Both the position numbers and the translations under genes were made by a program. The notes beneath the pieces are model-generated. The model saw nothing but the letters and a program-made list of their open reading frames with translations, was not told the DNA's origin and made no database searches. A stretch of DNA of 64,000 nucleotides from a virus. This document shows, piece by piece, positions 1 to 64,000 of the stretch (within the stretch, counting starts at the first letter, position 1; the number at the start of each line of letters is the position of its first letter). The DNA is taken from positions 1 to 64,000 of IMG/VR virus record IMGVR_UViG_3300045996_002966. One strand, 5' to 3'.

Positions 1-11
1 AGGGGTGGGGT

Positions 12-179
12 ATGGACACTGACCTAGATCGTAGTGACGCGGCCGACGCGCGCCGCTTCCGTTGGTTGTTGAACGGCAACGGGTACTTCCTCGAGGAGGC
101 GATGCTCTGCGGTCATGAACAGTTTGACGAAAGCGACGAAGCCCGGCGCGCGATCGACAAGGCGATGAAGGATGACTAA
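12..179 (+). CDS. Small hypothetical protein (55 aa) upstream of helicase
   Basis: The reading frame runs from ATG at 12 to TAA at 177-179 and overlaps the helicase start at 172, so the two are probably translationally coupled. The product is small, acidic and without membrane segments (MDTDLDRSDAADARRFRWLL...). I recognise no family. The window edge leaves only 11 bases upstream, but they include the purine-rich AGGGGTGGGG, a plausible ribosome binding site. Function unknown. Confidence 0.6.
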   Translation: MDTDLDRSDAADARRFRWLLNGNGYFLEEAMLCGHEQFDESDEARRAIDKAMKDD

Positions 180-1662
180 CGACCTCTACGCCATTCAGCC
201 GCAGAAGTGGGTGCCGCACGCCTATCAGAAGAAGGCCCTCAAGTTCCTGATTGAGCACGCGGCCGCCGGCCTACTGCTCGACCCTGGGCTAGGCAAAACC
301 TCGATCACCTACGGTGCAATTCGCTTCCTGAAGAAGCGCAGTCTCATCGAGAAGGTGCTCATCATCGCACCGCTGCGCGTCTGCAGCCTCGTGTGGCCGG
401 CGGAGCGCGAGAAGTGGATCGACTTTCACGACCTGCGCGTGGTGGTGCTCCACGGGCCGAAGAAGGATCAGCTGCTGCGCGAGGACGCGGACATCTATAT
501 CATCAATCCCGAGGGTCTGGATTGGCTTCTACAGACCGAGAAGGTGAAGCTACCCTCCGGCAAGACACGGGTCACCGTGAACCTGCGCCGCTTCAAGGCC
601 CTAGGCTTCGATGCCCTGGTCGTCGACGAGCTATCGAAGTTCAAGCACACGAACACGAACCGCTACAAGGCTCTCAAGCAGGTGGTGCCGACCTTCGCCC
701 ACCGCTGGGGCTTGACCGGCAGCCCGGCCTCGAATGGGCTCCTAGATCTATTCGGCCAATGCTACATCCTCGACGAGGGCCGCACCCTGGGCCCTTACAT
801 CACGAAGTACCGTCAGACCTACTTTAACCCCGACTGGAGCGGGTTCGGCTGGACGTTGAAGGAGGGCGCCGACCAAGCGATCTATGAGCGCATCGCGCCT
901 CTCATGCTGCGCATGGCGGGCGAGGACTACCTCGAGCTGCCGCAGTTGGTCGAGCACCGCATTGAGGTCCAGCTCCCGCCCGAGGCGATGGTAGTCTACG
1001 ATCAGCTGGAGAACGACCTCATCGCGCGAATCAACAAGGACGCGGTCGTGGTTGCGGCGAACGCCGGTGTGGCGACGGGTAAGTGCCGCCAGGTTGCCAA
1101 CGGCGGTATCTACCTCGAGCCCGCCCTTGAGCCGGTTCTCGTCAAGGCCAAGAAGAAGCGCGAATGGGCGACGATTCACACGGAGAAGATTGAGGCTCTA
1201 GCCGACCTCGTGGAGGAGCTGCAGGGCGAACCACTTCTGGTAGCCTACGACTTCGAACACGACCTCGACCGCATCCGTGATCGGTTCGGGAAGGACGTGC
1301 CGTTCATCGGCGGCGGGGTATCGCTGAAGCGAAGCAAGGAGCTGGAGCGCCTATGGAACAACGGGAAGCTGCCGGTGCTATTTGCCCACCCGCAGGCGGT
1401 AGCTCACGGGCTTAACCTGCAGGAGCGAGGCCATCACGTCTGCTGGCATAGCCTGCCCTGGGATTTTGAGCTGTTCGATCAGTTCAACCGTCGGGTGCTG
1501 AGGCAGGGTAACCCGAGCGCGAAGGTCTTTGTGCACTTCCTGATCGCGAAGGGTACCATCGATGAGACGATCTACTACGTGCTAAAGGCGAAGGACAAGG
1601 GGCAGCAGGCCCTCTTCACCGCGCTGAAGGATCTAGCGAAGCGCAGGAGGAAGGCGGCATGA
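172..1662 (+). CDS. SNF2/DEAD-type superfamily 2 helicase
   Basis: This 496-residue protein is an ATP-dependent DNA translocase/helicase of superfamily 2. Visible motifs are Walker A DPGLGKT (residues 37-43), a DExx box VVDELSK (about 150-156), motif III LTGSPASNG (181-189), and C-terminal motifs V/VI around HGLNLQ and FDQFNRRVLRQG (about residues 415-452). The DEL(S)K variant of the DExx box is usual for phage SNF2-like helicases, which act in replication, recombination or fork remodelling. It overlaps its neighbours on both sides (8 and 4 bases), so it is part of a translationally coupled group. Length and motif order are complete. Its DNA substrate cannot be judged from sequence. Confidence 0.93.
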   Translation: MTNDLYAIQPQKWVPHAYQKKALKFLIEHAAAGLLLDPGLGKTSITYGAIRFLKKRSLIEKVLIIAPLRVCSLVWPAEREKWIDFHDLRVVVLHGPKKDQLLREDADIYIINPEGLDWLLQTEKVKLPSGKTRVTVNLRRFKALGFDALVVDELSKFKHTNTNRYKALKQVVPTFAHRWGLTGSPASNGLLDLFGQCYILDEGRTLGPYITKYRQTYFNPDWSGFGWTLKEGADQAIYERIAPLMLRMAGEDYLELPQLVEHRIEVQLPPEAMVVYDQLENDLIARINKDAVVVAANAGVATGKCRQVANGGIYLEPALEPVLVKAKKKREWATIHTEKIEALADLVEELQGEPLLVAYDFEHDLDRIRDRFGKDVPFIGGGVSLKRSKELERLWNNGKLPVLFAHPQAVAHGLNLQERGHHVCWHSLPWDFELFDQFNRRVLRQGNPSAKVFVHFLIAKGTIDETIYYVLKAKDKGQQALFTALKDLAKRRRKAA

Positions 1663-1832
1663 ATGTGGTAGGTGGCGCGGCGTACCTCGCGCTGCGGGCT
1701 TCCGCCGAGATGCCGAGTGAACCTCTCGAGTGGTGGGCTGCAGCCCTCCTGGTAATCGGAGGTCTCAGCTTTGTGGTCATCTGCTGCCTGATAGTAGCTT
1801 TGGCGTTCTCCGGAGACCGACACAAAAAATAG
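1659..1832 (+). CDS. Small single-span membrane protein (57 aa)
   Basis: The ATG at 1659 overlaps the helicase stop (ATGA arrangement). The product has a short N-terminal part, one long hydrophobic segment (about residues 25-50, AALLVIGGLSFVVICCLIVA) and a basic tail ending DRHKK, predicting one inner-membrane span with a cytoplasmic basic end. Such tiny membrane proteins are common in phages and may affect the host envelope or exclude other phages; nothing here shows which. Confidence 0.55.
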   Translation: MNVVGGAAYLALRASAEMPSEPLEWWAAALLVIGGLSFVVICCLIVALAFSGDRHKK

Positions 1833-1840
1833 TTGCCCAT

Positions 1841-1894
1841 GTGACAATGTTTATAAAAATAGGGGTTTACAAGCTCACGGGAGCATGGTGTAAT
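1841..1894 (+). promoter_or_regulatory. 54-bp family promoter P1
   Basis: The upstream box GTGACA (1841-1846) lies 25 bases before a -35 TTTACA (1866-1871). A 17-base spacer follows, then a -10 TGTAAT (1889-1894). AT-rich sequence (ATGTTTATAAAAATA) sits between the box and the -35. The same architecture recurs at about seven other places in this window. It should drive the gene starting at 1951. The transcript would begin at about 1900, near a weak GTTTC...GAAAC hairpin. Confidence 0.8.
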
Positions 1895-1950
1895 GGTTTC
1901 ACGGTCACCGAAACAGACCGAACCCCAACCCCAGTCACAAGGACACGATC

Positions 1951-2322
1951 ATGAAAGCAGCTCAAAAAACCTCCGGCGTCAACAAAGTGGTTTCGCATCG
2001 CCGGACGGCTACCCAGATGCTCAAGAAGGTCGGCATCGCCCAAGCCCGCTACAGCGACTTCATCTCCTGCGGCGAAGACGGCAAGTTCTTTGTGAACATC
2101 GAAGACGCCGTGCGCTCCCTGCAGAAACCTGCCAAGGTCGTCAAGGCTAAAGCGGTGAAGGTCGAGGGCGAGCAGAAGATCACCCTTGCCAACACGATCC
2201 GCTCCATGGTTCTCTCGGGCCAAACCAACGAGGAGATCCGCGAGAGCCTCCAGCTCCCCGACAACAAGCGCCACTACCCCGCTTGGTATCGTGCCGAGAT
2301 GGCTCGCAAAGCTGCGCACTAA
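1951..2322 (+). CDS. WYR-domain protein A (123 aa), putative nucleic-acid binding
   Basis: A small basic protein with two recognisable parts. Residues about 15-50 (RRTATQMLKKVG...) resemble the N-terminus of the protein encoded at 2710. The C-terminus (about 80-120) carries the KRHYPAWYRAEM signature shared with the proteins at 2710 and 3712 and, in degenerate form, with the end of the cytosine methyltransferase at 5224. A Lys/Val/Ala-rich linker joins them. The C-terminal unit looks like a compact helical domain of about 50 residues; DNA or RNA binding is inferred from the basic character, not shown. It is preceded by promoter P1 and followed by a strong hairpin, so it may be monocistronic and well expressed. 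Confidence 0.7.
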   Translation: MKAAQKTSGVNKVVSHRRTATQMLKKVGIAQARYSDFISCGEDGKFFVNIEDAVRSLQKPAKVVKAKAVKVEGEQKITLANTIRSMVLSGQTNEEIRESLQLPDNKRHYPAWYRAEMARKAAH

Positions 2323-2335
2323 TCTCGGGATCCCC

Positions 2336-2360
2336 GGAGGGCTTCGGGCCCTCCTTCTTC
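2336..2360 (+). terminator. Rho-independent terminator after WYR protein A
   Basis: A perfect 7-bp stem GGAGGGC/GCCCTCC (2336-2342 with 2348-2354), a TTCGG loop, and a pyrimidine tail TTCTTCCCC. The U-tract is modest, so termination may be partial. Confidence 0.65.
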
Positions 2361-2384
2361 CCCTAACCCTTTGGAAGCAAAGCC

Positions 2385-2594
2385 ATGAAAGATTTTACAC
2401 CCGCGCAGGCGGCCCGTTGGGTCGCTCAGCAGTTGGCCTCTACTACCCGTCGGGGTCCGGCAGCTGTGCGGGAGCGGATTAAGTCCGAGGAATCGTTTGT
2501 CAAGAGGTATGCCGAGCTGGGCTTACCCGACGATCTACCCATTTCCAGCGGTGCTCACAAAACCCTGATCGAGGAACTGAAGAAGCTGCAGTAA
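2385..2594 (+). CDS. Hypothetical protein (69 aa)
   Basis: ATG at 2385 follows a weakly matching leader. The product (MKDFTPAQAARWVAQQL...) is soluble, helix-rich and balanced in charge. It has no family match that I recognise. It lies between two hairpins (2336 and 2606) within the WYR-protein cluster, so it can be transcribed by read-through from P1. Confidence 0.6.
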   Translation: MKDFTPAQAARWVAQQLASTTRRGPAAVRERIKSEESFVKRYAELGLPDDLPISSGAHKTLIEELKKLQ

Positions 2595-2605
2595 TACTTT
2601 TGTAC

Positions 2606-2628
2606 TAGGGGGTTCCTTCGGCCTCCTA
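2606..2628 (+). terminator. Hairpin with CCTTCGG loop after 2594
   Basis: The stem TAGGGGG/CCTCCTA has seven pairs, one of them G-U, around the loop TTCCTTCGG. No T-tract follows (AAAATAG), so it may be an RNA 3'-end stabiliser or weak terminator rather than a classical one. Confidence 0.4.
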
Positions 2629-2637
2629 AAATAGTAG

Positions 2638-2666
2638 TTTACAAATGGGGAAATCCACCCTACTAT
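2638..2666 (+). promoter_or_regulatory. Promoter P2 (TTTACA-17-TACTAT)
   Basis: -35 TTTACA at 2638-2643, a 17-base spacer, and -10 TACTAT at 2661-2666. The TTGACA-like upstream box of the other promoters is missing; the hairpin at 2606 sits there instead. Just downstream GGGCTT pairs with AAGGCCC (2667-2691) to give a 5'-terminal hairpin. It drives the gene at 2710. Confidence 0.7.
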
Positions 2667-2709
2667 GGGCTTCCCCAAACCCCAAGGCCCAAAGTAAGAG
2701 AGGAATGAA

Positions 2710-3333
2710 ATGGAAATAAGCACGAAGATTTTCGCACGGCGCGATTCCGCCACCGCCCTTTTGCGCAAGCTTGGCGTTGACTCGTCGGAGTACGACAAGT
2801 ACATCGTCCGGATGACGACGGGCGAGTATCAACTCTCACTTCCGATCAAGGAAGAACCAGCCAACCCCGATCCGACTATCGCCGACGAGCAGGCAATCGG
2901 GGATCAGAAGGCCAACGCCGCCCTCAGCGATACTCCGCCCCCTCAAGAGGAGGAGGGTGAGGCCGCCTCCGATACGGAAGTCGGCGCCGAGGAGGGGGAG
3001 GGCGGCGCTGAGGAGGAAAAAGAAAAGCCGGCGTCACGGGGCAGAGGTCGGGCTAAGAAGCCTGCCAAAACTCCCAAGGCAAAGAAGGCGAAGCTGGCAC
3101 CGAAGGCGAAGCCCATCAAGCCTGCCGCAAAGATCCCATCGGGGCCGGGGCGGCTGAAAAACTCCGGCGATCGGAAGCCTTCGCTCGCAGCTCGTGCGCG
3201 TGAGCTGATCCTCGCCGGGAAGGACAACGATGCCGTCTTTGTGGTCCTGCAAAGGGAATTTGGCATTTCCGAGCAGAAGAAGCACTACCCCTCCTGGTAC
3301 CGCTCGCAGCTGAAGCGACAAGGGTTACTGTGA
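2710..3333 (+). CDS. WYR-domain protein B (207 aa) with acidic and Lys/Ala-rich linker
   Basis: Three parts are visible. The N-terminal unit (RRDSATALLRKLGVDSSEYD, about residues 10-30) is shared with protein A. The central low-complexity linker first runs acidic (EEEGEAASDTEVGAEEGEG) and then strongly basic, with KKPAKTPKAKKAKLAPKAK-type sequence like eukaryotic histone H1 tails or bacterial H1-like proteins. The C-terminal WYR domain (KKHYPSWYRSQLKR) ends the protein. The composition suggests a nucleic-acid-associated protein whose domains are tethered flexibly. It follows promoter P2, and its stop overlaps the GTG of the next gene. Confidence 0.7.
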   Translation: MEISTKIFARRDSATALLRKLGVDSSEYDKYIVRMTTGEYQLSLPIKEEPANPDPTIADEQAIGDQKANAALSDTPPPQEEEGEAASDTEVGAEEGEGGAEEEKEKPASRGRGRAKKPAKTPKAKKAKLAPKAKPIKPAAKIPSGPGRLKNSGDRKPSLAARARELILAGKDNDAVFVVLQREFGISEQKKHYPSWYRSQLKRQGLL

Positions 3334-3464
3334 AAAGGTTCTTGCGCTGGCTGATGGAGCCCGTCAGCCTCGAGCACGTGATCGGCGGCGGGATTATAGC
3401 CGCCGGTCTCGGAACCTTTGCCGGGCTTGTGATGACGATTATCTTCGTTCTGAGGGCGCAATGA
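3330..3464 (+). CDS. Small membrane protein (44 aa), GTG start
   Basis: GTG at 3330 overlaps the preceding stop. The product MKRFLRWLMEPVSLEHVIGG continues into one hydrophobic, glycine-rich span and ends VLRAQ. One transmembrane helix with a basic N-terminus is predicted. The next gene starts inside its stop (ATGATGA), so this is a translationally coupled set. Function unknown. Confidence 0.5.
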   Translation: MKRFLRWLMEPVSLEHVIGGGIIAAGLGTFAGLVMTIIFVLRAQ

Positions 3465-3715
3465 TGAAGGACGCCGTTGAGATCGTCGATGACAGCACCG
3501 CGCTCCAGGAGCGCCACACGCTCTACGTGAACGGGAGCCCGATGGTCGCGGTAAAGGTCGAGCACGGAGAGGTCCGGCTCCAGTGGATGGTTCACGGGCC
3601 GCAGAGCTGGGAGCCCCAAGGCCGCGCGCTGGTGATAGGTCTTCTTGAGCTTTCGGTGGTCGCCGATAAACTTTACAACAACCTAACAAAATTTCCGCGG
3701 GAGCCAGCATCATGA
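3461..3715 (+). CDS. Hypothetical protein (84 aa)
   Basis: It starts at ATGATG, overlapping the previous stop, and its own stop overlaps the next gene's ATG at 3712. The soluble product contains beta-rich sequence (HTLYVNGSPMVAVKVEHGEVRLQW) followed by a helix. I recognise no family. The coupling places it in one operon with WYR proteins B and C. Confidence 0.6.
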   Translation: MMKDAVEIVDDSTALQERHTLYVNGSPMVAVKVEHGEVRLQWMVHGPQSWEPQGRALVIGLLELSVVADKLYNNLTKFPREPAS

Positions 3716-4344
3716 TTCTCCTTAAGGATATAATCAAACCCTGCGCTGATAGTCAACGTCGTACCTGCATCCAGGTCGACCGGGATAACAGTGAGGTAAA
3801 ATACATTGAATTAGATATAGACACTGGCCTGGAGGTCCGGGCCTTACCCGTTTCCAGTTTTGACCAACGATTTCAGCCGTTGGTTGACTACCCCCCTGAT
3901 CGTGCCTGTCAGCTCTACGCGGAATACTCGCGCGTGATGGGGGCTTCTCGGGATGCCCTGAACTTCCTCGGGGCGCTTGTTAAAATATCCAAAGAGGACA
4001 TCGAAATGGCAGTCAAACGTAAACCAGCGGTTAGGGACCAAGCGGCAGCAACCGCTCGGAAGTCTACCACCAAGGCAGTCGCGCCCAAGGCGAAAGCTGC
4101 GAAACCCACCAAGGCAGCGAAGGCGAAAGCCAAGCCTGTCAAGGCAGCCCCCTCCGGAGAGCGGCCGGAGACCCCAGCGGCGATGTTCCGCACGCTGATT
4201 CTTGGTGGAGAGCACACCGACGATGCGATTTTCGCGAAGGTCCAGAAGAAGTTTGGGCTCGACGACAACAAGCGGAATTACGTGTCCTGGTACCGCAACA
4301 GCCTGAAGAAGGCGGGACACAAGGTGCCTCAGCCGAAGAAGTAA
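3712..4344 (+). CDS. WYR-domain protein C (210 aa) with Lys/Ala linker
   Basis: The N-terminal 95 residues (MILLKDIIKPCADSQRRTCI...) do not resemble proteins A and B. They are followed by a Lys/Ala/Pro-rich linker (about 105-150, e.g. APKAKAAKPTKAAKAKAKP) and a C-terminal WYR domain (KRNYVSWYRNSLKKAG). The family therefore has interchangeable N-terminal parts attached to one conserved C-terminal module. A basic linker suggests nucleic-acid contact. It is coupled to the previous gene by a 4-base overlap and ends before a stable hairpin. Confidence 0.7.
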   Translation: MILLKDIIKPCADSQRRTCIQVDRDNSEVKYIELDIDTGLEVRALPVSSFDQRFQPLVDYPPDRACQLYAEYSRVMGASRDALNFLGALVKISKEDIEMAVKRKPAVRDQAAATARKSTTKAVAPKAKAAKPTKAAKAKAKPVKAAPSGERPETPAAMFRTLILGGEHTDDAIFAKVQKKFGLDDNKRNYVSWYRNSLKKAGHKVPQPKK

Positions 4345-4380
4345 GCAACTCGGCAAAGTTGTGAGACTGTTGTTCGGACC

Positions 4381-4401
4381 AGGGGCGCGCCTTCGGCCCC
4401 T
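4381..4401 (+). terminator. Hairpin AGGGGC/GCCCCT with CTTCG loop
   Basis: A 6-bp GC stem (4381-4386 with 4396-4401) around GCGCCTTCG, followed by TATCTCC. The T-tract is poor, so it is a weak terminator or 3'-end protection element closing the WYR cluster. Confidence 0.5.
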
Positions 4402-4433
4402 ATCTCCACATATAAAAGAATTAGGGAGTCACG

Positions 4434-5222
4434 ATGAAGCCCCGACGAGAACGGCAGCGGGATGACCGCGACTATGACACCAGCCAGCTCAATGAACGTT
4501 TCCATGCGGGGGTGATGGGCCGGGATTATTCTGCTCACTTCTTCCGTTGGTCCTTCGCCCGGCGTCTGATCCTTAAGGACGATGATGTGCTAGAGGTCGG
4601 CTGCGGTCAAGATAAACCTCTGTCCAAAATTCTCGTACGGGGTCCGGTTGCTCTGGTGAATACCTATACCGGCGTTGACCTTAATCCTCTGAAGCAGTCG
4701 GCGATCAAAAAGCTAACCTTCAAAGGGGAGTTCAACTTCGTAGAGCGGTACCAGGAGCTGCTCGATGAGCGTGATGGTGAGGGCTTCGATATCCTGATTC
4801 ACCTCGAGGTCATCGAGCACATGCACGTGGACCTTGGGAAGAAGATGCTCAAGGCCTGCTACCGGTGCCTGCGCCCCGGCGGAACGATGATCATGTCTAC
4901 GCCGGCCTATGACGGGAAGCGCCACGCGGCGAACCACATTCACGAGTACACCGTACCCGAGCTGCAGAAGTACGTGGAGGTAGCTGGCTTCGTGGTCGAG
5001 GATCGCTTCGGTACCTTTATGGACATCCGCCACATCGGGAAGGCCGCGCCCAGCATTCACGACGACGACACGAATGACCCGTCGGAAATCAACGAAGCTG
5101 TGACCATCGCGAATCGGTACCTGAGCAAATACTACGACACCCACGCGCTTTCGTGCTTCTTCGCGCCGCTCTACCCTGACCACGCTCGCAACAACCTTTG
5201 GCTCTGCAGGAGACCTGACTAA
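4434..5222 (+). CDS. Class I SAM-dependent methyltransferase
   Basis: This 262-residue protein has motif I LEVGCGQDKPLS (about residues 44-55), an acidic motif II in YTGVDLNPL (about 80-88), and FDILIHLEVIEHM (about 118-130), where the VIEHM box is typical of the Methyltransf_11/23 group. These are usually small-molecule, protein or glycan methyltransferases rather than DNA enzymes, and I cannot assign a substrate. Its SD (AGGGAG) is well placed. It ends one base before the start of the cytosine methyltransferase gene, so both are probably co-expressed. A role in modifying an unusual base or cell-surface molecule is possible. Confidence 0.8.
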   Translation: MKPRRERQRDDRDYDTSQLNERFHAGVMGRDYSAHFFRWSFARRLILKDDDVLEVGCGQDKPLSKILVRGPVALVNTYTGVDLNPLKQSAIKKLTFKGEFNFVERYQELLDERDGEGFDILIHLEVIEHMHVDLGKKMLKACYRCLRPGGTMIMSTPAYDGKRHAANHIHEYTVPELQKYVEVAGFVVEDRFGTFMDIRHIGKAAPSIHDDDTNDPSEINEAVTIANRYLSKYYDTHALSCFFAPLYPDHARNNLWLCRRPD

Positions 5223-5223
5223 A

Positions 5224-6570
5224 ATGGCTCGACAACTCACCGCCCTAGGAGGCGCGATCTTCGCTGGCCTGTTCACGGTCGGGATCAAGGAAGCTGGCTA
5301 TAGGGTGCTCGGGCACCTGGAGTTCGGCGACTACGGCGTCGCAACGGCGCGCAAGAACTTCCCCGACCTTGACATCCGCGTAGGTACGCACAACTGGAAT
5401 CCCGAACGGTTCACCGGCAAGGTGGATTTCATGTACACCAACCCGCCGTGCGCTGCCTGGTCGACCCTGGGCCACCCCACGCGGAAGTGGCATGAGCAGA
5501 CCGAGCGACTCTCCTGCGTGCAAGACCTGGTGCAGGCGGGTCTCATCGTGCAGCCGAAGGCTTGGTGCTGGGAGAGCGTGACGGGGGCGTGGGGGAAGGG
5601 TCGCGAATTCGTGCTCGAGCAGGCCCGGATCTGGAATCAGCACGGGTACCACGTGACGGTGCTGCTCCAAAACAACATGTACCTCGGCTGCCCGCAGTTC
5701 CGCAAGCGAATGTTCCTCATCGCTCACAAGCACCCGATTGTCTGGATGCCGTTCGTAGAATCACGGACTACGGGGCAAATCCTGAAGCAGATGCCGAAGC
5801 GAGGCCTGCCGAAGCCCCCGTTGGTACCGCCACCGCTCTCGCCGAGGTTCCTGGAGCTATGGCACCGCTCGGATGGCCACGGGCGCCTGCGGCGCGCCTA
5901 TGAGCAGATGAGCGAGGAGGAGCTAGCGAAGCACCCCGGCATCATCCCGTTCGCCGTCGTGCGGCGGCTCAACCCAGACAAGCCCCCACCGGTGTTCCTG
6001 CAGAGCGCGATGCGGCTCCACCCGACGGAGCCCCGTGAGTTCACCTACCACGAGTGGCTCGAGTTCACGGGGCTGCCGCACAACTGGCAGACGGCCTGCA
6101 CCAGCTTCAACTCCTTCTCCCTGGAGCTATCCCGCGCCGTCATGCCGCCGGTCGGCCGCTGGCTCGGGGAGTCGATCGCCGCCGGTCTCAAGAAGAAGCC
6201 CCTCGACATCAACAAAGGCGTGACCACCAGGGTGGTGAATTTCATGTTCGGGCCGGAGCGGGCCAGCGAGGAGGAGCTATGGCGCACGACGGAGTTCGCC
6301 GACCTCTCGACTCCTGTTTGGAGCCCCGCGACGCCCCCGCCGGAAGCGCCCAAGCGGGTGGCAAGGATAGGAGCCCCGCCCCGCGCGCCAAGCCCAGGGC
6401 GCCCCGGTATCGGGGCTCGAATCAGGGATCTGCTGCAAGACCCGCGAGGCTTTATCACCGAGCAGATTCTCACAACGATCCGGCAGGAGTTTCCCCAGTC
6501 CAAGGCCACCGCGGCCGACGTGTCCTGGAACCGCGGCAAACTGAAGAAGGAGCAGCAACGTGCAGCCTGA
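5224..6570 (+). CDS. DNA cytosine-C5 methyltransferase with C-terminal WYR-like domain
   Basis: A 448-residue Dcm/C5-MTase family protein. Motif I is GGAIFAGLFTVGIKEAG (about 9-25), the catalytic Pro-Cys loop is NPPCAAWSTLG (Cys76), the ENV-equivalent is CWESVTG (about 115-121), and motif VIII is CPQFRKRMFLIAH. The enzyme would transfer methyl from SAM to C5 of cytosine in a short target. The target-recognition region looks short. Beyond the MTase fold, the last 55 residues (IGARIRDLLQDP...DVSWNRGKLKKEQQ) match the WYR domain of the small proteins encoded at 1951-4344, with WYR changed to WNR. Overlap with the next gene is 11 bases. It could protect phage DNA from host restriction. Confidence 0.85.
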   Translation: MARQLTALGGAIFAGLFTVGIKEAGYRVLGHLEFGDYGVATARKNFPDLDIRVGTHNWNPERFTGKVDFMYTNPPCAAWSTLGHPTRKWHEQTERLSCVQDLVQAGLIVQPKAWCWESVTGAWGKGREFVLEQARIWNQHGYHVTVLLQNNMYLGCPQFRKRMFLIAHKHPIVWMPFVESRTTGQILKQMPKRGLPKPPLVPPPLSPRFLELWHRSDGHGRLRRAYEQMSEEELAKHPGIIPFAVVRRLNPDKPPPVFLQSAMRLHPTEPREFTYHEWLEFTGLPHNWQTACTSFNSFSLELSRAVMPPVGRWLGESIAAGLKKKPLDINKGVTTRVVNFMFGPERASEEELWRTTEFADLSTPVWSPATPPPEAPKRVARIGAPPRAPSPGRPGIGARIRDLLQDPRGFITEQILTTIRQEFPQSKATAADVSWNRGKLKKEQQRAA

Positions 6571-7084
6571 AGAGTTGAAAGAAAACCTCTCGATTCTAAT
6601 CGACTTCATCCACACCGCGCCGGGACGTCTACCCTTCCGGGTCCAGACGGCCATTGCGTTGCTAGAGCAGGCCATGCCACCGACGATCGAGGAACCGCCC
6701 GACCTCATCGGCGACGTGCGGGCCTTCGGTGAGAAGTTCGGCCTGCCGCTCTCCGACACGCCGCACCTGCTCAAGCCCGAAGATTGGGCTTACCGCGTTC
6801 ATTTCCTCCACGAGGAGCTGATGGAAACGGAGGAGGCCTATGATGTAGACGACCTGGTGGGCGTGGCCGACGGTCTCATCGACCTCATCTACGTGGCCAT
6901 TGGCACGCTCCAGTTGATGGGCGTCCCGGTCGCCGAGGGTTGGCGCGAGGTGCAGCGAGCTAACATGACCAAGGAGCGGGTGGCCAAGGCCGAGGATTCC
7001 AAGCGCGGTCACGCCTGGGATATCAAGAAGCCCGAGGGGTGGGAGCCGCCCAACTGGGAGCGCGTGCTCGGGAGACCTACATGA
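6560..7084 (+). CDS. MazG-like nucleotide pyrophosphohydrolase
   Basis: It starts at GTG 6560, behind GAAGGAG, inside the end of the methyltransferase gene. The 174-residue product has the all-alpha NTP-PPase signature EELMETEEAYDVDDLVGVAD followed by GLIDLIYVAIGTLQLMGV (about residues 91-128), with the E..E...D metal ligands in place. The family hydrolyses (d)NTPs to monophosphates and PPi; T4 gp56 dCTPase/dUTPase belongs to the same broad fold. Placed directly before a dNMP kinase, TS homologue and dCMP deaminase, a dCTPase or dUTPase role is the natural inference. Exact substrate not provable from sequence. Confidence 0.8.
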   Translation: MQPEELKENLSILIDFIHTAPGRLPFRVQTAIALLEQAMPPTIEEPPDLIGDVRAFGEKFGLPLSDTPHLLKPEDWAYRVHFLHEELMETEEAYDVDDLVGVADGLIDLIYVAIGTLQLMGVPVAEGWREVQRANMTKERVAKAEDSKRGHAWDIKKPEGWEPPNWERVLGRPT

Positions 7085-8007
7085 GATCCGCTCGCCTGAC
7101 CATCTTCGAAGGGCCGGACGGCGCGGGCAAGACCACCCTGGCCCAGGCCTACGCCAAGGAGACCAACGCGCGGTATCTGCACTTCGATGCGCTGCGCGGT
7201 ATCAAGACCGGCGCCGGCCTGGCTCGGCACTACGCCGAGGCGATCATGCCCGCGGTGCTAGGCTACCAGGACATCGTCATGGATCGCTGCTGGCTCTCGG
7301 AGGAGCCCTACGCCGAGGTCTACCACCACGAGCAGGGCAGGCTCGGCCGAGCCCATACCCGAATGCTCGAGCGCCTGGCCCTGCGCTGCGGCGCGGTCGT
7401 GGTTCTTTGCGCTCCGCCCCTGGAGGTGGTACGCGAGAACTACCTGTCGCGCCAGGGTGAGGAGATGCTCGAGAGCGTGGCCCAGCTGGAGCAGGTCTAC
7501 GATCGCTACAAGCGTCACCTGCTTACGCACCTGCCCTGCGTGGCCTACGACTACACCGGGAAGACCGGCAACGCGACGGTGCCGCCCTACTACCTCGAGG
7601 AGTTCCGCGGTCAGCGCCACTCGCTGGCGGTGGGGAGCACGGCGGGTAACTGGGATGCGCGCGTAGTCCTCGTGGGGCAAGACTTCGCTCGGCACAAAGA
7701 CCTGGATTCATACTACCAGTGGCCCTTCGCGTCGTTCGCCGGCGCTGGCTGCTCGCGCTTCCTCACCGATCACCTGGAGGAGTGGGGTATTCTCGAGAGC
7801 GAATTGCTTTGGGTCAACGCCGACATGGTCCTCGAGGCGATCCCGTTCGGCGAGCGCAAGGTGATAGCTCTGGGCGAGCTGGCGTCGATGGCTCTCAACG
7901 TTCTCGACGTGAGGCATACGCTTATCTCTCACCCGCAGTATCATAAACGATTCAAGGCTGGCGAGCCTTATCTGCTCGGCCCTCAGCTCGTGGAGATGTT
8001 GAAATGA
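7081..8007 (+). CDS. dNMP (thymidylate-type) kinase fused to a uracil-DNA-glycosylase-like domain
   Basis: ATG 7081 overlaps the previous stop. Residues 1-185 form a P-loop nucleoside monophosphate kinase: Walker A EGPDGAGKTT (10-19), a DR motif (68-69, MDRCWLSEEPYAE), and a lid-like Arg-rich region. Residues 192-308 are a second domain, RVVLVGQDFARHK..WPFASFAGAGCSRFL...KVIALGELAS...ISHPQYHKRF, whose pattern (VLVGx, PF..FAGxG..L, ALGxxA, HPxYxxRF) resembles UDG superfamily family 4/5 proteins. The glycosylase match is my inference; the canonical acidic/Asn residue of motif A appears replaced (VGQDF). Single-domain dTMP kinases are about 210 residues, so the extension is real. The gene is coupled to the TS homologue by a 4-base overlap. 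Confidence 0.75.
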   Translation: MRSARLTIFEGPDGAGKTTLAQAYAKETNARYLHFDALRGIKTGAGLARHYAEAIMPAVLGYQDIVMDRCWLSEEPYAEVYHHEQGRLGRAHTRMLERLALRCGAVVVLCAPPLEVVRENYLSRQGEEMLESVAQLEQVYDRYKRHLLTHLPCVAYDYTGKTGNATVPPYYLEEFRGQRHSLAVGSTAGNWDARVVLVGQDFARHKDLDSYYQWPFASFAGAGCSRFLTDHLEEWGILESELLWVNADMVLEAIPFGERKVIALGELASMALNVLDVRHTLISHPQYHKRFKAGEPYLLGPQLVEMLK

Positions 8008-8864
8008 CACCTGACCTCACGACCGTCTGGTTGAACACGTTGCATATGGTAGTCTCCGAAGGCCACCAGGTCTCGCCGCGGGGAAAGCTGACCCTGGAGA
8101 TTCCGCAGCACACCAGCGTCGTTAACATGCGGCGCCCGGTGCTCACCGCCCCAGCTCGGAAGCTCTCCTACAAATTCATGGCGGCCGAGGCTTATTGGAT
8201 CCTCTCGGGCGATAACTCCGTGAAGGGAATCGCGCCCTACAACGCGAACATCGCCCAGTTCTCCGACGACGGGGAGACCTTCTTCGGTGCCTATGGGCCG
8301 AAGATCCTGGCTCAGCTCGACTACGTGGTAGCGAAGCTGCTCGAGGATCCGACCAGTCGTCAAGCGGGGCTGACCCTCTGGCGGGAGAACCCACCGACGA
8401 CGAAGGACGTACCCTGCACGGTCGCCATGTTCTTCGCGATTCGCGGGTCGCGGTTGAACCTCCACGTCTTCATGCGGTCGAACGACGTGTGGCTCGGCAT
8501 GCCCTACGACGTCTTCAACTTTTCCATGCTGGCCCATCTGGTTGCCGCCAGGATCAACCGCGAGCGGCAGAACGACCAGATCATGGACGGGCAAGTTCCC
8601 ACGCCAATCAGCGTCGTGCCGGGTAACCTCTACCTGACCGCGGCGAGCTGCCACCTCTACCGTGAGCACTGGGACGCCGCGGCCGACGTGTTTAGCTCGT
8701 CCCTGGGCCTGCAGCCGGCCACGCCGGAGGGACTGTTCCTGAATGAATGGCTGCTGATGGATTGGCTAAAGAAGCTACGCGACGCCGGACCGGAATCCAC
8801 GATGCGCTGGTGGACGCAACCAGCGATCGAGACCACTACCCCAACCCTGGAGGAGAAGTTATGA
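8004..8864 (+). CDS. Thymidylate synthase homologue, probable dCMP (or dUMP) hydroxymethylase
   Basis: The 286-residue protein has the TS fold motifs: the folate/nucleotide region AEAYWILSGD (61-70), the catalytic Cys138 in DVPCT, and RSNDVWLGMPYDVF (158-171). In thymidylate synthases the last motif is LGLPFNIA, with an Asn that selects dUMP. Here Asp169 replaces Asn, the substitution known from T4 gp42 dCMP hydroxymethylase and sufficient in TS mutants to accept dCMP. The Trp-rich IWDEW segment of TS is also missing (NIAQFSDDG). I therefore infer a hydroxymethylase acting on dCMP, with dUMP as the alternative. It overlaps its neighbours by 4 bases on each side. Confidence 0.8.
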   Translation: MTPDLTTVWLNTLHMVVSEGHQVSPRGKLTLEIPQHTSVVNMRRPVLTAPARKLSYKFMAAEAYWILSGDNSVKGIAPYNANIAQFSDDGETFFGAYGPKILAQLDYVVAKLLEDPTSRQAGLTLWRENPPTTKDVPCTVAMFFAIRGSRLNLHVFMRSNDVWLGMPYDVFNFSMLAHLVAARINRERQNDQIMDGQVPTPISVVPGNLYLTAASCHLYREHWDAAADVFSSSLGLQPATPEGLFLNEWLLMDWLKKLRDAGPESTMRWWTQPAIETTTPTLEEKL

Positions 8865-9424
8865 AACTCGAGGAGCACACCCTCGGTGCCGCGATGGCGG
8901 CGATCGAGACCCTGCAAGACCTCGGATTTACCTTCGACAACTCGATCAACCGGCGTTGGAGCCCGCCGAAGAACCTACCGCCTCACATGAGACCAATCCC
9001 GCTGGAGGAGCAGTTTCGCCAGGTGATGATGGCGCTGGGCTTCCCTTCGGCTCAGCACCTCTCGAGTGGCGACGTGCTGACGGTCGCGGTGGCTGGAATG
9101 AAGGTCTTCCAAGAGGCTGACCCTCGCAACCCGCGCACCGGACCATTCGCCAAGGATCTTGAGCGCCGTTCGGCGGACCAAGTAGCTTTGAACGCGGCGA
9201 CCCCGCTCAATACGCTGCCGGCCGCGGAGAAGGAAGCGCGAAAGCACGACCAGACCAAGGTCGGGCTCGAGGCGGAGAAGGAGCTGGTTCGGCAGGTGAT
9301 CCGCGAGGAGCTGAAGATTTCATTGGACCGCCGGCTTAACTACGATTCATGGGATTGGGTTGTTTCGCTTTACCTGGTAAATGACGAGGCCTTTGATTCT
9401 GACGCGGTGAGGGAAGTGCGATGA
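8861..9424 (+). CDS. Hypothetical protein in nucleotide operon (187 aa)
   Basis: ATG 8861 overlaps the previous stop and the gene's stop overlaps the deaminase start, so it is translated as part of the nucleotide operon. The product is soluble and helical. It contains a conserved-looking early segment (MKLEEHTLGAAMAAIETLQD) and a charged C-terminal helix (EAEKELVRQVIREEL). I recognise no family. Its position between a hydroxymethylase-like enzyme and dCMP deaminase suggests a partner or accessory role, but nothing in the sequence proves it. Confidence 0.6.
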   Translation: MKLEEHTLGAAMAAIETLQDLGFTFDNSINRRWSPPKNLPPHMRPIPLEEQFRQVMMALGFPSAQHLSSGDVLTVAVAGMKVFQEADPRNPRTGPFAKDLERRSADQVALNAATPLNTLPAAEKEARKHDQTKVGLEAEKELVRQVIREELKISLDRRLNYDSWDWVVSLYLVNDEAFDSDAVREVR

Positions 9425-9951
9425 CCCGCCCGACCAAAGACCTCTGGGCGATCAACCTCGCGACGATGACCGCCGAGCGAAGCACCTGCGCGCGGCGCCG
9501 CGTGGGCTGCGTGCTGACCAACGTCCGCGGTCACGTGCTCGCTACGGGGTACAACGGGGTGGCGGCGGGGCTACCTCACTGCAACCAGGAAACGGGCAAG
9601 GAGATGAAGCTCCGATACGTGGACGATGCCTCCCATGAGTCGGCGACTTTCTTGGCGCCGGTCTACGCTCACGCCTGCTCCGGCGCGGCCTCGCCGAGCG
9701 GTACGAACCTGGATGCCTGCGAGGCGATCCACGCCGAGCAGAACGCGCTGCTGCAGTGCCACGACGTCTTCGACATCCATACCTGCTACGTGACCGCCAG
9801 CCCCTGCGTGACCTGCACCAAGCTCCTGCTCAACACCGGCTGCCAGCGGATTGTGTTCGTCGAAGAGTACCCGCAGCCCGAGGCCGGCCGGCTCTGGAAG
9901 AAGTCGCACCGCCAATGGCTTCACGTCAGCGAAGTAGGCCACAGTGAGTAG
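9421..9951 (+). CDS. Deoxycytidylate (dCMP) deaminase
   Basis: A 176-residue zinc-dependent cytidine/deoxycytidylate deaminase. The HAE motif (104-106, EAIHAEQNALLQ) supplies a zinc ligand and the proton-shuttling Glu. The PCVTC motif (128-132) supplies the other two zinc ligands. An insertion of about 35 residues before HAE is usual for phage and eukaryotic dCMP deaminases. The enzyme converts dCMP to dUMP, feeding dTTP synthesis and lowering dCMP. It is the last gene of the coupled run that starts at 4434, and promoter P3 begins one base after it. Confidence 0.92.
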   Translation: MTRPTKDLWAINLATMTAERSTCARRRVGCVLTNVRGHVLATGYNGVAAGLPHCNQETGKEMKLRYVDDASHESATFLAPVYAHACSGAASPSGTNLDACEAIHAEQNALLQCHDVFDIHTCYVTASPCVTCTKLLLNTGCQRIVFVEEYPQPEAGRLWKKSHRQWLHVSEVGHSE

Positions 9952-10005
9952 TTGACACTTGTTGATAAACTAAAGGTTTACAAACTCCTGGAATAGGCCT
10001 ACTAT
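9952..10005 (+). promoter_or_regulatory. 54-bp family promoter P3
   Basis: TTGACA box at 9952-9957, -35 TTTACA at 9977-9982, 17-base spacer, -10 TACTAT at 10000-10005. It is followed at once by a perfect hairpin, CTCCTC (10006-10011) with GAGGAG (10018-10023). The 3' arm of that hairpin is the Shine-Dalgarno of the gene at 10030, so the predicted 5' end can hide its own ribosome binding site. Confidence 0.8.
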
Positions 10006-10029
10006 CTCCTCAACCCCGAGGAGATTGAA

Positions 10030-10209
10030 ATGAGCGCCTTCAAACAAGGATACCAAGCCCGAAAAGACGCCACCGGCCCGGAGGAGGGTGTAAATCCTTT
10101 CGCCGGTCCGAAGCAGGTGTGGCTCTCCCAGCAGTGGATGGCCGGTTGGGAAGCGGCAGAAGCTGAGCTGAAGCAGGCGGCGGCTGAATACCACGAGGGA
10201 GATCGGTGA
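10030..10209 (+). CDS. Ribosome modulation factor / CrpP-like protein (59 aa)
   Basis: The short product MSAFKQGYQARKDATGPEEG...NPFAGPKQVWLSQQWMAGW ends in an Ala/Glu helix. The pattern GYxA(R/G)....NPF/Y...W..GW matches the RMF family (E. coli Rmf: RGYQAG..., CPYQ..., WLGGWREA) and the related CrpP proteins of Pseudomonas. RMF drives 100S ribosome dimerisation in stationary phase. A phage copy could modulate host ribosomes, but this is inference. It is driven by P3, and its SD lies within the 5' hairpin. Confidence 0.65.
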   Translation: MSAFKQGYQARKDATGPEEGVNPFAGPKQVWLSQQWMAGWEAAEAELKQAAAEYHEGDR

Positions 10210-10448
10210 TGGAACCCTTCGTCATCCACGTCCGCCGGGTCACCCTCAAAGCTCATTCCATCGACTCCGCCCGTCGGGTGGTGCGGGAGCACATCGAGCT
10301 GATGGAGCAGCGGGGCGAGGGTGGCGCGAGCGAGCTAGGCGCTGAGTTCACCGTCAAGCAAGGGAAGAAAACCATCGGCCATATTAGCTACAACGGTCGC
10401 TTCTGGCCGCTGACCCCGAAGATCACAAAGGAGGAAGATGATGATTGA
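10209..10448 (+). CDS. Hypothetical protein (79 aa)
   Basis: I chose ATG 10209, which overlaps the previous stop (TGATG); a GTG one codon earlier is an alternative. The product begins MEPFVIHVRRVTLKAHSIDS and ends with an acidic EEDDD tail. The pattern of alternating strands and one helix is consistent with a small alpha/beta fold. No family recognised. Coupled to both neighbours. Confidence 0.6.
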   Translation: MEPFVIHVRRVTLKAHSIDSARRVVREHIELMEQRGEGGASELGAEFTVKQGKKTIGHISYNGRFWPLTPKITKEEDDD

Positions 10449-10986
10449 AGTACAAGTAACGCTACCCAGCGAGCGGTGGCAGGTGCTGCTGCGTCGCGTT
10501 GACGGCGATACCTTCGTCGAGGACGTGCGCGCCGCGATCCTGAAGGCGGTGGAGGAAGCCGAGCGCGAGGCAGCGGTAGTCGCCGAAGCCCTTCGCCAAA
10601 GCGAGGAGCGAAGCGAGCGGTACAAGCGTTACCGTGAATACCGCCACGAGCGGCTGCTGCAGAGCCCGGTCGTCAACGGGTTCCGCGCGACGGTTACGGC
10701 TCCTTCCGAGTTGGAGGCTCGCCGGGTTGTCACCCTCTACCACGATCAGCAAGACCTCAGCCGCCCGGCCTATTACGTCTACCTCTCAGAGAAGCAAGGG
10801 TACACCCGCATCGAGCAGGTGGTGAAGCACCGGCGTGGCTTTAGCCGGCGAGAAGTTTCCGGCTGGACCGGGAACGCAGCCACAAGCGCGCGGTTTAATC
10901 GGCTGGTGGCGACGGCGACGCGGCTGGCAGAACTTAGCACCCCCGTCCTACCTCTTGAGGAATGGCACCATGAAGATCAGAGTTGA
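10441..10986 (+). CDS. Hypothetical protein with coiled-coil region (181 aa)
   Basis: AAGGAGG (10428-10434) favours the ATG at 10441 over the adjacent one at 10438. The product has an N-terminal strand (MIEVQVTLPSERWQVLL), a charged helix with coiled-coil character (KAVEEAEREAAVVAEALRQ), and a globular C-terminal half. It overlaps the previous and following genes. Unknown function. Confidence 0.65.
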   Translation: MIEVQVTLPSERWQVLLRRVDGDTFVEDVRAAILKAVEEAEREAAVVAEALRQSEERSERYKRYREYRHERLLQSPVVNGFRATVTAPSELEARRVVTLYHDQQDLSRPAYYVYLSEKQGYTRIEQVVKHRRGFSRREVSGWTGNAATSARFNRLVATATRLAELSTPVLPLEEWHHEDQS

Positions 10987-11269
10987 TAATGAAAAGCTCG
11001 TCGCTCATCGCGCGAAAGAAGAACGCCGGGCGCGGTGCCTAGCGCTGCAAAGTCAGCTGTCCGAGCTGGTAGGCAGCGTGCTCTACAAGGAGAACGGTGA
11101 GCGAACCGACGTGCCCCTCGATCTTATCACGGTAGAGCTGCACGTTAGCGAGGTAGCTCTGCTACGGGAGTTCGATGTGATCACCTACGGCGATAGCAAG
11201 ATCAAGATTTACGGCGACAGCCCGATATTGGTGACCTTTACCACCGTACGCGACGACGATGGCAAGTAA
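10970..11269 (+). CDS. Hypothetical protein (99 aa)
   Basis: ATG 10970 follows the SD-like TTGAGGAATGG and lies inside the end of the previous gene. The product starts MKIRVDNEKLVAHRAKEERR, with a helical N-terminus and a beta-rich C-terminus (KIKIYGDSPILVTFTTV). No family recognised. Confidence 0.6.
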   Translation: MKIRVDNEKLVAHRAKEERRARCLALQSQLSELVGSVLYKENGERTDVPLDLITVELHVSEVALLREFDVITYGDSKIKIYGDSPILVTFTTVRDDDGK

Positions 11270-11319
11270 CCCGAACCGGTGCCATAATGCTGATTCAGGT
11301 GCATAAGGAGGTACCTGAC

Positions 11320-11835
11320 ATGAACACTAAGTACCCATCGGACTACGGGTTGTCGCCCGCTGAGGCCCACGCCTGCAAGGAGACGCAGCACCAGCGGGAG
11401 CTGCAAGAAGCTATTTACCGGGCAGGGGCGCAGCGCCAGCGGGAAGCTCACGCCCGCGAGGAGGAGCAGCACCGGCGGGAGCTGCAAGAAGCTATTCACC
11501 TGGCAAGGGCGCAGCGTCAGCAGCAGGAGCACTACCGGCAGCTCCTGGCCGTCGGCCCGCCGTCCTCCGGCGGTGGCTGCGGAGGCCCGACCTCTGGGTT
11601 GAATCCTTACGAGCAGCCGATTACCAAGCCCGAATTGGCCCATCGAGTCCGACACAACCCGACGGGCGGCACGTACGACGTGCTGGGGCCCAACGGCGAG
11701 TACCGGAAGGCCTACCATCACAAAGACGAAGCAGAGGCGATTGCCGCCTTCTGGTCGGGCGACTTCCTGCACGCGGAGGAATACCGGCGCCGAGTCCTTT
11801 GCCGAGAGGGCCACCTGAAGCCGGAAGATTTGTGA
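11320..11835 (+). CDS. Hypothetical protein with internal Gln/Glu-rich repeat (171 aa)
   Basis: The SD AAGGAGGT selects the ATG at 11320 over an upstream ATG at 11287. Two near-identical helical repeats, HQRELQEAIYRAGAQRQ and HRRELQEAIHLARAQRQ, occupy about residues 24-65. A Gly-rich hinge follows, then a C-terminal unit with NPTGGTYDVLGPNGEYRKAY. The repeats should form an extended helix or coiled coil. Function unknown. Confidence 0.65.
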   Translation: MNTKYPSDYGLSPAEAHACKETQHQRELQEAIYRAGAQRQREAHAREEEQHRRELQEAIHLARAQRQQQEHYRQLLAVGPPSSGGGCGGPTSGLNPYEQPITKPELAHRVRHNPTGGTYDVLGPNGEYRKAYHHKDEAEAIAAFWSGDFLHAEEYRRRVLCREGHLKPEDL

Positions 11836-11867
11836 GTTTGACGTTCAAACAGGGAAAGGAGATTATG

Positions 11868-12068
11868 ATGCTAACTCTAGAACTAGGTTCGGAGCAGGTG
11901 AGGGTCGAGACCATCGTCGAGGCCCGCGAGGCGGCGATTATCTTCTTGGCAGAAGAAGCCGAGCGCGGGGCTGATCCAACGACGCTGGCTGAAATCCAGT
12001 TTCGGCTTTTCAACCGCGAGCGGCTCCTCGGGCTGGTCGTGGGTGGTTACTTCTACCAGGCTCACTAG
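11868..12068 (+). CDS. Hypothetical protein (66 aa)
   Basis: AAAGGAG is 6 bases from ATG 11868 (ATG 11865 is too close). The small helical product (MLTLELGSEQVRVETIVEAR...) ends GGYFYQAH. No family recognised. It lies just before the membrane protein gene at 12070. Confidence 0.6.
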   Translation: MLTLELGSEQVRVETIVEAREAAIIFLAEEAERGADPTTLAEIQFRLFNRERLLGLVVGGYFYQAH

Positions 12069-12069
12069 C

Positions 12070-12384
12070 GTGGATATCCCCGTCAAGAGTCCGCTTAAAT
12101 CAAAGACCGTCTGGCTCAACATCGCTGCGGTCTTCGCGATCTTCTATCTACCGGAAGACCAACTACGCGAGTGGGTGGCCCTGCTGCCGATCCTCGGTGA
12201 CACCGATGACCCCAAGGAACTGGTGGCGATCCTGACGGCGCTCGCCAATCTCTGGCTGCGGTCGCAGTATACCAACCAGCCGGTGACCGTGACCGCCGCG
12301 CTGCGCCCCGTGGACCCCGGTACTACGGTTACCCGTGATACCGGCGTCTATCTTGTGCAGAAGCGCACGCGTGACAATCCTTAA
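12070..12384 (+). CDS. Small membrane protein (104 aa), holin-like N-terminus
   Basis: GTG 12070 lies two bases after the previous stop; a GTG at 12043 is an alternative. The first 65 residues contain a hydrophobic segment SKTVWLNIAAVFAIFYL and a second weakly hydrophobic one (LVAILTALANLWL). The WLN-type start resembles small phage holin-like proteins. The lysis genes are elsewhere (19-22 kb), so this may serve another membrane function. Promoter P4 begins inside its 3' end. Confidence 0.5.
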   Translation: MDIPVKSPLKSKTVWLNIAAVFAIFYLPEDQLREWVALLPILGDTDDPKELVAILTALANLWLRSQYTNQPVTVTAALRPVDPGTTVTRDTGVYLVQKRTRDNP

Positions 12385-12424
12385 TAAAATAGTCGTTTAC
12401 AAGCTCGCTGTGGCGTGATCTAAT
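12371..12424 (+). promoter_or_regulatory. 54-bp family promoter P4
   Basis: GTGACA box 12371-12376 (inside the end of the previous gene), -35 TTTACA 12396-12401, 17-base spacer, -10 TCTAAT 12419-12424. The predicted transcript begins with the hairpin GGCTC (12426-12430)/GAGCC (12441-12445). Confidence 0.8.
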
Positions 12425-12452
12425 GGGCTCTCATCAACGGGAGCCAAGGATC

Positions 12453-12764
12453 ATGAATAAGTCACAAGAACGGGCAATCAACGCGATCCGCCGCCACATA
12501 GAAGATAGCCTCAACACCAATCCAGACTACGGTGATGAGATTACCAGGTGGGAAGTAACGACGACAAGCTATGGCTGCCTCTGGGTGACTGCTGAAAACG
12601 AGATGACAAAGCTCCCCGAGACCAACTTGCTCCGAATCATAGATCGCCAATATTGGCTGTTCGCGATTGGTAAGCGCGGAGCTATCACGATGAAAATGGG
12701 ACCGAACAGCTACAAGCAATTCAACGGCCGCAAGGCCTTCGGTTTTCACGTCGATACCAAATGA
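12453..12764 (+). CDS. Hypothetical protein (103 aa)
   Basis: The first gene after P4. The product starts MNKSQERAINAIRRHIEDSL and has a soluble alpha/beta pattern, with WEVTTTSYGCLWVTAE and a basic C-terminus FNGRKAFGFHV. Sequences of this type are frequent in phage accessory regions, without known function. Its stop overlaps the next reading frame. Confidence 0.65.
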   Translation: MNKSQERAINAIRRHIEDSLNTNPDYGDEITRWEVTTTSYGCLWVTAENEMTKLPETNLLRIIDRQYWLFAIGKRGAITMKMGPNSYKQFNGRKAFGFHVDTK

Positions 12765-12775
12765 GAGGAAAAACC

Positions 12776-13162
12776 ATGAACCCCAACGACGATCGCATCT
12801 ACTGCCTGCTCCCACCGAGTACGGTGCGCATGGTGCGAACCCTTAACCCCGACGGGCCGACTGCCCTGCCCCTGCGCCTCGGGCGCATTCTCGCGGTGCC
12901 GGGGCTCGAGCAGGAGCGCGAAGACGAAATATCTGTCTTCTTTAAGCCTCGTGCGCGGGCCTGGAGCGAGAAACAGCTGCCTCGATACGTTACGATAGGC
13001 GAGGATCTTCGGACGGTTTATAGCTGGCCCCTCGAGTGGCTCTACTGCCGGGAGTTCGCCTTCGGGCGCTTCGTGCGACGGGTCGGGCGGATCGCGGATC
13101 ACCAGTTGATTTTCGATGGACACTACTTCCTTAGCCACTTGGGTATTCGCGCCGAAATCTAA
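12776..13162 (+). CDS. Hypothetical protein (128 aa)
   Basis: GAGAGGAAAAACC precedes ATG 12776, which I prefer to the in-frame ATG at 12761. The product (MNPNDDRIYCLLPPSTVRMV...) is rich in Arg and aromatic residues, with no membrane segment. No family recognised. A large hairpin follows immediately. Confidence 0.6.
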   Translation: MNPNDDRIYCLLPPSTVRMVRTLNPDGPTALPLRLGRILAVPGLEQEREDEISVFFKPRARAWSEKQLPRYVTIGEDLRTVYSWPLEWLYCREFAFGRFVRRVGRIADHQLIFDGHYFLSHLGIRAEI

Positions 13163-13165
13163 GGA

Positions 13166-13202
13166 CGCCTCCGATAGGGTCATCGTGGCCCTACGGGAGG
13201 CG
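13166..13202 (+). terminator. Long two-part hairpin between 13162 and 13248
   Basis: The outer stem CGCCTCC (13166-13172)/GGAGGCG (13196-13202) encloses an inner stem TAGGG (13175-13179)/CCCTA (13189-13193). No T-tract follows; a C-rich leader and the SD CCCCAAGGAG of the next gene do. It could be a rho-dependent pause, a processing site or an mRNA stability element. Confidence 0.5.
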
Positions 13203-13247
13203 CCCCGTGCCTCAACCCCAACCCCTAAACCCCCCAAGGAGAATGTG

Positions 13248-13655
13248 ATGCTTGACAAAGCTAGAATTTCAGCGATCGGCAACGACCTGCGGGATGCGCT
13301 CAAGGCTGTCGCAGAGAAGCACAACCTCAACCTGACCAAGAGTAACATCTCGTTCGCCACCGACTTCTTCAACCTGTCCTGCACCTTCGGTGACAAGGAT
13401 GAGCTGGGCGACGCCAACCCGCTTTATCGCGTGACCATGCAGCGCAAGGGCCACGAGTTCGGGCTCTCGATCGAGGACATCGGCAAGAAGTTCATGACCC
13501 GGCAAGGTGAGGTCGAGATCATCGGCATGCGCGGCTCCCACGTCATCGGGAAGCAGGAGAACGGTCGGCTCTACAAGTACGACCCGGTTACGGTTGCCGG
13601 CCTGCTGGGCCAGAAGCCGACGGCGCTGCGCCTCGCAGTGGGAGGGCGGTCATGA
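13248..13655 (+). CDS. Hypothetical protein (135 aa)
   Basis: ATG 13248 follows CCCCAAGGAGAATGTG. The soluble product begins MLDKARISAIGNDLRDALKA, with mixed alpha/beta content and a basic C-terminus. It is coupled to the next gene by a 4-base overlap. I recognise no domain. Confidence 0.65.
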   Translation: MLDKARISAIGNDLRDALKAVAEKHNLNLTKSNISFATDFFNLSCTFGDKDELGDANPLYRVTMQRKGHEFGLSIEDIGKKFMTRQGEVEIIGMRGSHVIGKQENGRLYKYDPVTVAGLLGQKPTALRLAVGGRS

Positions 13656-14086
13656 CATCGCTTATCACGCTACTCAAGGAGGCCGCCGCGACCTACCTCA
13701 AGCAGCTGACCGAGGAGCCCGACCACGACGAAGCTTTGAACTGGGCGTCGTCCTTCCTACTCGCGGCGCTAGCCCTGAAAAAGCGTGGTCACGACACGGA
13801 GGAGATGCTGCTTGCCCGCGGGCTGATCTTCGAAAAGTACGGCCATGACCTTCTCCTGCATCTTATCTCATCGCCGAGCGAGTTGGAGGCTGAGGGCGCG
13901 AAGATAATCACGCAGACCCTGCTCACCGTTCATTGGACGTTGACGTCGCCGATCGACGACGCCGACAAGGTAACTCACCTGCGGGAGGAGTTATTCCCGC
14001 CGGGCCGACTTGAGCAGGTACTTCACATGGCCGACCTGTTCGGGTTTAAAAACCCAGCGAAAGTCAACTCTAATTTTCTGCACTAG
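13652..14086 (+). CDS. Hypothetical helical protein (144 aa)
   Basis: Starts in the stop of the previous gene. The product is almost entirely helical and acidic (MTSLITLLKEAAATYLKQLT...). No signal peptide or membrane segment. Unknown function. Confidence 0.65.
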   Translation: MTSLITLLKEAAATYLKQLTEEPDHDEALNWASSFLLAALALKKRGHDTEEMLLARGLIFEKYGHDLLLHLISSPSELEAEGAKIITQTLLTVHWTLTSPIDDADKVTHLREELFPPGRLEQVLHMADLFGFKNPAKVNSNFLH

Positions 14087-14099
14087 GGACTGAGAACAA

Positions 14100-14447
14100 A
14101 TGAATGAGCCCATCCTCGCTACCTTCGCCCACCCATGGATAGGGCAGCTGAATCTGGTGCTGAGCACCTACCAGCTGGAGGTCGGCGCCGAGCGCCGGCG
14201 CATTCCCTATCTGTGGGTCGGGCGCGAGGATGGCGAGACGATAGCCACCTTGACCGTAATCCTCAAGGAGGTAAAGCCCTACGCCGCGCTGCCGCCAAAC
14301 CACACCTGGGTGGTGCTGCGACCGGCGCTTACCGGGCTACGCGACCTCCTGCTCGACACCGGCGTCGTGCGCGATACCGGTGTGATCTATGGACCTCATC
14401 ACCCTCCCGCCGAGCTGTGGGAGTATCAACTACCACCACCATCCTAA
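14100..14447 (+). CDS. Hypothetical protein (115 aa)
   Basis: ATG 14100 sits behind GGGACTGAGAACAA. The product (MNEPILATFAHPWIGQLNLV...) looks globular, with a Pro-rich C-terminus ending LPPPS. No family recognised. It is followed directly by the lipoprotein gene. Confidence 0.6.
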   Translation: MNEPILATFAHPWIGQLNLVLSTYQLEVGAERRRIPYLWVGREDGETIATLTVILKEVKPYAALPPNHTWVVLRPALTGLRDLLLDTGVVRDTGVIYGPHHPPAELWEYQLPPPS

Positions 14448-14464
14448 GGACCGGAGTAATCATC

Positions 14465-15316
14465 ATGAAACCCCTCGCCCTAGCCCTCTGCCTTACGCTC
14501 GCCGCTTGCGGCAGCGCAGGAGAGTCACCCGGCTCGGCGGCGACCTCACCCGCAACCGCCGCAGCTCCAACCCCAGCCCCCGTCGCGGCAGCACCATCGC
14601 CCGCCGCGCCTTCTCCGACCCCGCTATCTACGACGGCGCCCGTGGATCCGACGCCGGCCGACCCGAGCACGCCTGCTCCAGGTACCGTTGCCGGCCCCGT
14701 GGTCTACGCCGCCATGCTCCAGCGCTGGGAGCCTACCCCGGCGCCCCACCCCTCGATGGCCCGCCTAACCGAGGCGCCTGGGACGCAGGCCTACTACTTC
14801 CAGCAGGACGGCCTCGAGCCGTTGAACACCCACACCGCGCCCGGCCTGTTCGTCATGAGCCAGGGCTGGCAGAACCAGAACGAGCCCGGCTCGTCGCCGA
14901 CGGACCTGGCGGGGGTCAGCTTCGCCGTCCCGGTGGTTACCGCGCCCGGTCGGCTTGAGCTCTACTTCGAAGGTCGGGTTACGGTTTGGAGTCCGCACAA
15001 CGCGAACAACAACCTCCCGATCGTGCTTGAGGAGCGGCTCATGTATCACCAATCAGGCCTGCGATTCTCCGATACGCCCGGCGTGCTCTACCCGCTGGAT
15101 CAGCTCCTGGGCCGGTGGGCCGATAGCCCCGATCGACGGATCGACCTGCGCCTGGAGCGCGATCCAAGCCCTCGGGCCTTCCAGCTCTGCTGGGAGGCGA
15201 TCCTGCAGACCGCGCGCCGGTCGATGTGTGGTCGCTTCGATCGCGAGACAGGTGCGCACCTCGGGGTGCGGATCGTCGACGACTCCTATGGGCTTGGCCC
15301 GAAGGTTTGGGAGTAA
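14465..15316 (+). CDS. Lipoprotein with Pro/Ala/Thr linker and C-terminal globular domain (283 aa)
   Basis: The first 16 residues, MKPLALALCLTLAACG, are a lipoprotein signal peptide with lipobox LAAC (Cys15 lipidated). Residues about 20-75 are a low-complexity Pro/Ala/Thr/Ser linker, and the remaining 200 residues form a globular domain. The protein would be anchored to an envelope membrane and present its domain in the periplasm or at the surface. Phage lipoproteins are often superinfection-exclusion or receptor-blocking proteins; that role is inference. It stands outside the lysis region and is followed by a promoter, as expected for an independently expressed accessory gene. Confidence 0.7.
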   Translation: MKPLALALCLTLAACGSAGESPGSAATSPATAAAPTPAPVAAAPSPAAPSPTPLSTTAPVDPTPADPSTPAPGTVAGPVVYAAMLQRWEPTPAPHPSMARLTEAPGTQAYYFQQDGLEPLNTHTAPGLFVMSQGWQNQNEPGSSPTDLAGVSFAVPVVTAPGRLELYFEGRVTVWSPHNANNNLPIVLEERLMYHQSGLRFSDTPGVLYPLDQLLGRWADSPDRRIDLRLERDPSPRAFQLCWEAILQTARRSMCGRFDRETGAHLGVRIVDDSYGLGPKVWE

Positions 15317-15332
15317 TAGCCTAAACTGGTTA

Positions 15333-15361
15333 TTTACAGATTCGGTTTCGCCTGTTATCCT
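15333..15361 (+). promoter_or_regulatory. Promoter P5 (TTTACA-17-TATCCT)
   Basis: -35 TTTACA at 15333-15338 and -10 TATCCT at 15356-15361 (or TTATCC with 16 spacing). The downstream sequence TTGG...CCAA forms a small 5' hairpin that ends in the SD AAGGAGG. The TTGACA-like upstream box is not evident. It drives the gene at 15389. Confidence 0.55.
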
Positions 15362-15388
15362 TGGAATACCCCCAAGGAGGTATGACCG

Positions 15389-15568
15389 ATGAAACCGAAC
15401 GACGAACCAGAGCAACACTACTATCAAGTCAAAATGCAGCAAGAAGATGAAATGCTACCGATCGTCGCGTGGCTGTGGGGCGCGATCATCATGTTTGTGG
15501 TCTTCTCGTTTCTGTGGGAGACCGCGGTGAAGCCTCTGCTTGCGCATCTCGGAATCCACATCGACTAG
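15389..15568 (+). CDS. Small membrane protein (59 aa)
   Basis: AAGGAGG (15374-15380) is correctly spaced to ATG 15389 rather than to the ATG at 15382 in another frame. The acidic N-terminus (MKPNDEPEQHYYQVKMQQ) precedes one hydrophobic helix (IVAWLWGAIIMFVVFSFLW). A single-span protein with N-terminus in the cytoplasm or periplasm. Unknown function. Confidence 0.55.
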   Translation: MKPNDEPEQHYYQVKMQQEDEMLPIVAWLWGAIIMFVVFSFLWETAVKPLLAHLGIHID

Positions 15569-15722
15569 AAGGAGTCGAGGCCACGACGAGGTGCCGCACG
15601 CAAACGCAGCCCTCGTCGTGGCGGAAATCTCCCATCCCCTGCCGATAGCCGCGCTTCCGAAGGCTCTGCGCGGTTGCGAGGTTGGTAATCATCGCGTAGG
15701 CGCAGCGCCGGCAGTCCATCAT
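15489..15722 (-). CDS. Possible small Cys-containing protein (77 aa), coupled to the 15719 gene
   Basis: Minus-strand ATGATG at 15722-15717 overlaps the stop of the gene encoded at 16087-15719 (ATGA arrangement). The first 50 residues (MMDCRRCAYAMITNLATAQS...) contain CxxC and a later CVC, suggesting a small metal-binding protein. The last 80 bases lie antisense to the 3' end of the plus-strand gene at 15389-15568, and an 11-bp inverted repeat lies inside it. It is a plausible gene, but the overlap makes it uncertain. Confidence 0.4.
   Translation of the reverse strand: MMDCRRCAYAMITNLATAQSLRKRGYRQGMGDFRHDEGCVCVRHLVVASTPSSRCGFRDAQAEASPRSPTETRRPQT
15581..15621. terminator. 11-bp perfect inverted repeat
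   Basis: CCACGACGAGG (15581-15591) and CCTCGTCGTGG (15611-15621) form a perfect 11-bp stem with a 19-base loop, 12 bases after the plus-strand stop at 15568. Neither flank has a T-tract. It may act in either direction at this convergent junction, or be a protein binding site. Confidence 0.45.
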
Positions 15723-16087
15723 GCCACCCTGCGAACTTCGATGTTCGCCTCTTGAGCTACCGTCCTGAATCGGAAGTCACTGATGTGGTGCATGATCGCT
15801 ACCGCGGCGCGTACCTTCTGGATCTGGCGGCGTCGCTGCTGCTTATCGACTACGGTAGCGATTGGAAAGCTGCGAACCTCCTCGAGCGTGAAATCCTTCA
15901 GGCCAAACCCGACCAACCTGTTTGCGTACTTCTTGTTTTGAAGCTTAGGCCGGGGAAGAATCACAGCCATCTGCTGCTTAGTGTTGTTGGTGTAGACCCC
16001 GATGCGATAGCGTGCTTCCCAGTACGCTGTGACGGCAATCTTCGTGGCTTCGGGGTGCGGATCAAACGGATTCCAGGTCAGACTCAT
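15719..16087 (-). CDS. Hypothetical basic protein (122 aa) on the minus strand
   Basis: A strong SD (AAGGAGGG) precedes ATG 16087. The product is basic and soluble (MSLTWNPFDPHPEATKIAVT...), with a helical C-terminal half rich in Arg and Gln (VVDKQQRRRQIQKVRAAVA). It is an isolated minus-strand gene inside a 19-kb plus-strand block. The nearest minus-strand promoter is at 16418-16389, with a terminator between, so expression may be attenuated. No family recognised. Confidence 0.6.
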   Translation of the reverse strand: MSLTWNPFDPHPEATKIAVTAYWEARYRIGVYTNNTKQQMAVILPRPKLQNKKYANRLVGFGLKDFTLEEVRSFPIATVVDKQQRRRQIQKVRAAVAIMHHISDFRFRTVAQEANIEVRRVA

Positions 16088-16113
16088 AACCGATCCCTCC
16101 TTGAAATTTCAGG

Positions 16114-16141
16114 ATTACATTCGGCCGACCTGGGCTATAAT
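16114..16141 (+). promoter_or_regulatory. Promoter P6 for the small gene at 16199
   Basis: ATTACA (16114-16119) and a consensus -10 TATAAT (16136-16141), separated by 16 bases. It overlaps the 5' untranslated region of the divergent minus-strand gene that starts at 16087, so the two transcripts overlap in antisense. Confidence 0.55.
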
Positions 16142-16198
16142 TTAGATTAGCTGCTAGCTACGGCAGCCTATTCCCTACACCACGGCAAGGAGTTTTGA

Positions 16199-16300
16199 AT
16201 GGACACACGAAGAAGGTGGGCTGAGTTGTGGAAGGACTGGGCACCGGCGATCGTCGGGGTGGCGGCAATTGCGCTCCTGATCGTCTACCGGTTGTGGTAA
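16199..16300 (+). CDS. Tiny membrane protein (33 aa)
   Basis: Shine-Dalgarno CAAGGAG precedes ATG 16199 by 7 bases. The product is a basic/Trp-rich N-terminus (MDTRRRWAELWKDWAP) followed by a single hydrophobic helix (AIVGVAAIALLIVYRLW). Size and topology resemble small phage membrane proteins. It is antisense to the 5' region of the minus-strand gene at 15719-16087. Confidence 0.5.
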   Translation: MDTRRRWAELWKDWAPAIVGVAAIALLIVYRLW

Positions 16301-16335
16301 AAAGAAAACCGCCGACACCTTACGATGCCGGCGGT
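16298..16335 (-). terminator. Minus-strand rho-independent terminator
   Basis: Stem ACCGCCG (16308-16314)/CGGCGGT (16329-16335) with a 14-base loop. Read on the minus strand it is followed by TTTCTTTTT (16307-16299), a proper U-tract. In the plus direction the tail is CTTCACC, so it favours leftward transcription. Confidence 0.65.
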
Positions 16336-16382
16336 CTTCACCCCAAGCCCCAACCGATCACAGGAGAGAACGGCGGAAACAG
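16299..16382 (-). ncRNA. Candidate small RNA, about 84 nt
   Basis: A minus-strand promoter (16418-16389) is followed 60-80 bases later by a terminator with a U-tract (16335-16299), and no reading frame with a start and SD lies between. The predicted transcript begins at about 16382 and ends at about 16299. It could be a discrete sRNA or an attenuated leader for the gene at 15719-16087. Its 5' part is C/G-mixed with no strong structure. Confidence 0.4.
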
Positions 16383-16388
16383 ATCCCT

Positions 16389-16418
16389 ATTCTAACCTAA
16401 CCCCGCGAAGCTTGTAAA
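16389..16418 (-). promoter_or_regulatory. Minus-strand promoter P7 (TTTACA/TAGAAT)
   Basis: On the minus strand TTTACA occupies 16418-16413, and TAGAAT occupies 16394-16389 with an 18-base spacer. The -35 is the same hexamer as in the plus-strand promoter family. It is the only leftward copy I found in the window. Confidence 0.6.
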
Positions 16419-16450
16419 CAGTGGGAAATTCCAACCGCGAGACCCCCTGA

Positions 16451-16720
16451 ATGATGATAGCGTACGAACTGCACAGACCCCGGCCGGAAGACCAGGACCG
16501 AGACACCCGCCACGAGGTTATCCTTATGGCGATCAACGAAATCGATACCATGCGGCTGCTGGCAATCATATCGATCTTCCAGCAGGGCGTGCTAGACCAG
16601 TGGCTGGACCAGGCCATCGCTAAACTTGCTACCGAGGAGTTGCCTAATGCCTTCGAAGACGCCGCCCGCCAAAACCCCACAAAAGACCAAAGAGCAACGG
16701 AAGGACGAGCTGAGGACTAA
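16451..16720 (+). CDS. Hypothetical protein (89 aa)
   Basis: Starts at ATGATG (16451/16454) without a clear SD. The product (MMIAYELHRPRPEDQDRDTR...) has an amphipathic helical centre (EIDTMRLLAIISIFQQGV). Its last 74 bases overlap the next gene in another frame, so its C-terminus is less certain. No family recognised. Confidence 0.5.
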   Translation: MMIAYELHRPRPEDQDRDTRHEVILMAINEIDTMRLLAIISIFQQGVLDQWLDQAIAKLATEELPNAFEDAARQNPTKDQRATEGRAED

Positions 16721-16865
16721 GCTCGAATCTGCCTTAGAAAAGTTGAGAAAGGATCGCGACGAGCTGCGCGGCCTGTTATCGGAATATACCGACGTCCTGG
16801 AGAACGCCGAGGATGCGGCTGATTCTCTGGAGTACGCCATCGAAAACCTTTCCAATCATCTTTGA
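16647..16865 (+). CDS. Small coiled-coil protein (72 aa)
   Basis: GAGGAG is 8 bases before ATG 16647. After a Lys/Pro-rich start (MPSKTPPAKTPQKTKEQRK) almost the whole protein is a charged heptad-like helix (ALEKLRKDRDELRGLLSEY), predicting a coiled coil and oligomerisation. Function unknown. Confidence 0.6.
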   Translation: MPSKTPPAKTPQKTKEQRKDELRTKLESALEKLRKDRDELRGLLSEYTDVLENAEDAADSLEYAIENLSNHL

Positions 16866-17075
16866 ACAGGAGGTAGGGTCTTCATTACAGGCCGAGGTGT
16901 CGTGGTGCTCTGACCGCTGCGCCACCTCCCAGCCGCTTGGTCGGGCTCCCTACTTCCGGAAGCGCTTCGGGCCCACCAGGCACTCAACCTCCGCGCAACA
17001 GCAGCGGGAAATCAGAGCCAGCTGTGACTTTGGCCGTAGAGAGTAACGGCCACCCCACCCCCAAGAGGAGCTGTG
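16866..17075. other. Non-coding stretch with hairpins
   Basis: No convincing gene lies here. On the minus strand, GGGAGGTGGCGCAGCGG (from about 16940 leftwards) looks like the acceptor/D-arm half of a tRNA, and ACCTCCT near 16873 could close a 7-bp acceptor stem, but no T-arm is present. On the plus strand, palindromes CTTCCGGAAG and GAAGCGCTTC lie at about 16955-16972. A GGCCGT/ACGGCC hairpin lies at 17032-17051, before the leader of the next gene. Confidence 0.4.
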
Positions 17076-17324
17076 ATGAAATGGAAAACCAGGGACGGCC
17101 GAACGCTGGCACCGTCTGAGATGAGCACGGAGCATCTAAAGAATGCTATCGCGATGCTGCGCCGCCAGGGAAAGGTTACTCACGGCGAGCTGCTCAGCAT
17201 GATCGCCTATGCGGGTAGCGCGCCGGACGGCGCTGCGATGGCCGTCGAACAGGAGATCGACAACGCGAGGGTCAGTCGAGGCCTCTCGGTCCTCGAGGCC
17301 GAGCTATCCAGGAGAGAAGCATGA
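17076..17324 (+). CDS. Phage protein of the 'DG..MST.HL.N' type (82 aa)
   Basis: CAAGAGGAG precedes ATG 17076. The sequence WKTRDGRTLAPSEMSTEHLK resembles a short conserved module common in phage proteins (W..RDG..I..M...HL.N), whose function is not established. The rest is helical. Its stop overlaps the next ATG. Confidence 0.65.
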   Translation: MKWKTRDGRTLAPSEMSTEHLKNAIAMLRRQGKVTHGELLSMIAYAGSAPDGAAMAVEQEIDNARVSRGLSVLEAELSRREA

Positions 17325-17740
17325 GCTTTCAACACCGGGAGGCCTTCTGTCTGATGTGGTACCGCTGCGAGGTCTGCGCTTGCACATTGCGATTTTGGAA
17401 CAGTCGCGACGGCGTTACCCCTTTCACCACCACCTGCCCCTCCTGCGGCGCCCTCGCGATGACGCACTGCCTTTTCAGCCAAGATACGCGCTTGCCGCTT
17501 TATCGACCCTGGACCGGACAGCCGGTCTGGATCGATATGACACGAGAACAGGCCGAGGCCTACGCCAACCGGAAGCTGAAGCAGCGTCAGCTCGAATCCG
17601 GCGAGGAGTCGACGCCGGAGCTACGCGAGGCCCTGATAAAGGAGATCTACCGGGACGGACAGGCTCCCGACTTGATGATTTGGGGTTTTCAGCGGGACAT
17701 AAACGCGCCCTTCCGCCCGAATTGGTGGCCTAAGAAGTAA
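17321..17740 (+). CDS. Putative zinc-ribbon protein (139 aa)
   Basis: After MSFQHREAFCLMW the product has two Cys pairs, CEVC and CPSC, about 26 residues apart (about residues 16-44), typical of a zinc ribbon. The C-terminal half is helical (TREQAEAYANRKLKQRQLES) and ends FRPNWWPKK. Zinc binding is inferred from spacing; a DNA or RNA role is possible but unproven. Promoter P8 starts at its stop codon. Confidence 0.6.
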   Translation: MSFQHREAFCLMWYRCEVCACTLRFWNSRDGVTPFTTTCPSCGALAMTHCLFSQDTRLPLYRPWTGQPVWIDMTREQAEAYANRKLKQRQLESGEESTPELREALIKEIYRDGQAPDLMIWGFQRDINAPFRPNWWPKK

Positions 17741-17790
17741 CACTTGTTCATAAAATAAAGGTTTACAGACAGGGGCGGTTGTGGTCCAAT
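17737..17790 (+). promoter_or_regulatory. 54-bp family promoter P8
   Basis: GTAACA box 17737-17742 (including the previous stop TAA), ATAAAATAAAGG, -35 TTTACA 17762-17767, 17-base spacer, -10 TCCAAT 17785-17790. A GGAA/TTCC mini-hairpin follows at the predicted start, then AAGGAG. Confidence 0.78.
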
Positions 17791-17815
17791 GGAACCATTC
17801 CAAGGAGAGACAGAC

Positions 17816-18055
17816 ATGAAACATCAAACCGTTAAAGCTCCCGAGGGCTGGGCCATTCACCTCTTTGCTGCTCGGGTACGCACCGGCGACGAGGGTCTTT
17901 GCGTCTACACCTTTCCGGGTGCGGAGAGCTGGAAGCTAACGCGGGTCACCTATCCGGTAGACAAGCAGGGTAAGACCCTTCGCCCGACGATCGTCGATCT
18001 ATCCGCCCCTTTCAACTCCCTGAGCGAGTTGAATAAGTTCCTCGACGCTCTATAA
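17816..18055 (+). CDS. Hypothetical protein (79 aa)
   Basis: Driven by P8, with SD AAGGAG. The product MKHQTVKAPEGWAIHLFAAR is beta-rich and soluble, ending in a short helix (SLSELNKFLDAL). No family recognised. Confidence 0.65.
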   Translation: MKHQTVKAPEGWAIHLFAARVRTGDEGLCVYTFPGAESWKLTRVTYPVDKQGKTLRPTIVDLSAPFNSLSELNKFLDAL

Positions 18056-18068
18056 AAAGGAACCTATC

Positions 18069-18221
18069 ATGCTTACCAACTCTGATCTGAGCCTCATCGT
18101 CGCCCTCCGGAGCGCTATGAACACGCAGGGTCGTTCCGAGCGCCAAATGGAAGAACTAACCGCCGAGCTGACGAAGGCCCTCGAGCGGTGGAACGAGTGG
18201 AACCAGCCGCACGAGGTTTGA
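18069..18221 (+). CDS. Small hypothetical protein (50 aa)
   Basis: AAAAGGAACCTATC precedes ATG 18069. The product is a single amphipathic helical protein (MLTNSDLSLIVALRSAMNTQ...) ending QPHEV. Its stop TGA lies inside the upstream box of the next promoter. Unknown function. Confidence 0.55.
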   Translation: MLTNSDLSLIVALRSAMNTQGRSERQMEELTAELTKALERWNEWNQPHEV

Positions 18222-18271
18222 CATTTGTTCATAAAATAAAGGTTTACAAGGTAGCTCCTTTGTGTTCTAAT
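18218..18271 (+). promoter_or_regulatory. 54-bp family promoter P9
   Basis: TTGACA box 18218-18223, -35 TTTACA 18243-18248, 17-base spacer, -10 TCTAAT 18266-18271. Its flanks are nearly identical to P8: TTTGTTCATAAAATAAAGG upstream and the GGAACCATTCCAAGGAG leader downstream. Confidence 0.82.
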
Positions 18272-18294
18272 GGAACCATTCCAAGGAGAACATC

Positions 18295-18486
18295 ATGATC
18301 ACCCTCTTCACCTACGACATTAACCGCCGCGCCGCCTACTTCGGCCGCACCACCCCTCGGGTTGAGTGGGTCGTGATTCGCAGCGACGGCCGTCAAATGG
18401 GAACCTACGCCACCCGGCGTGAGGCACAGGCAGAAAAAGAGCTCAACGAGCTGCTCGACCGCCGCGAAGCCGGTGAGGAGGCCTGA
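18295..18486 (+). CDS. Hypothetical protein (63 aa)
   Basis: P9-driven, with AAGGAG SD. The product is an N-terminal beta unit (MITLFTYDINRRAAYFGRTT) followed by a Glu/Arg-rich helix. No family recognised. The next gene starts one base after its stop and also begins with a TFIFTYGR-type strand, so the two may be distant relatives. Confidence 0.65.
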   Translation: MITLFTYDINRRAAYFGRTTPRVEWVVIRSDGRQMGTYATRREAQAEKELNELLDRREAGEEA

Positions 18487-18487
18487 G

Positions 18488-18682
18488 ATGGGTGCTACCT
18501 TCATCTTCACCTACGGCCGCAGTCGCCACGAGATCAAGAAGGGCGACCGGAAGGCGGCGGCCGACGTGCTGCGCTACGCGCGGGCGAACCGACCGGCCTG
18601 CCAAGTTGAGCGGATCTGCCAAGGGCAGTTCCTTATCGATCACCCCGCGCGCCACACAAAGGTGCGCATCAACGTTCGGTGA
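18488..18682 (+). CDS. Hypothetical protein (64 aa)
   Basis: The product MGATFIFTYGRSRHEIKKGD... is basic and alpha/beta in pattern. Its first strand recalls its upstream neighbour's. It is co-transcribed from P9, and its stop overlaps the box of P10. Confidence 0.6.
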   Translation: MGATFIFTYGRSRHEIKKGDRKAAADVLRYARANRPACQVERICQGQFLIDHPARHTKVRINVR

Positions 18683-18732
18683 CACTTGTTGATAAATTAA
18701 AGGTTTACAAGGTAAGGTAGTTGTGATCTAAT
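18679..18732 (+). promoter_or_regulatory. 54-bp family promoter P10
   Basis: GTGACA box 18679-18684 (containing the previous stop), -35 TTTACA 18704-18709, 17-base spacer, -10 TCTAAT 18727-18732, then GGTTTCACACC and the SD ACGGAG. Confidence 0.8.
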
Positions 18733-18755
18733 GGTTTCACACCACGGAGATCATC

Positions 18756-18902
18756 ATGAAAAGCTGGAACGAACTAACCCCCACGGAACGTCGGATTGAA
18801 ATCTTGACGCAGCGGCTCAATAACCTAGCTCCGAGTGCTCCGCTCCGTATTAAGGTCGCGATCACCGCTGAACTTCGCTCGTTGGGCTGGGGTCGGAAAT
18901 GA
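18756..18902 (+). CDS. Small hypothetical protein (48 aa)
   Basis: P10-driven. The product is short, helical and basic (MKSWNELTPTERRIEILTQR...). It overlaps the next gene by 4 bases. The size and helix content are consistent with a small regulatory or inhibitor protein; no match recognised. Confidence 0.55.
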   Translation: MKSWNELTPTERRIEILTQRLNNLAPSAPLRIKVAITAELRSLGWGRK

Positions 18903-19252
18903 ACAAAGAGACCATCATGCAGCGCACCTACGCTAGCGAATTCGGCCCCAAGTACCACCCGGAACCGGAGGTGCTCCACCTCCTCGGGCAGCTGTTCTTC
19001 CTCGACTCAAGCTGGCACAACGACACCTGCCCAAGCTGGACGTACGAATTCAACGACCGATCGACCCTGATCGTCTTTGTGCAGCCGGCCGACGCTACCC
19101 TGCGGGAGTGGCCCGAGGCGAAGCGCTTCAACGTGCAGATCCGCGACCCGGAGGGCGACCTAACGGATTACGACTTCGACACCGACGATCAGGGCGAGCT
19201 GCGCGCCCACCTTGTGCGGCTCCTCCGGGCCCGAGGGGTGGAGGCCGAATAG
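18899..19252 (+). CDS. Hypothetical acidic protein (117 aa)
   Basis: Starts in the stop of the previous gene (ATGA); ATG 18917 is an alternative. The product has a beta-rich acidic C-terminus (VQIRDPEGDLTDYDFDTDDQ) and ends with a helix. No family recognised. It is the last gene of the 19-kb rightward block before the convergent junction. Confidence 0.6.
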   Translation: MNKETIMQRTYASEFGPKYHPEPEVLHLLGQLFFLDSSWHNDTCPSWTYEFNDRSTLIVFVQPADATLREWPEAKRFNVQIRDPEGDLTDYDFDTDDQGELRAHLVRLLRARGVEAE

Positions 19253-19261
19253 AGCCCCGTA

Positions 19262-19279
19262 GAGCCTCTCACGAGGCTC
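19262..19279. terminator. Hairpin at the convergent gene junction
   Basis: Perfect 7-bp stem GAGCCTC/GAGGCTC with a TCAC loop, placed between the rightward genes ending at 19252 and the leftward genes ending at 19342. There is no T-tract on either side; it may still limit read-through both ways. Confidence 0.5.
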
Positions 19280-19341
19280 GGAGCCCTACCACCCATGCCC
19301 TAAGCGCTTGGCGCGTTCTAGAGGCCTTCCCGTCAGCCGAT

Positions 19342-19632
19342 TTAGGCGTTTCGAGCCCCGGTCGGGGAGGCCTTGGGCGCCGGCGGACCCATCGGAGGTT
19401 CGGCCGGCTGCAGGGCTTCCTCCAGCTCCCGCAGCTCGTCCTTCGTCAGGCACGCAACCCCATGGCGTTGGATCTGGCTCGGGAGCGGGCCCACGATGCT
19501 GATGCCGACCTGATCGGGCGCCGCCTTCCAGGCCTCGCAGGCAGCTTTGTCGGTCCAGGGAACGTACTGGGTCTGCGAGAAGGGCACACCCCCGAGCGTG
19601 AAGAGAAACGTAATCACAAGCACGGCGTTCAT
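19342..19632 (-). CDS. Secreted or membrane-anchored protein (96 aa)
   Basis: The N-terminus MNAVLVITFLFTLGGVPFSQ is a hydrophobic, signal-like segment. The rest has two Cys (AACEAW, VACLTK) that could form a disulfide in the periplasm, and a Pro-rich C-terminus. It is the most distal gene of the leftward lysis region. No family recognised. Confidence 0.6.
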   Translation of the reverse strand: MNAVLVITFLFTLGGVPFSQTQYVPWTDKAACEAWKAAPDQVGISIVGPLPSQIQRHGVACLTKDELRELEEALQPAEPPMGPPAPKASPTGARNA

Positions 19633-19638
19633 GGTGCT

Positions 19639-20052
19639 TTACTCCAGCAACTTAAGGGCCTGGTCCTTCAGCCCATCCCAGTCCACGCCCGCCAGGATCG
19701 GGCGCTCGTTGGCGCGAAGCCAGCGCTGGAATGTTTGGGTTAAAACTTCTTCCTGCGTCGCCCGCAGCCGATCAAGCTTAATCTCGTAGCGCAGGCAGGT
19801 TAGCACATAGCTGGGCTTGCCACCGAGGGTTTCGGCCACAAAGGAGTGGCAAAACTCGTGCTCCCAGCAGTAGGCCCAAAGATCGTCACCGTAGCCGAGC
19901 CGGTGCGCGATTACGTGGTAGTGAGGATCTTCCGGGTGCGGCCAGGCCTCGAGGTGAGATCCGTCGGGGAAGCGGTTGACGATGCGACGGTGCTTCAACG
20001 CCTGGTCGTCGTACTCGAGAGTGACGTAATCCAGGGCGATGACCTTTTTCAT
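19639..20052 (-). CDS. Protein with HExxH motif (137 aa)
   Basis: I chose ATG 20052, which overlaps the stop of the tiny gene upstream. The product contains WEHEFCHSF (HEFCH at residues 65-69), the HExxH zinc-protease signature, plus nearby His residues (DPHYHVIAHRLG). There is no signal peptide. Similar short HExxH phage proteins are usually unannotated. Metalloprotease-like activity is a hypothesis; the position in the lysis region would fit an enzyme acting late. Confidence 0.6.
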   Translation of the reverse strand: MKKVIALDYVTLEYDDQALKHRRIVNRFPDGSHLEAWPHPEDPHYHVIAHRLGYGDDLWAYCWEHEFCHSFVAETLGGKPSYVLTCLRYEIKLDRLRATQEEVLTQTFQRWLRANERPILAGVDWDGLKDQALKLLE

Positions 20053-20138
20053 CCCTTCCAGACACCCCAGGCCAGCGCCAGAAGTGCCCCCACGATCAGC
20101 CCGAACCAAATCCAATTCCAGCCACCGAAGTCTTGCAT
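20049..20138 (-). CDS. Tiny membrane protein (29 aa)
   Basis: ATG 20138 overlaps the last bases of the Rz-like gene, and its TGA overlaps the next ATG. The product MQDFGGWNWIWFGLIVGALL continues LALAWGVWKG: one membrane span with aromatic N-terminus. It may be a small holin/antiholin-type peptide; unproven. Confidence 0.5.
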   Translation of the reverse strand: MQDFGGWNWIWFGLIVGALLALAWGVWKG

Positions 20139-20779
20139 CACTTCCTCGCACAAATCATCGCCGTCTCATCCCAGTAATCCGGCCCGCCGTCGTCGACGAC
20201 TTCGAAGCACTGGGGCGCCGCCTTCACCGCTCCCTGGAGGAATTCCGTCACCGCTTTTTGGCGGACGTGGGAGCAGCGGGCGAAGTTGACCCACCGGGCA
20301 AGTTCGTACTCGCTGGCGCCGGAGCCGTCGTCGTCGGCGGGAGGTCCAGCTGGAGCGGTGGCAGGTCTGGGGGTGAGACCAAGAATCGCGAGGGGATCTT
20401 TATGCGCTTCGGCTCGGCGGGCACTGGGACCGTCGTTGAGCAGCTTGACAGCAGGAGCAGACAGAGCCCGACGAGTAGTGCTCGCCACACTCTCGAGCTG
20501 AGCACTGATAGCATCGAACTTCTCCCTGTATTGATCTTGAGTCTCTACCAGCAGCTTCAGCAGCTGATCGATCGCAGTTTGGGAATCCCTCTGCGCCGTC
20601 TGAGCCTTCTGCTCGGCGATGATCGAGCTAGATTTCCAACGCTCATTTTCGGTCTCGAGGTCGCGGATGGTATCGGCCCGCCAGGTCCACGCGACGTAGG
20701 TAGTTAAGCCCCCGACTAGGAGTCCGGCCATCGCGCCGAGCACCAAGCCGGCGGTCCCAGTCAGGGTGCTGAGGCTCAT
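20138..20779 (-). CDS. Inner-membrane spanin (Rz-like, i-spanin)
   Basis: From ATG 20779 the 213-residue product has an N-terminal membrane anchor (LVLGAMAGLLVGGLTTYVAW), then a long charged coiled coil (DLETENERWKSSSIIAEQKA and on) that would extend into the periplasm, and a C-terminal extension with several Cys. The layout is that of Rz i-spanins, which link to an outer-membrane lipoprotein partner and disrupt the outer membrane at lysis. The partner gene is nested within it in another frame (20514-20248). It is longer than lambda Rz (153 aa) because of the C-terminal tail. Confidence 0.75.
   Translation of the reverse strand: MSLSTLTGTAGLVLGAMAGLLVGGLTTYVAWTWRADTIRDLETENERWKSSSIIAEQKAQTAQRDSQTAIDQLLKLLVETQDQYREKFDAISAQLESVASTTRRALSAPAVKLLNDGPSARRAEAHKDPLAILGLTPRPATAPAGPPADDDGSGASEYELARWVNFARCSHVRQKAVTEFLQGAVKAAPQCFEVVDDGGPDYWDETAMICARK
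20248..20514 (-). CDS. Outer-membrane spanin lipoprotein (Rz1-like), nested in Rz
   Basis: This 88-residue product, in a different frame inside the Rz-like gene, begins MLSVLSSRVWRALLVGLCLL and has lipobox LSSC, so Cys25 would be lipidated. The mature part is Pro-rich (PPDLPPLQLDLPPTTTAPAP), as in Rz1 proteins. Rz/Rz1 nesting is a recognised arrangement and confirms both genes. The partner would contact the i-spanin across the periplasm to fuse inner and outer membranes. Confidence 0.75.
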   Translation of the reverse strand: MLSVLSSRVWRALLVGLCLLLLSSCSTTVPVPAEPKRIKIPSRFLVSPPDLPPLQLDLPPTTTAPAPASTNLPGGSTSPAAPTSAKKR

Positions 20780-20952
20780 CTCAGTAACGGGCGGGAATTC
20801 CAGGGCAGGGCTACGCCGAGGGCCTGGAGAATCAGGAGTACCACGCAGATCACCGCGCCAGCCCAGAGCAACGTACGCAGCCACGAAGGCATCGTCGGGA
20901 CGAGAGCCGCGAGGAGAATGAACAGGATGAGAAGAATGATCAAGAGAGACAT
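20776..20952 (-). CDS. Small two-span membrane protein (58 aa), holin candidate
   Basis: GGAGGTAGTCCT precedes ATG 20952. The product MSLLIILLILFILLAALVPT continues with a second hydrophobic segment (TLLWAGAVICVVLLILQALG). Two spans with a short loop, immediately upstream of the spanins, fit a class II holin or a small lysis accessory protein. Its stop overlaps the start of the Rz-like gene. Confidence 0.6.
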   Translation of the reverse strand: MSLLIILLILFILLAALVPTMPSWLRTLLWAGAVICVVLLILQALGVALPWNSRPLLR

Positions 20953-20956
20953 AGGA

Positions 20957-21064
20957 CTACCTCCAGGGTTTAACTCGCCACCAGTGGCGCGCAGCGCGAA
21001 ACTTCTGCAAAGCATATTCGGCCGATACCCAACGGGCGGCGAGCCAACTGATCAACCTATCCAT
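20957..21064 (-). CDS. Tiny basic protein (35 aa)
   Basis: ATG 21064 overlaps the last codons of the lipoprotein gene. The product is Trp- and Arg-rich (MDRLISWLAARWVSAEYALQ...). The sequence could be an amphipathic peptide. It may be a genuine small lysis-region gene, but coding evidence rests on position and overlap only. Confidence 0.4.
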   Translation of the reverse strand: MDRLISWLAARWVSAEYALQKFRAARHWWRVKPWR

Positions 21065-21242
21065 CGCACAGATTCCTTGCACGACAACTACGCGGATTAC
21101 CGGCGCATTCTATCATCACATTACGGTAATCGTTCGGATCGCAACTTAGGGGAGGCGGCGAGTCGTCGACCACCGGCGCCTCCTCGGAATCGCCGCCACA
21201 AGCAACCAGAAGAAGGAAGACCAGGACGATGACCTTCGCCAT
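21057..21242 (-). CDS. Small lipoprotein (61 aa)
   Basis: The product MAKVIVLVFLLLVACGGDSE has a lipoprotein signal with lipobox LVAC (Cys15) followed by an acidic/Pro linker and four further Cys in the C-terminus (LSCDPN, IECAGN, SCRARNLC), suggesting two disulfides. It would be anchored to an envelope membrane with a compact disulfide-bonded periplasmic domain. Adjacent to the transglycosylase; role unknown. Confidence 0.65.
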   Translation of the reverse strand: MAKVIVLVFLLLVACGGDSEEAPVVDDSPPPLSCDPNDYRNVMIECAGNPRSCRARNLCDG

Positions 21243-21246
21243 GTGC

Positions 21247-21861
21247 TCACCTACAGTATTCCATGCCCCAGCCGGTGCTTGCATAGGCGCCTTCGCGTTC
21301 GGTAATCCGTGTGACGTATCCTCGGTTTTCACGTATCGCCCACCCTGCCCGTGAAGTCTTTTGCGCCACGTCCGCCCACCGGGTAGGGTCGCAGCTTCGA
21401 TCCTGCCCACAGAGCCCTATCTCCCGCGCGAGAGCGGTCGGCCCGCCGTTATAGGCGGCACCAGAGAACTTGATGGCCTCGCAGCGATCGCGCCCTCGCG
21501 CGTAGTCGGCGTACAGGTCACGCATGTGAAGAGCTTGCGCGTAGAAGCACCACTTCGGGGAATATCGCCCCAGCGACGCCAGCCCGTCGAACTGCCCTTC
21601 GATCCCCGCCGCGGTCGCCGGGATGAACTGGCAGAGCCCTCGAGCCCCCGCGGAGGAGGTCAGGCCATCGCGCCAACCGCTCTCCTGGCCGATCTGAGCG
21701 GCGAGCCAGGCCGGCGTGCTTAGGCCCCAGACCTGGCGCACCGTTCCGACGTAGAGCCGCTTCCATTCCTTTGCCTCGCGCGGAACCTCAAAGCTATACG
21801 CTGAGGGCCATGGCCAGCATGCCCACGCCAATAAGGAAAGCACGACGGTGATGGTTCTCAT
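21247..21861 (-). CDS. Lytic transglycosylase (SLT-type endolysin)
   Basis: The 204-residue product has an N-terminal signal peptide (MRTITVVLSLLAWACWPWPS) and a goose-lysozyme/Slt-like domain. The catalytic Glu60 is in QIGQESGW, with SSAGARGLCQFIPAT (about 69-83) and SGAAYNGGP (about 133-141) as the conserved SLT motifs. It cleaves the MurNAc-GlcNAc bond of peptidoglycan to 1,6-anhydro ends. Because it carries its own secretion signal it may reach the periplasm by Sec, with the hydrophobic start acting as a signal-anchor. It is the main murein-degrading enzyme of the window. Confidence 0.9.
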   Translation of the reverse strand: MRTITVVLSLLAWACWPWPSAYSFEVPREAKEWKRLYVGTVRQVWGLSTPAWLAAQIGQESGWRDGLTSSAGARGLCQFIPATAAGIEGQFDGLASLGRYSPKWCFYAQALHMRDLYADYARGRDRCEAIKFSGAAYNGGPTALAREIGLCGQDRSCDPTRWADVAQKTSRAGWAIRENRGYVTRITEREGAYASTGWGMEYCR

Positions 21862-22096
21862 GATTCGGATCAGCCCTATCGGGTTTCCAAAGGTAGAAGT
21901 GAACCGAATCGATGCCCCAACCCATCAAGGCTCCGATCATTACAGCCGTGCCTTTGACTACCAGGTCATCGAACGCAGGGCTCGGCCAGCCCTGCCTGAA
22001 GACGATGTAGACCAGGGCTAGCGTCGTCAGCACCCAGACGTGCTTAAGCTTGACCTTACCCAGCAAGCCTGTTTTGGTGATAGACGACTTTTCCAT
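21794..22096 (-). CDS. Membrane protein (100 aa), holin candidate
   Basis: ATG 22096. The product has two to three hydrophobic segments: VWVLTTLALVYIVFRQGW, VVKGTAVMIGALMGWGI and FLIGVGMLAMALSV. Its 3' end overlaps the transglycosylase gene by 68 bases, a typical holin-endolysin pairing. Membrane topology and position make it the best holin candidate in the window, though three other small membrane genes lie nearby. Confidence 0.6.
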   Translation of the reverse strand: MEKSSITKTGLLGKVKLKHVWVLTTLALVYIVFRQGWPSPAFDDLVVKGTAVMIGALMGWGIDSVHFYLWKPDRADPNHENHHRRAFLIGVGMLAMALSV

Positions 22097-22338
22097 CACT
22101 CGCTCGGCGGCCGAATATTTGGAATATCGGCGAAGTGTCCGACGAGAGCAATCAGGATAATGACCCCGATGATTACCAACCCGACGGTGAAGAAACGCCG
22201 CGCGGGCGTCCACGACTTCCAACCCCTATAGACGTCAGAATCTTGAAACTCCTCCTTACGATCCTCGGCCAAAGCCTTGGCTTCTTCGATTCGTCGACGC
22301 ATATCGTCGCCCCAGTCGTCACGATGTTCCGGTTCCAT
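22096..22338 (-). CDS. Single-span membrane protein (80 aa)
   Basis: GGAGGTCTACT precedes ATG 22338. The product has a charged N-terminal helix (RRRIEEAKALAEDRKEEFQD) and a C-terminal membrane span (FFTVGLVIIGVIILIALVGH) ending in a short tail. Tail-anchored topology; possibly a lysis regulator. Coupled to the next gene (1-base overlap). Confidence 0.55.
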   Translation of the reverse strand: MEPEHRDDWGDDMRRRIEEAKALAEDRKEEFQDSDVYRGWKSWTPARRFFTVGLVIIGVIILIALVGHFADIPNIRPPSE

Positions 22339-22348
22339 AGTAGACCTC

Positions 22349-22438
22349 CTACCCGTGCAGAACATAAGCGATAAACCCGCCTGCGATAATACCAATCACG
22401 GCAAGTATGATTTTACGATACCTTCTCCAAAAAGCCAT
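22349..22438 (-). CDS. Tiny membrane protein (29 aa)
   Basis: AAGGA precedes ATG 22438 by 8 bases. Product MAFWRRYRKIILAVIGIIAG continues GFIAYVLHG: basic N-terminus and one span. Size and basic-plus-span layout resemble small phage membrane peptides. Coding status inferred from SD and composition. Confidence 0.45.
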   Translation of the reverse strand: MAFWRRYRKIILAVIGIIAGGFIAYVLHG

Positions 22439-22450
22439 CAGCATTTTCCT

Positions 22451-22891
22451 TTACGGCACTACTAACTCCAAACGCGGTAAGTTGACGCACTCATTCCTGA
22501 GTATATTAGGTTTCCAGCACACGCGATTGACTGCAACATAAGTTCCCGATTTCAGTGGGGGAATCTCAACGGTGCGCTCCGTCATATAAATATCGGGCGG
22601 GTAGGTAACAACGCTCGAGGGTAGTTCAATCCGGATTACCTTACCGTCCATCGATCGAACCAACTCACGAATGAAACGAAACTCCCGCTCGCGGTGAATA
22701 CGAAACTCCCGCCGGATAAGGATATGCCGTGTACCCTGCATCTCAACCGAGTGATGCTCTGGGTTGACACTTTCAAATGCTGGTTCATATTGGGCATAGT
22801 TCAAATAACCGGCGATAACACCTGCCCCGACCATAACCCAAGTCGCGGTAGACATGCCAGCCATCATAAATTTGAAGGTCCGGTTATTCAT
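22451..22891 (-). CDS. Membrane-anchored protein (146 aa)
   Basis: The N-terminus has one span (MMAGMSTATWVMVGAGVIAG) followed by a 120-residue exported domain with an Arg-rich helix (RREFRIHREREFRFIREL) and beta-rich C-terminus with a Cys pair (NRVCWKPN, RNECVN). It would be in the periplasm, tethered to the inner membrane. Its start overlaps the end of the preceding gene. Function unknown. Confidence 0.6.
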   Translation of the reverse strand: MNNRTFKFMMAGMSTATWVMVGAGVIAGYLNYAQYEPAFESVNPEHHSVEMQGTRHILIRREFRIHREREFRFIRELVRSMDGKVIRIELPSSVVTYPPDIYMTERTVEIPPLKSGTYVAVNRVCWKPNILRNECVNLPRLELVVP

Positions 22892-23427
22892 TCGTCGTCG
22901 CTCAAAGGTTCATATTTTTGCAAACGCCGCCTAAGCCTCGCGCTCTCTATCTGGCAATTCTGCAATTTTTCCTCAAGTAGATCATTCTTTTCTTCTAGCA
23001 ACTTTACCTGCCGGTCGTGAATTCCCTGAAGGTTCTCCGCCGTCTGGACCTTGTTTTTAAGCCCGTGAATTAGCTGAGCGGTCTCATCGCGTTGACGATC
23101 TGCCTCGCGCTTCCGATCCTCGCGCTCTCGCTCGAGGTCTCGCTCGAGCCGAGCACGATCCTCGCGCGCCGTCTTCTCCGCAGCCTCGCGAGCCTGGTCG
23201 GCAATGCGCTGCGCCTCACGCCGATTCTCCTCGTCCTTACGCTCCCGCTCCCCCGCCAAGCGGTTCGCTTCGATTTTGTCGGTCTTCTCCTTCTCAGCGG
23301 CTAGCTCCCGCGTTTTGCGCCGATCCTGCATCTGCGATTGAGCAAGGCGAAACAGGCCGCCAATGATCAGCAGCAAAACAGGGCCGACGAAGCCCTCGGT
23401 GTCCTTGAGTAAATCCCAAATTGGCAT
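22888..23427 (-). CDS. Membrane-anchored coiled-coil protein (179 aa)
   Basis: I chose ATG 23427; a TTG at 23436 that overlaps the previous stop is an alternative. After a short N-terminus there is one membrane span (GFVGPVLLLIIGGLFRLA). Then comes an extremely charged heptad region of about 130 residues (ERERKDEENRREAQRIADQA and on). It resembles a second spanin-like or murein-spanning rod, but no lipoprotein partner is visible here. Role unknown. Confidence 0.6.
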   Translation of the reverse strand: MPIWDLLKDTEGFVGPVLLLIIGGLFRLAQSQMQDRRKTRELAAEKEKTDKIEANRLAGERERKDEENRREAQRIADQAREAAEKTAREDRARLERDLEREREDRKREADRQRDETAQLIHGLKNKVQTAENLQGIHDRQVKLLEEKNDLLEEKLQNCQIESARLRRRLQKYEPLSDDE

Positions 23428-23432
23428 ATCGC

Positions 23433-23789
23433 TCAATTGGTAAAGGTAAACACCTTCTTGACGAGAATTTCAATGAACTCGGTATGCACGTCGTCCGCAG
23501 TCTCAAACTCCGCCTGGAGCTGAATAACTAGGAGCCGCTCGGGAAGACCGCCAACCGGCAGGTGGCTTCCCGGCACGCGGATTTCCATGCTTGACGCGGA
23601 ATCGTCGACCGTTACCAACGGGCTTACGTTCGCACCCGTTAACGCATCGAAGACCTGATACTGCACCGAAAGAGGGGTTGCCGCCAACCCCCTCATATCC
23701 CGCCAGGTGATAGGAATCTCAACCGAGTTACCGTGACTGATGATCTTCGCCGGTCGGCTCAGGCGTTGAAGGGTGGACGGGGCAGGCAT
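23433..23789 (-). CDS. Probable tail/fibre accessory protein (118 aa)
   Basis: The soluble beta-rich product (MPAPSTLQRLSRPAKIISHG...) is likely a single beta-sandwich domain (PITWRDMRGLAATPLSVQYQ, VFDALTGANVSPLVTVDD). It lies directly downstream of the giant repeat protein and one base apart from it. Small beta domains in this position are often fibre caps, chaperones or accessory virion proteins; this is inferred from position. Confidence 0.55.
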   Translation of the reverse strand: MPAPSTLQRLSRPAKIISHGNSVEIPITWRDMRGLAATPLSVQYQVFDALTGANVSPLVTVDDSASSMEIRVPGSHLPVGGLPERLLVIQLQAEFETADDVHTEFIEILVKKVFTFTN

Positions 23790-26486
23790 TTAAATTTCCT
23801 CCATCATAATTTCATTCACGGAAACATCCGCGCTTCTCGCGTAAACGGTATACGTAGCAGCCATCCTGCGAACCTCGCCCACGTCAGCGCTGCGGGCAAG
23901 CACGCTCCACCGGGCCTGGTAGGTCTGGTCGGTACTTTCGCTCTCGGCGTCCGTGACCCCCTGGGCTGCGCAAGCGCCATGGCTCGACCCCAACCCCTGG
24001 GAGACCGCACGTAGGAAGGCGACCACATCTGCCCAGCCCTCCGCTGTGCCGACCGCCCAGGCGTCCGCCGTGCTGTCGCTGCTGGCGGTAGCCACCCCCG
24101 CCGCCGCTCCGGTCGCCGTCGCGTCGCTTGCCCCGGCCGCGGGCGCAGTGCCCAGCCCGTCCGAGGTGCCTACCACGTAGCGCACAGCCACATAAGCGCC
24201 CACCGCGGCGACGGTGCTGGTCCCGGCGCTCGTCGCTCCGGCGCCCAGGATCCCAAGCCCCACAGCCGCGGCGGTGCCGGTACCCGCGCTCGAGCCCGCG
24301 GCGGTGCGGACCTCGGTGGCGTTGCCGACGCCGCTCGCGAGAGCACTGCCGGCGATGGAGGGCGCACGCAGGGCCCAGGAGGCCCCTACGGCGCTCGCTT
24401 GACCCTGCCCAGCTCCTACCCCAGCCGCGAAGCGTATGGCGGCGTAGGCCCCCGTTCCGAGGGCTAGGGCAGCCCCTGCCGCGGTCCCGGTCGCCGCAGC
24501 CGCTCCTCGTCCAACCCCGGTCGCCGTAGCCAGGCCCGCCGAGACCCCGATGCCGTGACCGGAGCCCGTCCCGCTGGCCACCGCGGTCGAGGTGCCGGTG
24601 CTTGTGCCGACGGCAAGCGCCGTGCTGGTGCTGATCGCGGCCGCGGTAGCCATCCCGCTCGAGGTGCCCACCGCCAGGCCCGAGCCCGCCGCCAGCGCGC
24701 TCACGGTGGCGAGACCGGCTGAGCTGCCGACCGTGGGCTTCAAGGCGCGCCCGACCCCGCTCACGGTTGCTACCCCGGCAGCGCTCAGGCCGACCCCGGT
24801 GCGGGTAGCGATGTAAGCACCCACCGCATCGGTAAAGCCAGCCAGACCACCGGCTACCCCCACCGCTGGGATGCGCGCGCCTCCTATCCCCGCGGCCGCA
24901 CCTACCCCCGCCGAGCTGCCGGCTGCGGTTCGGACGTCGACGAAGGAGCTAACCGCGGTTGCCGTCCCGACGCCGCTGGCGGTACCTACCCCGGCCGCCG
25001 CGCCTCGTCCTACGGCCGCCACCGAGCCCACGCCGGTGGAAGACCCCGCGCTTTCCATCACCGCGGTGCCGACCGCGGCCGCGGTGGCCACGCCCGCGCT
25101 GCTCCCAGCCGCCAGGTAGTCGTTGATCGAGGTTCCGCCAGCCGAAGCAGCGCCCACGCCCGTGGAAGTACCTACGCTGGCCGCAACCCTATGGCCGACG
25201 GCGGTGCTCGTGGGCACGGACCCGGCTGAGGATCCTACGCAAGGGATCACCGCGTTACCGGTACCCAACGGCAGCGCGGCACCGGCCGAACTGCCTACCG
25301 ACTCATAGATGACTCCGATGCCGCCTTCGTGGTAGTCTGCGTCGGTTCCTACCGCGTTAGCCGTGCCTGCGCCCGCCGAAGCTCCGACCCCGGCCGCGGC
25401 ACCTCGACCTACAGCCGTCGCCGCACCTACCCCGGCCGAGGCTCCGGCACCATCGGCGAAGCTGGCGCTTGCCGGAGGTCGCAGCGCAATGGTCAACGAG
25501 GCGTTGATGCTTGACGTAACCGTCGCCGTCGTTGCCGATACCACGCCGGCCGTGGTTTTGATCCCGCAGGCGACGCCGAAGCCTCCGCCGTTACCCTGCG
25601 CAGTGCCTAGATCGTCAACCTCGGTGATCGACGCCAGGCTAGCATTCGTCCAACCAGAGAAGGCAGCCGACGCGCTATCGTTATCGCGCGCGATGATATT
25701 GACGATCAGACAATTATCAACCGTGGTCGTCAAGCCAGGCGCTGACGCCGACGTGCTCGCGCTAGCCTTCTGCGCGACTGCGGTTACGTCCCACGGGTTA
25801 CCGCTCGCGATGCAATTCCGGAATGTGATTATCCTCGCATATACGTGGTTACCCGGATCGGCCACCGTCGGGGTAGCCATGGACGTAGACGTAGCGCGAC
25901 ACCAGAACGCGGTAATCCGTGTGCCGTTTGTTGTTGTACCAGTTGCCGAAGGGCTATTGTCAACCGCGACGAATCCAGCTGCGGTGCTCAGGGTCGCCGC
26001 TTCACCCCCGCAGGATTCAACCAGAAGCAACCCGATATCACCGACCGCGTGAGTGGGCCACGTCGGCGAGACCGCGCCGGTACCTTCTTGCAGCGCCCCG
26101 TTCGCTACCCAACGCGGATCAATTATCTCTTTGATCGACGCACTGGTAATACTGCCGACAAAGGAGTTGCCCCAAATATAGATTTCAGTATTGGTCGCCG
26201 TGAAGTCAAACGTCGACGTTCCAATACTCGAGCGCGTAGCGGCGTGGGTGCCTGGGGACGTCCCGTCGTAGACTGTGGACACGGACCCGGACGTGTAGGC
26301 TGAAACCTCAACTGATCCACGGTACGGCGCGCCCGCGACCAGCCCGCTCGGGACGAAGATAAATTTATCACCGCCACCGGTGCAGGTCGCTACACCGCTT
26401 CCGACACTCCACCCAGCATCGAGCGTTAAGCCCGTTGACGAGTCAAAGGTCGGCTGCGGGAATAATTCCGGGCCGAGCAGAGGCAT
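23790..26486 (-). CDS. Giant Gly/Ala/Ser-rich repeat tail protein (898 aa)
   Basis: Residues about 1-340 are a non-repetitive beta-rich region (carbohydrate-binding-like by composition, with FIFVPSGLVAGAPYRGSVEV). Residues about 345-840 are at least 22 imperfect repeats of about 20-22 residues with core G(S/T)S(A/S)G(V/L/T)xTAxAVG plus a variable 6-9 residue joint (e.g. RGAAAGV, AYVAVR). A C-terminal domain (TYQARWSVLARSADVGE...) closes the protein. Such small-residue repeats suggest a long slender fibre, possibly a solenoid or polyglycine-type fold. Placement among tail fibres supports a virion role. Function is inferred. Confidence 0.7.
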   Translation of the reverse strand: MPLLGPELFPQPTFDSSTGLTLDAGWSVGSGVATCTGGGDKFIFVPSGLVAGAPYRGSVEVSAYTSGSVSTVYDGTSPGTHAATRSSIGTSTFDFTATNTEIYIWGNSFVGSITSASIKEIIDPRWVANGALQEGTGAVSPTWPTHAVGDIGLLLVESCGGEAATLSTAAGFVAVDNSPSATGTTTNGTRITAFWCRATSTSMATPTVADPGNHVYARIITFRNCIASGNPWDVTAVAQKASASTSASAPGLTTTVDNCLIVNIIARDNDSASAAFSGWTNASLASITEVDDLGTAQGNGGGFGVACGIKTTAGVVSATTATVTSSINASLTIALRPPASASFADGAGASAGVGAATAVGRGAAAGVGASAGAGTANAVGTDADYHEGGIGVIYESVGSSAGAALPLGTGNAVIPCVGSSAGSVPTSTAVGHRVAASVGTSTGVGAASAGGTSINDYLAAGSSAGVATAAAVGTAVMESAGSSTGVGSVAAVGRGAAAGVGTASGVGTATAVSSFVDVRTAAGSSAGVGAAAGIGGARIPAVGVAGGLAGFTDAVGAYIATRTGVGLSAAGVATVSGVGRALKPTVGSSAGLATVSALAAGSGLAVGTSSGMATAAAISTSTALAVGTSTGTSTAVASGTGSGHGIGVSAGLATATGVGRGAAAATGTAAGAALALGTGAYAAIRFAAGVGAGQGQASAVGASWALRAPSIAGSALASGVGNATEVRTAAGSSAGTGTAAAVGLGILGAGATSAGTSTVAAVGAYVAVRYVVGTSDGLGTAPAAGASDATATGAAAGVATASSDSTADAWAVGTAEGWADVVAFLRAVSQGLGSSHGACAAQGVTDAESESTDQTYQARWSVLARSADVGEVRRMAATYTVYARSADVSVNEIMMEEI
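23990..25460 (-). repeat. Degenerate 60-66 bp tandem repeats encoding Gly/Ala/Ser units
   Basis: About 1.47 kb of the 898-residue protein gene consists of imperfect tandem units of 20-22 codons. Each codes for a GSSAG(V/L)xTAxAVG-like core. Unit sequences differ by many third-position and joint changes, so the array is old rather than freshly expanded. Confidence 0.7.
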
Positions 26487-26492
26487 GATTTT

Positions 26493-28142
26493 TTACGCGA
26501 TGGTGTACGCGTGCTGCCAGCAGGTAATATTTGCATCACTCGACGGGTTCGTATAGACGCGGTGCCGCCAGCCTCCAGACACGAACCACTGCGCCTTAAA
26601 GTGCTGCGTATCCGCCATCAAGTTCACGAAGTTGTAGGGCGACTGCCGGCCATCGCGTTTATCAAAGAACCGAACCTGGGCAGATCCCGCGGGCGTAAAT
26701 TCCACGAATGTCTCTGAGCTGATCGTAACGGGCGAGCTAAACGTGACGCTGTAGTAGAAGCGCTTCGGAATAGTGCCGTCGGCAAGCACGCCTGAGTTAG
26801 CCGAACCTTCTGAAAACGAGCCGGTAGCCAACGTGGTCCCACCGCTATTCTTCACGGCGACGTTAACGGTTCCAGCCACGTCGAAGGCGCAGGAAACCCG
26901 GCAGCCGATCAACGTCCAAGAGGTCGGAGGGGTGATTACATCACGGATAGGTGCGCTCGAGGTAGCCAGCGTAGCGGTCAGGTGCTGAGCTGCGTCGAAG
27001 TTCATCAGCCCGAAGGAGGTACCGTTGGTGAAATTCAATTGGAAGTTCGGCATAATCCGATAGGGTGACGCAACGTTCATATGGTCGAACGTCCACGCAC
27101 CGGTCGAACCCTGCTGCCGCCACGCCTGCCATACAGTCCAATCCGAATCGAGCAAATACGGAGTGCCGTCGGATGAGTTCGTCATGTGCTGACCATAGCA
27201 GTCTACGTTGCTATAGCCGAAGGTCGTATCCTCCGCCCGGCTCAAGAATTCCAAGTGGTAGAGAGTACCCGCCACTATATTCCCGTTGACAGTACCGAAC
27301 GTGTGAGCGTTGAAGCGGTCATCAGGATTGGCGAATACGCCGCTGCTCATGTTCAGGGAAAAATCAGCCTGCGCGATCGGAGACCCGCTCATGTTCCGAT
27401 TACCGCTGCCGTCATCGGGCCAGATATTGCAACGAGGCAATCCACCGTTGCCGCCCGAGTACCCCGCACCATCCGCCATCCAGAGCTTAATCGAGGACGG
27501 GGTACCAGACTTACCCGCGCGAAAACGGATGTAGCACCGGTAGTTGTAGCCGTCGCTGTTGCGTCCGAAGTTAACGTTAGACAACGTGTCCATCGGGAAG
27601 ACGCCACCGCCCTTCATGCGGGAGAATTCCGTACTTGTCAAGCCATAGTTGCCCGGCGGGAGGATCGACAGGGTACCTTGGTTGAGGGTACCGTTAACGC
27701 CTATCGTGAACGACTCGCTAACCTGACTGCTACCGGCGTTGACGATTGCCCTAATCCAAAGTCCGCGGGCGTGCCCAGCGGCGAAATTTCCGCCTGAGAT
27801 TCCTGAGGCCTCAGAGCTAGGGCTGCTGAAAGTTACGCCAGGCGGTGCGGTAGTCTCATTGGCGATAGCGTTTTCCGTCAGGTTCACACCCACGGCGCTC
27901 CAACCAATAGCGATAGACGTTGTGCTTGAAGGCGTGTCAGCTTGAATCCACGCCTTTAAGGCATCGCGGGCATCCGAAGGCTGGACGTAAACGCACCGGT
28001 AGCACGTGTGCCCAGCAGTAAACTGCGAGCTAGTCAAGCTGAATAACTCCAAGGGTGCGAGCACACTTGATTTTTGCCCACCCAGCGACGCCGCCGCAGA
28101 GCTGTTAGATGCGCCACCAGAGAGGAATAGAGAAGTCGGCAT
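26493..28142 (-). CDS. Tail fibre / receptor-binding protein (549 aa)
   Basis: Residues 1-160 (MPTSLFLSGGASNSSAAASL...) are homologous to residues about 60-215 of the protein encoded at 28158-30911, giving a shared, probably virion-attaching domain. The remaining 380 residues are beta-rich with aromatic and Gly content typical of fibres (e.g. IRFRAGKSGTPSSIKLWMAD). I see no enzyme motif. With the neighbouring fibres it probably determines host range. Confidence 0.7.
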   Translation of the reverse strand: MPTSLFLSGGASNSSAAASLGGQKSSVLAPLELFSLTSSQFTAGHTCYRCVYVQPSDARDALKAWIQADTPSSTTSIAIGWSAVGVNLTENAIANETTAPPGVTFSSPSSEASGISGGNFAAGHARGLWIRAIVNAGSSQVSESFTIGVNGTLNQGTLSILPPGNYGLTSTEFSRMKGGGVFPMDTLSNVNFGRNSDGYNYRCYIRFRAGKSGTPSSIKLWMADGAGYSGGNGGLPRCNIWPDDGSGNRNMSGSPIAQADFSLNMSSGVFANPDDRFNAHTFGTVNGNIVAGTLYHLEFLSRAEDTTFGYSNVDCYGQHMTNSSDGTPYLLDSDWTVWQAWRQQGSTGAWTFDHMNVASPYRIMPNFQLNFTNGTSFGLMNFDAAQHLTATLATSSAPIRDVITPPTSWTLIGCRVSCAFDVAGTVNVAVKNSGGTTLATGSFSEGSANSGVLADGTIPKRFYYSVTFSSPVTISSETFVEFTPAGSAQVRFFDKRDGRQSPYNFVNLMADTQHFKAQWFVSGGWRHRVYTNPSSDANITCWQHAYTIA

Positions 28143-28157
28143 GATGAAATTTCCTTT

Positions 28158-30911
28158 TCAGACTACCCCAGCTTGCCAGGCATCGACTGGAGGCTTATCC
28201 CAAAACTTAAGACCAGAGAATAGAACTTCCGCCGGCGCGTCGTTCACAAAGCTAGAGTTAATCGCCGGCGCGCAATAATTCTGGGTGAACATTGGGAAGT
28301 TAGCGATATTGTTGCTCGCCCCCATCAAGTTCATACCGGCTACGTTGAGAATATCCTGACCATCCACAGCGGTGCGGAAGATTCCGGCAGGTCGATTCAT
28401 ATAGACCTCGATCCGATGCCAGCCTGCTGCGTTTGATTGAGTTGCGAGGACGACGTTCACCGTACTGTTGCTGCCTGAATAGATATGGTTCGCGTTGGTC
28501 AATATATCGGTATGGGAAACCCAGATCAGCTTGCTTCCGTTGTACTGGAGTTGGATGCGCAGCCGATAGTCAGGCTCGCACTTGCACTCCCAGAAGATAT
28601 GGTAGAAGTTGGTCGAACCGACCCGCTGCGCTCGAGCAAGAGTCCGCTCGTCGAACTTAACCCACATTCGCTGGTAGAAGATCGGCTCACTTCGGGTCGA
28701 CCCCGCCAAGCCCTGCGTCTGGTATTCCGTGAGACGCAGCTGCTCGACGCCGGTACCAGGAGAGTCCGCTTTGATCGAGTGGCTCATAACCCGCAGCAAG
28801 GAGCCGCCGCGCCCCATCACATTCTTGAAAGTCGTCTCAGCGTAGAAGGCTGACGGGTTCGGCAGCGAGTTACCGGTGATAGCCAGCTCCCACCACTGAT
28901 AGATACTGTTGCGCGAGAACAACGGGTTGTTGAAAGCGCCGCCGCGTATATAGCGGTCCTGGTTATTGTTCCCACTCGTCGCGGTAATCGTCGTATTAGC
29001 CCACTCCTGGGAATCAAAGATTACTACCGCGTCGTTTGCCGGCGGAGGTGCAGGCGGCGGGGTTGGTACCGGTGTAGTTGAGCCTGGCGTAGCACCGAAC
29101 TTTCCGTTGGTGATATCCGTGGCAAACGTCGCCGTCGCGAGGTCGGTCCGGGTAAACCGCATCCGCCCGTCGGTTAGGAGAACGATACGGCCGATCGGCG
29201 CCGCCTTCATCCAGTCCGTATAATTCGTCCACCAGAGGCGAGCCTGATCTCCCGTCGAACTATTGTTGTTGAAGTAACTAAACTGGCCGCCGGTAGAGCC
29301 CCACTCAAATAGGTTCTGACTCACGACGCCGGCAGCGATGCAAGCTCCTTGACGTCGAACCATGTTGTCGACGGTTTGGATCCAGGAGCTATTCTGCATG
29401 TTCGTGCCGTCGGGGAACAGCTTATTGGCCGTCTGCATCCACTCCGTAGCGATGATGGGCCCATTCCACCCAACCTGGGTTGACAACTCTGACTTCAGCG
29501 ATTGAATAAAGGAGAAGCCACCATCGACCGGGTTAAACCAGCCGCTAGTGTAGTGATACTCATGGAAGGTAACCGCGTCAATCCAGTCCTTCATGAACGT
29601 ACCGATGCCACTGCCGAATCCGACGTTGGGGCCGGCCGCGGAAGCATTTAGCACGTGAACGATATCTAGGCGACGGAACGAATCAAGGCTCATCGCCTCC
29701 GGGCCCCATAGTTGAATATCAGGCCAGGCGCTGTTCATGATGCACTGCTTAATGATCCTCGCGTATTGAGCGTAGAGGGTTGCGCTCCTCGAGGGCCAGC
29801 CGGCGCTCGTGGCTTCGTTCGGGTTATTTCCCGGCGAGGTCGAGAACAGCGGTTCGTTGGCGAGCAGGCAGACCTTGCACCGCCCCGCGTTGTTCGTCAG
29901 CCACTCCTGGAACTTCACCCGTACGTTGTCCCACTGCGTCTGGGTCAGGGAGGTAGCCGTACCGTGGATATTCATGTAGCACTGGAACCAGACCGTAGCA
30001 CCGCGGCTAGCTTCGCCGTTCACCCACAGGTCATAGTCCGAGTAGGGCGCCGCGCCCGTGGCGAGATAGGTGAGCTCCTTCGCTTGATTCCGATGCGCGG
30101 TACCATAAGCGCAATAGCGATCGGCGCCGTACGTGTTTGCCGGTGGGGGAAGTGAATTGACGTTATAAGGGGCTTCCCAGTTGCTGACGGTATAAAACTG
30201 CTTCGTGAGCTGACGCGTACCACTAAAGAGCACCGTCGCCTCGTCCGGTCCTGGAGGCACAACCGCACCTGACTCGATCGGATCGAAAGCGATCACGAAA
30301 TTCTCAGATGGGATTACCGTCGTACCCGCCGCGATCGAGTATCTCACCCACAATCCCCGAGCCTGGTTCGCCGCCAGCGGACCGGAATCAGGCGCGGTCG
30401 TTAACCCTGTCGCGTCAGAGAAGGTTACGCCAAACGGCGGGGTCGTTTCATTGACTACCGCAGCCTCGGTTTGCCCAGCTCCCGCAACTGCCCACCCCAG
30501 CGAAACGGTCGTGCTAAGGCTCGGGGTCTCGGTATGCTTAAAGGCCTTCATACTCGTCACAGCCAGGTTAGGCTGGACGTAGATCAGACGATAACGAACC
30601 GAGCCCGAAGTAAACGCCGAGGCAGGAACATCACCGAACAGCTTTGCCGGTACCGGCGTAGATGATTTAACCCCGCCAATGGAATTAGCCTGATCCACAT
30701 TGGAGGCGCCACCCGAAAGAAACATTGAAAGTATCATGGTATTAACAGGTGGCGGTGGTGACGCTGCCGCTTGAATTTGAAAGGTGAAGAGAGGCAGCGA
30801 TTCAGCAATAGCGAAGGTGAAGAATTCCTGGGTTGCAGGAGGGACGGAAACGAGGAAGGTAAAGGTGTCGAGGGGCGCAGGTGCAGCCAAGCTAAAGGTA
30901 AAGGAATCCAC
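28158..30911 (-). CDS. Tail fibre with clan GH-A glycosidase domain and lectin-like C-terminus (917 aa)
   Basis: Residues 1-50 are TFTF-containing strands; 60-215 are the attachment domain shared with the 26493 protein. Residues about 225-600 look like a TIM-barrel glycoside hydrolase: NEP with Glu353 (acid/base), FHEYHY (about 449-454) and ATEW with Glu490 (nucleophile) are in the spacing seen in clan GH-A. A Pro-rich linker (about 618-635) leads to a jelly-roll domain (640-917) like polysaccharide-lyase/lectin modules. It is most likely a depolymerase cleaving a host surface polysaccharide. Enzyme family assignment needs a structure or profile search. Confidence 0.7.
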   Translation of the reverse strand: MDSFTFSLAAPAPLDTFTFLVSVPPATQEFFTFAIAESLPLFTFQIQAAASPPPPVNTMILSMFLSGGASNVDQANSIGGVKSSTPVPAKLFGDVPASAFTSGSVRYRLIYVQPNLAVTSMKAFKHTETPSLSTTVSLGWAVAGAGQTEAAVVNETTPPFGVTFSDATGLTTAPDSGPLAANQARGLWVRYSIAAGTTVIPSENFVIAFDPIESGAVVPPGPDEATVLFSGTRQLTKQFYTVSNWEAPYNVNSLPPPANTYGADRYCAYGTAHRNQAKELTYLATGAAPYSDYDLWVNGEASRGATVWFQCYMNIHGTATSLTQTQWDNVRVKFQEWLTNNAGRCKVCLLANEPLFSTSPGNNPNEATSAGWPSRSATLYAQYARIIKQCIMNSAWPDIQLWGPEAMSLDSFRRLDIVHVLNASAAGPNVGFGSGIGTFMKDWIDAVTFHEYHYTSGWFNPVDGGFSFIQSLKSELSTQVGWNGPIIATEWMQTANKLFPDGTNMQNSSWIQTVDNMVRRQGACIAAGVVSQNLFEWGSTGGQFSYFNNNSSTGDQARLWWTNYTDWMKAAPIGRIVLLTDGRMRFTRTDLATATFATDITNGKFGATPGSTTPVPTPPPAPPPANDAVVIFDSQEWANTTITATSGNNNQDRYIRGGAFNNPLFSRNSIYQWWELAITGNSLPNPSAFYAETTFKNVMGRGGSLLRVMSHSIKADSPGTGVEQLRLTEYQTQGLAGSTRSEPIFYQRMWVKFDERTLARAQRVGSTNFYHIFWECKCEPDYRLRIQLQYNGSKLIWVSHTDILTNANHIYSGSNSTVNVVLATQSNAAGWHRIEVYMNRPAGIFRTAVDGQDILNVAGMNLMGASNNIANFPMFTQNYCAPAINSSFVNDAPAEVLFSGLKFWDKPPVDAWQAGVV

Positions 30912-30940
30912 CAGCCCCCTCCGTTAAGTTGATGTAGCTC

Positions 30941-31369
30941 TCAATCCTCGGTGATCGCCGTCGCGGTCGTCAGACGCGGCGTGATACCATTGCCGCAGAC
31001 GATCGTCGGGCTGATAGCCCCCTTGTAGAGAATTTTGCCCGCGCCGGAAGACGCCGTACCGACCGACCAGTGAGTAGCGGTGCCCGAGCCGCCGGTACCT
31101 GCCGGGAAGGTGATATCGGCAACTGGGCTGACTGAGTTACCGGTCACAGTCCACCCGCCTGTCGTTCGGGCCACCGCAACCCTGGCGTAGCTGGTATAGG
31201 CGATCTCACTCGTCGTCTGGCTACCCGAGTCGCCAGGGTCGGCCGTGTGAAGGGCGACCTGTAGGTTGGTAAGCGGCGAAGACGCCGCGTTATCCGCCAT
31301 GTTCGCAATGGCGGTAGCGTTGAAGATCAGCTTGAGAAGATCGTTCTCAAAGGTATCACCCTTGCTCAT
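30941..31369 (-). CDS. Tail accessory protein of the 'MSKGDTFENDLLKLIF' family (142 aa)
   Basis: The product starts MSKGDTFENDLLKLIFNATA and contains SPLTNLQVALHTADPGDSG, TSYARVAVAR and FPAGTGGSGTATHWSVGT. This is a conserved small virion-associated protein found with tail fibre genes in many phages; it is usually annotated only as a tail fibre or structural protein. Beta-rich, about 140 residues, normal length for the family. Confidence 0.75.
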   Translation of the reverse strand: MSKGDTFENDLLKLIFNATAIANMADNAASSPLTNLQVALHTADPGDSGSQTTSEIAYTSYARVAVARTTGGWTVTGNSVSPVADITFPAGTGGSGTATHWSVGTASSGAGKILYKGAISPTIVCGNGITPRLTTATAITED

Positions 31370-31400
31370 GATTTACTCCGAAGATAAAGGGATGTTGGAA

Positions 31401-32084
31401 TTACTTGTTCGGCAAATCTGCCGAACCCGTGACGGTTACCACTAGCTTATGTAATGAATCGGGGGCTGGTGCCGGTGGTGGAAGATTCGCAGCCCCTCCT
31501 TGTGGGTTCTTAGGCGGATAGCTTGTTGCCCATTGGTATTCCTTGACGTCCTTCGCAATCATGTTCTTAAGCATCGAACGCAGCACACCCTCGTCCATGG
31601 TATCTGCGCCAAGGCTCATCAGGTTAGTCGTCCAGATTTGAATCGCACGGGCCGGGTCGCGGGTCTCCTCCGGCGTGGCGCTTCCGTTCGCGCCGCCCGG
31701 CACGAAGGAGGTCTGCTTGGCAAATTCCTCGAGGAGGATTGCCGTTACCTGCTCTCGCGAGCGGACCTGTGGCGCAGGCGCGGGAGCCGGGACCGGCGTA
31801 GGGGCTGGCTGGGGCGCGGGAACGGGGGTAGGAGCCGGCTGAGGCGTCGGCGAGGGTACTGGTACCGGCGCGGGCGTTGGAGCTGGCTGAGGGGCTGGTT
31901 GGGGCGCTGGCGGGGGCTTCGGCGTCGGGGTGGGCGCCGGGACAGGCTTCGGCTTGCGCTTTAGGAGCGCGTTCACCTTCGTCAGTAGATCCTTGGCGAC
32001 CTTTCCTTGCGCAATGGCGTTTGTGTACAACTTTTCCAGGGTCGCTTTGATTTTCATCAGTTCTTCCTTGTCCTGATCGTCCAC
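31401..32084 (-). CDS. Structural protein with long Pro/Ala linker (227 aa)
   Basis: GTG 32084 and ATG 32057 (better SD, GGAAG) are alternative starts. An N-terminal helix (KIKATLEKLYTNAIAQGKVA) is followed by about 63 residues of nearly pure Pro/Ala/Thr/Val in PAP.PTP-type repeats, then a C-terminal helical domain (TAILLEEFAKQTSFVP...). The linker should be extended and flexible. Placement among tail genes suggests a tethering or spacer role. Confidence 0.6.
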   Translation of the reverse strand: MDDQDKEELMKIKATLEKLYTNAIAQGKVAKDLLTKVNALLKRKPKPVPAPTPTPKPPPAPQPAPQPAPTPAPVPVPSPTPQPAPTPVPAPQPAPTPVPAPAPAPQVRSREQVTAILLEEFAKQTSFVPGGANGSATPEETRDPARAIQIWTTNLMSLGADTMDEGVLRSMLKNMIAKDVKEYQWATSYPPKNPQGGAANLPPPAPAPDSLHKLVVTVTGSADLPNK

Positions 32085-32127
32085 TTTTGTGCTCTCTCGA
32101 GAGTAAAGGGTGCGGCACGTTTAAGGG

Positions 32128-32153
32128 AGGTTGCCTATTAAACCACACAACCT
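32128..32153 (-). terminator. Hairpin between the tip protein and the PA-linker protein
   Basis: AGGTTG (32128-32133) and CAACCT (32148-32153) form a 6-bp stem with a 14-base loop, two bases beyond the stop of the tail-tip gene. The tail on the minus strand is CCCTTAAACG, so it is a weak terminator at most. Confidence 0.4.
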
Positions 32154-32155
32154 GA

Positions 32156-34978
32156 TTATGCATTCCAGGGCGGGAATACCACCTGGCCAGCCGAAGCCCT
32201 TCCGAGATACGGTTGGAAGAACACCGGCGTCAGTTGGCGATTTGTGGGAATGCTGGTATCACGAAACGACACCAGGGTGAAAATTGCGGTGCGCGCCGCG
32301 TCTGGTACTCGGAAGAAACCACCGAAGGGCTGAAGATCCTTAACCGAAAGGGGTTGGAAAAGCAGCGCGTTGCGGGGTAGCAACGGGCTCGACCAACGGG
32401 CCGAGATTCCATTGGGGTGAAACAGCTCAGCGCCGGTCGCGTCGAACCATACTACGTCGACCCGCAGGTCGGAATAGAAGCTATGGCCATAGACGTAGGC
32501 GACCATGTTATCGCCGGGCGTCACCGATACCTTCGTCGACTCCTCAAAAACAACGGTCGGTGCTACTAGATCGTTTTCAAACCAGTAGACCACGCCGTTA
32601 TTGTTCGGATCTCGAGCAGTCGTCGGACCGACGATCTGCCGGTAGGGCATCATCTCGATGTTACCAGCATTGAAAGGTCCGTTCCACCCATCGTAGATGA
32701 AATCAATCGTGGTCGGGGTGACGAACTGGTTACGATAGTGAAACCGCGCGTTGACGAGGAGGTTTCCCGTCAGGTACTGGGTCGGGGTATCGTCGGCGAC
32801 CTTCTTGATCATCGTCCACGGACCCTCGACCAAACGGTTGTTCGCCCGTCCTTCGATCACCAGAATGTCGTTCCGCCTGACAGGGAAGCGAAACTCCTCC
32901 TGCGTAGGTGGCAGCTTCGGCGAGTAGTTCCACTCCGATTCGGAAATCCGCTTATAGCGAACGTCGACATGGCCTCCCGCAAGCACCATCGCGTCTTTGA
33001 TCTCGTCCCACATTACCCTGCATTGCGCGGTGAGCTCTCCGTTCGGGCCGAAGGCAGCCGCGGCCAGGTTAGTCTGTGCGCGTAGATTGACCAGCTTAGG
33101 AACATCGCGCACATTGGGTAAACTGGTATTGGGTGTTATATCAACGTTCGTTTCATTGAAGTCCCACTCATAGATGAATGGATGATCCTCCTGTGCCTCC
33201 ATCTCTACGGTGCCGTTCGCCATTAGCTGCCACCGCTTGACGCGGAAAATCTTGTTGGGGTTGGCCATCCCCAGACTGCGGACCTGGTAGTAGAAGGTGA
33301 GCTCAGGCGCGAGCGGGATGGCTCGCGTGTTGAGAATACCAATCAGGCGCAACCCATTGCGCGCCCGCCAGAGCATCTGCTTTGAAATCCGATGCGCCAT
33401 GTACGAGTCGCGCGTACCCAGCAAGTCAGCCTCCCGCCAGATGTAGCGTGGAGGCTCCTGTCCCGCGTTGTCCTGCAACGCGTAGAAACGCGACGGATAG
33501 GGGTGGGCATCGTCCATCGGCCACCAAGGCTTCTGGTCGTTCGGGTGCCGCACTCGAATCGAGTTGTATAGCTCCGGCCGAGACATCCCCTTGATGACCT
33601 CGGGGTAACTCACGAAGTCGGAGTCCTGGAGGAGAATCTCAGGCTGCGGGAAGTGCCCGACCCAAATGTCAAGGTAAGGCCCCGAAGGAACCACAGCACC
33701 ATCGCACGTCGTCAGTATCGCGCCGAGGTTGTCAAGCGGCGTGTTTTCCGTTGACAGGGCAAGATCGATCCTATAGCGCTCCTGGTGAGGGTTCGCGTCC
33801 GAGTAACCGTGCAGCTGGTTGGGTACTCCAGGCGTTAGAGGGATCGGCTCGTCGCAGATGTTGATCTGGCTAATGAAGTGGCCCGTATCGTCGATCTCAC
33901 CTGGATCTGCTTGAAACTCGTTGATCAGATAATCACGTGTGGCGAGAGCAGGGTTAGTCGAGAAGGTAGTGACGACGTCGCGCGGCGTGAATACCTCCTT
34001 ACCAAGGATTCGGAAGGAGATGGGCTCGAGCCCCTCGGGGAACACGCTAGGATCAGGGTGAATGCGGAAGACGACGTAAGGAATACCTCGCAGCCGATCG
34101 CTGGCGGTCCACTGCTGCTCAAAGAGACCCGCATTTGCGGTCCCAGCGATGAAGTTCGGATCTGCTAGCTGATTCTCATCGCCGAGGTAAGCCCAGGCTT
34201 TGATGTAGCTCTTGGTGTACTGATACTTGTAGGTAATCGAGTAAGCTTCGCCCGGTACCCCGCCGATCAATTCAATCAGAGTCGGGTTGAAAGCGGTACC
34301 AATTCCTGGAACACGGCGCACCGTTACGTCGCGCGGCGTATAGCGTCGATCCTGCCAAGTATCATCGCCGGTCGTCATGACCGGCATAGTGACATTCTCC
34401 TGCTGGGCGACGCTAGCGACGATCTGCTCGCCCTCGAGCGGCCCGAGCACGTAGATGGGCTCTCCTGTGTGTCCAGGCTTAGGCTTCAGATCGATCAGCC
34501 CATTGCTAGGAATAACTCCGGTTTGCGAATGCGTCTCACTGAAAGCCCGATTGAACCAACCGCTTGCCACATCGCCGTTAGGTGAAAAGGGCCAGAGGTT
34601 AGTGTGCTCGCCATACATCACCTGAGAGAAACCGGTAATCTTGTGAGCGACCGGCAACGCCAGCACCATCCAGAAGTAAGGATCCTCCTTGGATTTAGGC
34701 GAGCGCCCGCCCACCAGGACGCCGCTCACGTACGCTTGCCCGTACACGTAACTCTTGGCGATGTTCCCACCGCGCAGGGTCAGCTTCCGATCGGCGAACT
34801 TCCCATTAAGCGCCGAGGCCTCGGCTTTCTTCCGCTCCTCGCGCGCTGCCCAGGCCCCATAGACGGTTGAGGTGCCCGCCAACGCGTAACCCGCGACCGC
34901 ACCCCAGGCTCCACCGGACGCGAACATGGCAGCGCCCCAAAGGACCACCTGGAAGGCCTGGCGTGCTTTACCGCCCAT
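32156..34978 (-). CDS. Tip attachment protein (lambda gpJ-like)
   Basis: A 940-residue protein at the position where lambda-like phages encode gpJ. The N-terminus is hydrophobic/Gly-Ala rich (MFASGGAWGAVAGYALAGTS). It continues with beta-rich domains (RGGNIAKSYVYGQAYVSGVL; VTVRRVPGIGTAFNPTLI; LQLKQWQL-type fibronectin stretches) and a long C-terminal domain. It should form the central tail tip/baseplate hub and contact the receptor. The family assignment rests mainly on gene order (TMP, distal tail, NlpC-like, J) and length. Confidence 0.75.
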   Translation of the reverse strand: MGGKARQAFQVVLWGAAMFASGGAWGAVAGYALAGTSTVYGAWAAREERKKAEASALNGKFADRKLTLRGGNIAKSYVYGQAYVSGVLVGGRSPKSKEDPYFWMVLALPVAHKITGFSQVMYGEHTNLWPFSPNGDVASGWFNRAFSETHSQTGVIPSNGLIDLKPKPGHTGEPIYVLGPLEGEQIVASVAQQENVTMPVMTTGDDTWQDRRYTPRDVTVRRVPGIGTAFNPTLIELIGGVPGEAYSITYKYQYTKSYIKAWAYLGDENQLADPNFIAGTANAGLFEQQWTASDRLRGIPYVVFRIHPDPSVFPEGLEPISFRILGKEVFTPRDVVTTFSTNPALATRDYLINEFQADPGEIDDTGHFISQINICDEPIPLTPGVPNQLHGYSDANPHQERYRIDLALSTENTPLDNLGAILTTCDGAVVPSGPYLDIWVGHFPQPEILLQDSDFVSYPEVIKGMSRPELYNSIRVRHPNDQKPWWPMDDAHPYPSRFYALQDNAGQEPPRYIWREADLLGTRDSYMAHRISKQMLWRARNGLRLIGILNTRAIPLAPELTFYYQVRSLGMANPNKIFRVKRWQLMANGTVEMEAQEDHPFIYEWDFNETNVDITPNTSLPNVRDVPKLVNLRAQTNLAAAAFGPNGELTAQCRVMWDEIKDAMVLAGGHVDVRYKRISESEWNYSPKLPPTQEEFRFPVRRNDILVIEGRANNRLVEGPWTMIKKVADDTPTQYLTGNLLVNARFHYRNQFVTPTTIDFIYDGWNGPFNAGNIEMMPYRQIVGPTTARDPNNNGVVYWFENDLVAPTVVFEESTKVSVTPGDNMVAYVYGHSFYSDLRVDVVWFDATGAELFHPNGISARWSSPLLPRNALLFQPLSVKDLQPFGGFFRVPDAARTAIFTLVSFRDTSIPTNRQLTPVFFQPYLGRASAGQVVFPPWNA

Positions 34979-34979
34979 C

Positions 34980-35399
34980 TCAGTTCACCGCCCAGACGAT
35001 GATTGCTTCGCGCATGGGTGTCACCAGCAGCTCGGTTTCGCCAGGAGCGTGCGCGCCGCGCCCGGTGCAAAGGCCCAAGGACGGTAACCCCTCGGCATCG
35101 TAGATCAGCACCGGATCGCCGCGCGAGAAGGTGGCTGCGTTCGGCCGCCGCGGGAAGCGCTTATCCATCGCTACGATCAACCCGCCCTCAGCCTCGAGCA
35201 GCTGCATCGCCTCCTCCTTCGTATGCCAGGGGTCGGCGCGGTATTCCGGAATCGGATCGACGCCGGTAGTCGCAAGCACACCGTTCATCGTGAAGAGCAC
35301 GCAGTCCAACACACCCCACTCGTAGGGCTTGAATTGATTCTCCATCACGTAGAGGTTCAATCGCTCTACCCAGCTCGAGACCTTACGCCACTCGTTCAT
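34980..35399 (-). CDS. NlpC/P60-like tail protein (DUF6950 type, 139 aa)
   Basis: The motif KPYEWGVLDCVLFTMNGVL carries the Cys of a cysteine peptidase-like fold. The His partner is possibly within GRGAHAPGETELL. Such proteins occur just upstream of the tip protein gene in lambdoid-like tails (compare the lambda gpK NlpC domain), where they help tail tip assembly or cell-wall penetration. The catalytic triad cannot be fully verified by eye. Confidence 0.7.
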   Translation of the reverse strand: MNEWRKVSSWVERLNLYVMENQFKPYEWGVLDCVLFTMNGVLATTGVDPIPEYRADPWHTKEEAMQLLEAEGGLIVAMDKRFPRRPNAATFSRGDPVLIYDAEGLPSLGLCTGRGAHAPGETELLVTPMREAIIVWAVN

Positions 35400-35405
35400 G
35401 TGATT

Positions 35406-36110
35406 TTACTTCTGCTGTAGAAAGGCTGGCATGAACACCAGCTCGGCATTGGCGAAGTAAGCAGCCCGGCGCAATCCGGTGTCGCCAGGATATTTGCGGT
35501 CCTGCTCCTCGTGTGAAAGTCGTTGCGGGTTCGGGAACAGGCCGCGAGAGAGCGTGCTCTCGAGACTGGCCCTGATCACCCCATAGCCCGTCGCGTCGTA
35601 GTTCTCCCGCGTCTGTTGGGTAATGACAATCAGCGTCGCCTGGTTAGAGGTGTAGACCACGCTGTTAATCGTTACCGTGGCGGAAATCGTAGTCGAGCCA
35701 ACGCCGACCGCAAGAACTTCCATCACCGCGACGCCTTGGCTATCGGTAAGGATACTCGAGGGCAGTGGGGCGACCTGCTGGTCGGTACTGGTAAGGACGA
35801 TGGTGAATTGTCCGGTTGCGCGCAAGTCGTTTAAACGTACTTCCACATGTAGGGTAGATGCCTGCCCTGGTTCGCGCTGCAGCGGCCCGAGCGTAAGGAC
35901 TACTTCATAGTCAGGAATCGGCGGGCCTGGTGGTTCGCCGATGCTCTGCGTAACACCATCAAGGTTATAGCCGCCGCTCGGTGAAAGCGATCGGAAAAGG
36001 TTGATGACTGGGGCGGACGTGGGCGCAGGTGCGGGCGCAGGCACAGGTCCAGGCGGCGGTGTGCTCGCCGGGATTCCGACAACCTCAAAACTAAAGGTAT
36101 GAATAGCCAT
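35406..36110 (-). CDS. Tail protein with Pro/Ala linker and Ig-like domain (234 aa)
   Basis: It starts MAIHTFSFEVVGIPAS, a short strand motif reminiscent of the N-terminus of the 28158 fibre (TFTFSLAAP). A Pro/Ala linker (PGPVPAPAPAPTSAP) and an immunoglobulin-like region (VEVRLNDLRATGQFTIVLTS; VLAVGVGSTTISATVTINSV) follow. Ig-like domains in tails often bind carbohydrates. Position between tip and fibres supports a structural role. Confidence 0.6.
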   Translation of the reverse strand: MAIHTFSFEVVGIPASTPPPGPVPAPAPAPTSAPVINLFRSLSPSGGYNLDGVTQSIGEPPGPPIPDYEVVLTLGPLQREPGQASTLHVEVRLNDLRATGQFTIVLTSTDQQVAPLPSSILTDSQGVAVMEVLAVGVGSTTISATVTINSVVYTSNQATLIVITQQTRENYDATGYGVIRASLESTLSRGLFPNPQRLSHEEQDRKYPGDTGLRRAAYFANAELVFMPAFLQQK

Positions 36111-38000
36111 CTAGATGACCGTCACCTGGAAGATACCCGGACCCGCGACCGAGATACCGTTGTAGTTCGGATTGCGCAACGCCGCCTCGACCGGCTGGCC
36201 AAGGGAGAGCGAAACCCCCGACGGCGGGGTAACGACCATGCGCGAAAGATTACCCGCCGCAGGTGTTTGCTCGAAGCGCTGGCCTTCAACTTCGAACAAC
36301 TTCGTGGTAGGGAACTTTTCCGAAATGTGCTTGGCGTAGACAGCGATCTCAAATCCAGCGACACCGTACCACCCCTGCTCCGCTAGAATCTCAATCTTAC
36401 GCGCGGTAACGGTGCCGCCCACCGTAAGCACCGATACGTTTGAGGTAACGAGGTCTGTTTGCGTCACCAAATCTTTATAAGTAGACGCTGTGATATTTGT
36501 CGTGCCATTCGCCAAAGCTCTCAGCTGGAGAGTGGCCGTCCCTATATCATTGACGCCAGTGGGAGGTGCCTGGTTAAACTCTGCCTTGGTAGCATCGGAA
36601 ATAAACCAATTCAATCCTTCGTGGTTATCCCACGGAGCGTTGGCGATATCCAGGAATTGCACAAAAGCGTTGGCCAGTCCGCCGACTGGAATTGAAACGG
36701 GCGAGATGCTCATCAAAATACTCTGCAGGCTCCTCGAGACCATCGTACCCTCGGTGATCTTCGGGAAGGTGGGAACCGTACCTGACTCGAGTTGGAAGCC
36801 GGTAACGTCAAGGCTGCGGCCTAGAGCCACTTGCTGAACACCGCCGGTTACCAGTGGATAGAATTCAATGATGCGATTTCCAGCCGGCAGCGTAACGGCA
36901 ATCCAAACCAACCACCAACCGTTAGCGAGGGCCTTGAACCCTACCGCGCCGTCGCTGGCGGTACCAAAGTTGTTATTGACTACGAAAGCGCCCGTCACCA
37001 AGTTAAAGTGCGCCTGATGGCCTGCAGAGAACGCGTCGTTCATATGGCGCAGGCAGACGAAGTCGGTATCGACCTTTTTGAATACGCCGTAGGCGAGCTG
37101 CTTACCCGCCGGGACGCTAATGACATTTTGGTAAATTCCGCCGTTGGCATTAGCCATCCGCACGCGCTGCGGGCCACCCCACTGGGTAGCAATGTCGACG
37201 GCAGCGCCGCTGATTAACTCGTTGCTTTGCTTGTTCCAAACGCCATTGACCAACCCCGTGCCAGCGGAGTGAAGAATCCGATTAACCCGAACGCCGGTGC
37301 TACCCGTCGCAGCGATCTCGGAAGGCATCTCAGCATCGCCTGAGATAACCATGCCGTTGAAAGTATTGAAGACCGGCATGTCGGCCGAGTAGGCAAGCGC
37401 ACCCGAGGCTACGAAGTCCGGGCCGAACTCGCCGATGACCGCAGCCGCAACCGAGCCTCCGTCGCCCGAGTGAGCCGAAAGGAGGCTATTGGATCGGACG
37501 ACCGTTTCGCTAGCCCACTCGGCGAGAATCTCCGTGTCGGTCAGCGAGGCAGCGTAACGGCGAATGTGCGCGAACAGACCGATGAAGAGTCCCGTGTTCC
37601 CACCGCTGTCACCCCACCATTCCAGCTCGGAGGTATAGGTGGTTTGGGCAACGGTAATGGTAACGACCGTAGTTCCGCTTTTCCACTTCAGCGAAATATT
37701 CGAGCCTGCTCCCACAACCGCCATCGGAAACCAAGTGTTAAGCGGAACAGCGGTCGTACCCTTCGCTTGGGTCGTAGCCCAGTTAGCTTGCACAACCGGG
37801 AGGTGAGGAGTTGAATTCGCCGGATCGTTGATGATAACGTCGTGAGCGTTCCCCACCGCCCTGCTCAGGTTGAAAAGAAACTTCAGCCCCGTCAGGTCAG
37901 CCAATCTTTTCACGTAGAAAATATGGGAGAAAGCCCCGGTCGTCAACCCCTGGGGCATTCTCATTCTGGAGCTGGCAGCTCCTGTCATGTGAAAAGACAT
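36111..38000 (-). CDS. Tail fibre with LamG-like and Big2-like domains (629 aa)
   Basis: The N-terminal 200 residues (FSHIFYVKRLADLTGLKFLF..., LFIGLFAHIRRYAASLTDTE) look like a concanavalin/LamG lectin fold with the typical C-terminal R-YAxxLTDxE strand. The centre is unassigned, and the last 200 residues contain Big2-like sequence (ITASTYKDLVTQTDLVTSNV) and a final beta domain. It may bind host surface glycans. No enzyme motif seen. Confidence 0.65.
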   Translation of the reverse strand: MSFHMTGAASSRMRMPQGLTTGAFSHIFYVKRLADLTGLKFLFNLSRAVGNAHDVIINDPANSTPHLPVVQANWATTQAKGTTAVPLNTWFPMAVVGAGSNISLKWKSGTTVVTITVAQTTYTSELEWWGDSGGNTGLFIGLFAHIRRYAASLTDTEILAEWASETVVRSNSLLSAHSGDGGSVAAAVIGEFGPDFVASGALAYSADMPVFNTFNGMVISGDAEMPSEIAATGSTGVRVNRILHSAGTGLVNGVWNKQSNELISGAAVDIATQWGGPQRVRMANANGGIYQNVISVPAGKQLAYGVFKKVDTDFVCLRHMNDAFSAGHQAHFNLVTGAFVVNNNFGTASDGAVGFKALANGWWLVWIAVTLPAGNRIIEFYPLVTGGVQQVALGRSLDVTGFQLESGTVPTFPKITEGTMVSRSLQSILMSISPVSIPVGGLANAFVQFLDIANAPWDNHEGLNWFISDATKAEFNQAPPTGVNDIGTATLQLRALANGTTNITASTYKDLVTQTDLVTSNVSVLTVGGTVTARKIEILAEQGWYGVAGFEIAVYAKHISEKFPTTKLFEVEGQRFEQTPAAGNLSRMVVTPPSGVSLSLGQPVEAALRNPNYNGISVAGPGIFQVTVI

Positions 38001-38009
38001 GATTAGGTC

Positions 38010-39386
38010 TCAGCTGAAGATATCGGGGTAAGAGGCGTTGAGGTTATTCCACGTGCAGGTATGCATCACGTGGAATTGATAGTTAGGCCACTTCGCCCGA
38101 ACATACCGGTGGCGTGAAGTTCCGATACCGTACAGGTAAGCTCCACCCGTACTCGAGCCGACGGAGGACGGCGCGTAGTAGTCGCCGCCGTTCGCCACGA
38201 GGAAGCGCGAGGCGTCACGGTCGTCGGTCGCCGATGGGTTGTGCAAAATCAGCGAGGTTCGGCAGGAGAAAAGAATCTCCTGCAGGTTGTTCGGATCCCA
38301 GCCGCGCAGGCCTCCGAAGGGGTGCGGAACCCAGTAGCTGCCGGTGCTGTCCACGCCGAGCACAGGCGCCGGGCGATAAGAGCTGTAGCCGTTGTAGGCA
38401 GACTCTACCCGGTGGTCGAACATGCTCGGGTTGTTGCTTCCGGTAAAGCTAGGCCTCCAGGCTTCACCGCCGCTGGGGTTGATGTGAAACATACGAGACC
38501 AAACGCCGCCCTTCTTCAACCAGCACTGAGTATCCCAGAATAGCACTCGGCTGTTGCCTACGTAGCCAGGGGCGTGCTTGGATGCGGTAGTCTGGTAATC
38601 ATCCGAGAGGAAAACGTCTGCCCACCACATAATTCGATCCCAGAGCGGAATCGCGCGCGCGTCGGTCAGCTGCTGGCCCGTAACCCAGGTGAGGTCGGTT
38701 TGGTAATCCGGGTTGCGATCGTCGAAAGCTGCCGGGTTCGGGTACCTGCCCATGGACAGCTGAGCGCGGGTGTATTGGCTCGAGGGGCTGCGCTCCTCGC
38801 GGCGAAAGGTTCGCGCCTCGTTCAGAGCGTAGCTGTTGGAGTAGCTGAAGGAGCCGGTCGCCGGATCCTTGCGCATATCTGTCAGCGCGATTCGAAGCCA
38901 ATCGTCGCCGCTCTCGCCGCCGCCACCTCCGCCTCCAATTGGCACGTCCAGACCCGCAGGAGGTTTAAGGAGCACGTTGAGAAGCCTCACGAAGTCGGTA
39001 CCGTTGAGATTCTTACTCGCGGTAAGGAACAGAGCCGGGTCACCGCCAAACTTCAACGGTACGCTAATCTCAGTTGAAGAATTAGTGGCATGGCGTAAAA
39101 CCATCGTCGTCGTGTCACCGCTCAGCGTCGCCACGCTGTTAAGACTCGGCGGTTCGGTAAGCGCGCCAGACATCGAGATGCCGGCGGCAGCAACTGGAAT
39201 TGCGGTAGGGACTACTGTGCGGTAAACGATCGACGTGCCCACCCGAATCTCAAAGATCGGATTGGCGCCTAGAGCCGACAATACACCTTGAACGTAGTGC
39301 GCTTTTTGCTGCCCGATGGAGACCGCGAGCGCATTCGCGTAGATGACACCAGCGTTAATACCTTTGAAAGTAACTTTCGCAGCCAT
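38010..39386 (-). CDS. Tail fibre protein, paralogue of the 39393 gene (458 aa)
   Basis: Residues 1-150 (VTFKGINAGVIYANALAVSI...GQQKAHYVQGVLSALGAN) are clearly homologous to the N-terminus of the neighbouring product. They share the GQQKA.Y, NPIFEI.VGT and EPPS motifs. Residues 150-458 are different, with a Gly-rich joint and a beta-rich domain (YRPAPVLGVDSTGSYWVPHP). The shared part should be the virion attachment domain and the rest the binding domain. Confidence 0.7.
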   Translation of the reverse strand: MAAKVTFKGINAGVIYANALAVSIGQQKAHYVQGVLSALGANPIFEIRVGTSIVYRTVVPTAIPVAAAGISMSGALTEPPSLNSVATLSGDTTTMVLRHATNSSTEISVPLKFGGDPALFLTASKNLNGTDFVRLLNVLLKPPAGLDVPIGGGGGGGESGDDWLRIALTDMRKDPATGSFSYSNSYALNEARTFRREERSPSSQYTRAQLSMGRYPNPAAFDDRNPDYQTDLTWVTGQQLTDARAIPLWDRIMWWADVFLSDDYQTTASKHAPGYVGNSRVLFWDTQCWLKKGGVWSRMFHINPSGGEAWRPSFTGSNNPSMFDHRVESAYNGYSSYRPAPVLGVDSTGSYWVPHPFGGLRGWDPNNLQEILFSCRTSLILHNPSATDDRDASRFLVANGGDYYAPSSVGSSTGGAYLYGIGTSRHRYVRAKWPNYQFHVMHTCTWNNLNASYPDIFS

Positions 39387-39392
39387 GATTTT

Positions 39393-40736
39393 TTAGGACC
39401 ACCCAGGTGGAGGATTGGTGTTAAGGGTAGTGATTGGAATGCTACTCCAGGAAAACGTGCGCCAGGCGCCATTACTCGGAATTAACTTCACGCGGCCGAC
39501 TCCGGCCCCATCAACTACATATACGTCATTCGCATACCAGTTAGACGCCGACCAGATCATCAGATTAGCGTTCGCCCGGTCATCTGTCCCCGACGGATCG
39601 TGCACAATTAACCGAGCCTCGAGAACCTCGAGCACCGCGCGTACGTTATCTACCCACCACTGGCGCGTATTAACATATTCTATCGGATGCGAGTGAAGCA
39701 TGAAATCTTCGTAGCGAATCCGATTTGAATTACTGGTCGAATCAAAGGCTAAGCCCCAGTTACCCGAGCCAATCGAGCCTAAGCTCTGACCTCCGCCGTT
39801 ACCTACCGGTTCAATACGAGCTTGGTAGACTGCTACCCCCTGCTCAGTTGGGATAGAAAGACCGCCACCAACAAACGTCGACTGCCAAACAGCGGTGAGA
39901 ATGCCGTCGTCCCGGCTGGCTAGCGTTTGATATAGTCCATTGCGTAAATAGGCAATGAGCTTATGCCCGCGAATTTGCACACGAGAGTTAATGCTACGTG
40001 TCAACGAACCAGATCCTCGACCAACCACGATTGAGCCCATGAGTTTAATGGCCGTGGTATTGGTAAGGGTAACCGTTCCCGTCGGTACGCGCAACGTTGC
40101 ATCGCTGAGATACGCATTGGGATAACCTGAGTCACCGTCAGTTCGGTTAATCGCTACCGTGATTTGAGCATAGGTGTTGGTCGTACCGGTATGAGTATTA
40201 GGCGCCTGCGCAATCCCCCACCCATTCTCATTGGGCAGGGTCATATCGTTGATCAATTCTTGCTTCGAATATGTCGTCGTACCAGCTGAGCCACCGCTAA
40301 CATCAAGAGTCGGCGGTGGAGTCAGGCGGAAGGAGGACGTGCGCACAAGTCTCGTTCCGTCGAGTGCCAGGCTAGCAGTTACGAATCCGGTACCACCACC
40401 AAGCTTTATCGGCACGCTCGCATAGACCGAGCTGTTGCTCGCGTTGCGAATTATTACCACGCAATTGCTACCGGTAAGCGCATCAGCAAGGTTCACCGAC
40501 GGCGGCTCTACGAATTGAACTGGAATCACCACCCCTGCAGAGCTATTCGCCAGGGTGCCCATAACGGTCGACCGATACTTCACCGTGGTACCTACCGCGA
40601 TCTCAAAGATCGGGTTGGTACCAAGCAGCGCCGCTACGTCGGTGCAATACTTAGCCTTCTGCTGGCCAACCGGCAGAGCACCGGCGGCAGATATCAGCCC
40701 AGGGACGTTGAACCCGACGAGGGTAGCAGTCGTCAC
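39393..40736 (-). CDS. Tail fibre protein, paralogue of the 38010 gene (447 aa)
   Basis: It shares the about 150-residue N-terminal domain with the previous product (GQQKAKYCTDVAALLGTN, NPIFEIAVGTTVKYRS). The remaining 300 residues are beta-rich and unlike the neighbour's (GSIVVGRGSGSLTRSINSRV). Duplicated N-terminus and diverged C-terminus point to gene duplication followed by swapping of the receptor-binding part. Confidence 0.7.
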   Translation of the reverse strand: MTTATLVGFNVPGLISAAGALPVGQQKAKYCTDVAALLGTNPIFEIAVGTTVKYRSTVMGTLANSSAGVVIPVQFVEPPSVNLADALTGSNCVVIIRNASNSSVYASVPIKLGGGTGFVTASLALDGTRLVRTSSFRLTPPPTLDVSGGSAGTTTYSKQELINDMTLPNENGWGIAQAPNTHTGTTNTYAQITVAINRTDGDSGYPNAYLSDATLRVPTGTVTLTNTTAIKLMGSIVVGRGSGSLTRSINSRVQIRGHKLIAYLRNGLYQTLASRDDGILTAVWQSTFVGGGLSIPTEQGVAVYQARIEPVGNGGGQSLGSIGSGNWGLAFDSTSNSNRIRYEDFMLHSHPIEYVNTRQWWVDNVRAVLEVLEARLIVHDPSGTDDRANANLMIWSASNWYANDVYVVDGAGVGRVKLIPSNGAWRTFSWSSIPITTLNTNPPPGWS

Positions 40737-41152
40737 GAAGCAGCCTCCTCGGCGAAGGGCTGCGAGATTCTTATCTCACTGATCGTTCCGCGGTGCACCA
40801 CGAAAGGTGCATCTACCGGCTGATTCGTATCTGGATCGCGCAGAAGGGCCCAGGTATGAACCACGGCGCCCTCGAGGTCGGTATTCAGGGCCAGGCTAAT
40901 CAGGGCCGGGTCGAGACCACTCAGCACCAGCTCGCCGTTCTTGGCCTCGAGGCTCGCGCTCTCCTCGGGGAACTCCATGTCGAGAAGGTCTCCCGCGCCC
41001 AACCAATCGACGCCCGCCCAGTGCTGCGTATGGACGCCTGAGCAGAGGTAGATATTGCCCACCGGCAGCGGAAGGGTGATCCTCACCAGCCAGGTAAGGT
41101 TCACCCGGTCAGCGTTAATCGCGTTGCGGTTGGCGGTCGTCAAGAGTCTCAT
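40733..41152 (-). CDS. Minor tail protein (139 aa)
   Basis: The product MRLLTTANRNAINADRVNLT contains IYLCSGVHTQHWAGVDWLGA and resembles small baseplate/tail proteins of the DUF2163/DUF1833 type by its strand pattern. It overlaps its neighbours by four bases on each side. The family assignment is tentative. Confidence 0.55.
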   Translation of the reverse strand: MRLLTTANRNAINADRVNLTWLVRITLPLPVGNIYLCSGVHTQHWAGVDWLGAGDLLDMEFPEESASLEAKNGELVLSGLDPALISLALNTDLEGAVVHTWALLRDPDTNQPVDAPFVVHRGTISEIRISQPFAEEAAS

Positions 41153-41760
41153 CGCATCGGAACCTCAATCAGCCCGACCGTGAAACCTTCGCCCATGTTC
41201 CCGCGCGTGTGGAAGGTCGGCCGCTCGACGATCATGCAGTCGAGGTAAGGTTTGCTCCAGGTGACGATCGCGCCGCCGTTCGCTGCCCGACGTAGAGGCG
41301 GGGTAATCTCCGCGGTGATCACCGAGCCTACGGTGAACGCGTTATGAATTAAGACCAACTGCTGATAGTTGTTATTCAGCGTTACCCCCACGAAATCACC
41401 AGTCAGCAGCGTTGACCCGGTAGTCGTCTGAACCCCGATGGCGTTGGCGCCTTCGCCGTGCAACGCAGTCAAGGTAGGCGAACCGCGCAACGTGCCCGTA
41501 GGCACTGAGTGATCGGCAACCCAGACTCGAACTCGGTGTGCCTTTGTTCGAAGGGTCAACCAGAAAGCTCGCACCGAGCGATATTCGCTTAGAGGCATGC
41601 CGCGGTACTCAAACCCTACCACCCAGCAGTCACCAGGAAACTCCACGGTTTGAGTCGCGAAGTTCAACTTTGAGCGGTTTACCATTACGTTTTCGAGAAG
41701 GTCGATCTCGAAATTAGTAAAGTACCGCGAATGCCAACTAGGAAGTGCATACACCGTCAT
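41149..41760 (-). CDS. Minor tail protein (203 aa)
   Basis: A beta-rich product (MTVYALPSWHSRYFTNFEID...) between the tape-measure gene and the small minor tail gene. In lambda-like order this is the place of distal tail/minor tail proteins. I see no recognisable motif. Coupled to the next gene by 4 bases. Confidence 0.6.
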   Translation of the reverse strand: MTVYALPSWHSRYFTNFEIDLLENVMVNRSKLNFATQTVEFPGDCWVVGFEYRGMPLSEYRSVRAFWLTLRTKAHRVRVWVADHSVPTGTLRGSPTLTALHGEGANAIGVQTTTGSTLLTGDFVGVTLNNNYQQLVLIHNAFTVGSVITAEITPPLRRAANGGAIVTWSKPYLDCMIVERPTFHTRGNMGEGFTVGLIEVPMR

Positions 41761-41764
41761 AGCT

Positions 41765-44557
41765 TTACCTCGTCGTACGCCGTTGCTTGTTCGACATGGT
41801 GCGCTCGACGACCGTAGTCAGAATGCGCTTCATCTCCATCGGGCTCGGCTGATTCGAATTACCGGGCGGCATATTGATATGAAACTCGTTATGCACAGGC
41901 CCTCCACCGCCGCCACCTTCGACCCCAAGCTTGCCATTGCGGCCCCGCTTTAGGGGCATGACGGCCTCCGGGCCAGCCTCAGCCATGAGACCCATGCCGG
42001 ACGCGAAGCGGAACATGGTGGGCCTCGTATAGACCCCGGAGGACAGGCCGTTGATGCCGCCCATGAAGGTGCCGCCGCTCGCAAACACCTGATCAGCGAT
42101 CGCTTGGTTACCCGCAGCGGTGAACGCGGAGCTGCCCCTCGAGCCGGCGCCACCCATCAGCTGGAGCAGCATGCTGACGGTTTGTTTCGTGAAGAAGCGA
42201 GCCATATCGGCCTGCATGCTCTTGAGCAAGTTCGAAAAGGAGAGCTTGCCACTCGTCGCCGCATCGGCCATCGCATCCTCGAGGCCGCCGAAGGCATTCG
42301 TAAACATGCCCTCGGTCTGAGTCGCGAGGTCGTTGGCCTCGTCGATGTAATTCGCGATAGCCTCACGAGCGCCAGTCGCAGCATCGCGCTGCTTCTCCTG
42401 AAGACGACTCCAATAGACGTCGTACTCGTTCAAAGCCTTGTCGCGAAACTCCTTGATAATCTCGATCTGCTTGTCAAGCTGATCCTTCTGCTCTTGGGTT
42501 TGCGCTGCGGCGCGCTCCCGCGTCGTATCCAACAGCTGCTGCTGGTACTTCTCGTTGATCTGAGTCAGACCCCGCAACCGATCGCGGGCAAGGTTTCCCT
42601 GGCCCATGCTGGCGATCTCGAGGTCGTGTTGGCGCTCAAGGCTGGTCAGGTAGTCCTCAGCCGCATCGCGCATCGCCTGAATATCTTTGATACGATTGCG
42701 GGCTGCGTTGGCTTGCGTAGTCTCGAGATTCTGCTCGGTGATATTCGTCTTACGACGAATGCGCTCGATCTCACTTTCGCTATCGGCAATCTGCCGGTTG
42801 AGCTGGATGACCTCAGCGTTATAACGGCGCTGGGCCTCGAGCTTCTCCTGCTCCGTGCCACCCGAGGCGTCGCGGCGCTCAGCAGCGATCTGCTTCTCCT
42901 CCTCGAGCCGTGCGATTTCCTGCTCGAGGGCTGCTTGACGTATACGAGCATCCTGATGAAGCAACTCCTTCCGACGCGCATAGTAATCCTCCTCGTCCAC
43001 GAGACCGGCAGAGCGCAGAGCCTCGAGCCGATCGTTAGCGTTTTCATTGTCGGCAACAATGTCACCCAGGGCTCGCTGAATAGCAGCGATATCCGAACCT
43101 AGATCCTTGGCCCCGATCCTGATCTCGAGCTGGGCGAGCCGCTTGGCGGCTGCTTCGGCTTCGCGCTGAGCCTTCTTAGCACCCGAGTCCAGCGAGGATG
43201 GACGGGCCGCCGCCTGCATCTTCTTGATCTCGGCTTCCGACTTACCAGCCGCCAGGCCGGTCTCACGGATCTTCTTCGCGGTCTCCGCGTACTTCTCGGC
43301 AACGGTTTGGTGCTTCTTGGACAGCTCCTCCCAGGCGCGCCCGGCAGCCTTCGCAGCCTGGATATCCGCGAGGTTGTTGGCAATGCGTCGATCGTCGCCC
43401 GATAGCTCTGGGGTGCCGGCACCAGCTGGGTCGCGCTGGTTGGCGAACCGCTTCATGTCCTCCGTGGTCGCCTGGAGCTGGTTGGACAGGCTCTTGGCAC
43501 GGCCCTCGAGCATCGCCATGTGAGTCAGCTGCGCCTGCGATGGGGCGGTGCCCGACTCCTTCCGGTAGTTCTCCAGCTCCTGAATAGTCTTGTTGATCTG
43601 ATAAGAGAGCCGTGCGCTCTTGGTCTCCAGCTCGGATAGCTGATCCAGGCCTAGGAGCCTGCTCAGCAGCCCAGGGTCGACGATGATATTCGAGAAGGTC
43701 TCGACGCCTTCAGCGAGCTTTCTAGTAAGGCCATAGGCCTGATCGATCTTCCCGATCGAGACCTGGACCGCGTTCTGCAGCGCGGTGAGGGACTGTTCGA
43801 AGGTCTGCGGCATGCGAGCCGCTTCAGCGTTCAACGCACCGAGCTGCGCGATCAGCGCTGGAATCATCGAACCGGTGGTGAGCTCTCCCGCAGCGGCCAT
43901 CGCCCGCAGCTCAGAGGTAGTCCGCCCCATGCCCTTGGCGATGGCCTCCATCAGCCGAGGCATCTGCTCGTTGACCGAGTTGAACTCGTCGCCGCGCAGC
44001 GTACCACTCGCGAAGGCTTGGCCTAGCTGCCGCAGTGCACCAGACGCTTCCTGCGCGTTGGTACCTGAGATGAGCATCGACTTGCCGACGGCATCCGTGA
44101 CCTTCAGCAGGTCTTGCTCGGTTACCCCTGCGTCCTTCGTCGCCCGAGCTAGCGAGGTGTAGAGGTTGGTAGTCTCACCGAGGCTTTGCTTGTTCTTCTG
44201 CGCCTGCGCAAAGAGGTTGTTCTGGACGCGCTCGAGCTGCCCGGTGCTGTTAGTCACCAGGGCCAGCCGGGCGTTCATCAACGCATAGTTATCGGCAACC
44301 GCGATAACCTGGCGGGCAACGGTGACAAGGGCAAGGCCCTGCATCGCCCGACCGAAGGTCGTGATGGCACTCGCGACGCGGGCGGTGCTGGTCGACACCT
44401 GCTGCATGTCGCCAGCGAGGCGGCGCGACCTCCCACCGAGGGAGCCCATCTGGGCTTCCGTGCGAACACCGGCACTCGTAAGAGCACGGAGCCGCTCCGC
44501 CGCGGTCTGGGCAGCGGTGCTGTCGACCTGTATGCCGAGCCGGGCGATGTCACTCAT
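41765..44557 (-). CDS. Tail tape measure protein (930 aa)
   Basis: The N-terminal 280 residues contain the phage tape-measure domain (LRQLGQAFASGTLRGDEFNS, NEQMPRLMEAIAKGMG, MIPALIAQLGALN). Then comes a long helical charged rod with many coiled-coil heptads (DRLEALRSAGLVDEEDYYAR...). Near the C-terminus lies a Gly-rich and FASGGTFMGG-type region. Length fixes the tail length; at about 0.15 nm per residue this predicts roughly 140 nm (inference from the helical tape-measure rule). It starts within the end of the GT frame, giving the typical tail operon order. Confidence 0.93.
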   Translation of the reverse strand: MSDIARLGIQVDSTAAQTAAERLRALTSAGVRTEAQMGSLGGRSRRLAGDMQQVSTSTARVASAITTFGRAMQGLALVTVARQVIAVADNYALMNARLALVTNSTGQLERVQNNLFAQAQKNKQSLGETTNLYTSLARATKDAGVTEQDLLKVTDAVGKSMLISGTNAQEASGALRQLGQAFASGTLRGDEFNSVNEQMPRLMEAIAKGMGRTTSELRAMAAAGELTTGSMIPALIAQLGALNAEAARMPQTFEQSLTALQNAVQVSIGKIDQAYGLTRKLAEGVETFSNIIVDPGLLSRLLGLDQLSELETKSARLSYQINKTIQELENYRKESGTAPSQAQLTHMAMLEGRAKSLSNQLQATTEDMKRFANQRDPAGAGTPELSGDDRRIANNLADIQAAKAAGRAWEELSKKHQTVAEKYAETAKKIRETGLAAGKSEAEIKKMQAAARPSSLDSGAKKAQREAEAAAKRLAQLEIRIGAKDLGSDIAAIQRALGDIVADNENANDRLEALRSAGLVDEEDYYARRKELLHQDARIRQAALEQEIARLEEEKQIAAERRDASGGTEQEKLEAQRRYNAEVIQLNRQIADSESEIERIRRKTNITEQNLETTQANAARNRIKDIQAMRDAAEDYLTSLERQHDLEIASMGQGNLARDRLRGLTQINEKYQQQLLDTTRERAAAQTQEQKDQLDKQIEIIKEFRDKALNEYDVYWSRLQEKQRDAATGAREAIANYIDEANDLATQTEGMFTNAFGGLEDAMADAATSGKLSFSNLLKSMQADMARFFTKQTVSMLLQLMGGAGSRGSSAFTAAGNQAIADQVFASGGTFMGGINGLSSGVYTRPTMFRFASGMGLMAEAGPEAVMPLKRGRNGKLGVEGGGGGGPVHNEFHINMPPGNSNQPSPMEMKRILTTVVERTMSNKQRRTTR

Positions 44558-45199
44558 CGTCTAGCTCTGCCTGCTGCGACCGATTCCGCAGTGTAATGAT
44601 TTCGACCGCTTCCATTGCCCTGATGCCTTCAAAGACGTCAATCCACTCACCCTTTGGCACGCCTACCAACCTAAGCACCGTGGGCAACACCCCGTAATCC
44701 AAACCTGTCGCGCCGTAGTGGCTGAATCGCCACTGAGTCCGCATGGCGACGTAGACCTCGACCGTCGTCATGTTATCTGGCCATACCGCCACCTCTGCCG
44801 GCCGGTAATCCTCCTCGCTCAAACCGTATAGGGCCATCTCCTCGGGGTCAGGAGGTACCCATAACAGTCGGCGCGCACAGGTTTTCAGTTTCCCAATCGT
44901 TGCTGCGTGAGCTCCGCAAGATAGGCATCGCGAATGGCGAAGGAAGCACCACCGTAGTTCTCGAGTAGTGTGTGGAGGGCGTCCCTGCTGAACTCCTCGT
45001 CCACGTTTTCCCAGCCTGTCACCATGTCCATCAGATAATCGACGTCCTCCTTTTTCATCACCTCGGGGTCGCTGCTCCACTCCCGCAGAGCTGATCGAGT
45101 CCGGTGCTTGAAAATGAAGGTAATAGGTTTAGGTTCTCCTCCAGCCACAGGGATGGCGACCTTTGCTTTGAAGGTCGGATCTACTTTTAGTTTGAACAT
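44550..45199 (-). CDS. Tail assembly chaperone GT (frameshifted product, 216 aa)
   Basis: Reading starts at ATG 45199 as the G protein and shifts -1 at GGGAAAC (44894-44888), continuing without stop to 44550: LKTCARRLLWVPPDPEEMAL...ending QQAELDDE. The T part has helical sequence (AMEAVEIITLRNRSQQ). As in lambda gpGT, the fusion would bind the tail tube protein and tape measure during tail assembly. The slip site is in frame as X XXY YYZ and the -1 frame is open immediately after it. Confidence 0.8.
44885..45199 (-). CDS. Tail assembly chaperone G (104 aa)
   Basis: The product MFKLKVDPTFKAKVAIPVAG continues TFIFKHRTRSALREWSSDPE and ends QQRLGN. It is the short, frame-0 product of the G/GT pair upstream of the tape-measure gene. 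Most ribosomes should stop at TGA 44887-44885, directly after the slip site. Related chaperones are conserved in long-tailed phages. Confidence 0.8.
   Translation of the reverse strand: MFKLKVDPTFKAKVAIPVAGGEPKPITFIFKHRTRSALREWSSDPEVMKKEDVDYLMDMVTGWENVDEEFSRDALHTLLENYGGASFAIRDAYLAELTQQRLGN
44888..44894 (-). promoter_or_regulatory. Programmed -1 frameshift slippery sequence GGGAAAC
   Basis: On the minus strand the codons are TTG GGA AAC TGA. The heptamer G GGA AAC is aligned as X XXY YYZ and lets both tRNAs re-pair at -1 as GGG AAA. It matches the lambda-type GGGAAAG site with C in the last position. The stop codon lies immediately after it. Confidence 0.85.
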
Positions 45200-45218
45200 C
45201 AGCAGTTACCTCGTTGGA

Positions 45219-45869
45219 TTAAGGTGCCGCGTACCTCATCGGGTCAGACAGCAGCGAGAGCGTGACTTCCACAGCCATGATCTCGTTCACCGTGAGGGTC
45301 GGCGTTTTGTTGAGGGAGATGTACGCGTTGTAGAAGATCGTCGCGCCCGAGGGCAGCGTGATCCGCACCGCGCGGGGCAGTCGGTCGTCGTTCGCCGCGC
45401 TCGCCAGCTGGTAGCCAGGCAGAGCCGGGTCGTCCGCAACCGTAAAGGAAAGGCCCGAGGCAGACTTGGTGGTTGGGATCCGCTGCTGCGTATCGCTTTC
45501 GAGCAGCTGATACTCCAGGAACTGCTGCTCACCACCCGAAGAGGCCGAGCCCAGGATTTGAGCCAGCTGAGTCCACGTGAGAACTTCCATGACGAAACCA
45601 GAGCCACCGCCCGCCGGGTAAAGGCTGGTGCTGGTGCTATTCACACCGGTCAGCGGGATAACATCGCCCGCCGGCGTACCGGCGACGACAACGCGGTCAG
45701 TCAGTTTCGACCAACCGGAGGTCACCACCATTACATCGTTGGCGACAATTCCATGACCGGTTGCGAGAGTAGCTTGGGCCGGGTTGGCATTCGAAACCGC
45801 CGACATGACCTTGGAGGTTCCATAGCTCGCGGCGATCGCGACCAGGGCACCATTGGGAAGTGAAATCAT
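45219..45869 (-). CDS. Major tail (tube) protein (216 aa)
   Basis: The product starts MISLPNGALVAIAASYGTSK. It has the phage tail tube pattern with the Gly/Ser-rich VMEVLTWTQLAQILGSASSG and the beta strands TLTVNEIMAVEVTLSLLSDP. It is directly upstream of the chaperone G/GT and downstream of the terminator gene, the conserved position of the tube protein, which polymerises as rings around the tape measure. No Ig-like C-terminal domain is seen. Confidence 0.8.
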   Translation of the reverse strand: MISLPNGALVAIAASYGTSKVMSAVSNANPAQATLATGHGIVANDVMVVTSGWSKLTDRVVVAGTPAGDVIPLTGVNSTSTSLYPAGGGSGFVMEVLTWTQLAQILGSASSGGEQQFLEYQLLESDTQQRIPTTKSASGLSFTVADDPALPGYQLASAANDDRLPRAVRITLPSGATIFYNAYISLNKTPTLTVNEIMAVEVTLSLLSDPMRYAAP

Positions 45870-45886
45870 GATTGCTTATCCTTAAA

Positions 45887-46303
45887 TCAGATGGTGTCCG
45901 ACCGCACTTGGCAGGAAACCGGTTGTGTGTAAGCGTTGGCCTCCGAGGTGGAGCCACCGGGAGACATAGGCGTGGTGATTATGACTACCACGTCATTCTC
46001 TCCCACCAAGCGAAGATTCACCGGGAACAGGGTGCTCAGTTCCTGGAGTAGATCCTCAGCATCTCCGGAACCTTCACCAGCTCGGGTAACGATGTTGATC
46101 TGGAAAATTCCTTCGTAAACTCGATGTGCCCCCTCGAGGTCGAAGCTTCGGACGCCTACGGGCAGCAGGTAGACGGCCAGGTAAGTCTCCCCTGGGGTCT
46201 CCGGGCTGTTCTGCCAGACCAGAGCCAGGGGCTCGAGCCGGGAGGCATTCCAGGTACGCAGGCGCTGCTCGAGAACGGCGCGGACAAGTGCCTGCTCGCT
46301 CAT
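45887..46303 (-). CDS. Tail terminator protein (138 aa)
   Basis: The product MSEQALVRAVLEQRLRTWNA matches the phage tail terminator (gpU-like/DUF4128) type, with the pattern helix-strand-YLAVYLLPVGVRSFDLEGAH and FQINIVTRAGEGSGDAEDLL. It caps the tube and joins it to the head. It overlaps the neck gene by 4 bases. Confidence 0.75.
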   Translation of the reverse strand: MSEQALVRAVLEQRLRTWNASRLEPLALVWQNSPETPGETYLAVYLLPVGVRSFDLEGAHRVYEGIFQINIVTRAGEGSGDAEDLLQELSTLFPVNLRLVGENDVVVIITTPMSPGGSTSEANAYTQPVSCQVRSDTI

Positions 46304-46698
46304 GATACGGTCGCCACGGCAGCGCTCAGATACTGCTGGAAGCGAGCCGCGCTGATGCGGACCATTCCGGCAGGAGCCTGCTTGCTATATCCGTACTCCA
46401 AGCGAGTGGCGTACGGAAGGTTGTTGGTGATCCAGATCAGATCGCCTAGCTTCGCCGAGCCAAGTCCATTGGCGATCCTCGTCAACGCAGCGCTGCCCGA
46501 CTTATCCGCGCCGGTGTTGGTAGCAACGTTGGGGCTATAGCCAATCGAGAGGTACCAGTTGTTGCGAAACCGTCCGGTGTCGACGGGGCTCATCTGAATG
46601 AGCTGCGCAGCCATGTCGAGCGTGACCTTGCGAAGCACCTTCTCGACGTTGAGCTGGTACTTCTTTTCAAAGGCCTCGAGGTCGGCGGCGAAGGTCAT
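46300..46698 (-). CDS. HK97 gp10-like neck/tail-joining protein (132 aa)
   Basis: The motifs MSPVDTGRFRNNWYLSIG and NNLPYATRLEYGYSKQAPAG are the hallmark of the HK97-gp10 family (SPVDTG.L...W, NP.PYA..lE.G). It is part of the head-tail connection between terminator and head completion proteins. Length and position are as expected. Confidence 0.85.
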   Translation of the reverse strand: MTFAADLEAFEKKYQLNVEKVLRKVTLDMAAQLIQMSPVDTGRFRNNWYLSIGYSPNVATNTGADKSGSAALTRIANGLGSAKLGDLIWITNNLPYATRLEYGYSKQAPAGMVRISAARFQQYLSAAVATVS

Positions 46699-47105
46699 CA
46701 GTCCTTCCTCGCTTGGACTTCGTACAACACGGGAATACCCGCCGGCGCGATGGTACGGTTGTTGATAACCTCGTATTCTTCGTAGCCGACTACCTGACCT
46801 CCCTGCAGCACAGGCATCACCAGCACGTCGCCCTTCTTCGGCTCCTGCGAGAGCGTAGGCGCCAGCAGCACACGACTGTCGGTCACCTGGATCAGGGTTC
46901 CGTCGATGTCCGCAAGGTCATACTGCAGGACGACCGCATGCACCTCGTCCTCCGACCACCGTTCACCGAGGTAGCCGTACTCCACCTTACCCGTGGCCGG
47001 GTTGTAGATTCCCGGCTCCTTGACCTTGAAGATCACAGGCGCACCGAACCGAGCCAATAAGCGCTCGGCGGTTTGGGCGGTGGCGGAGTAGTCGAAAGCA
47101 GCCAT
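46698..47105 (-). CDS. Head-tail connector / stopper protein (135 aa)
   Basis: ATG 47105 overlaps the stop of the upstream gene. The product has a beta-barrel pattern (IFKVKEPGIYNPATGKVEYG; GDVLVMPVLQGGQVVGYEEY). It is typical of small connector proteins (gpFII/gp16 type). Function assigned from neck gene order. Confidence 0.65.
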   Translation of the reverse strand: MAAFDYSATAQTAERLLARFGAPVIFKVKEPGIYNPATGKVEYGYLGERWSEDEVHAVVLQYDLADIDGTLIQVTDSRVLLAPTLSQEPKKGDVLVMPVLQGGQVVGYEEYEVINNRTIAPAGIPVLYEVQARKD

Positions 47106-47605
47106 CAACCCCTCACGAGCAGGGTTTGACCACTGGCAGACGATCGCAGGTAGGGACTGAGGTAAAGGTCGGCAAAGGTGTGAACGTTCTTCGCCCTGCG
47201 CGCTTCGCTGTAAGTCACGCTAATCGGGCCGACCTTCTCACTGGTTACCTGCTGCTGGCTTTCCTCGGATTCATCGATGAGAGGCTTGGTGCTAGCCTCG
47301 AGCGCCAACTGGGCCGTTGCCTTCGCCACGCCGGTAGGTACCACCAGCGGATCGACGAGCAAGACCCCCGGAAGGTAATTGATCCGCGGCCACTGCAGAT
47401 CCTGGAACGCAGCCACCGGCTGGCCAACCCAAAGGCCGGCATACGTAGCCTCCAGGTAATCGGTAGCTTGGCGGAGCAACTCCTCCTTGCGCGTGGTCGT
47501 GAGAGCAGCCCAGGCGGCATTACCCCGAGCTGCGTGGTACGCGTCGGCTGTGGCTACTGAGATGTAGCTATCAGCCCCCACGGCAGGAACCACGACCAAG
47601 GCCAT
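47105..47605 (-). CDS. Head completion / DnaT-like connector protein (166 aa)
   Basis: The product MALVVVPAVGADSYISVATA contains helical sequence (AARGNAAWAALTTTRKEELL) and LQWPRINYLPGVLLVDPLVV. This is the phage connector adaptor fold (gp6/gp15-like), frequently annotated as 'DnaT-like ssDNA-binding'; the structural role in the neck is more likely here. Confidence 0.7.
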   Translation of the reverse strand: MALVVVPAVGADSYISVATADAYHAARGNAAWAALTTTRKEELLRQATDYLEATYAGLWVGQPVAAFQDLQWPRINYLPGVLLVDPLVVPTGVAKATAQLALEASTKPLIDESEESQQQVTSEKVGPISVTYSEARRAKNVHTFADLYLSPYLRSSASGQTLLVRG

Positions 47606-47620
47606 AGAATCACCCCCCTA

Positions 47621-47848
47621 TCAACCCTTTGGAGGCGCCTGGAGCCAACCAAGCCCTTCCATGATCTCTATGGAGTTGCGGTTGACCTCAGCTCGCACCT
47701 GACCGTCGGACGACCACATGAAGATGCAATCCTCACCCTGAGGCAGCTCCTCCGTGGTTCCCTCGGCCTCAACCGTGTAGTTGAGACCGGGAAAGGCGAA
47801 CACCGCCGCGGAGGGCGGTGCTACCTTCTGGGCTGAGCCCTTACCCAC
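47621..47848 (-). CDS. Small structural protein (75 aa)
   Basis: I chose GTG 47848, which overlaps the stop TAA of the upstream gene; earlier in-frame starts exist up to 47917. The product (VAPPSAAVFAFPGLNYTVEA...) is beta-rich and ends APPKG. In P22-like/HK97-like heads small head decoration or connector proteins occur here. Unassigned. Confidence 0.5.
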   Translation of the reverse strand: MGKGSAQKVAPPSAAVFAFPGLNYTVEAEGTTEELPQGEDCIFMWSSDGQVRAEVNRNSIEIMEGLGWLQAPPKG

Positions 47849-48458
47849 GAAGCCCACCCATGCGGTTCCAGCCGGCGCGCTCGTAATCCCCGACCATCTT
47901 CTCAGGAACCTGGGCATAGACCCGACCCGGAACGTCCGGCGTAATGCGGTAGAGCATCACGAGGTCTTTGTCCGGCGCGATGCCGTCGGCCAACTTCGGA
48001 TTCTCCGGGTCGTTGCCGAACTTCTGCGCGAAGTGGTCCGAAGCTTTCAGCTCCGGCGGCACGACGGCCAGGGTTCCCGCGTCCGCCACAGTCGCGATGA
48101 CACGCTTTTTATCGGCGTCGTTCATCGCAGCCTCGGCAGCCTTGGCGCGAAGGTCATCGGCTTTGGTCGCCAAATCGTTCGCCTTCTTCTGCTCCGGAGT
48201 GAGCTGCACGTCAGCCTCGTTCCGAGCCTTGTCGGCCTCGGCTTTGGCAGCCAGGTAGGCTTTCATCTCCGGGCCTACCGTGTCGTCGCCGGTGGCGAGG
48301 CGCGGGTGCTCGGTGGACAGAGGAACGTCGGAGCCCGTCGCGGTATTCATCACCGCAGCCTGCTCCTCGGGTGCAGCGATGGGCTGCTTGTCGGCGACTG
48401 GGATGTCGCCCGAGGTGTCGCCCTGAAGTGCACCGTCTTTCGGTTTGCTAGTAGCCAT
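47841..48458 (-). CDS. Head-region helical protein (205 aa)
   Basis: ATG 48458. The product has an acidic/Ala N-terminus (DGALQGDTSGDIPVADKQPI), a charged helix (AYLAAKAEADKARNEADVQL, KKANDLATKADDLRAKAAEA) and a C-terminal domain. It lies just downstream of the capsid gene. Helical, disordered-flanked proteins here are often head-stabilising or accessory proteins; not recognised. Confidence 0.6.
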   Translation of the reverse strand: MATSKPKDGALQGDTSGDIPVADKQPIAAPEEQAAVMNTATGSDVPLSTEHPRLATGDDTVGPEMKAYLAAKAEADKARNEADVQLTPEQKKANDLATKADDLRAKAAEAAMNDADKKRVIATVADAGTLAVVPPELKASDHFAQKFGNDPENPKLADGIAPDKDLVMLYRITPDVPGRVYAQVPEKMVGDYERAGWNRMGGLRG

Positions 48459-48494
48459 GATCAAATTCCTATGTGTGAAGGTGTGCAAGGACTA

Positions 48495-48510
48495 GCCGGC
48501 TTTCACCGGC
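48495..48510 (-). terminator. Short GC hairpin after the capsid gene
   Basis: GCCGG (48495-48499)/CCGGC (48506-48510) with a 6-base loop, about 20 bases past the capsid stop at 48531. No U-tract; it could adjust the capsid to downstream mRNA ratio. Confidence 0.4.
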
Positions 48511-48530
48511 CTGTCAATCAGCGTCGGGGA

Positions 48531-49796
48531 TTAACCGAGCAGCAGTGCGATCTGGTACGGGTTCGGCGCAGCGACACCCCAAACAGCCGCGATTTCGATC
48601 TTGATCTGCCGGTATTGACGATACAGGCTGATCTCAAAGGTAACCCCGGTGAACGGATCCTGAACCGTGGTCCGGTCGTCCGCCATGTCCGCTGCATTGC
48701 CGTTGAGGTCCACAGGCAGGGCCGGCAGACGGGTGGCGAGCAACAGGCCGTTGCGCGAGAAAGCCACGTTTGGCGTGAAGGAATTGCCGATCGTCATCGC
48801 CACGCCGGAAGCCAGCGGCATGCGCAGGCCAGGCCGGTTGAGGGTGATAACGCCAGGAGCCGCGACACCCGATCCGACGACGTATTTGTTTGTGTCGCCA
48901 GCGAAGGTCACGACGTCGCCTGCCTTCACCGTACCGGTGCCGGTAGCGAGCGTGATAGCCGTCGCGCCGACCGCGTAGGTGCCGGAGGTGACGTAGCTCG
49001 CGCCCGTACCCTTGATGTGCGGGGTGATGAGACCCGAAAAGCCGATGTCGAAGTCCGTCACTTGACCGACCCGACCGCGACGCAGGAGGTCGTCGGTACC
49101 CGATTCGTTCACCTTGAACAGCACCGACTGCTTGCCGCGCAGGTTGGCCATGGCCGCGGAGTTGACGACCATCCGACGGCCGGGAGGCACGCCGTTGTCG
49201 TCGAGGATCTGCGCCGTCAGGGCGAAGTCGGAGAGGTCATTCGGGGTGCCGAAGGGCGTGGTGCCTGCGGTACCGGCAGCGCGCGAGGCCGCCGCGTAGG
49301 CAGCAAGCGCGAGGTCCGTTTCCATCTCGTTCGTGAGAGTACGGAAGGCTTGCGTGATCTGATCCAGGAGGATCGGGCGATGGCCGACGCCACCGTTATT
49401 CAGACCGAGCTGCTCTTCACCGTTCCAGCGAATCGGCACGTAGCGAGCTTTGCTGATCGTCAGCGGGATGCTCGAAAGCACCTGGTCGCCATCGTTCGGC
49501 GCGGTAACTCCTGGCGTTACGTCAGCCGCGGTCGCCTGCGGGGTGATGAACGAGGTAATCGTCTGGCCGCGCGCTGCTCGAGAGACCTGCGGGTCACGAG
49601 CGATGGCAGGAATGAAGCCGGAATATTCCCGCGCTACCTGGTCGAGACCAAGGTAGAGCGAAGGGATCAAGCCGGTGAGGGTGTTGGCACCCATCACTAG
49701 ACCTTGCCGCGCCATGAGCCCGAACAACTTGTCGTGGGCCAGGACCGCCACAGCGGCCATGAACGCGGTGATTTTGTGGAAAAGACTCTTGACCAT
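48531..49796 (-). CDS. Major capsid protein (P22-coat-like, 421 aa)
   Basis: The product has a hydrophobic N-terminal arm (MVKSLFHKITAFMAAVAVLA), then the coat fold with VPIRWNGEEQLGLNNGGVGH, and an inserted domain rich in Thr/Gly/Val (about 255-310: TYAVGATAITLATGTGTVKA), as in P22-like coat proteins with an I-domain. It ends YRQIKIEIAAVWGVAAPNPY. It assembles hexamers and pentamers of the icosahedral shell. The strong SD and an upstream hairpin fit high expression. It is adjacent to the scaffold gene. Confidence 0.85.
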   Translation of the reverse strand: MVKSLFHKITAFMAAVAVLAHDKLFGLMARQGLVMGANTLTGLIPSLYLGLDQVAREYSGFIPAIARDPQVSRAARGQTITSFITPQATAADVTPGVTAPNDGDQVLSSIPLTISKARYVPIRWNGEEQLGLNNGGVGHRPILLDQITQAFRTLTNEMETDLALAAYAAASRAAGTAGTTPFGTPNDLSDFALTAQILDDNGVPPGRRMVVNSAAMANLRGKQSVLFKVNESGTDDLLRRGRVGQVTDFDIGFSGLITPHIKGTGASYVTSGTYAVGATAITLATGTGTVKAGDVVTFAGDTNKYVVGSGVAAPGVITLNRPGLRMPLASGVAMTIGNSFTPNVAFSRNGLLLATRLPALPVDLNGNAADMADDRTTVQDPFTGVTFEISLYRQYRQIKIEIAAVWGVAAPNPYQIALLLG

Positions 49797-49815
49797 GAAG
49801 GAACCTCTCGATGAA

Positions 49816-49835
49816 GGCTGCCTTACATGGCAGCC
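49816..49835 (-). terminator. Hairpin between scaffold and capsid genes
   Basis: A perfect 7-bp stem, GGCTGCC/GGCAGCC, with a 6-base loop (TTACAT). It lies 20 bases before the capsid start on the minus strand. Probably an mRNA processing or stabilising element that raises capsid relative to scaffold mRNA, as there is no T-tract. Confidence 0.5.
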
Positions 49836-49858
49836 AGGGGTTAACGAAAATGCGTGAC

Positions 49859-50665
49859 TTAATCGGTGATTACTGCCTTGCCCTGGCTGTGGTCGATGGC
49901 AACCGCACGCTTAGCGTCACCGTCCAGGGCTTCGAATTGTGCTCGAGACAATACGCGCTTACCACCGTGGTCTGCACCACCGTTGCTTGCACCACTGCCC
50001 GAGGAACCGGAACCCTTCATGATCCGATCCTTGTAGGGATACTGGTCAATCAGGATTTCCAAAGCCTCGTCAAAGTCAGCCACCTCGCCCATCTTCTGGC
50101 GAGAATAGATGGGCTTGCCGTCGGCCCCGTACGCGATGGCTTTGCCATTCTCGACCTTGAACGCTTTGCCGAAGGCAGCGCGAACCATGTCGGGCGGAAT
50201 AGCGATCTTCTCGTTGATGAACTTGCTTCGCGCGAAGCCGCCGCCGATCATCTCCTCGTGAAGGCCATCGCGGTATTGGTCCCGCTCCTTCGCCAACACG
50301 TCGATTTGTTCTTTGGACTGCTTCAGCGTCGCTTGAACACGCTCCTCAGCTGCACGTTGCGCGGCAGCTTTGATCTCCTCGGCTTTACCCGCGGTGATCA
50401 GCTTGCCGTCGTCGAGGTTCTTCACAGTCTCGAGAGCCTTGCGGGCCTGCTCGGGATCTTCGATGCCCTCGAACTCCTTCACCTTGGCTTCGGCCACGGT
50501 GAAGCGCTCCTTGTAGCTTGTGTTCTCACCGGTTAGCTGGCCGATCTTCGTAAAGGCTTGCTCGGCATCGAAAGCGATCTCGCTGCCGTCGTCCTTTACG
50601 TAAATCGGTTTGCCATCCTTGAGCACAGGGATGCCCTTATCATCAAGTTTCAGTTTCCAAGCCAT
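49859..50665 (-). CDS. Scaffolding protein (268 aa)
   Basis: The product is highly helical and charged (AAQRAAEERVQATLKQSKEQ; DVLAKERDQYRDGL), with a short N-terminal beta part (MAWKLKLDDKGIPVLKDGKP) and a conserved C-terminal capsid-interaction region. The Gly/Ser-rich segment GSGSSGSGASNGG lies near the end. It acts as an internal scaffold for capsid assembly and is located directly upstream of the capsid gene. Matches the scaffold of P22-coat-like siphophages. Confidence 0.8.
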   Translation of the reverse strand: MAWKLKLDDKGIPVLKDGKPIYVKDDGSEIAFDAEQAFTKIGQLTGENTSYKERFTVAEAKVKEFEGIEDPEQARKALETVKNLDDGKLITAGKAEEIKAAAQRAAEERVQATLKQSKEQIDVLAKERDQYRDGLHEEMIGGGFARSKFINEKIAIPPDMVRAAFGKAFKVENGKAIAYGADGKPIYSRQKMGEVADFDEALEILIDQYPYKDRIMKGSGSSGSGASNGGADHGGKRVLSRAQFEALDGDAKRAVAIDHSQGKAVITD

Positions 50666-50694
50666 GGTGACCTTCCTGGTCGAGAGGTGTTAAG

Positions 50695-50732
50695 GGCTTA
50701 CTGCCCGAAGGCCGTCGCTCGTGCTTACTGCC
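50695..50732 (-). repeat. Two direct copies of GGCAGTAAGC upstream of scaffold
   Basis: GGCAGTAAGC occurs on the minus strand at 50732-50723 and again at 50704-50695, 28 bases apart, between the terminator and the scaffold start. It may be an operator or promoter element for the capsid operon; no -10/-35 pair is obvious. Confidence 0.35.
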
Positions 50733-50745
50733 GTGGCGGCGGGTA

Positions 50746-50787
50746 CAAAAAGAGGCCCACGACTCGCAACGAAGTGCGAGCCGCGGG
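50746..50787 (-). terminator. Strong rho-independent terminator upstream of the scaffold-capsid genes
   Basis: On the minus strand, CCCGCGGCTCGCA (50787-50775) pairs with TGCGAGTCGTGGG (50768-50756), 13 pairs including two G-U, around CTTCGT. It is followed by CCTCTTTTTG, a full U-tract. It separates the DUF3606 gene from the scaffold-capsid genes, which therefore need their own promoter. Confidence 0.85.
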
Positions 50788-50832
50788 ACCAATCCACCCG
50801 ACTGGGCAGAGGAGACACTCGAATCACAACCC

Positions 50833-51903
50833 TCACTTGTCCGGGGTGAAGGGCGGCGGCGCAGGCGGCATCGCGGGTGGCGTGGTAGTCTGCGGCGCGG
50901 GAGGTGGGGGCGGCGGTGCGACCGACGATCCAGGGTCGACGACCGGCGCGTTGGCAACCGCAAGATCGTCTACGTGGTGCGGCGGTTGCCCTGGATTCGG
51001 CTCCGCAGCCGTGGGTCCAGGAGGAACAGGCGACGTCGAAGAATCACCGGAAGGGCCAGCCGCGGCGGCGCCCTCCGGGCTGGGTTCCCCCGGCGCTACA
51101 CCTTCCACCGGGGCAGGCTTTGCCGGATCACCGACGGGAGCATCCGCGGGGCTCGAGGCCGGATCGGCTGGCGCTGCGGGTGAACCAGGTGAATCAGCTG
51201 GCTCGGAAGACGACGGAGCGGCATCGGCCGCGGGAGCTTGGTCACCTGACGGGGCGGCTCCAGGAGCCGCGCCAGCATCCGTGGGGTCATCCCCCGCGGA
51301 GCCCGAATCACCTGACCCGGTGTCGGCGTCAGGCTGTTCAACTCCTGAAGGAGCTGGGCTGTCTCCAGCAGGCTCGGCATGGCCACCATCGACGGGCTCC
51401 TGAGGTTGAGGGTCTCCCACGACGTCGGGCGGAGCATCGGTGCTGGGCGCCGGGTCTTCCGCTACGGGAGAATCCACGGGGTCAGCCGCGGGATCCTCGG
51501 CGGCGGGAGGAGCAGCGGGCTCCTCGGCCACAGGGTCGTCGACCGCCGGATCAGCGGCCGGGTCGCTACCCTCCACCGGGTCAGCGGCGGGCTCCTCGGC
51601 CACCGGATCCTCGGCGGCAGGCTCCTCGTTAGCTTCCTCGGGCGGCACCACATCGACGTCCGTCGGGTCGGTCACAACCGGCTGCTGCGGGTCGATCGGC
51701 GGGACGGTTACACCGGGGTCTGCCTCGTGCAGCTGGCCCTGATCCTTCAGGAACTGCCGCACCTTCGCAACGCTGTTCCCCGCGCTGGCGATGGCATGGC
51801 GCAACTGCGGTCGCGAGCAGCCGAACTTCTTGGACCAATAGCCCAGCTCATGCGCCTGCATGGTGCTGATGCGCTTTCGGTCACCCGAGCCTGTCTTGGC
51901 CAT
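50833..51903 (-). CDS. DUF3606 protein with long acidic Pro/Ala/Asp tail (356 aa)
   Basis: ATG 51903. Residues about 1-55 (GSGDRKRISTMQAHELGYWS...) match the DUF3606 pattern (a small helical domain with YW, the conserved Cys-containing FGCSRPQLRHAI and a terminal VRQFL). It is followed by 300 residues of low-complexity acidic Pro/Ala/Asp/Glu sequence (EEPAAEDPVAEEPAADPVEG). The tail should be disordered and highly negative. Placed in the head operon before the scaffold, but its role is unknown. Confidence 0.65.
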   Translation of the reverse strand: MAKTGSGDRKRISTMQAHELGYWSKKFGCSRPQLRHAIASAGNSVAKVRQFLKDQGQLHEADPGVTVPPIDPQQPVVTDPTDVDVVPPEEANEEPAAEDPVAEEPAADPVEGSDPAADPAVDDPVAEEPAAPPAAEDPAADPVDSPVAEDPAPSTDAPPDVVGDPQPQEPVDGGHAEPAGDSPAPSGVEQPDADTGSGDSGSAGDDPTDAGAAPGAAPSGDQAPAADAAPSSSEPADSPGSPAAPADPASSPADAPVGDPAKPAPVEGVAPGEPSPEGAAAAGPSGDSSTSPVPPGPTAAEPNPGQPPHHVDDLAVANAPVVDPGSSVAPPPPPPAPQTTTPPAMPPAPPPFTPDK

Positions 51904-51955
51904 AGCTAAGACCTCCGTGTATGGGTTCACAAACACAAGTGGGCTAATTCTACAC

Positions 51956-53026
51956 CTATTTGTTAAACAGCGTTTCGTCGCGTCGTTTCAGGGCCTCGAG
52001 GTCAAGCACCTCGCCCTGCTTATTCACAAACTTGTCGAGAGGAAGGTGGTGCTCCCGAAAGAGCTGCCCGCGCTTCGCACCAAGCACCTCGTCCTGGACC
52101 GCGGCCGGTTGATCCCGCAGCCAGCCCCCGAAGCTGGTGGCCGCTGGCACCTGACCATCCATCGAGGCGCGCATACCGGCGTCGACCTCCTCGAGGTTCA
52201 CACCCAGCTCGCGCCAGGAGGCGGTGATCGGCGCCGCTAGACTGCGGCAGTTCCAGTGGCGCGGGGGCTGCGGACCTTTACCGACCGGGAAGGTCTTGCC
52301 GTCCAGGCTGCCGCAGGTGATCGAGGTTCGCGAGTCCAGGGTGGCGCGGAACACCCAGCGCGGCACCAGGTCTTTGTTCTCCTCATAGATTTTCTGCTTG
52401 GCGTAATTCTGCGTGTGGTTCACCGCGGTTCGCACCAGGGCTGCCAGCTGGTGGCGCGGTCGCTCGAGGAGGCCATCGGCGTAGCCCTGGGCGCGTGTGC
52501 CTCGTAAGGTGCGGGTGATCTCCGCCTCGGTACGACCCTCGATGATCCCCATGCGAATGGTGTCGCGGATCAGCTTCGCGCGCCCTGCTTCTTGGTCCTC
52601 CAGGGCCTCGGAGAGCAGTACACCCTGGAAGGGTCGGGCCATCGCGGCGGCGAATACCTGATCGGCAACCACGCGATTAACCCCGAGCTGGGTCACGATG
52701 GGCTCCGGCACCTCGGTCTCGAGCAGGGTCGCCTGGTACTCCAGCTCGTGGTCGAGGAAATCATGCAGCTCAACGCTCAGCGCGCGGCTCAGCCGATCGT
52801 AGGAGGTCGCGTTAAGGGCGTTTGCGTCGACGAGAAGGGCCTCCAGGCGCTCAATTCGCAGGTCCGAGGCTGTACCCTCGATCGCCGCGCTCAAACGCGC
52901 TAGGAGGTCTGTATCGACCTCGTTCAACAGGCCTACCATGCGCTGGACGGCGCCGTTCGCGAAGCGCTGCAGGCTTACCGCGTGCCGAACCTCCGCGTTG
53001 AAGAGCCTTTCATTGACGGTAGCCAC
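51956..53026 (-). CDS. MuF-like head morphogenesis protein (356 aa)
   Basis: The phage Mu F-like C-terminal signature is visible at RHWNCRSLAAPI and TLDSRTSITCGSLDGKTFPV (about residues 225-265), typical of proteins near the portal. I chose GTG 53026; TTG 53035 is possible. No SD precedes either, and the upstream region is occupied by promoter P11 of an inserted plus-strand cassette, so the real start or coupling signal may have been disrupted. It is normally a portal neighbour. Confidence 0.75.
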   Translation of the reverse strand: MATVNERLFNAEVRHAVSLQRFANGAVQRMVGLLNEVDTDLLARLSAAIEGTASDLRIERLEALLVDANALNATSYDRLSRALSVELHDFLDHELEYQATLLETEVPEPIVTQLGVNRVVADQVFAAAMARPFQGVLLSEALEDQEAGRAKLIRDTIRMGIIEGRTEAEITRTLRGTRAQGYADGLLERPRHQLAALVRTAVNHTQNYAKQKIYEENKDLVPRWVFRATLDSRTSITCGSLDGKTFPVGKGPQPPRHWNCRSLAAPITASWRELGVNLEEVDAGMRASMDGQVPAATSFGGWLRDQPAAVQDEVLGAKRGQLFREHHLPLDKFVNKQGEVLDLEALKRRDETLFNK

Positions 53027-53028
53027 AG

Positions 53029-53082
53029 TTGACAATCTTTAATAAAATGAGGGTTTACAAGTGCGCAGGTTTGTGGTGTAAT
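53029..53082 (+). promoter_or_regulatory. 54-bp family promoter P11 (moron cassette)
   Basis: TTGACA box 53029-53034, ATAAAATGAGG, -35 TTTACA 53054-53059, 17-base spacer, -10 TGTAAT 53077-53082. It is on the plus strand inside a minus-strand operon and drives the gene at 53108. Confidence 0.82.
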
Positions 53083-53107
53083 GGAATCTCAGCACCGGAG
53101 AACGATC

Positions 53108-53326
53108 ATGGAAAAATCAACCTTCGCCCAGCAGATTAAAGATCAGATGGCAGCCTATACCTCGCGCGGAAATGCTGCGCCGGCAGTGCTCGTAAATCAT
53201 CTGCGGAAAGTCGAGAAGATGACTGAGGCCGAATTTGCAGTTCACTATGCGAATCTTCAAGCCTTCAGCCGGCCAGCCGCGGTTTCGGTAGTTCGGAAGC
53301 TGCGCCGGGTGAAGTTCGTAAAATAA
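53108..53326 (+). CDS. Small helical protein (72 aa) in moron cassette
   Basis: The product (MEKSTFAQQIKDQMAAYTSR...) is basic and helical, ending VVRKLRRVKFVK. It has its own promoter P11. Short basic helical proteins of this kind can bind nucleic acids or inhibit host proteins; there is no specific evidence. Codes against the intergenic part of the leftward head operon. Confidence 0.6.
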   Translation: MEKSTFAQQIKDQMAAYTSRGNAAPAVLVNHLRKVEKMTEAEFAVHYANLQAFSRPAAVSVVRKLRRVKFVK

Positions 53327-53362
53327 AGTTGACAGAATCTCAAATCCCCAAGGAGCAGAGCC

Positions 53363-53641
53363 ATGAAAACCGACCTCGTTCATCTGAGTGCCACGTACGG
53401 AATCACCGGCACTACCGAAGAAGGCGACCTGAATCGCAAAGTCGCAGCCACCTTGATTCGTGACTTCCGTCGGACCCCCGGTGTAACCGTGACCCGCGTG
53501 CTGCGGACGTCGCACATCGTCATTCGCAGGCCGGATTTCGACTTCACCTGCCATCTCACCTGGGCGGAGCCGGAGGCGCGGGTGCAGGCCCGCTTGGCGG
53601 CGGGGCTGGCCGACCTGGAGTGGAGGCGTTCGGTCCTCTAG
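53363..53641 (+). CDS. Small protein (92 aa) in moron cassette
   Basis: CCCCAAGGAGCAGAGCC precedes ATG 53363. The product begins MKTDLVHLSATYGITGTTEE and has alpha/beta character with a C-terminal Arg-rich helix. Its last 86 bases are antisense to the 3' end of the portal gene (Pro/Ala-rich C-terminus), so two genes share sequence at a convergent junction. Confidence 0.6.
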   Translation: MKTDLVHLSATYGITGTTEEGDLNRKVAATLIRDFRRTPGVTVTRVLRTSHIVIRRPDFDFTCHLTWAEPEARVQARLAAGLADLEWRRSVL

Positions 53642-55049
53642 GCGGCGCTCCGGGCGCGGCAGGCAGCATGCCGAGGGGTGGGCCCTCGGCTTCCGCCGCT
53701 TCCAGCTCCTCGTCGACATCCACGTCGCCGGAGATGACCCCGCGGCGCTGCATCTCGTGAAGCGTGGTTTCCTTCGTGATCAGGCCCTGACCGCGTAGCG
53801 CGAGGACCATCTGCGCCGAGGCATCGGAAAGCGTGGCCACGCCGAAGTCTTTGAACAGCGCGAGGTGCCCGCCGTCCTTCGCCCCGAGGTACTCGGCCGT
53901 AAACTGCAGACATTCATCGATGGCGTCCTCCATGTTCTCGATGATCCGCTGAAGATCGCTCTTGTTGCCCTCCGCATCGGTGAAGGCCTCCGTCGCGCTG
54001 CGCTCGCCGGGCTTGACCACCAGCAGCTCGGCTCCCGTCTGGACCATCTGCTGCTCGAGGTCTTTGAGGCTCTCGCGCCCCGCCCCGATGGCCGCACCGC
54101 TGTGCTCCACGTACTTGGCATCGGCGCCCATCGGCAGGTTGAAGGTCAGGTTGGCGGCAACGGTTTTCTTCTTCGCGCCCGGAGCTTCCTCCTCCGCCCC
54201 GATGATCGCCAGGATTGGCACACGGGCGACGTGAAGGATGTTGTCTTGGTCCGATTGGCTCTGGTAGTGCTTGACGTTGAGGTGGGCTAGGTCCAGGAGC
54301 GGGGAGCGGCCCTGCATGAAGCCGGTCTCCTCGCCGAAAAAGGCCACAAACGGAATCTCCTGCTTGCCGCCGGTGCGGATCATCGGCCCCGCGTCAATCT
54401 GGACGTACTCGGTCGGCTTGTCCTTGACCTCCTCGAACAAGCGGAACCTGCCGGGCTCGAGGACGCGGACCCGCTTGACCCGGCGCACGCCGAATTCCCC
54501 GTCGGGTACCTCGGCCTCCTCCGCCAGGCGCAGCATCGTGAGGCGCTGCACCCCAGTCTCCGACTTCTCGCTGCGCCAGCCCAGGATCTGGTGATGCTTG
54601 ATCCACACCCAGTAGGGCCGGGCGCCGGCTGCCTGCTCGTCGGCCTTAGTGCGTAGCTCGGTGCCGCGGCGGGTGTAGTCGATGAAGACACCAGCCAGGC
54701 CAAAGGCCAGGGCCTCGCGACACACGCGCTGGGTGAAGACGTGGACACTCGAACCTTGTTGGTCGATGTTGGGCAGCAGCTTCTCGATCTCAGGTGGCAC
54801 CTTCTCGTCGGGTGTGATCTGCTTGGAGAAGGGCTTGCCGCTCATCACGTTGATGGTGCGACGAAACGCAGGGTAGAGGACCGCGCCGGCGAGCCGACTC
54901 GCGTAGTTCTCATCGACCTCGCCCGGCCAGCGAGGTAGCAGGGCCTGGGCCACCGCCCGCATACCCCTCGTACCGCCCATCAGGGGCTCGATCAAGTCCC
55001 AGTCCTGCTGCATGCCCAGGACCTCGGACGACTTCTCATGGACCTTCAT
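53556..55049 (-). CDS. Portal protein (DUF4055, 497 aa)
   Basis: The sequence from VLYPAFRRTINVMSGKPFSK through FTQRVCREALAFGLAGVFID to FVAFFGEETGFMQGRSPLLD fits the DUF4055 portal family. The C-terminal 50 residues are Pro/Ala-rich (PGAPPRGPNASTPGRPAPPP). It forms the dodecameric DNA channel at the capsid vertex. The C-terminus overlaps the antisense moron gene and may have been altered by the insertion. Gene order portal-MuF-scaffold-capsid is conserved. Confidence 0.88.
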   Translation of the reverse strand: MKVHEKSSEVLGMQQDWDLIEPLMGGTRGMRAVAQALLPRWPGEVDENYASRLAGAVLYPAFRRTINVMSGKPFSKQITPDEKVPPEIEKLLPNIDQQGSSVHVFTQRVCREALAFGLAGVFIDYTRRGTELRTKADEQAAGARPYWVWIKHHQILGWRSEKSETGVQRLTMLRLAEEAEVPDGEFGVRRVKRVRVLEPGRFRLFEEVKDKPTEYVQIDAGPMIRTGGKQEIPFVAFFGEETGFMQGRSPLLDLAHLNVKHYQSQSDQDNILHVARVPILAIIGAEEEAPGAKKKTVAANLTFNLPMGADAKYVEHSGAAIGAGRESLKDLEQQMVQTGAELLVVKPGERSATEAFTDAEGNKSDLQRIIENMEDAIDECLQFTAEYLGAKDGGHLALFKDFGVATLSDASAQMVLALRGQGLITKETTLHEMQRRGVISGDVDVDEELEAAEAEGPPLGMLPAAPGAPPRGPNASTPGRPAPPPSGPAPAPPAPPR

Positions 55050-55239
55050 TGCGGGGCTCCTGGTGGGTGTGCATCAAGGCGTCGACCAGGGTAGCTTCCA
55101 CGGCTTCCATGACCGCAATGCGCTCATCGGCCTCGTCCTGCGTCAGCTGGCCCGCGCGCACAGCGCAGGGGAGCACCCGACGACGGTGGCAGACCTCGGC
55201 GTGAACCGCGGCGATCTGGGTGGGATAGTCGATGATCAT
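55036..55239 (-). CDS. Small phage protein (67 aa)
   Basis: The product MIIDYPTQIAAVHAEVCHRR contains the common phage pattern ending QLTQDEADERIAVMEAVEAT (helical, 'EA.ERI..MEAI'), found next to portal or terminase genes in many phages. Its function is not established. It overlaps the portal start. Confidence 0.65.
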   Translation of the reverse strand: MIIDYPTQIAAVHAEVCHRRRVLPCAVRAGQLTQDEADERIAVMEAVEATLVDALMHTHQEPRNEGP

Positions 55240-55442
55240 TGGAACCTCTCAATTCTTACCTGACCGTAGACCCGCTCTTCCAAGGGCGCGGTCTGCGACT
55301 CATTGAGCTGTATGCGACCTTCGGCGTTGGTAACCAGCTGGACCACGTAGCCTTCCTCGTCATCTGCCTCGATGGCAAACTGCGCTTCGTGGCCGTCGAG
55401 GAAGACGTGGGCCCGGTCACCATTCGCTACCGATACTTTCAT
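55236..55442 (-). CDS. Small hypothetical protein (68 aa)
   Basis: ATG 55442 lies at the stop of the terminase gene (GTGATGA). The product is beta-rich and acidic (KVSVANGDRAHVFLDGHEAQ; YVVQLVTNAEGRIQLNES). It overlaps the next gene by 4 bases. Unknown function. Confidence 0.6.
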   Translation of the reverse strand: MKVSVANGDRAHVFLDGHEAQFAIEADDEEGYVVQLVTNAEGRIQLNESQTAPLEERVYGQVRIERFQ

Positions 55443-56713
55443 CACACCACCAGGGGCGTTGCTTCTGCGACGCGTTTAACGATCGGGTAGCGCTTGACGA
55501 GGAAGTAGCCACCAGCATCGTTGATGTGGTCCAGGCCTCCTTCCTTGTCCGGTTCCCCGTTCTTGTCGTAGGGCTGCTGCTCGAGGGCCGCGGTGTACTC
55601 AGGGCAACGATCGGTGTTGACCTTCAAGCGACGCTGGCCCTTCTGGTTGAGGATCATGCCGTTGACCGCGTTGACCCGATCCTTGATCCTGGGGTTAGCG
55701 TCGTTGACCCGGATGGTAAAGCCGGCCTGCCTCAGGATGCTGAGGTCGGACTCGCTGGCCTTCTTGGTGCTAGTGCTCTTGGCACTGGCATCGGGATAGA
55801 TGACCACTGGGTGGCCACGATCCACGTACCGCTCCTTGAGAATCTGGGCCATGGTCGGCGTGTCCCGAACCTTGGTCAGCTCCTCGAGGGCCATGGGCAG
55901 GTCGTTCCTCACGGCGAAGACCACAGCCGCCATCTTCATCACGTTGAAGTCCATCCCGATGTGGAGCGCTTCGTAGGGCAGGATCTCCTGGGAGGTGTGA
56001 TTCAGCACCCGGTCAAAGTCGGGGTAGACCGAGCCACTCGCCATGTTGACGAAGTCGCCCAGGATGTAGGCGCGGACCAGGTGCGGCGGATAGGTCTCGT
56101 AAAGGCCATCGATGTAGTCGTCGGGCAGGAACGGGTTGCTCTGCGTCGCCGCCTTGACCATCGTGTAGCTGGGGCTTGGGTTCTTGCCCCATTTGCTGTA
56201 CACGAACTTGAAGCCCTCGGGCGTGGAGTAGACCGAGACCCGGTTAACTGGGTTGACCATACCGAGGGGCTTCTGGCGGTTTCGCGCGATGATCTTCTGC
56301 CAGACCAGCGTGGCCTGCTCCTTCTTCAACGTGTCCAGCTCGTCGACGTGGGCGCGATAGCTCTCGTAACCCACGATCCTGGACGGGTTCTCCAAGGTCC
56401 GCAGCACGAAGTCACCGCACTGAGGACTCGACACGTAGATGATGTTTTCTTGCTTGTTGTGCTTGTACCGCAGTCCGTGGGCCTCGAGCATGGCGCTTAG
56501 CCGTGGCGTGAGGATCAGGCGAACGAGGTCATAGGTCGGTTCGTAGAGCGCGATGAGCGCGTATGGCGAGGCAAGCGCATCGCGGAAGGCACAATCAAGG
56601 AGGGTCTGGGTCTTACCGCTGCCGTAGCCGCCGAGGAACAACGGGTACTTGCCCTGGTCGGTGTAGAACCGAGCCTGGGGCTCGGTCATCTGGAGCGTGA
56701 TGGTGCGACTCAC
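55442..56713 (-). CDS. Terminase large subunit (423 aa)
   Basis: GTG 56713 overlaps the small-subunit stop. The ATPase domain has Walker A GGYGSGKT (28-35) and Walker B HVDELDT (about 122-128). The nuclease domain shows HIGMDFNVMKMAAVVFAVRN (Asp near 248), YPDASAK (about 320) and DHINDAGGYFLVKRYP. It translocates DNA into the prohead and cuts concatemers. It is complete and followed by the usual small genes before the portal. Confidence 0.93.
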   Translation of the reverse strand: MSRTITLQMTEPQARFYTDQGKYPLFLGGYGSGKTQTLLDCAFRDALASPYALIALYEPTYDLVRLILTPRLSAMLEAHGLRYKHNKQENIIYVSSPQCGDFVLRTLENPSRIVGYESYRAHVDELDTLKKEQATLVWQKIIARNRQKPLGMVNPVNRVSVYSTPEGFKFVYSKWGKNPSPSYTMVKAATQSNPFLPDDYIDGLYETYPPHLVRAYILGDFVNMASGSVYPDFDRVLNHTSQEILPYEALHIGMDFNVMKMAAVVFAVRNDLPMALEELTKVRDTPTMAQILKERYVDRGHPVVIYPDASAKSTSTKKASESDLSILRQAGFTIRVNDANPRIKDRVNAVNGMILNQKGQRRLKVNTDRCPEYTAALEQQPYDKNGEPDKEGGLDHINDAGGYFLVKRYPIVKRVAEATPLVV

Positions 56714-57219
56714 GCGTCGTCTGCCTCGAGGTCGTCAACCGGGTTCAAACTCTCGACCTTGCCGCCCACCACCTCGACCACGATCCTGCCGATCGGCGGG
56801 GTGTCGTCCGGGTTTAGGCCCTTCGCGCTGCGGTCCAGGTCGTGCTGCAGCTTGGTCATGCTCTCGAGGCGTGCAACCAGACGATCGAACTGGTTGTGAA
56901 AGTCGGCACGACGAAACTTCTTCTTGCGCAAGAGGTTGCCCACCTGCTTCCCGGTCTTGGTGGTGTAGACCTCCTCAACGATCTCCTCCAGCTCCTGCGT
57001 GGTCATATCCCCGTCGGTCACCATCTGGCGAGCTTCGGCCACGAGCATGCGCCTGAGGCGAATGCGAATGATTTCGATCTCAGATGAGAGGTCGTTCCAG
57101 AGGTGCTGCTCGGCGAAGGCAACCTCCTCCTTCGTGAAGAGGTTGGACCAGACCGAGGTGCGGAAGTTGTTGCGCGTGCCCTTCGGCGGCCCGCCATTTT
57201 CAGGAAGCTCTCGAGCCAT
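56710..57219 (-). CDS. Terminase small subunit (169 aa)
   Basis: I chose ATG 57219 (MARELPENGGPPKGTRNNFR...); an upstream TTG at 57252 extends it by 11 residues. Neither has a clear SD. The protein is helical, with a basic N-terminus and acidic C-terminus, and lies directly upstream of the large subunit with a 4-base overlap, the position of the small subunit. It would recognise the packaging site. Family assignment comes from context and composition. Confidence 0.7.
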   Translation of the reverse strand: MARELPENGGPPKGTRNNFRTSVWSNLFTKEEVAFAEQHLWNDLSSEIEIIRIRLRRMLVAEARQMVTDGDMTTQELEEIVEEVYTTKTGKQVGNLLRKKKFRRADFHNQFDRLVARLESMTKLQHDLDRSAKGLNPDDTPPIGRIVVEVVGGKVESLNPVDDLEADDA

Positions 57220-57629
57220 GGGAATTTGCACTGCGAAATTAGGGATTGCCAAATTCTACCATGGAACGAGATTCACTTGCGTTCAACTGTGGGTGCAGCA
57301 CAAAGAACTTCGTGCGAAGGGTGCGCAATCAACACGGGCACCAATGGGCGGTGAACTCGAGTGCACGTAGCCGCGAAGGGCTAAGCACAAGGCTGTTTCA
57401 GATTTTACTTTGTTTCAGATTCCTATATTTACTATAGGGGAAAAAGTAGTAGAAGGTATAAATATATAAGGGTTTATAACAGTTTATATATATAAGGAGG
57501 TAGGGATCTCTGTACCAGAGTAGATTCTGAAACACGGCTTAAGTCCTTGAATTCATTAAAAAAATTCTTTGACCTACCAACTTCTATCTGCTTCTGAATC
57601 TGAAAATGAGCCGATTTTGTGTCGTTGAT

Positions 57630-57662
57630 TCACCAATAAATCACCAATAAATCACCAATATT
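57630..57662 (+). repeat. Three 11-bp iterons
   Basis: TCACCAATAAA (57630-57640), TCACCAATAAA (57641-57651) and TCACCAATATT (57652-57662) lie in direct tandem with an 11-bp period, one helical turn apart, so a protein could bind all on one DNA face. Confidence 0.8.
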
Positions 57663-57742
57663 TGGCCTGTTTTTGCCTATTTTTTAGGCAATTTTCGCCC
57701 CATTTCGGCCTTTTTGGTGCCAAATATTGGTGATTTATTGGT
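57643..57742. repeat. 23-bp perfect inverted repeat around a 54-base centre
   Basis: Left arm 57643-57665 (starts ACCAATAAATC, ends CAATATTTGG) and right arm 57720-57742 (starts CCAAATATTGG, ends TTTATTGGT) are exact reverse complements. The centre holds a smaller hairpin GCCTA/TAGGC (57675-57679 with 57685-57689). A cruciform or a symmetric initiator binding site is expected. Confidence 0.85.
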
Positions 57743-57821
57743 CCTTTTCGGCCCCGTTCCGAGTTCATTGTGAAGCCTGTTTCACTCATTACACGATTTC
57801 AAGGCCCTCTGAAGTTTGCTA

Positions 57822-57849
57822 TTGGACAGCCCTGGAAATTAAGTATTAA
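57822..57849 (+). promoter_or_regulatory. Possible promoter for the replication genes
   Basis: TTGGAC (57822-57827), 16 bases, TATTAA (57844-57849), about 45 bases before the gene at 57894. It differs from the TTTACA family and is only a moderate match to a sigma-70 promoter. Confidence 0.35.
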
Positions 57850-57893
57850 TATCCTTTTCCCTGATTCCGAATAACTGAATAAGAGACGAGGCG

Positions 57894-58388
57894 ATGACGA
57901 CAAAGGCTAAGGTAATTCCCCTAAAGCCACCGAGCGCGCAGTTCGAAGACCTAAGCGAGGAGGACGCCAACGAGCTGATCCTCGGGCTCTACGTAATCTA
58001 TAAGACCATCGACTCGAGGCGCAAGGCTCTCGAGCTGGCCAGATCCTGGTTCGCGGGGCAAGGCGTAAGGCTGGTACGCAACAGCACGCTGCCCAACGCG
58101 ATTCAGGAAACCGTGCAGCACCTGCGCTACCAGAAGAAGAAGGGTCAGTACGTGGTACGCTGGCGAAGCGGCGGCTACCAGGTCTTCAACACGCTGGCCG
58201 AGGTCGCCGAGGCTTTGCACCTCGGGCTCTATCAGCTGCGCAACGACTTCGTCGGTCAGACGAAGATCGACCTCGCCGGTATCACCGACGAGCACGGAAA
58301 CCCTGAGATAGTTACCCTCGAGCTGGTTCCATTTGACCAACTCACCGAACACCTGCGCCTGTTGGAATTAGAAGACGCGCAGGGTTGA
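57894..58388 (+). CDS. Hypothetical protein beside the origin (164 aa)
   Basis: The product starts MTTKAKVIPLKPPSAQFEDL and has a helical and basic central region (SRRKALELARSWFAGQGVRL; YQKKKGQYVVRWRSGGYQVF). The first gene to the right of the origin region, before the primase-helicase gene, is often an initiator or origin-binding protein. I see no helix-turn-helix I can assert. Its origin role is inferred from position. Confidence 0.6.
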   Translation: MTTKAKVIPLKPPSAQFEDLSEEDANELILGLYVIYKTIDSRRKALELARSWFAGQGVRLVRNSTLPNAIQETVQHLRYQKKKGQYVVRWRSGGYQVFNTLAEVAEALHLGLYQLRNDFVGQTKIDLAGITDEHGNPEIVTLELVPFDQLTEHLRLLELEDAQG

Positions 58389-58392
58389 GCTG

Positions 58393-58408
58393 GTCGGGCT
58401 TTCCCGAC
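58393..58408 (+). terminator. GTCGGG/CCCGAC hairpin
   Basis: A perfect 6-bp stem (58393-58398 with 58403-58408) and CTTT loop just after the stop. No U-tract follows; the SD of the primase gene begins 14 bases later. Possibly an mRNA spacer hairpin. Confidence 0.4.
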
Positions 58409-58437
58409 TGGTTATGCCGTAAGGGAGGTTGGAAAAA

Positions 58438-60639
58438 TTGGTTAAGAAGTCCAACGTGAGCCAGATCGACGATTACAAGGTGGGGAGGTTAGCAGAGGAA
58501 AAGCTTGATTCTTCCGGTCTCGACCTAGCCGATGCGAAGCAGCTACACATCGACATTCTCTCCTCCTCCCAAGCGAGTCCGCTGCTGCCCGAGGCGCTAC
58601 GCGAGAAGAACAAGCGGGGCGTTCTCAAGTTCACCTACCACACGATCGAGGGTAAGCCCCTCATCGACAAGGCCACGAAGGCTCCCTACTACCGGGTTCG
58701 CCTGCTGGGCGATGATGATGCGGCTGCCGCCCCAGCCGTCCCACAGGGCGCCTTCGGTTCGGTTCCCATCGAGACCAAGAAGCGGCGCCCGGCGCGCTAC
58801 TTCCAGCCCGCCAAGAGCCTGCCGCATCCTTACTTCCCCACCAACCTCACCGAGCTGATCTACCTCGTCGATGGCGAGTGGCAGCAGCGCGACGTCACCT
58901 GGTCCGACCTTGCCCAGGATCCCGACCTGCCCGTCATCCTCACCGAGGGCGAGCTGAAGGCGGCGAAGGCCTGCGCGATGGGGTACGCAACGATCGGGCT
59001 GGGAGGCGTGCACGCCTGGAAGTCGGGCCCGCACGGGATTCCGTTTCTGCCCGAGCTGGAGGATTTCCTCTGGCATTCACGCCGCGTCTACATCTGCTTC
59101 GACTCCGACGTGATGACCAAGCCCGCGGTGGCGGAGGCCCTGGAACAACTCTCGGGTGAGCTGGTCGATCGCGGCGCGGACGTCTTCATCGTGCTACTGC
59201 CTCCCATCTACGCCGAGGGCGCGGAGGATAAGAAGCAAGCGCCGAAGACGGGGCTCGATGACTTCTTCGTTCACGTGCCGGGTGCGGAGGAGCAGTTCCG
59301 CTACCTGCTGCAGGAAGCTCAGCACTTCGGCCTCGCGCGCCCGCTGTTCGAGCTCAACCACAAGTATGTCTACGTCGCCGACAAGCACTTCATCCTCAAC
59401 CTGAAGAACCTCTCCATCGCCAGCCCCGCACAGTTTCGCGACACCGAGGGCAACGTGAGCGTGGTGATCCCGTCGGTCAAGCAGGGCAAGGTCAGCTATG
59501 AGAAGCAGGCGGCCCCGGCCCAGTGGCTGCGCTGGCCCTTGCGAGGCTCGGTCGAGGGGCTGGTCTATCGGCCCTGCCCGCCCGGCTCCGAGCTGCGCTT
59601 CGTCGAGGGCAGGTACAACACCTGGCGGGGCTACGGCTGCGAGCCCAAGCCGGGCGACGTGGGTCCGTTCCTGAAGCTCATCGACCACATCTTCACCGAC
59701 GCCGACCCCGGCGCGAAGGAGTGGTTTCTACGCTGGCTGGCCTACCCGCTGCAGAAGCCCTCCAAGATGCTGACCGCCGCGGTGCTCTGGGGCATCGAGC
59801 AGGGTACGGGGAAATCCGTGATTGGCAACCTGATGGGGCAAATCTACGGGGAGAACTTCTCGGCCATCAACCAGTCGCAGCTCCACTCAACCTTCAACCC
59901 CTGGGCCCACAACAAGCAGTTCATCATGGGCGAGGAGATTACCGGGGCCGGAGATAAGCGCTCTGACGCCAACGTGCTGAAGGATCTGATTAGCGGCAAG
60001 CGGGTGTGGGTCAACCAGAAGAATGTCTCGCAGTATCAGATCGACAATTATATCAACTTCCTCTTCACCTCTAACCACCCCGACGCCTTCTACCTCGAGG
60101 ACAAGGACCGGCGCTATTTCATCCACCACGTGACCGTCGGCCCACTGCCGGCTTCGTTCTACCAGGGTGAGCTGCGCAAGTGGGAGGACGCGGGCGGCGT
60201 GTCTCACCTGTTCGACTACCTGCTGCGCCTGGACCTGAAGGGCATGCACCACGACGATCGGGCCCTGGAGACCGAGGCGAAGCGGCAGATGATCGAGGAC
60301 GTGCGTAGTGAGCTCTCCCTGTGGGTCAGCGAGCTGCGGAACAACCCGGATTCGGTCCTGAGGCTGGGCGAGGTGATCCACCCGGCCGAGCTGTTCACGA
60401 GCGCGCAGCTGCTGTCCTTCTACCAGACGCAGCACGACCTGACGGGGACGACGACCAACGCAATGGGGCGCGAGTTGAAGCGCGCCGGCTTTACGCAGGT
60501 GCTAAGGGGCTCACCGATCCGAACCCAGGACGGGCTGCAGAATCGCTACTTCGTGATCCGTAATCCCGAGAGGTGGGTAAAGGCGACGATGGGACAAATC
60601 ACCTCTCACCTGAATCAATTCGTCAGCCGTAAAAAGTAG
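58438..60639 (+). CDS. Bifunctional primase / SF3 helicase (DUF3854 + DUF5906 type)
   Basis: AGGGAGG (58422-58428) fits the TTG at 58438, not the TTG at 58429; no ATG lies nearby. The protein (733 aa) begins with an N-terminal part whose TOPRIM-like region contains LTEGELKAAKACAMGYATIG and YICFDSD (about residues 165-235). It ends with an SF3-type helicase core: Walker A EQGTGKSVIGN (about 451-461), FIMGEEITGAGDKRSDANVL, and LFTSNHPDAF (sensor). This is the replicative primase/helicase of the phage, and its location next to the candidate origin fits. TTG starts often mean restrained translation. Confidence 0.85.
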   Translation: MVKKSNVSQIDDYKVGRLAEEKLDSSGLDLADAKQLHIDILSSSQASPLLPEALREKNKRGVLKFTYHTIEGKPLIDKATKAPYYRVRLLGDDDAAAAPAVPQGAFGSVPIETKKRRPARYFQPAKSLPHPYFPTNLTELIYLVDGEWQQRDVTWSDLAQDPDLPVILTEGELKAAKACAMGYATIGLGGVHAWKSGPHGIPFLPELEDFLWHSRRVYICFDSDVMTKPAVAEALEQLSGELVDRGADVFIVLLPPIYAEGAEDKKQAPKTGLDDFFVHVPGAEEQFRYLLQEAQHFGLARPLFELNHKYVYVADKHFILNLKNLSIASPAQFRDTEGNVSVVIPSVKQGKVSYEKQAAPAQWLRWPLRGSVEGLVYRPCPPGSELRFVEGRYNTWRGYGCEPKPGDVGPFLKLIDHIFTDADPGAKEWFLRWLAYPLQKPSKMLTAAVLWGIEQGTGKSVIGNLMGQIYGENFSAINQSQLHSTFNPWAHNKQFIMGEEITGAGDKRSDANVLKDLISGKRVWVNQKNVSQYQIDNYINFLFTSNHPDAFYLEDKDRRYFIHHVTVGPLPASFYQGELRKWEDAGGVSHLFDYLLRLDLKGMHHDDRALETEAKRQMIEDVRSELSLWVSELRNNPDSVLRLGEVIHPAELFTSAQLLSFYQTQHDLTGTTTNAMGRELKRAGFTQVLRGSPIRTQDGLQNRYFVIRNPERWVKATMGQITSHLNQFVSRKK

Positions 60640-60640
60640 G

Positions 60641-60669
60641 TTTACAGTAATCAGCTTTCAGGTTAACTT
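60641..60669 (+). promoter_or_regulatory. Promoter P12 for the tRNA (TTTACA-17-TAACTT)
   Basis: -35 TTTACA at 60641-60646 and -10 TAACTT at 60664-60669. It starts 2 bases after the primase stop. The predicted start at about 60676 is 3 bases before the tRNA acceptor stem, so the tRNA would be almost leaderless. Confidence 0.6.
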
Positions 60670-60678
60670 AGCAGTAAG

Positions 60679-60753
60679 CGCGCGGTAGCTCAGTTGGCAG
60701 AGCGGCCAGGTCTGGCACCTAGCAGGGCGTGGGTTCGACTCCCACCCGCGCGT
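60679..60753 (+). tRNA. tRNA gene, tentatively Pro(UGG), atypical
   Basis: The 7-bp acceptor CGCGCGG/CCGCGCG, D-arm GCTC...GAGC and T-arm GTGGG-TTCGACT-CCCAC are clear. C1-G72 is a tRNA-Pro feature. The anticodon arm is odd: a 6-bp stem GCCAGG/CCTAGC with one C.A mismatch, and loop TCTGGCA centred on TGG with C at position 33 instead of U. CCA is not encoded (TCCT follows). tRNA-Ala(GGC) is the alternative reading. Confidence 0.7.
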
Positions 60754-60779
60754 CCTAACCAAAGCCCAAGGAGATTTAC

Positions 60780-61007
60780 ATGAGACTGCAGAAAATCACG
60801 TTCCCCGGCCGCCCCGACCTCACCCGCTTCGCCGGTAGCCAGAAGGATGCGAGCGCCACCCGTCGCGAGCTGGCCGACACCTTCAACGTGGGAGTCCGCT
60901 CAGGCGTGATCGAGCAAATCGAGGTCAACAGCAACAAGGAGGGTCTGCTCGACTTCCTCAACCAAGCCTTGGAGGAGGCCGCCAGCGGCGCCAAAGCGAG
61001 CGCCTGA
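60780..61007 (+). CDS. Small protein (75 aa) next to the tRNA
   Basis: CCCAAGGAGATTTACA precedes ATG 60780. The product begins MRLQKITFPGRPDLTRFAGS, with a helical, acidic C-terminal half (SNKEGLLDFLNQALEEAASG). No family recognised. Co-transcribed with the tRNA or read through from it. Confidence 0.6.
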   Translation: MRLQKITFPGRPDLTRFAGSQKDASATRRELADTFNVGVRSGVIEQIEVNSNKEGLLDFLNQALEEAASGAKASA

Positions 61008-61062
61008 GTCCTTACCCTACCCCAACGCCGCCAACCCCATGGCGCCCCCAAGGAGAACCCTC

Positions 61063-61434
61063 ATGAGCGTAATCTGCGAGATGAAGCCTACCCCGCCGGG
61101 TGAGAGGGGCTTAACTCACACGTACCGCGTTTATCAGGCCCTGCTGAACACCCAGCAGGATTTCATGAACGTCGCCCAGCTGGTGAAGGCTACCGGCTCG
61201 AACTTCAACCAGGTCTCGGCAGCCCTGTTCTCGCTGCGCAAGTTCCAGGCGGTCGATGTGGTGATCGAGAACGACGGCGTAGGCTGGTGGTTCGCGACGC
61301 CCGAGACCGACCTTCGCTCGCGCCACGTCCAAGAGCGCAGGGTGGAGGAGCCGGGGCACCGGAGGCTTCGCGGCGGTCCACGTCGTGGGCGTGCCAAGGT
61401 CATTCAAATCAAACGCAGCGGAGAAGTAGAATGA
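61063..61434 (+). CDS. Putative winged-helix protein (123 aa)
   Basis: AAGGAGAACCCTC fits ATG 61063. Residues about 20-75 (VYQALLNTQQDFMNVAQLVK, SNFNQVSAALFSLRKFQAVD) have the helix-turn-helix-like order of a winged-helix domain, and the C-terminus is very basic (RRVEEPGHRRLRGGPRRGRA). A DNA-binding role, for example in transcription control, is inferred. Its stop overlaps the next ATG. Confidence 0.6.
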   Translation: MSVICEMKPTPPGERGLTHTYRVYQALLNTQQDFMNVAQLVKATGSNFNQVSAALFSLRKFQAVDVVIENDGVGWWFATPETDLRSRHVQERRVEEPGHRRLRGGPRRGRAKVIQIKRSGEVE

Positions 61435-61748
61435 AAAGACCCACCCAATACCTTCCCCCGCGTAGCGTGGTGGTAGGCGACCTCGCGTTTCTGGTGGTTA
61501 CCGTCGTGCTCGGGGATCGGCTGATGGTCCCGCTGACCTCGATCAACGTGATAACCCGAGTGCCTATGTCCGATGTTGAGGAGGCGGGTCTGCTCACCGA
61601 GGAGATAGTGGAGCAGCTGGTGGCCGAGTCGGGCTTGACAGAGGGCGAGCGGACTACCCTGATGAAACTCAAGGACGGGGTACCAATCGTGCTCTGCGAC
61701 ACGCCGGATGACATCCTCAGCGCGATCGCCGAGGCGCGGCGACCATGA
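61431..61748 (+). CDS. Hypothetical protein (105 aa)
   Basis: ATG 61431 overlaps the end of the previous gene. The product starts MKRPTQYLPPRSVVVGDLAF, with a hydrophobic strand region and acidic C-terminal half (LLTEEIVEQLVAESGLTEGE). No family recognised. Confidence 0.6.
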   Translation: MKRPTQYLPPRSVVVGDLAFLVVTVVLGDRLMVPLTSINVITRVPMSDVEEAGLLTEEIVEQLVAESGLTEGERTTLMKLKDGVPIVLCDTPDDILSAIAEARRP

Positions 61749-61939
61749 GCGAGAAGGGCACGTCGATCCCCTCGACCCTGAGCGGGCCGTTCTACGTGGC
61801 CAAGCTCGAGAGGAAGCGCTGCCCTACCTGCGGGCGTGGACCGAACTTTCACCAAGGTTGCTCCATGCTCGAGTGCCCGATGCGTCGAGTCATCACCGCC
61901 CGGCCCTCGATGGGTCGGCGCCCAGGCGAGGAGGAGTAG
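61745..61939 (+). CDS. Small zinc-ribbon protein (64 aa)
   Basis: The product contains KRCPTCGRGPNFHQGCSMLE with a further Cys: CPTC plus C...C pairs, a compact zinc ribbon. Likely binds nucleic acid or protein; unproven. ATG 61745 overlaps the previous stop. Confidence 0.6.
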   Translation: MSEKGTSIPSTLSGPFYVAKLERKRCPTCGRGPNFHQGCSMLECPMRRVITARPSMGRRPGEEE

Positions 61940-61940
61940 C

Positions 61941-62174
61941 GTGAGAGTTGCCGAGCTGGTCCAGCTGCTGCGGGAGTATCAGGCGGTTCACGGACCGAAC
62001 GCACCCGTCACCTCCCAGGGCCGCGAGGTGGTCGGCCTGCGCCTGGCCCACACCCTTATTAGCAGCAATCAGCTTCCCATCATCGTCATTCAACTAAAGG
62101 AACCCCATGAACCCCATGAACCCCATGAACCTCAGCTCGATGCCCTACCCGCGGCAGACCCAACCCAGCTTTGA
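61941..62174 (+). CDS. Small protein (77 aa) with EPH repeat
   Basis: GAGGAGTAGC precedes GTG 61941. The product MRVAELVQLLREYQAVHGPN is a soluble helical/strand protein that ends in (E-P-H) repeats, KEPHEPHEPHEPQL. The repeat is made from three tandem copies of GAACCCCAT (62100-62126). Its end overlaps the start of the next gene by 68 bases. Confidence 0.55.
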   Translation: MRVAELVQLLREYQAVHGPNAPVTSQGREVVGLRLAHTLISSNQLPIIVIQLKEPHEPHEPHEPQLDALPAADPTQL

Positions 62175-62271
62175 TCGGCGCGCGTGGCAGTCGACCCACG
62201 ACACCCACATGCACCCGTGGACCAACCATGAGCACGTGCCTCTCGCCATCTTGCCCAAGCAGGCGTGGTAG
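62107..62271 (+). CDS. Small protein (54 aa) starting in the repeat
   Basis: AAAGGA precedes ATG 62107. The product begins MNPMNPMNLSSMPYPRQTQP, since each GAACCCCAT unit supplies an ATG in this frame. The rest is Trp/His-rich and ends LAILPKQAW. Overlap with the previous gene is in another frame. Unknown function. Confidence 0.5.
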   Translation: MNPMNPMNLSSMPYPRQTQPSFDRRAWQSTHDTHMHPWTNHEHVPLAILPKQAW

Positions 62272-62273
62272 CG

Positions 62274-62582
62274 ATGATGAGATACGCCATCCTCGCCCTT
62301 GCGCTCGCACTCACCGGCTGCGGATCGGGCTCCGAAGCGCCTACCGCCGAGCCGATCAAAACGAAGGGCACGAACGTCTGGGAGTTCCCGAACGACCCGA
62401 CCTGTGCCAATGCCAAGCTCGCGACCGCTGGCTACTACCGCGCCTATCCCGATCGCGTGACGAGCGCGGCGCCGGCGGTTGAGACTTGGTGGTACCTGAC
62501 GATGGACTATGCGCGGGTGTTTGATTGGCGCTACGGCGTCTGCCTGCTCAGCGACTTCCACCAGGCCCACCCACGCTACTAG
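62274..62582 (+). CDS. Small lipoprotein (102 aa)
   Basis: ATGATG at 62274. The N-terminus MMRYAILALALALTGCGSGS has a lipobox (LTGC). The mature protein is about 84 residues with two Cys (DPTCANAK and YGVCLLSD) that may pair in the periplasm, and many aromatics (WWYLTMDYARVFDW). It may act in the host envelope, for example in superinfection exclusion, but this is inference. Confidence 0.65.
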   Translation: MMRYAILALALALTGCGSGSEAPTAEPIKTKGTNVWEFPNDPTCANAKLATAGYYRAYPDRVTSAAPAVETWWYLTMDYARVFDWRYGVCLLSDFHQAHPRY

Positions 62583-62593
62583 GGAGGCGACGA

Positions 62594-63199
62594 ATGAGAG
62601 AGTGGCTTACCGAGGCGGAACGTCTGGTCGTAGCGTTCGAGAATACGATGAGGGCCAACTGGCCAAACCTAACTGTGACTATCGCTCGTGATGCTCTGCT
62701 CGCTCATCTGCGTGCGGCGCCCGAAGCGCCTGGAGAACTGACTGAGCAGCAGGCGTTTGAGGCGTGGATGGAAGCCAGCGCCGACGAGGAACGATGGGAT
62801 GGCTGCGACATCAACGACGCACTGTGGTACGCATGGCAGGCCCGTGCCGCCCTTGCCGCCGCGCCCGAAGCGCCTGGAGAACTGACGGACGATGACATTC
62901 TCCGGCGTCTGGATAGTGCCGGTATCGACGTCGATCCCTTGCTGGCGCTCGCCGTGGCTCGCGTCGTCATCGAGGCCGCAGAGATCAAAGCCATCGATGC
63001 CGTCTGCGACTCCTATGCAGCAGAGAACCAGCGGTTCAGCGACGAGATTGACCGTCTGCGCGCCGCTCTAGCTGCTCCAGCAGGGGAGCCGGTAGGCTGG
63101 GTCACCGCCGATGGGTTTCCCGCGCTCAAAGGGCACAAACCGCTGCCGCCGGGCACCTTGCTCTACACCCGCCCATCCGTAGAGCAGGAGCCGAAGTGA
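62594..63199 (+). CDS. Ea8.5-like modular accessory protein (201 aa)
   Basis: AGGGAGGCGACGA precedes ATG 62594. It is a modular protein with APEAPGELT linkers and the C-terminal signature AGEPVGWVTADGFPALKGHK-PLPPGTLLYTRP, of the kind seen in enterobacterial and burkholderial phage accessory proteins (repeating APAGEPVGW and LYTRP pieces). The 26-bp repeat coding for APEAPGELT occurs twice (62717-62742 and 62861-62886). Function unknown. Confidence 0.7.
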   Translation: MREWLTEAERLVVAFENTMRANWPNLTVTIARDALLAHLRAAPEAPGELTEQQAFEAWMEASADEERWDGCDINDALWYAWQARAALAAAPEAPGELTDDDILRRLDSAGIDVDPLLALAVARVVIEAAEIKAIDAVCDSYAAENQRFSDEIDRLRAALAAPAGEPVGWVTADGFPALKGHKPLPPGTLLYTRPSVEQEPK

Positions 63200-63558
63200 A
63201 AGCAACCATCAAAGCACCTCGCGGCAAGTGCCTTACTGACGGCGGCATCTCAAGAATGACCATCTATGCCGAGAACCCTGCCGATGAGGTTCGCATGAAG
63301 GAACTGGAGCGATGGTTTATGGATTGGAGGCTGACGGTTGGCCCCGCCGCTCTAGCTCCAGCAGGGGAGCCAGAATGGCAACCAACGCATCGCCACATGG
63401 ATGGCGGGCTTTACCGTTTCGAACGGGAGGTGATGATCAGGAGCGACGACGACGAGGCGTGGCGTGAGGGCGTGGAATACACCTGCGATCGCCCGCAGGC
63501 GCGGCCCTACGTGACTTCGAAAACCCGCTGGCAGAAGCGGTTCATTCCACTGAAGTAA
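63196..63558 (+). CDS. DUF1653-like accessory protein (120 aa)
   Basis: ATG 63196 overlaps the previous stop. The C-terminal half (WQPTHRHMDGGLYRFEREVM) matches the DUF1653-like pattern of HRH..G.YR strands. The linker AALAPAGEPEW is a near copy of that in the preceding gene (63345-63371 versus 63061-63090), so the two share a cassette. Function unknown. Confidence 0.65.
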   Translation: MKATIKAPRGKCLTDGGISRMTIYAENPADEVRMKELERWFMDWRLTVGPAALAPAGEPEWQPTHRHMDGGLYRFEREVMIRSDDDEAWREGVEYTCDRPQARPYVTSKTRWQKRFIPLK

Positions 63559-63562
63559 CGTC

Positions 63563-63820
63563 GTGAAGGTGTACCTGCTCGGCGGCCCTAGCGAGCTGCG
63601 CTTCAGGCAGATCAACGTGGAGTTTTATGCGGTGCTGGCCGACGGTACGCGAAAGCCGATTGATACGAAGGCAGCGAAGCCCTCTGAGCTGTGGCTCGCT
63701 TACCAACCCAGTACCCGCATTCCGGTGGTTTACGTCTATCGCAACTTCTTCGTGTTCCCTAAGGGTAAAAGCGCGTTGTTCTACTTCGAAGGCGAGCGCT
63801 CGCCGAAGGAATTTCAGTGA
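63563..63820 (+). CDS. Small protein (85 aa), GTG start
   Basis: GTG 63563. The product MKVYLLGGPSELRFRQINVE is beta-rich, ending FYFEGERSPKEFQ. No family recognised. Close spacing suggests co-transcription with the previous gene. Confidence 0.6.
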   Translation: MKVYLLGGPSELRFRQINVEFYAVLADGTRKPIDTKAAKPSELWLAYQPSTRIPVVYVYRNFFVFPKGKSALFYFEGERSPKEFQ

Positions 63821-63852
63821 AGCCTATCTACGTCTAAATGAAAGGTTCGGAA

Positions 63853-64000
63853 ATGACTAATCGTAGTCTTTATCTTCTCATGGCCGCTTTGAGTATGGTG
63901 CTAGGGTTCCTTAATGCTTTGGTTTATGCGTACCAAGGCTACCCCCATAGTCTTATCCTGTCTGTCATTTTGATCTTTGTTGGCCTCCTGCTTATGGGTT
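63853..64000 (+). CDS. Partial membrane protein at the window end
   Basis: ATG 63853 follows AAAGGTTCGGAA (SD AAAGG). The visible 49 codons encode MTNRSLYLLMAALSMVLGFL and a second hydrophobic stretch, so at least two membrane spans. It continues beyond the window edge. Confidence 0.5.
   Translation, partial: MTNRSLYLLMAALSMVLGFLNALVYAYQGYPHSLILSVILIFVGLLLMG

Follow-up and report, generated by a model that had tools for sequence, protein, structure and literature searches.

A candidate phage replication origin with inward-facing iterons around an AT-rich core, and its counterparts beside related primase-helicase genes

Introduction

To our knowledge, the replication origins of most phages are unknown, and the locus described here raises the question of whether the gap between two divergent gene units of a virus is the place where its DNA replication begins. 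The locus lies in a 71,959-bp virus record from IMG/VR, part of which, a stretch of 64,000 nucleotides (hereafter, the window), was analyzed. Leftward genes on the minus strand, including those for the portal protein and the large and small terminase subunits, occupy positions 53556-57252, and the candidate-origin stretch is the gap between this packaging unit and the rightward replication unit. Its divergent neighbor on the left is the gene for the terminase small subunit (56710-57252, minus strand; phrog_1889, E 4e-8), beyond which lies that for the large subunit (55442-56713, minus strand). The replication unit opens on the plus strand with the gene for a 164-aa protein of unassigned function (57894-58388), followed by that for a 736-aa primase-helicase (58429-60639; DUF3854 and DUF5906) that combines a DnaG-type primase core with an SF3 helicase.

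The original prediction described an AT-rich candidate origin next to the primase-helicase gene. Base composition agrees with it—GC content falls to its lowest value here, both within the window (0.36 over 450 bp vs. 0.60 overall) and within the whole record (0.30 over 150 bp at position 57417, the next lowest value being 0.413)—but the 57894 gene separates the stretch from the primase-helicase gene. As a separate observation on the record itself, bases 1-127 recur at positions 70982-71108, near but not at the record end, possibly as an imperfect assembly end overlap or as a terminal repeat.

Repeat architecture of the intergenic stretch

The stretch holds two repeat systems. In system A, two direct copies of TGTTTCAGATT lie on the plus strand, A1 (57394-57404), which faces the AT-rich core, and A2 (57411-57421). 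The core itself spans 102 bp (57422-57523, 69% AT) and is a candidate DNA-unwinding element; it contains two TATA repeats (57456-57471 and 57482-57497) and the sequence TATATATAA at 57487. An inverted copy on the minus strand, A3 (ATTCTGAAACA, 57524-57534), closes the core, with TGTTTCAGA inverted at 57526, and a further partial inverted copy, GAATCTGAAA, is located at 57596-57605 (minus strand). The direct repeats and the core sequence had been predicted, and the inverted copy at 57526 is added here.

System B begins farther to the right with three 11-bp iterons of the form TCACCAATA(AA/TT) on the plus strand (57630-57662; starts at 57630, 57641 and 57652, hence an 11-bp spacing). The first two copies have the sequence TCACCAATAAA and the third has TCACCAATATT; TCACCAATA is also present in inverted orientation, once in full at 57725 (57725-57733) and once in part at 57736. 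The joined 19-mer of these iterons has a single site in the 71,959-bp record. The iterons merge into a perfect dyad with a left arm at 57643-57666 (plus strand) and a right arm at 57719-57742 (minus strand), the latter containing the inverted iteron, and within the loop sits a small hairpin (57673-57691; 7-bp stem, 5-nt loop). The iterons and the hairpin match the original prediction, which was also right about a perfect inverted repeat, but its arms measure 24 bp around 52 bases and not 23 bp around 54.

Folded as single-stranded DNA, the dyad gave a z-score of -7.2, with none of 200 shuffles as good; system A was moderate and weaker (z -2.6, five of 200 shuffles equally good). Across the whole window there are 21 perfect 12-mer inverted seeds with spacers no longer than 300; 20 of them fall here, most of these overlapping and deriving from the one dyad, and the top 7-mer count of four was matched by none of 40 shuffles. 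An Rfam scan returned nothing near the gathering score, and its matches to the dyad were at chance level. The TCACCAATA dyad was seen neither in those islands of relatives that were inspected nor in an inverted-repeat scan of 57 loci. It could belong to the same origin, as a second array or an extrudable stem-loop, or else serve as an operator for the replication operon.

Structural features of the primase-helicase

The structural model of the primase-helicase, obtained with an alignment of 43 sequences (the window protein and 42 relatives), had a pLDDT of 89.9, and DUF3854 and DUF5906 were present in all 43 aligned members. Model residues 12-368 correspond to a DnaG-type primase core, matching DnaG polymerase-domain structures with Z up to 13.8, and the SF3 helicase extends from about residue 300 to residues 711-713 in the alignment with NrS-1 structures. 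Structure matches comprised the C-terminal region of NrS-1 (Z 26), the SaPI5 primase-helicase (Z 17.6) and papillomavirus E1 (Z 13), and the helicase part additionally matched D5/E5 and AAV Rep structures. The C-terminus of the model contains predicted helices (658-669 and 676-685) and short strands, which do no more than hint at a winged helix. According to a published report (PMC7581432), initiators of this kind recognize the iterons of SaPIs and also, in vitro, those of SCCmec elements, and the D5-type helicase Cch2 binds its own iterons through its C-terminal domain. In keeping with its predicted fold, the primase-helicase is most likely the initiator and the binder of the iterons.

AT-rich islands upstream of related primase genes

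Three named phages have well-covered relatives of the primase-helicase—Stenotrophomonas phage AXL3, Pseudoxanthomonas phage PW916 and ctUtU524, each about 41% identical—and all three show the order terminase, AT-rich gap, small ORF and primase. A profile of these three and the window primase yielded 113 IMG/VR relatives, the best 80 of which were used; the exclusion of L060, where the match starts at the contig edge, left 79 usable loci. An island was defined as a 150-bp segment with GC below 0.42 located no more than 1.4 kb upstream of the primase, and 64 of these 79 relatives (from the best 80 of 113) had one, with 15 failing. Adding the three named phages and the window, which were exempt from the definition, gave 68 islands, reduced by near-duplicate removal to 59 (55 IMG/VR loci, the three named phages and the window). 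Among loci from genome contigs, ten of 80 were inspected (L091-L100) and five were below 0.42 GC (L091, L094, L095, L099 and L100); in L096, which belongs to an Anaeromyxobacter chromosome, the GC content was far above this value.

Two further features of these loci deserve mention in their own right. In the gap between terS and the primase of ctUtU524 (L004), an annotated minus-strand gene (5274-5861) overlaps a plus-strand ORF (5298-5777) in the position of the small protein, and the annotated gene may have been assigned to the wrong strand. Moreover, a second recurrent word, AAGTTGTTG, is found in 15 of the 59 islands against 0.2 expected; it is located in the interval from terS to the iterons, with a further copy toward the primase in some loci (L009, L018, L021, L024, L041 and others).

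A recurrent inward-facing motif within the islands

The word CTACAG was first spotted by eye and by counting and was afterwards ranked against all 6-mers. It came first for inward-facing pairs, which it forms in 17 of 59 islands (shuffles: mean 0.12, maximum 2 in 50 sets), with a single outward pair and none in the coding control. The longer form CTACAGA is arranged around the AT-rich center, with 24 copies on the plus strand and none opposite in the bin from -50 to 0, and 20 on the minus strand and one opposite in the bin from +50 to 100, against a background of 0.14 per bin (59 loci, both strands). Inward CTACAG pairs are likewise concentrated in the islands, with 34 inside vs. 3 outside (579,358 bp from 58 loci, window excluded), and none was found in the fetched loci of 12 of the 15 island-less relatives (L012, which is cut by the contig end, L045, L049, L051, L057, L062, L069, L073, L075, L077, L083 and L086). 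Farther out, GCTACA copies in the bin from -100 to -50 number 14 on the plus and 28 on the minus strand, so that not all face inward, and six CTACAGA copies lie on the plus strand at 150-200.

Other 6-mers attained inward pairs in up to 12 of 59 loci of the coding control by way of shared coding sequence, and relatedness alone can therefore raise inward-pair counts. A simple count detected no iteron excess in 34 of 59 islands, and an exact 8-mer test found inward and direct pairs to be equally common, each occurring in 36 of 59 islands against 11.9 and 15.3, respectively, in shuffles. A weight matrix derived from the CTACAG arms gave 13 of the remaining 42 islands higher scores than any of 60 permuted matrices did, leaving 29 of 59 islands unclaimed by the motif. 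Island words were also compared with regions of the primase for co-variation; the largest partial correlations, 0.13 (residues 421-490) and 0.12 (661-730), were unconvincing and singled out no domain. The degenerate pattern TGNNNCAGA, considered as a common motif, was joint second-ranked with 5 of 59 islands and was rejected as only suggestive.

How does the window relate to these islands? Its inward spacing of 108 falls within the range of the relatives' CTACAG pairs (64-125, median 95), but its half-sites resemble the CTACAG motif at p = 0.05 only, as do those of L004; the window thus fits the CTACAG-island pattern by layout, position and spacing, and by sequence only marginally. In L004 (ctUtU524), TGTTTC occurs at 5117, 5130 and 5255 in the order +, +, -, as in the window. 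Half-sites lying between the window form and the CTACAG form were present in L003 and L005 (TGTTACAGA / TCTGCAACA) and, on the right, in L030 (TCTGCTACA). The half-sites of AXL3 and PW916 are TGTTACAGA / TCTGCAACA, and no TCACCAATA dyad was seen in the stretches of these two phages that were inspected. Apart from this, the inward iterons were observed to lie within perfect inverted repeats in two loci, with arms of 24 bp around 95 bases in L010 and of 33 bp around 76 bases in L015.

Repeats beside DUF5906 replication genes of plasmids

Plasmid records were matched by both the window primase and the Roseomonas protein (46 records each), and eight plasmids, chosen as small or environmental, were inspected in whole or in part. 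DUF5906 scored above the Pfam cut-off in seven of the eight replication proteins; the Salinibacter protein had no DUF5906 match and only a sub-cut-off TOPRIM match, and the Pleomorphomonas protein is annotated in two pieces. Two of the plasmid proteins were clear homologues of the phage profile (hhalign probabilities of 99.7 and 99.0).

An inverted repeat of at least 12 bp was found no more than 900 bp 3' of the gene in five of the seven DUF5906 plasmids, or in six of eight with Salinibacter included: 18 bp around 113 in Methylobacterium, 17 around 55 in Rhizobium, 15 around 132 in Citrobacter, 24 around 105 in Roseomonas, 14 around 193 or 24 in Komagataeibacter and 13 around 195 in Salinibacter. 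Moellerella and Pleomorphomonas lack such a repeat in the 900 bp on the 3' side, and none of the eight plasmids has one in the 900 bp on the 5' side. In all six plasmids, the longest 3' repeat exceeds the longest found elsewhere in the stretch inspected, where each plasmid has zero to four such repeats of up to 14 bp—which makes the shorter 3' repeats weak. Additionally, Roseomonas, Komagataeibacter, Salinibacter and Citrobacter each have eight or nine copies of one 8-mer on the 3' side. In the Roseomonas plasmid (L173, 3326-3600), nine copies of ACCCTGGA, some direct and some inverted, lie 3' of the DUF5906 gene; among them is a perfect dyad with 20-bp arms and a 33-nt loop. The plasmid repeats lie 3' of the gene, whereas the phage islands lie 5' of the primase; moreover, the criterion was fixed after the first plasmids had been inspected, and we therefore treat the plasmid result as supporting rather than confirmatory.

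Comparison with known replication systems

By layout, the stretch can be likened to the origins of the PICI/SaPI elements, in which, as described in PMC6092414, two sets of iterons flank an AT-rich region and pri-rep-ori function has been tested. The window shares the inward iterons around an AT-rich core, with a minimal set of two plus one. It differs in that the PICI/SaPI origin lies immediately 3' of rep, whereas the window stretch is located on the 5' side of the primase-helicase gene and separated from it by one gene, and no inverted repeat of at least 15 bp was found within 700 bp 3' of the primase-helicase gene; unlike these elements, the window phage has its own terminase and portal genes.

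The helicase of the alpha protein of satellite P4 belongs to SF3. In alpha, it is joined to a TOPRIM-type primase, as described in PMC4234260, and the window protein resembles it in combining a TOPRIM/DnaG-type primase core with an SF3 helicase; the score of the window protein against the P4-family primase model TIGR01613 (NCBIfam) was, however, 18.1 bits, far below the cut-off of 108.7. The same source describes the origin of the archaeal plasmid pRN1 as a stem-loop of about 100 nt (21-nt stem, 58-nt loop) that is required for replication and located beside the primase-helicase gene (PMC4234260). These dimensions are near those of the window dyad (24-bp stem, 52-nt loop, 100 nt in total, 57643-57742), and in both replicons a small gene precedes the primase-helicase gene. 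The pRN1 stem-loop, in contrast, lies 3' of the gene, lacks iterons and accompanies an archaeo-eukaryotic-type primase, while the window dyad lies 5', with iterons and a DnaG-type primase. The closest solved helicase region is that of the NrS-1 primase-polymerase (Z 26 over 370 residues, 18% identity), whose N-terminal primase comes from another superfamily and whose proposed start sites (PMC7102993, PMC8718748) are 8-nt sequences and not flanking iterons. In the AXL3 paper, the terms "origin of replication" and "intergenic" do not occur, and searches of a subset of PubMed Central returned no account of this origin for the phages considered here.

Packaging, operator and initiator alternatives

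The same position invites a different explanation, namely a packaging initiation site (cos/pac) whose repeats are bound by the small terminase subunit while the large subunit cuts nearby. The stretch lies immediately upstream of terS, and a terminase subunit is the left neighbor in 52 of 59 island loci (in L009 and L022, the small subunit only); the other seven comprise L010, L017 and L053, with short upstream sequence, L035 and L056, with no terminase match, and L080 and L081, outside the scan. The island-less L045, L049, L057 and L062 also have no terminase match nearby, and the motif type tracks one small-terminase cluster, 22 of whose 26 members carry the CTACAG form. The large terminases, on the other hand, fall into several clusters, and the CTACAG form is common to loci in four of them that are unlinked at E 1e-10; it also occurs in L015, L066 and L071, whose terS are unlinked at E 1e-3. 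Xanthomonas phage Kintu, which has the closest large terminase among the matches listed (61%), has no inward CTACAG or TGTTTC pair. In trees of 49 loci, 24 of them labeled, the CTACAG label—assigned to 29 loci, of which 17 have exact pairs and 12 come from the 13 held-out islands picked by the matrix, with L005 left unlabeled—changes 7 times on the primase tree and 8 times on each of the terS and terL trees, which were quick trees with several long branches. This comparison does not discriminate and, taken with the terS cluster, means that gene neighborhood alone does not separate an origin from a packaging site. An easily melted core of 100 bp is not expected of a packaging site, and one of about that length is present here. 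The main reason for preferring an origin is the set of inverted repeats beside the replication gene of plasmids, in whose stretches no terminase is annotated, Salinibacter excepted, the gene tables being incomplete. On balance, we consider a packaging site unlikely.

A control region between two divergent transcription units, with the repeats acting as operators and the 57894 protein perhaps repressing its own operon, has a model in the orf56 repressor of plasmid pRN1, as reported in PMC4234260. Divergent genes do flank the stretch, a weak sigma-70-like promoter candidate (57823-57852, plus strand) follows the dyad and precedes the 57894 gene, and the TCACCAATA dyad and the 57894 protein have both been seen in this phage only. 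The promoter scan, however, was no better than chance (one found vs. 1.4 expected), and the recurring element is kept in 11 relatives (L021, L026, L036, L037, L039, L040, L044, L048, L056, L059 and L063) for which a filtered listing contained no plus-strand ORF of at least 80 aa between island and primase; since several of these are close relatives of each other, they amount to fewer than 11 independent cases. As an account of the whole stretch we therefore find a control region quite improbable, and an operator function may hold for the TCACCAATA dyad alone. The 11 relatives bear equally on the original prediction that the 57894 protein is the initiator of the same origin, which has in its favor that the protein is small, adjoins the repeats and is encoded by the first gene of the unit. 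No family was found for it, its single match being far under the cut-off; no relative emerged from an IMG/VR search with single window proteins, and a comparison with the 298 small ORFs of the locus set returned only the self-match. Its fold was not predictable (pLDDT 45). The sequences compared show no conserved small protein ahead of the primase, and with the primase-helicase resembling known initiators, we consider 57894 highly improbable as the initiator.

Proposed mechanism and implications

From the recurrence in phages, the linking half-sites, the lowest GC, the plasmid repeats, the predicted fold and the PICI parallels, we conclude that the stretch is probably the replication origin of this phage. 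The original prediction of an origin with direct and inverted initiator sites thus gains support from the comparison across phages and plasmids, except that the recurring part is the TGTTTCAGATT/AT-rich element and not the TCACCAATA dyad. As far as sequence comparison can tell, repeat-flanked stretches of this sort accompany replication genes of this type in many phages and some plasmids. We infer that the primase-helicase would bind the inward iterons, two TGTTTCAGATT copies on the left and one on the right, and assemble on both sides of the core. It would then melt the AT-rich core of about 100 bp, load as a helicase and prime, with forks leaving in both directions.

A broader proposal, which we advance tentatively and with slightly more doubt than conviction, is that these loci represent an undescribed and widespread class of phage origins, in which fusions of a DnaG-type primase and an SF3 helicase would start replication at inward iterons around a melting core, and that related proteins drive plasmids and satellites from equivalent origins. 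The replicons of this family in phages, satellites and plasmids would then all go back to a common ancestor, the layout being kept while the iteron sequence drifted. The organization of inward iterons around an AT core had been called unique to PICIs; if the proposal is true, the perfect iteron dyad with its pRN1-like loop would be a second element of the origin of the window phage. The corresponding sequence rule—inward iterons and an AT-rich core beside a DUF3854-DUF5906 primase-helicase gene—would predict origins in dozens of uncultured phages, and it is open to testing in AXL3 and PW916, two named phages whose host is also named.
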